A stretch of 15,320 nt of DNA from Anaeromyxobacter sp. (GTDB lineage: Bacteria; Myxococcota; Myxococcia; Myxococcales; Anaeromyxobacteraceae): NCBI GenBank assembly GCA_020028115.1, contig JAHWYA010000005.1, positions 1 through 15,320 on the forward strand, written 5' to 3'. Both the position numbers and the translations under genes were made by a program. The notes below the pieces were generated by a model, which searched no databases, was not told where the DNA came from, and saw only the letters and a program-made list of their open reading frames with translations. Shown here in pieces: positions 1 to 15,320 of this stretch. Each line of letters opens with the position of its first letter. Within the stretch, counting starts at the first letter, position 1.

Positions 1-2
1 CG

Positions 3-209
3 CTCACCGAGTGCGCGAAGCCCGGCAAGACCGACTGCGACATCGTGGACACCTGCCTCGCGGGGAAGGCGAGCTGGGATCCGGTGTCGCGCGCGATCGA
101 GGACGCGCTCCGGGGCCTGCCGCTCTCCTCCATCGCACCCTTCCGCGCCGGCGAGCCCGAGCCCGAGCCCGAGGCCGCGCCGATCCGCATCGGAGCCCAC
201 GCGCCATGA
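3..209 (+). CDS. Rrf2-family transcriptional regulator, C-terminal part (5' end outside window)
   Basis: This is the 3' end of a gene read in the frame starting at base 3 and ending in TGA at 207-209. The visible 68 residues contain three cysteines spaced C-x7-C-x5-C (LTEC...DC...TC), followed by a Trp and an amphipathic helix ([21 protein letters not shown]). This matches the C-terminal half of Rrf2 regulators such as IscR, whose three Cys bind an Fe-S cluster. The tail ends in a Glu-Pro repeat ([11 protein letters not shown]). The DNA-binding winged helix is outside the window. The stop overlaps the sufB start (ATGA), so the gene is very probably the first member of the suf operon and senses Fe-S status to control it. 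The family assignment is an inference from the Cys spacing and the neighbour; the exact DNA target cannot be seen. Confidence 0.75.
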
Positions 210-1645
210 GCACGGCGGAGCAGCTCAAGGACCTGACGGAGCAGAAGTACCGCTACGGCTTCGTCACCGAGATCGAGGAGGACCGGATCCCGAAGGGCCT
301 GTCCGAGGAGATCATCCGTGTCATCTCGGAGAAGAAGGGCGAGCCCTCCTTCATGCTCGAGTGGCGGCTCAAGGCCTACCGGCACTGGCTCACCATGCAG
401 GAGCCGACCTGGGCGAACGTCCGCTACCCGAAGATCGACTACCAGGAGGTCGTCTACTACTCCGCCCCCAAGCAGAAGAGGGCGCTCGGCTCGATGGAGG
501 AGGTCGACCCCGAGCTCCGCAAGGCGTTCGGGAAGCTCGGCATCCCGCTCGAGGAGCAGATGCGCCTCGCGGGCGTCGCCGTCGACGCCGTCTTCGACTC
601 CGTCTCGGTCGCGACGACCTACAAGAAGAAGCTCGCGGACCTCGGGATCGTCTTCTGCTCGTTCTCCGAGGCGGTGCGCGAGCACCCGGCGCTCGTCGAG
701 AAGTGGCTCGGGTCGGTCGTGCCGTACACCGACAACTTCTTCGCGACCCTGAACAGCGCGGTCTTCTCGGACGGCTCGTTCGTCTACGTCCCGAAGGGCG
801 TGCGCTGCCCGATGGAGCTGTCGACGTACTTCCGCATCAACGCGAAGGACACCGGCCAGTTCGAGCGCACCCTCATCGTCGCCGACGAGGACGCCTACGT
901 CTCCTACCTCGAGGGCTGCACCGCCCCGCAGCGGGACGAGAACCAGCTCCACGCCGCGGTCGTCGAGCTCGTCGCGCTCGACGGCGCGCAGATCAAGTAC
1001 TCGACCGTCCAGAACTGGTACCCCGGCGACGCCGAGGGGAAGGGCGGCATCTACAACTTCGTGACGAAGCGCGGCAAGGCGATGGCCCGCTCGAAGCTCA
1101 GCTGGACGCAGGTGGAGACCGGCTCGGCGATCACCTGGAAGTACCCGTCCTGCATCCTCCAGGGCGACGACTCGGTGGGCGAGTTCTACTCGGTCGCGCT
1201 CACGAACCACCGCCAGCAGGCGGACACCGGGACGAAGATGATCCACATCGGGAAGAACACCCGCTCGACGATCATCTCGAAGGGCATCAGCGCCGGGCGC
1301 GGGCAGAACACCTACCGCGGCCTCGTGAAGATGATGAAGGGGGCGACCGGCGCCCGGAACTACTCGCAGTGCGACTCGCTCCTCATCGGCGATCGCTGCG
1401 GCGCCCACACGTTCCCGTACATCGAGGTGCGGAACCCGACCGCGAAGGTGGAGCACGAGGCGACCACCTCGAAGATCAGCGAGGACCAGCTCTTCTACTG
1501 CAAGCAGCGGGGCATCCCGGAGGAGGACGCGGTCTCGATGATCGTGAACGGGTTCGCGAAGCAGGTGCTGAAGGAGCTGCCGATGGAGTTCGCGGTGGAA
1601 GCGCAGAAGCTCCTCGGCATGTCGCTCGAAGGGAGCGTGGGCTGA
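206..1645 (+). CDS. sufB: Fe-S cluster assembly scaffold protein SufB
   Basis: SufB (479 aa, normal family length) forms the SufBC2D complex that builds Fe-S clusters in the cytoplasm. The start is ATG 206, overlapping the regulator stop, with GGAG at 192-195 upstream. An open frame continues further upstream but is not SufB-like. Conserved blocks are [28 protein letters not shown], the [12 protein letters not shown] motif with invariant Cys389 (E. coli C405), and [17 protein letters not shown] with His417/Glu418 (E. coli H433/E434). The 29-residue spacing of Cys to Glu is identical to E. coli. The C-terminus ends MSLEGSVG, as is typical. All key cluster-assembly residues are present, so it should be functional. 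The last codons are duplicated just downstream (see the repeat at 1601-1723). Confidence 0.97.
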
Positions 1646-1723
1646 TCATGCCGAGGAGCTTCGGAGCGTTTCGAATGATGCGCAGAAGCGCATTCGGCAT
1701 GTCGCTCGAAGGGAGCGTGGGCT
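1601..1723 (+). repeat. Partial duplication of the sufB 3' end (direct plus inverted copy)
   Basis: Bases 1601-1643, the end of sufB, recur as an imperfect direct copy at 1680-1723. The last 29 bases are identical (1615-1643 and 1695-1723) and lie 80 bp apart. Between them, 1647-1662 is an exact reverse complement of 1606-1621 (16 bp), so a hairpin can form whose 25-nt loop contains the sufB stop. The remaining 1663-1694 holds a smaller inverted repeat (CGAATG 1672-1677 with CATTCG 1691-1696). A direct copy and an inverted copy side by side suggest a replication template-switch event; that is inference. Confidence 0.9.
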
Positions 1724-1725
1724 AG
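1648..1725 (+). CDS. 25-codon mini-ORF between sufB and sufC
   Basis: ATG 1648 lies two bases after the sufB stop. The frame runs 25 codons to TAG 1723-1725, and sufC starts two bases later at 1728. The product begins MPRSFGAFRMMRRSAF and ends GMSLEGSVG, the same nine residues as SufB, because the sufB tail is duplicated in the same frame. GAAGGGAG (1628-1635) lies about 12 nt upstream and could serve as a ribosome binding site. It may act as a coupling leader, passing ribosomes from sufB to sufC, or simply be a by-product of the duplication. No known peptide family is recognised. Confidence 0.4.
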   Translation: MPRSFGAFRMMRRSAFGMSLEGSVG

Positions 1726-1727
1726 CG

Positions 1728-2600
1728 ATGGCGAAGAGCGGCTGCAGGGAGAACGCGCTCCTCCGCGTGGAGGGGCTCCGGGCCCGGATCGCGGCTGGTC
1801 CCCGGACTTCCTCCGCCCCGCGAAGCGGGGCCGGGGAGGGGGACGGCGCCGAGATCCTGAAGGGCGTCGACCTCGAGCTGTGCCCCGGCGAGATCCACGC
1901 GATCATGGGGCCGAACGGCTCCGGCAAGTCGACCCTCGCCGGCGTGCTCGCGGGCCGCGACGCCTACGAGGTGACGGGCGGGACCGTGACCTACGCGGGG
2001 AAGGACCTGCTCGGCCTCGTGCCGGAGGCGCGCGCGGCGGCGGGCGTCTTCCTCGGCTTCCAGTACCCCGTCGAGATCCCCGGCGTCGGCAACCTCTACT
2101 TCCTGCGCACGGCGCTCAACGCGATCCGCCGCGCCCGCGGCGAGGAGGACCTCGACGCGATGGACTTCCTCTCGCTCGCGAAGGAGAAGATGCGCCTCGT
2201 CGAGCTCGATCCGGCCTTCGGCAGCCGGTCCCTCAACGAGGGCTTCTCCGGCGGCGAGAAGAAGCGGAACGAGGTCTTCCAGATGGCGGTCCTCGAGCCG
2301 CGCCTCGCGATCCTCGACGAGATCGACTCGGGGCTCGACATCGACGCCCTGCGGATCGTGGCGAAGGGCGTGAACGCGCTCCGCCGGCCGGACCGCGGCA
2401 TCCTCCTCGTCACCCACTACAAGCGGCTCCTCGAGTACGTCGAGCCGGATCGGGTCCACGTCATGGCGGGCGGCCGGATCGTCCGCTCCGGCGGCCCCGA
2501 GCTCGCCGAGGAGCTCGAGCGGACCGGCTACGCCTGGGTCGCCGGCATGCCGCCGGAGGCCGCCGCTGCCGCCGCCGCCGCCGGGGGAGCGCGCCGGTGA
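1728..2600 (+). CDS. sufC: Fe-S cluster assembly ATPase SufC
   Basis: SufC is the ABC-type ATPase that drives conformational change in SufBC2D. The 290-aa product is longer than the usual 250-260. Seen motifs are Walker A GPNGSGKST (61-69, Lys67), ABC signature FSGGEKKRNEVFQ (Ser174), Walker B ILDEIDSGLDIDAL (Glu198) and the H-loop LLVTHYKR. The Lys67-Glu198 spacing of 131 equals E. coli K40-E171. The extra length comes from about 17 residues encoded by a palindromic repeat in the turn between LRARIA and AEILKGVDLEL, and from an Ala-rich tail encoded by GCC repeats (around 2560-2582). The start is ATG 1728, with GAAGGGAG from the duplicated sufB tail (1708-1715) upstream. The stop overlaps the sufD GTG start (GTGA). 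Confidence 0.95.
   Translation: MAKSGCRENALLRVEGLRARIAAGPRTSSAPRSGAGEGDGAEILKGVDLELCPGEIHAIMGPNGSGKSTLAGVLAGRDAYEVTGGTVTYAGKDLLGLVPEARAAAGVFLGFQYPVEIPGVGNLYFLRTALNAIRRARGEEDLDAMDFLSLAKEKMRLVELDPAFGSRSLNEGFSGGEKKRNEVFQMAVLEPRLAILDEIDSGLDIDALRIVAKGVNALRRPDRGILLVTHYKRLLEYVEPDRVHVMAGGRIVRSGGPELAEELERTGYAWVAGMPPEAAAAAAAAGGARR
1799..1842 (+). repeat. 44-nt intragenic palindromic repeat, copy 1 (in sufC)
   Basis: The copy begins TCCCCGGACTTCC and has the core GCCCCGCGAAGCGGGGC (7-bp perfect stem, GAA loop). An outer pair TCCCCGG/CCGGGGA (1799-1805 with 1831-1837) flanks the core, and a GGGGG run closes the copy. It matches copy 3 in sufS at 41 of 44 positions and copy 2 in sufD in reverse orientation. 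It is translated in frame as PRTSSAPRSGAGEG, inserted in the N-terminal beta-turn of SufC, where homologues have only a few residues. Confidence 0.92.
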
Positions 2601-3952
2601 ACGCCGCCGAGACCAGCCTCGTCGCCGCCTTCGCGCCGCCGGCGCGCGAGCCCGCCTGGCTCGGCGAGGCGCGCCGAAGCGCGCTCGCGCGCTTCGAGGC
2701 GCTCGGGCTCCCCACCGCGCGCCACGAGGACTGGCGGTTCACCAGCCTCGCCGCGCTCGGCGCGCTCCCGTTCGCGCGCGCCCCCGCGGGCGATCCCGCC
2801 GTCGCCTCGGCGCTCCTCGCGCGCGGCGCGGCGCCGGAGGGGCCGCGCCTCGTCTTCGTGAACGGCCGGCTCGCGCCGGAGCTCTCGACCCGCGGCGGGC
2901 TCCCGCAGGGCGTGATCCTGTCGAGCCTCGCCGAGGCGCTCCGCGAGGTCCCGGAGAAGGTGCGGCCCCACCTCGGTCGCCTCGCGCGGCCCGAGGCGCA
3001 CGCCTTCACCGCGGCGAACGCGGCGCTCTTCGAGGACGGCGGCTTCGTCCTCCTGCCCCGCGGCGCGGCCATCGACGCGCCCCTCGCGCTCGTCTTCGTG
3101 ACCGACGCCCCCCCCCCAGCCCCGCTTCGCGGGGCAGAGGAGATCCGGGGACAAGCCGCCGCGGCGCCCGCCGCCGTCCACCCGCGCACGCTCGTCGTCG
3201 CCGAGGAGGGCGCCCGCGGGATCGTCGAGGAGGTCTTCGTGGGGCGCGGCGCGTCGCTCACGAACGCGGTGACCGAGCTCGTCCTCGCGGACGGCGCGAA
3301 GGTGGAGCACGTGCGGCTGCAGGTCGAGGGCCCCGACACCTTCCACGTCGGCGCCGTCCACGCGGAGCAGGGCGCGGAGGCCACGCTCGGCGCCCACGCG
3401 TTCTCGCTCGGCGCGCGGCTCTCGCGGTCGGAGCTCTGGTCGCGGCTCGCCGGGGAGGGCGGCGAGGTGCGCGCGAACGGCCTCTACATGGCGGACGGCG
3501 CGCGGATCTCCGACCACTTCACGTGGGTCGAGCACGCGGTGCCGCGCTGCACGACCGCGCAGACGTTCAAGGGGATCCTCGACGGCACCGCCCGCGGCGT
3601 GTTCTCCGGCCGCATCCGGGTGCTGCCCGGCGCGCAGAAGACGGTCGCCCACCAGCTCTCGTCGTCGCTCCTCCTGTCGGACGACGCGATCGCCGACACG
3701 AAGCCGCAGCTCGAGATCTTCGCGGACGACGTGAAGTGCGGCCACGGCGGCACGGTGGGGCAGCTCGACGAGGCGTCGCTCTTCTACCTGAGATCGCGCG
3801 GCGTCCCCGAGGCGGACGCGAAGAGCCTGCTCATCTGGGCGTTCGCGAGCGAGATGGTCGGGCTCGTCGGCGCGCCGGCGCTGCGCGCGCGCGCGAAGAA
3901 CCTCATCGCCGCCCGGCTCCCCGCGGGCGCGCGCATCCTGGAGGCGGCATGA
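2597..3952 (+). CDS. sufD: Fe-S cluster assembly protein SufD
   Basis: SufD is the SufB paralogue that completes the SufBC2D scaffold and is linked to iron acquisition. The start is GTG 2597, overlapping the sufC stop (GTGA), with GGGGGAG at 2583-2589. The product is 451 aa, against 423 in E. coli. Typical features are the N-terminal PTARHEDWRFTSL motif and the C-terminal DVKCGHGGTVGQLDEASLFYLRSRG block with His383, equivalent to E. coli His360. Part of the extra length is a palindromic-repeat peptide (PPPAPLRGAEEIRGQ) between LVFVTDA and the conserved HPRTLVVAEEGA strand, a position where homologues have a short loop. The same insertion contains a run of ten C. The stop overlaps the sufS ATG (ATGA). 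Confidence 0.94.
   Translation: MNAAETSLVAAFAPPAREPAWLGEARRSALARFEALGLPTARHEDWRFTSLAALGALPFARAPAGDPAVASALLARGAAPEGPRLVFVNGRLAPELSTRGGLPQGVILSSLAEALREVPEKVRPHLGRLARPEAHAFTAANAALFEDGGFVLLPRGAAIDAPLALVFVTDAPPPAPLRGAEEIRGQAAAAPAAVHPRTLVVAEEGARGIVEEVFVGRGASLTNAVTELVLADGAKVEHVRLQVEGPDTFHVGAVHAEQGAEATLGAHAFSLGARLSRSELWSRLAGEGGEVRANGLYMADGARISDHFTWVEHAVPRCTTAQTFKGILDGTARGVFSGRIRVLPGAQKTVAHQLSSSLLLSDDAIADTKPQLEIFADDVKCGHGGTVGQLDEASLFYLRSRGVPEADAKSLLIWAFASEMVGLVGAPALRARAKNLIAARLPAGARILEAA
3108..3151 (-). repeat. 44-nt intragenic palindromic repeat, copy 2 (in sufD, reverse orientation)
   Basis: Read on the - strand this begins TCCCCGGATCTCC, then the identical core GCCCCGCGAAGCGGGGC, and ends in a run of ten G. 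It has the same 44-nt extent as copies 1 and 3, with a few substitutions, and sits in the opposite direction to transcription. It still leaves the sufD frame open, encoding PPPAPLRGAEEIRG. The homopolymer lies at 3108-3117 on the + strand. Confidence 0.92.
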
Positions 3953-5286
3953 CGGCGGTGAAGAGCGAGCGGGAGGGGAGCGCCTGTCCCCGGACTTCCA
4001 CTGCCCCGCGAAGCGGGGCTGGGGAGGGGGTGGCCCAGCGGCGGATCGCCCCGGCGGAGCGGAGCGCGCGGTTCGACCCGGTCCGGGCGCGGGCCGACTT
4101 CCCCATCCTCCGCCAGAAGGTGCACGGCGCGCCGCTCGTCTACCTCGACAACGCCGCGACGACGCAGAAGCCGCGCGTCGTCCTCGACGCGATGACCCGC
4201 TACTACGAGGAGGCCAACGCGAACGTGCACCGCGGCGTGCACCTCCTCTCCGAGCGGGCGACGAAGGCGTACGAGGACGCCCGGCTCGCGGTCGCCCGCT
4301 TCATCGGCGCGCCGGACCCGCGCGAGGTGATCTTCGTCCGCGGCACGACCGAGGCGGTGAACCTCGTGGCGCAGACCTTCGGCCGCACGCGCGTCGGGCC
4401 GGGCGACGAGGTGCTCGTGACGGCGCTCGAGCACCACTCGAACATCGTCCCCTGGCAGATGCTCTGCCGGGAGAAGGGGGCGAGGCTCGCGGTGGTCCCG
4501 ATCGACGACGCCGGGGACCTCGACCTCGACGCCCTCGACCGGCTCCTCGGGCCGCGCACGCGCCTCCTCGCGGTGACCCAGGTCTCGAACGCGCTCGGGA
4601 CGGTGAACCCGCTCGACGAGATCGTCCGCCGCGCGCACGCGAAGGGCGTCCCGGTCCTCGTGGATGGCGCCCAGGGAATCCCGCACCGCGGGATCGACGT
4701 CGCCGCGTCCGGCGCCGACTTCTACGCGTTCAGCGCGCACAAGATGTACGGCCCGACCGGCATCGGCGTGCTCTGGGGCCGCCGCGAGCTCCTCGAGGAG
4801 CTGCCGCCCTGGCAGGGCGGCGGCGACATGATCCTGTCGGTCACCTTCGAGAAGACCGTCTACAACGCGCTGCCGTACAAGTTCGAGGCCGGGACGCCGG
4901 CGATCGCCGAGGCGGTCGGCCTCGGCGCCGCGGTCGAGTACCTCGAGCAGGCGGGGCTCGCGGAGGTCGCCGCGCACGAGCGGGACCTCCTCGCCTACGC
5001 GCTCGAGCGGCTCCGCGAGGTCCCGGACCTCCGGCTCGTCGGCACGCCGCGGGAGCGGTCCGGCGCGATCTCGTTCCTCGTGGGCGACGTCCACCCGCAC
5101 GACGTCGCCACGGTCCTCGACCGCCACGGCGTGGCAGTCCGCGCGGGCCACCACTGCGCGCAGCCCCTCATGCACCGGCTCGGCGTCGCCGCGACGGTGC
5201 GGGCGTCGGTCGCGCTCTACTCGACGCGCGAGGACGTGGACGCCCTCGTCCGCGCCCTCCACGCCGCCCGGGAGATGTTCGCCTGA
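3949..5286 (+). CDS. sufS: Cysteine desulfurase SufS
   Basis: SufS is a PLP-dependent class II cysteine desulfurase that converts cysteine to alanine and passes persulfide sulfur to its partner, here SufU. The product is 445 aa, against about 406 in E. coli. The PLP Lys is Lys265 in FSAHKMYGPTGIGVLWG and the catalytic Cys is Cys403 in RAGHHCAQPLMH. Both are shifted by exactly 39 from E. coli K226 and C364, so the surplus is an N-terminal extension ahead of FDPVRARADFPIL. That extension contains a palindromic-repeat peptide (PRTSTAPRSGAGEG). ATG 3949 overlaps the sufD stop and has GGAGG at 3940-3944. Starts nearer the family norm inside the extension cannot be excluded, but the operon overlap favours 3949. 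Confidence 0.95.
   Translation: MTAVKSEREGSACPRTSTAPRSGAGEGVAQRRIAPAERSARFDPVRARADFPILRQKVHGAPLVYLDNAATTQKPRVVLDAMTRYYEEANANVHRGVHLLSERATKAYEDARLAVARFIGAPDPREVIFVRGTTEAVNLVAQTFGRTRVGPGDEVLVTALEHHSNIVPWQMLCREKGARLAVVPIDDAGDLDLDALDRLLGPRTRLLAVTQVSNALGTVNPLDEIVRRAHAKGVPVLVDGAQGIPHRGIDVAASGADFYAFSAHKMYGPTGIGVLWGRRELLEELPPWQGGGDMILSVTFEKTVYNALPYKFEAGTPAIAEAVGLGAAVEYLEQAGLAEVAAHERDLLAYALERLREVPDLRLVGTPRERSGAISFLVGDVHPHDVATVLDRHGVAVRAGHHCAQPLMHRLGVAATVRASVALYSTREDVDALVRALHAAREMFA
3987..4030 (+). repeat. 44-nt intragenic palindromic repeat, copy 3 (in sufS)
   Basis: This copy begins TCCCCGGACTTCC with the core GCCCCGCGAAGCGGGGC and ends in GGGGAGGGGG. It differs from copy 1 at 3 of 44 bases and is read in the same frame, giving PRTSTAPRSGAGEG. 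It lies in the N-terminal extension of SufS, upstream of the first conserved residue of the family. Confidence 0.92.
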
Positions 5287-5741
5287 TGTCCTCCTCCGAG
5301 CTCACCGATCTCTACCAGGAGGTGGTCCTCGACCACGGGAAGCGCCCGCGCAACTTCGGGCCGCTCGAGGGCGCGACCCACCGCGCCGAGGGCCTGAACC
5401 CGCTCTGCGGCGACCAGCTCACGGTGTGGGCGAGGCTCGAGGACGGCGCGGTGCGCGAGGTCCGCTTCGAGGGCTCCGGGTGCGCGATCTCGAAGGCCTC
5501 CGCGTCGGTCATGACCGGCGTCGTGAAGGGGAAGACGCGCGAGGAGATCGACGCGCTGTTCGAGCGGTTCCACAAGCTCGTGACCGAGGGGCCGGACCCC
5601 GGCGACGCGGAGTCGCTCGGCAAGCTCGCCGTGTTCGGCGGCGTGCACGACTACCCGACGCGCGTGAAGTGCGCGAGCCTCGCCTGGCACGCGCTGCGCG
5701 CGGCGCTCTCCGGGCAGGGTGAGCCCGTCTCGACGGAGTGA
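5286..5741 (+). CDS. sufU: Zn-dependent sulfurtransferase / scaffold-like protein SufU
   Basis: SufU (151 aa) accepts persulfide sulfur from SufS and hands it to SufBCD. It belongs to the IscU/NifU-N fold but carries a zinc ion. The four ligand positions known from Bacillus SufU are present: Cys41 and Asp43 (NPLCGDQL), Cys66 (GSGCAISKAS) and Cys129 (RVKCASLAW). The stretch after Cys66, GVVKGKTREEIDALFERF, corresponds to the insertion that separates SufU from IscU. ATG 5286 overlaps the sufS stop by one base (TGATG). No SufE is seen in the window, so SufU is the likely sulfur relay. Assignment is firm; a scaffold role as in older IscU-style annotation is less likely. Confidence 0.93.
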   Translation: MSSSELTDLYQEVVLDHGKRPRNFGPLEGATHRAEGLNPLCGDQLTVWARLEDGAVREVRFEGSGCAISKASASVMTGVVKGKTREEIDALFERFHKLVTEGPDPGDAESLGKLAVFGGVHDYPTRVKCASLAWHALRAALSGQGEPVSTE

Positions 5742-5744
5742 GGC

Positions 5745-6302
5745 ATGGCACGGCAGGCGGTGACGGTCCTCCGGGACGTGGACGTGATGGGGATCCCGAG
5801 CGGCTTCCACTCGACGCTGCCGGAGGGGACGCCGATCATCATCCAGCAGCGGCTCGGCGGCGCCTTCACCGCGATGACGCCGTCGGGCGGCCTCGTGCGG
5901 ATCGACGGGGCGGACGCGGACGCCCTCGGCCCGGACTTCGTCGAGGAGGCGAAGGCCTACGACGCGGCGCGCGCCGCGGCGGCGCAGGGGCCCTTCGACG
6001 AGGAGAAGGTCTGGGACGCGCTCCGGCAGGTGTACGACCCCGAGATCCCGTCGAACATCGTCGAGCTCGGGCTCGTGTACATCGTCGCTGCCGAGCCGGT
6101 CGAGGGCGGGCACAAGGTGAAGGTGATCATGACCCTCACCGCGCCCGCCTGCGGCATCGGCCCAGTCATCGTGGACGACGTGCGCCGCCGGGTCCTCGGC
6201 GTCCCCGGCGTGAAGGAGGCGGACGTCGAGCTCGTCTTCGATCCGCCCTGGGATCCGTCGCGCATGAGCGAGGCGGCGAAGCTGCAGCTCGGGTTCATGT
6301 AG
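5745..6302 (+). CDS. sufT: Fe-S cluster assembly/maturation protein SufT (DUF59 / MIP18 family)
   Basis: This 185-aa protein has an N-terminal segment (about 1-85) followed by a DUF59/MIP18 domain with the hallmark blocks YDPEIPSNIVELGLVY, MTLTAPACGIGP (conserved Cys) and DPPWDPSRMSEAAKLQLG. That two-part layout matches the long SufT form found at the end of suf operons. SufT proteins are auxiliary factors in Fe-S protein maturation, acting after cluster assembly. ATG 5745 follows the sufU stop by 3 nt with a GGAG at 5736-5739, so it is co-transcribed and probably translationally coupled. It is the last suf gene; a 197-nt gap follows. Confidence 0.9.
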   Translation: MARQAVTVLRDVDVMGIPSGFHSTLPEGTPIIIQQRLGGAFTAMTPSGGLVRIDGADADALGPDFVEEAKAYDAARAAAAQGPFDEEKVWDALRQVYDPEIPSNIVELGLVYIVAAEPVEGGHKVKVIMTLTAPACGIGPVIVDDVRRRVLGVPGVKEADVELVFDPPWDPSRMSEAAKLQLGFM

Positions 6303-6370
6303 AGCCGCGCGGTGCGGGCGGGCCCCGACCGTCACCATTCCAGAAACGCGCGTGCTTGCTCGGGAAACGA

Positions 6371-6410
6371 CCGGGGCGCCGACCGCCCACGTGCCGTGGC
6401 GCCGGGCCGG
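6371..6410. terminator. GC-rich inverted repeat after the suf operon
   Basis: GGCGCC at 6375-6380 and 6398-6403 can pair, with flanking CCGG segments (6371-6374 and 6407-6410) able to extend the stem across a 3-nt bulge. There is no T-run after it, so if it ends suf transcription it is not a classic intrinsic terminator. The rest of 6303-6499 has no ORF I would defend. Confidence 0.3.
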
Positions 6411-6444
6411 CGCGGTTACCCTTCCGGGGCACCCTGACGCATTC

Positions 6445-6499
6445 GCGCACTTATTGCGCGGGGTGTGGCTATGGTCTCAGCTTCCGATCCGGAGGAGAG
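6445..6499 (+). promoter_or_regulatory. Candidate promoter/operator and ribosome binding site of the liv operon
   Basis: A small perfect inverted repeat GCGCA-cttat-TGCGC (6445-6459) precedes a TATGGT (6470-6475) that resembles a -10 element. No well-spaced -35 is visible. A strong Shine-Dalgarno GGAGGAGAG (6491-6499) sits directly before ATG 6500. The ribosome site is clear; the promoter and operator parts are weak guesses. Confidence 0.3.
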
Positions 6500-7252
6500 A
6501 TGAACGGGGAGTGCATCCTCGAGACGCGCGGGCTCGTGAAGCAGTTCAACGAGTTCGTCGCCGTGAACGGCGTCTCGCTCCGCGTCGAGCGAGGCTCCAT
6601 CCACGCGCTCATCGGCCCGAACGGCGCCGGCAAGACCACCGTCTTCAACCTCCTCACCCGCTTCATCCCGGTGACGCGCGGCGAGATCCGGTTCCGCGGC
6701 GAGGACATCACCGGCGCCCGTCCCGCGGACATCGCCCGGCGCGGGATGGTCCGTTCGTTCCAGGTCTCGGCGGTGTTCCCGGCGCTCACCGCCGTCGAGA
6801 ACATCCGGGTCGCGCTGCAGCGCAAGCTCGGCACCTCCTTCCACTTCTGGCGAACCGAGCGCAGCCTCGAGGCGCTCGACGCCCGCGCGGTGGAGCTCCT
6901 CGCCGAGGTCGGGCTCGCCGAGCACAGCGACACCGTGACGGTCGAGCTGCCGTACGGCCGCAAGCGCGCGCTCGAGCTCGCGACCACGCTCGCCCTGGAT
7001 CCCGAGGTGATGCTCCTCGACGAGCCCACGCAGGGGATGGGGCACGAGGACGTCGGCCGCGTGGTCGCTCTCATCCGCCGCGTCGCGCAGGGGCGGACGG
7101 TGCTCATGGTGGAGCACAACCTCTCCGTCGTGCAGGACCTCGCGGACCGCGTGACGGTCCTCGCCCGCGGCCAGGTGCTCGCCGAGGGGAGCTACGGCGA
7201 GGTGTCGAAGGATCCCGCGGTCCTCGAGGCCTACATCGGAGCGCCCGCGTGA
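6500..7252 (+). CDS. livG: Branched-chain amino-acid-type ABC transporter ATP-binding protein (LivG-like)
   Basis: This 250-aa cytoplasmic ATPase belongs to the LivG family of the hydrophobic amino-acid (HAAT/LIV) importers. Motifs are Walker A GPNGAGKTT, a Q-loop region RSFQVSAVFPALTAVENI, a non-canonical signature LPYGRKRALELA in place of LSGGQ (LivG proteins usually have LAYG-type signatures), Walker B VMLLDEPTQGM and H-loop VLMVEHN. The family-typical insertion between the Q-loop and the signature is present. It is the first gene of the transporter operon; its stop overlaps the next gene's GTG start by 4 nt. Substrate cannot be read from the ATPase. Confidence 0.88.
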   Translation: MNGECILETRGLVKQFNEFVAVNGVSLRVERGSIHALIGPNGAGKTTVFNLLTRFIPVTRGEIRFRGEDITGARPADIARRGMVRSFQVSAVFPALTAVENIRVALQRKLGTSFHFWRTERSLEALDARAVELLAEVGLAEHSDTVTVELPYGRKRALELATTLALDPEVMLLDEPTQGMGHEDVGRVVALIRRVAQGRTVLMVEHNLSVVQDLADRVTVLARGQVLAEGSYGEVSKDPAVLEAYIGAPA

Positions 7253-7977
7253 GCGCCCCGGCGACGCAGAGCGCGCCCGCCGAGCTCCTCCGGGTGTCCG
7301 GGCTGCACGCCTTCTACGGCGAGTCGCACATCCTGCACGGGGTCGACTTCTCGGTCGGCACCGGCGAGCTCGTGACGCTCCTCGGGCGCAACGGCTCCGG
7401 CCGGACGACCACGCTCAAGTCCATCGTGGGGCTCGTCGAGAAGCGGACCGGCTCGGTCGTGGTGAACGGGCGCGAGACGATCGCGATGCCTCCCCACCGG
7501 ATCGTGCACCTCGGGATCGGCTACTGCCCGGAGGAGCGCGGGATCTTCGCGAGCCTCTCCGCCGAGGAGAACCTCACGATCCTCCCGACCGTGGGCTCGG
7601 GCGGCATGTCCCTCGACGAGATCTACGGGATGTTCCCGAACCTGAAGGAGCGGCGGCGGTCGCCCGGCTCGCGCCTGTCCGGCGGCGAGCAGCAGATGCT
7701 CGCGCTCGCGCGCATCCTGCGGACCGGGGCGCGCCTGCTCCTCCTCGACGAGATCACGGAGGGGCTCGCCCCCGTGATCGTGCAGGCCCTCGGGCGCGCC
7801 GTCCGCGCGCTCAAGGACCGCGGCTACACGATCATCCTCGTCGAGCAGAACTTCCGCTTCGTGGCCTCGCTCGCCGACCGGCACTTCCTCGTCGAGCGCG
7901 GCCGCGTCGTGGACGTCGTCGGGAGGGGGGAGCTGGAAGGCCGGATGGAGTCGCTGCAGCGCTTCTTGGGCGTCTGA
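7249..7977 (+). CDS. livF: Branched-chain amino-acid-type ABC transporter ATP-binding protein (LivF-like), Walker A Lys replaced by Arg
   Basis: This 242-aa LivF-type ATPase starts at GTG 7249, overlapping the livG stop (GTGA). It has the family order: GRNGSGRTTT P-loop, ERGIFASLSAEENL after the Q-loop, signature LSGGEQQMLALARIL, Walker B LLLLDEITEGLAPVIV and H-loop IILVEQN. The P-loop codon for the invariant Lys is CGG (Arg), giving GxxGxGRT. The remainder is intact, so this looks like a conservative subfamily variant, not decay. It presumably forms a heterodimer with the LivG-like ATPase, which keeps its Lys. LivF-family proteins with GRNG-x-GRTTT are, to my recollection, known in other proteobacteria. 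Confidence 0.88.
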   Translation: MSAPATQSAPAELLRVSGLHAFYGESHILHGVDFSVGTGELVTLLGRNGSGRTTTLKSIVGLVEKRTGSVVVNGRETIAMPPHRIVHLGIGYCPEERGIFASLSAEENLTILPTVGSGGMSLDEIYGMFPNLKERRRSPGSRLSGGEQQMLALARILRTGARLLLLDEITEGLAPVIVQALGRAVRALKDRGYTIILVEQNFRFVASLADRHFLVERGRVVDVVGRGELEGRMESLQRFLGV

Positions 7978-8000
7978 GCCCGCAACGGAAAGGAACCCGC

Positions 8001-9215
8001 ATGCTTCGCGTCACTCGCACCCTCGTCGTCACGCTCGCCGCGCTCGCGGCCACCGGCGCCGCCGCGCAGGACAAGGTCTCGGACAACGTCGTGAAGATCG
8101 GCGTCCTCACGGACATGAGCGGCTACTACTCCGACCTCGCCGGCCCGGGCTCGGTGCTCGCCGCGCGGATGGCCGCCGAGGACTTCGGCGGCAAGGTGCT
8201 CGGCAAGAACATCGAGATCGTCTCGGCCGACCACCAGAACAAGGCCGACATCGCGTCGAACACCGCGCGCAAGTGGTTCGACGAGGAGAAGGTCGACGTC
8301 ATCGCCGACCTCGTGTCCTCGTCCACGGCGGGCGCGGTGATGCCGGTCGCGGCCGAGAAGAAGCGGATCACGCTCCTCTCCGGCCCCGCCACGACCGCGT
8401 TCACCGGCGAGAAGTGCACCCCGTACAACGTGCACTACACGTACAACAACTGGGCGCTCGCGAACGGCACCGGCCGCGAGGTCGTGAAGCAGGGCGGCGA
8501 CTCCTGGTTCTTCGTCACCGCCGACTACGTGTTCGGGAAGTCGCTCGAGGAGGACACGACCAAGGTCGTGAAGGCGGCGGGCGGCAAGGTGCTCGGCGCG
8601 GCGCGCCACCCGTCGCCCGGCACGACGGACTTCTCGTCCTACCTGCTCCAGGCGCAGTCCTCCGGCGCGAAGATCGTCGGCCTCGCGAACGCGGGCGCCG
8701 ACACGGTGAACTCGATCAAGCAGGCGAAGGAGTTCGGCGTCACGCCGAAGCAGAGCCTCGCCGGCCTGCTCGTCTTCATCAGCGACATCCACAGCCTCGG
8801 GCTCGACATCGCGAAGGGCATGTACCTCACGACCGCGTTCTACTGGGACCTCAACGACGACACGCGCAAGTGGTCGAAGCGGTTCTTCGAGAAGCACAAG
8901 AAGATGCCGACCATGGTGCACGCCGGCGTCTACTCGGCCGTCTCCCACTACCTGAACGCGGTGAAGGCCGCCGGGACGGACGACGCGGACAAGGTCATCG
9001 CCCAGATGAAGGCGACGCCGGTGAAGGACTTCTTCACGAAGAACGGCAAGATCGGCCCGGACGGCCTCCACCGGCACGAGATGTACCTCGTGCGCGTGAA
9101 GAGCCCGCAGGAGTCGAAGGCGCCGTGGGACTACTACCAGATCGTGAAGACCATCCCGCCCGAGGAGGCGTTCCCCTCGGTGGAGGCGCAGGCCTGCCCG
9201 CTCGTGAAGAAGTAG
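8001..9215 (+). CDS. livK: Periplasmic substrate-binding protein of the LIV/HAAT-type importer (LivK-like)
   Basis: This 404-aa precursor has a Sec signal peptide (MLRVTRTLVVTLAALAATG, likely cleaved after AAA at about residue 22). The mature protein begins the type I periplasmic-binding (Peripla_BP_6) fold at NVVKIGVLTDMSGYYSDLAG. Later blocks (DLVSSSTAGAVMPVAAEKK, VTADYVFGKSLEEDTTKVV, and ARHPSPGTTDFSSYLLQAQ) follow the family pattern. It captures the substrate outside the inner membrane and delivers it to LivHM. A strong ribosome site GGAAAGGA (7987-7994) lies 6 nt upstream, consistent with the excess binding protein needs. The ligand may be an amino acid or another small carboxylate; it cannot be decided from sequence. 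Confidence 0.9.
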   Translation: MLRVTRTLVVTLAALAATGAAAQDKVSDNVVKIGVLTDMSGYYSDLAGPGSVLAARMAAEDFGGKVLGKNIEIVSADHQNKADIASNTARKWFDEEKVDVIADLVSSSTAGAVMPVAAEKKRITLLSGPATTAFTGEKCTPYNVHYTYNNWALANGTGREVVKQGGDSWFFVTADYVFGKSLEEDTTKVVKAAGGKVLGAARHPSPGTTDFSSYLLQAQSSGAKIVGLANAGADTVNSIKQAKEFGVTPKQSLAGLLVFISDIHSLGLDIAKGMYLTTAFYWDLNDDTRKWSKRFFEKHKKMPTMVHAGVYSAVSHYLNAVKAAGTDDADKVIAQMKATPVKDFFTKNGKIGPDGLHRHEMYLVRVKSPQESKAPWDYYQIVKTIPPEEAFPSVEAQACPLVKK

Positions 9216-9232
9216 CCGCGCCGCGCGCGTCC

Positions 9233-9257
9233 GTCCCCGGCGCCCCCGGGGGCGGAC
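9233..9257. promoter_or_regulatory. Palindromic hairpin in the livK-livH spacer
   Basis: CGCCCCCGGGGGCG (9241-9254) is a perfect 14-base palindrome in the 64-nt gap after livK, with GTCC/GGAC further out. In binding-protein operons such hairpins often protect the upstream mRNA and lower expression of the membrane genes. That role is inferred from the position. No T-run follows. Confidence 0.4.
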
Positions 9258-9279
9258 GCGGCGCCCGCACTGGTCCTCC

Positions 9280-10149
9280 ATGAACCTCCAGGCGCTCTCC
9301 GGCCAGCTCCTCGTCGGGCTCATCAACGGCTCGTTCTACGCGCTCCTGTCGCTCGGGCTCGCGATCATCTTCGGGCTGCTGAACGTCGTGAACTTCGCCC
9401 ACGGGGCCCTGTACATGATGGGCGCCTTCGCGGCGTGGATGATGGCGACCTACCTCGGCATCGGCTACTGGTGGGCGCTGCTCCTCGCGCCCGCCGTCGT
9501 CGGCGTCATCGGCGTCGTCATCGAGCGCCTGCTGCTGCGGCGGCTGTACGGGCTCGACAACCTGTACGGCCTGCTCCTCACCTTCGGCCTCACGCTCATC
9601 GCGGAGGGGCTCTTCCACCACGCCTACGGGAACTCCGGGAACTCGTACCCGGTGCCGGAGTTCCTCCAGGGCGGGGTCCGCCTCGGCTTCGTGTACATGC
9701 CGATCTACCGGGGCTGGGTGGTCGGCGTGTCGATCTTCGTCTGCACGCTCTCCTGGTACGTCATCGAGCAGACGAAGCTCGGGGCCTACCTCCGCGCCGG
9801 GACCGAGAACCCGAAGCTCCTGCAGGCGTTCGGCGTGAACGTGCCGCTCATGTTCACCATCACCTACGGCTTCGGGGTCGCGCTCGCCGCGTTCGCGGGC
9901 GTGATGGCGGCGCCCGTGTACCAGGTGACGCCGCTCATGGGCAGCTCGCTCGTCATCGTGGTCTTCGCCGTGGTCGTCATCGGCGGCATGGGCTCGATCG
10001 CCGGCTCCATCGTGACCGGGCTCGGGCTCGGGCTCGTGGAGGGGCTCACGAAGTACCTCTACCCGCAGGCGTCGAGCGTCGTCGTGTTCGTCGTCATGGC
10101 GATCGTGCTGCTCATCCGCCCGGCGGGGCTGTTCGGGAGGGAGCGGTGA
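9280..10149 (+). CDS. livH: LIV/HAAT-type ABC transporter permease (LivH-like)
   Basis: This 289-aa inner-membrane permease has about eight hydrophobic segments. It opens with QLLVGLINGSFYALLSLGLAIIFGLLNVVNFAHG, whose NxxNFAHG signature marks the LivH family. The EAA-like cytoplasmic loop is seen at ENPKLLQAFGVNV, and the last segments run to IRPAGLFGRER, the usual LivH C-terminus. ATG 9280 gives full family length although no good Shine-Dalgarno is visible in front of it. The stop overlaps the livM GTG (GTGA). It pairs with LivM to form the membrane channel. Confidence 0.92.
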   Translation: MNLQALSGQLLVGLINGSFYALLSLGLAIIFGLLNVVNFAHGALYMMGAFAAWMMATYLGIGYWWALLLAPAVVGVIGVVIERLLLRRLYGLDNLYGLLLTFGLTLIAEGLFHHAYGNSGNSYPVPEFLQGGVRLGFVYMPIYRGWVVGVSIFVCTLSWYVIEQTKLGAYLRAGTENPKLLQAFGVNVPLMFTITYGFGVALAAFAGVMAAPVYQVTPLMGSSLVIVVFAVVVIGGMGSIAGSIVTGLGLGLVEGLTKYLYPQASSVVVFVVMAIVLLIRPAGLFGRER

Positions 10150-11126
10150 GCCGCCTCCGCTCGCTCGAGGCGCTGGGCTGGGGCGTGCTCGTCGCCGTCG
10201 GGATCGTCGCGCCGTTCGTCGTGTACCCGGTCTTCGCGATGAACGTGCTCTGCCTCGCGCTGTTCGCGAGCGCCTTCAACCTGCTCCTCGGCTACACCGG
10301 GCTCCTCTCCTTCGGCCACGCCGCGTTCCTCGGCGCCGGCGCCTACGTGACCGGGCTCGCCGCCAAGACCTGGGGGCTCCCGACGGAGCTCGCCGTGCTC
10401 TCCGGGACCGCCGTGGCGACCGCGCTCGGCGCGATCTTCGGGAGCCTCGCGATCCGGCGGTCCGGCATCTACTTCGCGATGATCACGCTCGGCTTCGCCC
10501 AGCTCGTCTACTTCCTCGTCGTCCAGATGTCCTGGACGGGCGGCGAGGATGGGCTGCAGGGGATCCCGCGCGGCAAGGCGCTCGGGCTCTTCCCGCTCGA
10601 CCAGCAGCTCACGATGTACTACTTCGTCTTCACCGCGTTCCTCGGCGCGTTCTTCGTCATCCACCGCGCCATCCACTCGCCGTTCGGCCACGTCCTCCGC
10701 GCGGTCCGCGAGAACGAGCCCCGCGCGCTCTCGCTCGGCTACGACGTCGACCGGTACAAGCTGGTCGCCTTCGTGCTGTCCGCGGCGCTGGCCGGGCTGG
10801 CGGGGTCGCTCAAGGCGGTCGTGCTCCAGTTCGCGTCGCTCTCCGACGTGCACTGGCACCGCTCGGGCGAGGTGGTCCTCATGACGCTGCTCGGCGGCAT
10901 GGGCACCGTCGTCGGGCCGTCCGTCGGCGCGCTCATCGTCGTCGCGCTCGAGAACTACCTCACCGACGTGGGGTCCTGGGTGACGGTCATCACCGGCGCG
11001 GTGTTCGTCGTCTGCGTCCTGTCGTTCCGCCGCGGGATCGTCGGCGAGGTCCGCGCGCTCGTCGCGCGGTCCTTCACGGGCGCCGGGCGCAAGCGGTCGT
11101 CGTCCTCTCCTTCCTCTTCGGGGTGA
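10146..11126 (+). CDS. livM: LIV/HAAT-type ABC transporter permease (LivM-like)
   Basis: This 326-aa permease starts at GTG 10146, overlapping the livH stop. LivM hallmarks are NLLLGYTGLLSFGHAAFLGAGAY near the N-terminus, the FAMITLGFAQLVYFL segment, the cytoplasmic loop AVRENEPRALSLGYDVDRYK and the late GGMGTVVGPSVGALIV block. Multiple hydrophobic helices fit an inner-membrane partner of LivH. The last twelve residues (RKRSSSSPSSSG) are a Ser-rich cytoplasmic tail not shared by most family members as far as I know. The next gene begins 3 nt later. Confidence 0.92.
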   Translation: MSRLRSLEALGWGVLVAVGIVAPFVVYPVFAMNVLCLALFASAFNLLLGYTGLLSFGHAAFLGAGAYVTGLAAKTWGLPTELAVLSGTAVATALGAIFGSLAIRRSGIYFAMITLGFAQLVYFLVVQMSWTGGEDGLQGIPRGKALGLFPLDQQLTMYYFVFTAFLGAFFVIHRAIHSPFGHVLRAVRENEPRALSLGYDVDRYKLVAFVLSAALAGLAGSLKAVVLQFASLSDVHWHRSGEVVLMTLLGGMGTVVGPSVGALIVVALENYLTDVGSWVTVITGAVFVVCVLSFRRGIVGEVRALVARSFTGAGRKRSSSSPSSSG

Positions 11127-11129
11127 GCC

Positions 11130-11915
11130 ATGGCCGGAGTCCTCCAGGATCGGGTGGCGCTCGTCACCGGCGCCGCGAGCGGCATCGGGCGCGAGCTCGC
11201 GGAGCAGCTCGCGCGCGAGGGGGCGAAGGTGACCCTCGCGGACAAGGACGGGCCCGCCGCGGCCCGCGCGGCGGACGAGCTCGCGAAGGCGGGGCTCGCG
11301 GCCCGGGGCGTCGCCTGCGACGTCACGAGCGAGCCGCAGGTCCAGGCGGCGATCCAGGGCGCGGTCTCCGCGCACGGGCGGCTCGACGTCCTCGTGAACA
11401 ACGCCGGGCTGCAGCACGTCGCGCCCATCGAGGAGTTCGCGACCGAGAAGTTCGAGCTGCTCGTCCGCGTGATGCTGATCGCGCCCTTCGTCGCGATCAA
11501 GCACGCCTTCCCGATCATGAAGCGCCAGCGGTTTGGGCGCGTCGTGAACGTCGCGTCGATCAACGGGCTCGTCGGGTTCGCCGGGAAGGCCGGCTACAAC
11601 AGCGCCAAGCACGGCCTCATCGGGCTCACGAAGGTGGCGGCGCTCGAAGGCGCGGCGCACGGCGTCACCGTGAACGCGCTCTGCCCGGGCTACGTCGACA
11701 CGCCGCTCGTCCGGAACCAGCTCGCGGACCTCGCCCGGACCCGGAACGTCCCGCTCGAGCGCGTGCTCGAGGACGTCATCTACCCGCTCGTGCCGATGCG
11801 CCGGCTCCTCACGCCGCGGGAGATCGCGGACTACGCGGTCTTCCTCGCGAGCGACCGCGGGGCGGGGATCACCGGCACCGCCGTCGTCATCGACGGGGGA
11901 TACACGGCGCAATGA
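11130..11915 (+). CDS. bdhA: Short-chain dehydrogenase, probable D-3-hydroxybutyrate dehydrogenase
   Basis: This 261-aa protein is an NAD(P)-dependent classical SDR. Cofactor motif TGAASGIG is at 13-20 with Asp in VTLADKD, which favours NAD. NNAG is at 90-93, and the catalytic triad is Ser143, Tyr156 and Lys160 (NVASINGLVG and AGYNSAKHG). The stretches NNAGLQHVAPIEEF, SAKHGLIGLTKVAALEGA and NALCPGYVDTPLV closely resemble bacterial 3-hydroxybutyrate dehydrogenases, which interconvert D-3-hydroxybutyrate and acetoacetate in the cytoplasm. ATG 11130 lies 3 nt after livM, with GGGGTGAG at 11120-11127 as ribosome site, so it belongs to the transporter operon. Substrate is inferred by resemblance; another hydroxyacid is possible. 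Confidence 0.78.
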   Translation: MAGVLQDRVALVTGAASGIGRELAEQLAREGAKVTLADKDGPAAARAADELAKAGLAARGVACDVTSEPQVQAAIQGAVSAHGRLDVLVNNAGLQHVAPIEEFATEKFELLVRVMLIAPFVAIKHAFPIMKRQRFGRVVNVASINGLVGFAGKAGYNSAKHGLIGLTKVAALEGAAHGVTVNALCPGYVDTPLVRNQLADLARTRNVPLERVLEDVIYPLVPMRRLLTPREIADYAVFLASDRGAGITGTAVVIDGGYTAQ

Positions 11916-12070
11916 CCGCACCTGGACCTGGTCCTGGACCTGGACCTGGTCCTCGACCTCGTCCTGGTCCTGGTCCTGGAACCGGTCCACCCGGTTCGAG
12001 GTCGAGGTCCACGTCGAGGTCGAGGTCGAAGTCGAGGTCGAAGTCCACGTCCAGGCCCCGCGCGGCCTAG
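11912..12070 (+). CDS. Low-complexity Pro-Gly / Ser-Arg repeat ORF (52 aa), coding status doubtful
   Basis: An ORF starting ATG 11912 overlaps the dehydrogenase stop (ATGA) and ends TAG 12068-12070. It would encode a Pro-Gly dipeptide block, PGPGPGPGPGPRPRPGPGPG, then a basic Ser-Arg/Ser-Lys block, SRSRSTSRSRSKSRSKSTSR. The overlap resembles the start of a coupled gene. However, the DNA consists of hexanucleotide repeats that form a long hairpin at a convergent gene junction, which explains the open frame without selection on protein. I lean towards a non-coding structural repeat. Confidence 0.2.
   Translation: MTAPGPGPGPGPGPRPRPGPGPGTGPPGSRSRSTSRSRSKSRSKSTSRPRAA
11920..12060. repeat. Hexanucleotide-repeat inverted arms forming a long hairpin at a convergent junction
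   Basis: The left arm (about 11920-11978) is built from CCTGGW/CCTCGW hexamers. The right arm (about 11998-12055) is largely the reverse complement, with GAGGTC/GAAGTC units. The centre is a perfect hairpin GAACCGG-tccac-CCGGTTC (11979-11997). Outside the centre most bases pair, with mismatches recurring about every 6 nt. It lies between the ends of the dehydrogenase and the FHA gene and is a candidate bidirectional terminator. Confidence 0.75.
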
Positions 12071-12432
12071 GCTCCTACCACGTACTTCAGGACCATCGTC
12101 GCGATCCGGACGACGTCGCCGTGGCGGAGCGTCTGCTCCTTCACGAGCGTCGAGTTGAGGTAGGTCCCGTTCGTCGAGTCGAGGTCGACGAGGACGTGGG
12201 CGCCGCCGGAGAGGAAGATCCGCGCGTGCCGGCGGGACGCCTGGTCCGACGGGACGGGGATGGTGTTGTCCTCCTCGCGGCCGAGCGTCACGTCCTCGTC
12301 GCCGACGGGGAAGCGCTGCCCCTTCTGCGCCTCGTCGGGCGAGTGGACGACGACGAGCGCAGCGTTCGGAGTCTTCGCGCGGCCGGTGTCCTGCGGGCCG
12401 GACCCCACGATCCGGGTTTCGTCGAGGCTCAT
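12067..12432 (-). CDS. Small FHA-domain (phosphothreonine-binding) protein
   Basis: The 121-aa protein is almost entirely one forkhead-associated domain. FHA residues are all present: Gly51-Arg52 (VTLGREEDN), Ser66 and His69 (ASRRHARIF) and Asn88 (STNGTYLN). FHA domains bind phosphothreonine peptides, usually in Ser/Thr kinase signalling. The N-terminus MSLDETRIVG carries a Thr ahead of the domain that could be a kinase site and self-ligand, as in GarA/OdhI-type proteins; this is inference. ATG 12430-12432 has GGAG (12435-12438) in front. The TAG stop overlaps the stop of the repeat ORF on the other strand. No kinase gene is in the window, and no signal peptide or membrane segment is seen. 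Confidence 0.88.
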   Translation of the reverse strand: MSLDETRIVGSGPQDTGRAKTPNAALVVVHSPDEAQKGQRFPVGDEDVTLGREEDNTIPVPSDQASRRHARIFLSGGAHVLVDLDSTNGTYLNSTLVKEQTLRHGDVVRIATMVLKYVVGA

Positions 12433-12606
12433 GACTCCATGCCGTTACCACGCGGCGCACGGCGCGGGAAGGGGCCGCCGCCCGCCCGCGGCACGCCTGC
12501 TCGCCCGGGCGCGGGGTCGACGCACGCCCGCGCGTCCCGTGCGGCGCGCCCGCTCCCTTCGCACCTTGTTCGCCGAGGCACAGACCCAACGGGAGGGGAA
12601 CATCCG
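12433..12606. promoter_or_regulatory. Divergent intergenic region between the FHA and DUF4142 genes
   Basis: This 174-nt gap must contain promoters for both divergent genes. Ribosome sites are clear: GGAG (complement of 12435-12438) for the FHA gene and GGGAGGGG (12591-12598) for the DUF4142 gene. I could not identify convincing -10/-35 pairs in the GC-rich stretch. Confidence 0.45.
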
Positions 12607-13587
12607 ATGAAGAACATGATTCGTTTCGGGCTCGCGACGGGGCTCGCAGCCGCGATCGCGGCCTTCGGCGTCGCCGGCGCGCAGACCTCGACGGGCCAGC
12701 CGGGGAGCGGGACGGGCTCCGGCAGCCCAGACTCCGTCGGCAAGGGCGACACCGGCCGCAGCGGCTCGTCGACCAGCTCCGGCGGCTCCACCTCGAGCGA
12801 CCGGTCCAGTGGCTCTTCCGCGACCGGCTCGACGGGCTCGAGCGGCGCGACCGCCGGCTCCGCGTCCACGGGCGCCGGGCAGAAGGTGGACAAGAAGCTC
12901 CAGGAGCGGCTCGAGAAGATCCACGCCGGGAACCAGGCGGAGCTCCAGCTTGCGCAGCTCGGCGCGCAGAACGCCCAGTCGCCCGACGTGAAGCAGCTCG
13001 CGCAGGCGATGCAGACCGAGCACCAGCAGATGGACCAGAAGCTCACGCAGACCGCGCAGTCGATGGGCGTGAGCCTCGAGGGCAAGGACTTCCAGAAGCG
13101 CCAGGCGGACGCGAAGAAGGACGCGGAGAAGCTCCAGTCCAAGACCGGCAAGGACTTCGACAAGGAGTTCATGTCCCGCATCGTGAAGGACCACGAGAGC
13201 AGCGTGAAGGAAGTGAAGGACGCGGCGAGCGACGCGCAGAAGGGCAAGCACCAGGAGCTCGCGTCGCTGCTCCAGCAGACCCAGACGCAGATCCAGGGGC
13301 ACCTCGACCACGCGAAGCAGGTCCAGAAGTCCCTCGATCAGTCCGGCCAGCAGCGGCAGGGGCGCCGGCCCACCGAGAGCGGCTCGTCGACCGGCTCCTC
13401 CGGCGCCATGGGCGGCTCCACCGGGTCGAGCGGCTCGTCCGACAAGCCGGCCTCCGGCTCGCGCGGCGACACCGGCGGCCCGGCTCCGGGTCCGGCCGAC
13501 CGCGGCTCCCCGGGCTCGAACCCGAGCGGCGGCGCGGCGGGCACGTCGAGCGACCCGGGCACCCGCCAGCCGGGCACCACCAAGTAG
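12607..13587 (+). CDS. Secreted DUF4142-domain protein with Gly/Ser-rich flanks
   Basis: This 326-aa precursor has a Sec signal peptide (MKNMIRFGLATGLAAAIAAFG, likely cleaved after AGA near residue 25). A Gly/Ser/Thr-rich linker spans about 26-91, a Gln-rich helical DUF4142 domain spans about 94-246, and a second Gly/Ser/Pro-rich tail spans about 247-326. The domain opens with KIHAGNQAELQLAQLGAQNA and contains MQTEHQQMDQKL and MSRIVKDHESSVKEV. These give the His/Glu pattern of the ferritin-like DUF4142 four-helix fold. Biochemical function is unknown; homologues are periplasmic or extracytoplasmic and often linked to stress. ATG 12607 has the ribosome site GGGAGGGG 8 nt upstream. The gene stands alone, divergent from the FHA gene. 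Confidence 0.85.
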   Translation: MKNMIRFGLATGLAAAIAAFGVAGAQTSTGQPGSGTGSGSPDSVGKGDTGRSGSSTSSGGSTSSDRSSGSSATGSTGSSGATAGSASTGAGQKVDKKLQERLEKIHAGNQAELQLAQLGAQNAQSPDVKQLAQAMQTEHQQMDQKLTQTAQSMGVSLEGKDFQKRQADAKKDAEKLQSKTGKDFDKEFMSRIVKDHESSVKEVKDAASDAQKGKHQELASLLQQTQTQIQGHLDHAKQVQKSLDQSGQQRQGRRPTESGSSTGSSGAMGGSTGSSGSSDKPASGSRGDTGGPAPGPADRGSPGSNPSGGAAGTSSDPGTRQPGTTK

Positions 13588-13620
13588 CGGTGGTGTCGCG
13601 CTCGCCGGGTCTTCATTACG

Positions 13621-13659
13621 GGGGGACACTCGCCTCGCCTTCGCTCGGCTCGTGCCCCC
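13621..13659 (-). terminator. Hairpin with symmetric tandem G-A mismatches (1)
   Basis: GGGGG (13621-13625) pairs with CCCCC (13655-13659). Inside it, CAC/GTG, GCC/GGC and GC/GC helices are separated by two symmetric 2x2 internal loops that read GA/GA on the - strand, each in a CGAG context, with a 4-nt GAAG loop. It lies between convergent genes and may end transcription of both; no T-run is present. Confidence 0.5.
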
Positions 13660-13670
13660 CCGGGCCCCCC

Positions 13671-13712
13671 GCTCGCTCCGGGTCAGACTCATCCGTCTGC
13701 CCCTGCGCTCGC
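13671..13712 (-). terminator. Hairpin with tandem G-A mismatch (2), just after the protease gene
   Basis: The arms 13671-13688 and 13695-13712 pair through GC, GC, GGG/CCC and CAGAC/GTCTG helices around a 6-nt loop. A GA/GA internal mismatch (- strand) lies near the base, in a GCGAGC/GCGAGC context. It begins 4 nt after the stop of the - strand protease gene, the usual place for a 3' stabilising hairpin or terminator. Confidence 0.5.
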
Positions 13713-13716
13713 CACG

Positions 13717-14625
13717 TCAGGCGGCGGCGCGCGCCTCGGGAGGGCGCGGGCGGATCCGGAGCGAGAGCCGCGCGCCGCCGCGCAGCACGTCGGCCGCGAT
13801 CTCCTCCGGGTGCCCGAGGACCATCGCGCGGACGACGTCGTCGAGCGTCTCGACCGGCGCGCCCGCCGCGCCGACGACGAGGTCGCCCTTGCGCAGGCCC
13901 GCCGCGGCCGCGGCAGATCCGGGGGCGATCTCGAGGAGCCGCACCGCGCGCGCGCGGCCCGCCTCGCGCGCCTCCGCGGGCTCGAGGTCCTCGCCGCGCG
14001 CGGCGACGCCGAGGACCGGACGCCGGACGGCGCCCTCGTGGATCAACGTGGAGGCGACCCACCCCGCCGTCGTCGCGGGCACCGCGAACCCGATCCCGCG
14101 CGCCCACGGCAGCATCGCGGTGGTGACGCCGACCACGGCGCCCCGCGCGTCGAGGAGCGGCCCGCCGGAGTTGCCGGGGTTCACCGCCGCGTCGGTCTGC
14201 ACGAGCCCCTCGAGCACCTCGCCGCGCGGCGCCCCGAGGTTGCGGTGGAGCGCGGAGACGACGCCGAGCGAGACGGACCGCTCGAAGCCGAGCGGGTTGC
14301 CGATGGCGACGACGACCTCGCCCACCCGGAGCCGTCGCTCGGAGAGCGGCAGCGGCGGCAGGTCCGTCGCGTCCGCGCGCACGACGGCGAGGTCGGTGCG
14401 GGCGTCCGCGCCCACCACCTCGCCACGCACCGCCCGGGCGCCGGAGAGCCGGACCCGGAGCGGCCCGCCGCCCGCCGCGACGTGCGCGTTCGTGAGGACG
14501 AACCCGTCCTGCGCGAGCACGACCCCCGACCCCTGGCCACGCCGGTGCTCGATCCCGACGACGGACGGCGCGGCGGCCTCGACGAGGTCGGCGAGATCGG
14601 AGGAGAACGCCTGGAGCGCGGTCAC
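13717..14625 (-). CDS. HtrA/DegP-like trypsin-type serine protease with PDZ domain
   Basis: The 302-aa product has an S1C (HtrA) protease domain with the full triad: His48 (LTNAHV), Asp78 (RTDLAVV) and Ser153 (VNPGNSGGPL). It also has GNPLGFERSVSLGVVSAL. A single PDZ domain spans roughly residues 205-295 (PVLGVAARGE... PGSAAAAAGLRKGDLVVGAAG). No signal peptide or membrane anchor precedes the domain, whereas classical DegP/DegS are exported, so a cytoplasmic location is likely. It starts with GTG 14623-14625, overlapping the stop of the upstream paralogue (GTGA), so the two are co-translated. Two hairpins follow its stop. Confidence 0.9.
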   Translation of the reverse strand: MTALQAFSSDLADLVEAAAPSVVGIEHRRGQGSGVVLAQDGFVLTNAHVAAGGGPLRVRLSGARAVRGEVVGADARTDLAVVRADATDLPPLPLSERRLRVGEVVVAIGNPLGFERSVSLGVVSALHRNLGAPRGEVLEGLVQTDAAVNPGNSGGPLLDARGAVVGVTTAMLPWARGIGFAVPATTAGWVASTLIHEGAVRRPVLGVAARGEDLEPAEAREAGRARAVRLLEIAPGSAAAAAGLRKGDLVVGAAGAPVETLDDVVRAMVLGHPEEIAADVLRGGARLSLRIRPRPPEARAAA

Positions 14626-15320
14626 GGGCGCCCCCCTCCCGGCGCGCCGCGCGCGCCCACCGTGACCGTCAGCTCGCGGACCTCTCCCGCGCGCACGATC
14701 CGCGCCGCGAGCGGCTCGCCGATGCGCTCCTCCTCGAGCAGCGCGAGGAGGTCGCCGGGCTCGCCGACCGCCGCTCCGCCGAGGGCGAGGAGGGCGTCGC
14801 CGAGGAGGAGTCCCGCCCGCGCCGCGGGGCTCTCCGGCTCGACGGACGAGACGAGGAGCGCGGCCGGCTGGCCGGCCCTCGCCGCGAGGGCGGCGCCGAG
14901 CCGGACGGGGAACGTCGTGACCCCGAGGAACCCGCGGCGCACGCCGCCGTGCGCGGCGAGCGCGCGGACGACGCGGCGGAGCGTCGCGGGCGGCACGATC
15001 AGGACGGTGCCCCGCACGAGCCCGGCGGTCGCGACGCCGAGGGCGGCGCCCGTCGCGCCCACCGCGAGGGAGCCCGAGAGGCCGGGCGCGACGTCGAGGG
15101 AGGTCTCGAGCCAGCGGTCGATGCGGCCGCCGCCGGGGGCGCGGTACTCCCCGGCCGACCGGGCGATCACGGCGAGGGCGGCGCGCGGCGCCTTTCCCGG
15201 ACGGGAGAGCGCGAGGACGAGCTCGCCCGGCGCCGGCACGTCGTCGGTCCAGGGCGCCGGGGCGAGCCCGGTCGCGGCGGCGCGCAGGAGCGCAAGGTCG
15301 GTCGTGGGGTCGCGGCCGAC
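14622..15320 (-). CDS. HtrA-like protease paralogue with PDZ domain, 5' end beyond window
   Basis: The reading frame is open to the window edge, and the residues just inside the edge, VGRDPTTDLALLRA, carry the catalytic-Asp motif of HtrA proteases, so an in-frame GTG at 15239 is not the start. The nucleophile motif is LDVAPGLSGSLAVG, with Ser kept (codon 15075-15077) but GLSGS instead of the canonical GNSGG. A PDZ domain follows from RRGFLGVTTFP (PESPAARAGLLLGDALLALGG). The catalytic His lies outside the window, so activity cannot be judged. It overlaps the downstream protease gene by 4 nt, and the two paralogues probably form a heteromeric or functionally paired unit. About 232 residues are visible. 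Confidence 0.8.
   Translation of the reverse strand, partial: VGRDPTTDLALLRAAATGLAPAPWTDDVPAPGELVLALSRPGKAPRAALAVIARSAGEYRAPGGGRIDRWLETSLDVAPGLSGSLAVGATGAALGVATAGLVRGTVLIVPPATLRRVVRALAAHGGVRRGFLGVTTFPVRLGAALAARAGQPAALLVSSVEPESPAARAGLLLGDALLALGGAAVGEPGDLLALLEEERIGEPLAARIVRAGEVRELTVTVGARGAPGGGRP

Follow-up and report, generated by a model that had tools for sequence, protein, structure and literature searches.

In the sources drawn on here, the described cases of palindromes lying in frame within functional proteins come from Rickettsia and from scattered intragenic REPs. Rickettsia palindromic elements (RPEs) are palindromes inserted in frame in genes, and each RPE encodes a conserved peptide, according to the description in PMC10969869. 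REPs are mostly intergenic in the account of PMC3733652, which lists genes for UvrD/REP helicases, tRNA synthetases and DNA repair proteins as hosts of intragenic copies and knows of no enzyme for the CGTC type. TnpA-REP is described as usually cutting at a CT dinucleotide adjoining the hairpin (PMC8266576), and enterobacterial RU elements, a further kind of small repeat, are given as 103-168 bp long (PMC2759123).

A 48-nt palindrome of comparable habit was found in a draft genome of Anaeromyxobacter sp., a soil bacterium; the draft comprises 2,971,250 bases in 597 contigs and is 66.6% complete. The window, that is, the whole stretch of 15,320 nucleotides that was analysed, is contig C156 of this draft and carries sufB, sufC, sufD and sufS, four genes that are open and recognisable. 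The genes and the element copies within them are as follows.

206 to 1645, forward strand: sufB, insert-free (Pfam SUFBD_core, 278 bits; named by family and operon context)
1728 to 2600, forward strand: sufC, host gene (ABC_tran; the top solved matches are SufC)
1795 to 1842, forward strand: element copy in sufC, codons 23-39, peptide AGPRTSSAPRSGAGEGD (covariance model R1, 69.3 bits)
1815 to 1831, forward strand: core hairpin of the sufC copy, GCCCCGC-GAA-GCGGGGC
2597 to 3952, forward strand: sufD, host gene (SUFBD_core, 259 bits; the top solved matches are SufD)
3108 to 3155, reverse strand: element copy in sufD, in reverse orientation, codons 171-187, peptide APPPAPLRGAEEIRGQA (covariance model R1, 72.6 bits)
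3119 to 3135, reverse strand: core hairpin of the sufD copy
3949 to 5286, forward strand: sufS, host gene (Aminotran_5, 506 bits; named by family and operon context)
3983 to 4030, forward strand: element copy near the sufS start, codons 12-28, peptide ACPRTSTAPRSGAGEGV (covariance model R1, 71.5 bits)
4003 to 4019, forward strand: core hairpin of the sufS copy

An earlier note on this DNA had reported three repeats with an identical core in sufC, sufD (reversed) and sufS, each in frame within an unbroken coding sequence. The repeats are present, their frames and peptides are as it described, and the 17-nt core GCCCCGCGAAGCGGGGC is the same in all three. The extent of 44 nt given there had to be corrected, since it misses four 5′ bases (CTGG, CTTG or CCTG): the repeat unit is 48 nt, as measured both by the repeat period of tandem copies at other genomic sites and by the net gap in Era and MurA against eight of eight congeners each. 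The consensus of the unit is CTTGTCCCCGGACCTCCNTCGCCCCGCGNAGCGGGGCTGGGGAGGGGG. Its first bases mostly follow the pattern CTT or CTC, then G; over 22 sites the first three bases were CTT in 13, CTC in four, CAC in two, and CTG, CCT and TTC in one each, so that the 5′ end is CT at 18 of 22. A G precedes the element at 17 of 22 sites and a C succeeds it at 17 of 22 (P ~1.5e-4 each against base composition), counts that include two left and two right flanks at tandem junctions; with these removed, the figures were 15/20 on each side (P ~6e-4). Since the flanking G and C could reflect a target preference or belong to the element itself, the position of its ends is known to within about one base.

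Two of the suf copies share one orientation and the third is opposite, which does not indicate a strict strand bias. The note had also stressed the clustering of the copies in one operon. The cluster itself stands, because three sites inside 2232 nt are improbable under random placement in 2.97 Mb (P 0.0018 with 20 sites, 0.0034 with 24), and local reinsertion is a possible source of it; the family as a whole, however, is not confined to suf and occupies 22 sites. Within the same window, two other repeats were observed. A second copy of the sufB 3′ end lies 80 nt downstream of the first, ahead of sufC (1618-1725); at the corresponding position there are three copies 77 nt apart in one congener (G001, L045), two in another (G005, L050) and one in the other six. 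At 11921-12055 lies a long imperfect inverted repeat with 65-nt arms, a 5-nt spacer and 78% complementarity, composed of short repeated units of the ACCTGG/CGAGGT type. Rfam gave no match at the gathering score within the window.

The distribution of the element was assessed by pattern scans and by a covariance model built from 22 copies, with the best 150 first-look candidates scored per genome. In its own genome, the 17-nt core with one mismatch allowed matched 20 times, against two for the reversed control, and a 45-nt pattern with up to three mismatches matched 21 times, against none for its reversed control, which rules out a chance origin of the repeat. The model placed 24 copies at 22 sites among those candidates (E <= 4e-7), so that the repeat does occur elsewhere in the genome, as the note's proposed whole-genome search was meant to establish. 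The 45-nt pattern had no match at the same tolerance in 59 other genomes of the genus, family and order, and exact pattern scans of genome_contigs and viral_contigs, collections from which records near this genome are possibly absent, were equally empty. With the best 150 candidates scored in each, the model found just three weak matches in the eight congeners (one each in G001, G002 and G005, 29.9 bits) and five in 15 further family genomes (three in G011, one each in G009 and G015, 30.1-34.3 bits), giving eight matches with a top score of 34.3 bits in the 23 together. These were considered as copies of the element and rejected, since by eye they resemble other G+C-rich palindromes. The genome of G011, from another genus of the same family, carries a few different G+C-rich palindromes, of the CCTCGCCCCGCGGAGCGGGGAGAGGGCCGGGGAGAGGG type in L166 and L167 and also in L163, which possibly form a separate repeat family of its own. 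Among named genomes, SufD was matched at four loci, the close two being those of Anaeromyxobacter terrae SG22 (64% identity) and A. soli SG29 (66%), which by itself makes Anaeromyxobacter the very probable genus. No report of the element appeared among the papers listed for the name Anaeromyxobacter, which says little, as the name occurs in just one of those listed.

Some copies occur next to each other. Head-to-tail pairs were found at C189 and C355 and partial extra copies at C115 (contig end) and C183, all in the 48-nt register, and the neighbouring copies at C355 and C183 have common variants that are absent from other copies, from which we infer that tandem copies arose by local duplication. 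In the tandem variant at C183 (L112), the core hairpin reads CCCTCGC-GGA-GCGAGGG, with two compensatory changes, and the variant may represent a subfamily.

Comparison with congeners covered the SufC, SufD, SufS, Era, MurA, TrpE and GspH sites. In Era and in MurA, all eight congeners have an empty site with a net difference of 48 nt every time, and no target-site duplication was visible at either insert against these eight. The insert is likewise absent from SufC and SufD in 8/8 congeners; these relatives do not, therefore, keep the same residues with unrelated DNA, as the earlier note had considered they might. Here the net difference for SufC was 45 nt in three congeners and 51 nt in five, and for SufD it was 48 nt in three and 51 nt in five, a variation due to flanks that also differ among congeners, so the exactness of insertion rests on Era and MurA. 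At all four genes, the flanks match the congener orthologues on either side. The SufS insert had been placed in an N-terminal extension, and the extension is indeed there and variable among congeners, so that no border is definable for SufS; the alignments gave an exact gap, free of visible target duplication, for Era and MurA, and borders blurred by the flanks for SufC and SufD. At the TrpE-TrpG junction, where four of eight congeners aligned, the sequence was too variable for borders, and the leader of the GspH-like gene was too variable for an exact empty site, although its G-FTLIEL junction is clear. The inserted segments are extra residues with respect to solved MurA, Era, LeuRS and SufD (E. 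coli SufD). An AlphaFold model of SufD from five sequences reached a mean pLDDT of 50.2, with the insert region below 50, and was uninformative.

The consensus folds into three helices with 17 pairs in total, leaves three bases (mostly CTT) unpaired at its 5′ end and has outermost paired arms of ~6 bp. Over the 24 copies, 97.3% of cells were paired, and this fell to 53-69% when the fold was slid along the alignment. Double-sided changes were seen in 5/17 pairs, against a shuffled mean of 0.6 (reached in 0/500 shuffles), two core pairs being swapped in the C183 copy, though the fold slid by -2 likewise has five double-change cells and the RNAalifold covariation term was small (-0.44). As single-stranded DNA, both strands of the consensus folded somewhat better than shuffles (z -1.5 and -2.1), as did the three window copies (z -1.1 to -2.9). 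The hairpin is kept, imperfect and with a few compensatory changes, and the covariation, five single cells, is thin.

Outside the window, host genes were named from open frames, codon use and Pfam/NCBIfam matches rather than from annotation. They are listed below by the position of the element.

Inside reading frames: SufC, SufD, SufS, a PcrA/UvrD-type helicase, leucyl-tRNA synthetase, LarC, MurA, Era, an AraC-family regulator and an acyl-CoA dehydratase activase (degenerate copy, 47 bits)
At N-termini or in leaders: GspH-like, GspG-like, a YcaO protein (two copies) and a sigma-70 family protein
At C-termini: an FtsE-like ABC protein (named by context for an ABC_tran match), TrpE-like (two copies), RuvC (tandem, contig end), an amidase (copy and partial copy), a Pol III delta-like protein (match of 24.6 bits, below the Pfam cut-off of 27) and a pterin-binding enzyme whose stop codon is supplied by the element copy
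At a contig end: a copy in a DUF3106 protein
On C454: a degenerate copy directly upstream of an EF-G-like GTPase gene

Some of these hosts are genes that are usually essential. The start codons of SufS, the GspG-like protein, the YcaO protein and the sigma factor are putative, and the element there could lie in 5′ untranslated sequence. In the GspH-like pseudopilin (L096 127-175, C376), the element sits exactly between Gly(-1) and Phe(+1), with the Gly before FTLIEL rebuilt, a junction that we take, by the prepilin cleavage rule, to be the prepilin cleavage site; in the GspG-like gene (L108), a copy lies directly upstream of the leader motif.

The count inside versus between genes that the note had called for gave 21 of 22 sites in an ORF or at an ORF end. 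Compared with a coding density of 0.946, taken from 16 hand-chosen ORFs of the window, this means that genes are not avoided. Of the 20 placed ORF sites, 12 fell within 40 codons of a gene end, against 27% expected (P 0.002), with ends and interiors sorted by hand and the 40-codon limit set after the sites were seen; the excess suggests filtering of copies in gene interiors. The element is used in both orientations and in all six frames, distributed as follows.

Frame +0: LarC, TrpE-like (both copies), RuvC
Frame +1: GspH-like, FtsE-like, YcaO (both copies)
Frame +2: SufC, SufS
Frame -0: MurA, Era
Frame -1: GspG-like, sigma factor, DUF3106, pterin-binding enzyme
Frame -2: SufD, PcrA/UvrD-type helicase, LeuRS, AraC family, CoA activase, amidase, Pol III delta-like

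With every frame in use, no common peptide is kept. The element was stop-free in all six frames in 21/24 copies; since 38% of shuffles and 39% of the 48-nt stretches of the window are equally open, stop-freedom is a permissive property and not proof of selection.

These results altogether are best explained by a mobile palindrome, exactly 48 nt long, lineage-specific and non-autonomous, that is tolerated in frame and may be processed in trans by an HUH enzyme, a reading to which we give a probability of about 0.72. Taken by itself, the case for a mobile palindrome of the non-autonomous sort is strong, and the HUH step by itself falls below even odds. Mobility is read here from one genome and from the empty sites of its congeners, no strain-to-strain polymorphism of the sites having been seen, and the inserted peptides are predicted from open frames. 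A recipient gene would gain, from a nearly stop-free unit of 3 x 16 nt, 16 codons of Pro/Gly/Ala/Arg-rich linker and would still work. Because the unit has this length, is nearly always stop-free and leaves genes that survive its insertion, copies would build up in coding sequence roughly in proportion to the part of the genome that it occupies, and would be filtered more strongly in gene interiors than at gene ends. The hairpin may be handled as single-stranded DNA by a Y1/HUH enzyme acting in trans, as in REP/RAYT systems, with the 5′ CTTG standing where a guide tag would be; this is the weakest step of the scheme. Such an enzyme would be encoded in the third of the genome that the draft lacks, or its gene would already have been lost. 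No Y1_Tnp match was found in the genome, which is weak evidence given a completeness of 66.6%. Seven of eight congeners, which are without this repeat, have a Y1_Tnp match over the cut-off of 23 bits, but all the matches are weak (21.4-26.8 bits), and by eye the repeated words at 20 of 28 such loci were unlike the element.

Spread of the same kind of element by a route other than HUH, for instance through templated repair or through synthesis of retron or phage origin, is the most serious competitor, a real possibility that we nevertheless hold to be short of an even chance. It would account for the missing Y1_Tnp match and has a counterpart in the CGTC REPs reported in PMC3733652 as having no association with a transposase gene. 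No positive evidence for any such route was obtained, however, and an exact, duplication-free insertion together with a hairpin carrying an unpaired 5′ tag fits the processing of single-stranded DNA. A classical MITE, that is, the remnant of a DDE-transposase insertion sequence that has lost its interior and is mobilised in trans by the transposase in question, is unlikely, even if a short, dispersed element without coding capacity of its own and found in one species only is what such a remnant would look like. The Era and MurA gaps of exactly 48 nt leave no visible target-site duplication, and the outermost paired arms are merely ~6 bp. Moreover, no longer relative appeared among the 18 exact matches of the left end CTYGTCCCCGGA, 16 of which are elements; the other two, without the remaining element, were examined as longer relatives and were unrelated by eye.

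That the copies are kept for a host function of the hairpin or peptide, in mRNA stability, translational pausing or as a protein linker, is a shade less probable still than a MITE. The kept hairpin with its compensatory changes and the three copies in one operon (P 0.002-0.003) would suit such a function, but compensatory changes would be no less expected of a hairpin that serves the mobility of the element, and six frames yield six unrelated peptides in functionally unrelated genes. The 21 of 22 ORF sites are what random insertion predicts, and the preference for gene ends (12/20, P 0.002, with the limit chosen afterwards) is expected from the filtering of harm. An assembly or contamination artefact, in which an adapter-like oligonucleotide was joined into contigs, is highly improbable: the draft is fragmented into 597 contigs, and on two of these (C115, C436) the copy is at the contig end, but copies differ among themselves, the frame is open at 21/22 sites, and the SufC, SufD, Era and MurA flanks match congener orthologues on both sides.

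Returning to the mobile palindrome, a bolder form of this reading may tentatively be entertained, although we incline against it, in which the length of the element (3 x 16, preserved even in tandem) and its six-frame stop-freedom were shaped by selection for insertion anywhere. If so, the element could insert on either strand and in any frame of a 95%-coding genome and spread nearly at random through essential genes (Era, MurA, LeuRS, the PcrA-type helicase), seeding new 16-residue segments. The old question of whether such insertions are harmless passengers or raw material for new protein parts can here be put to a direct test in isogenic pairs that differ by the 16 residues, because the element was found in one species only, exact empty sites exist in congeners and the element sits in enzymes with solved relatives.

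As far as the published descriptions used here allow, the element resembles MITEs and other small mobile repeats, such as RU elements, in being small, dispersed and sometimes intragenic, and differs from them in having no target duplication at two exact empty sites (Era, MurA) and no terminal inverted repeats of 15-30 bp. For the same reasons, the label MITE-like used in the earlier note gives way to REP/RPE-like, its interpretation being otherwise supported overall. With the described intragenic REPs, tagged GTAG or CGTC, it shares short imperfect palindromes, a hairpin that is indeed short and imperfect (97.3% of cells paired, with thin covariation), grouped copies and overlapping types of host gene; unlike them, it lies at or in ORFs at 21/22 sites, has few copies (24 found) and carries no GTAG or CGTC terminal tetranucleotide at any of the 22 sites. 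It is like the REP/RAYT systems, as described, in its short 5′ tag followed by a bulged hairpin, in its CT start at 18/22 sites and in the missing target duplication at the two exact sites (Era, MurA), and unlike them in that no RAYT gene was found in its own genome (66.6% complete). The likeness to RPEs, compared by description only, concerns the mode of life, and to that extent the parallel drawn in the note holds: a dispersed palindrome lies in frame in genes of unrelated function that are apparently unbroken, and it is absent from the orthologues of Era, MurA, SufC and SufD in eight congeners each. The parallel ends at the peptide, which is conserved in RPEs according to PMC10969869, whereas the 48-nt element uses six frames; it is also shorter (48 nt against ~150 bp), in a G+C-rich, non-rickettsial host. 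Since it has neither the REP tag nor the conserved peptide of RPEs, we file the 48-nt element as a new family of the general RPE/REP kind that is a member of neither.
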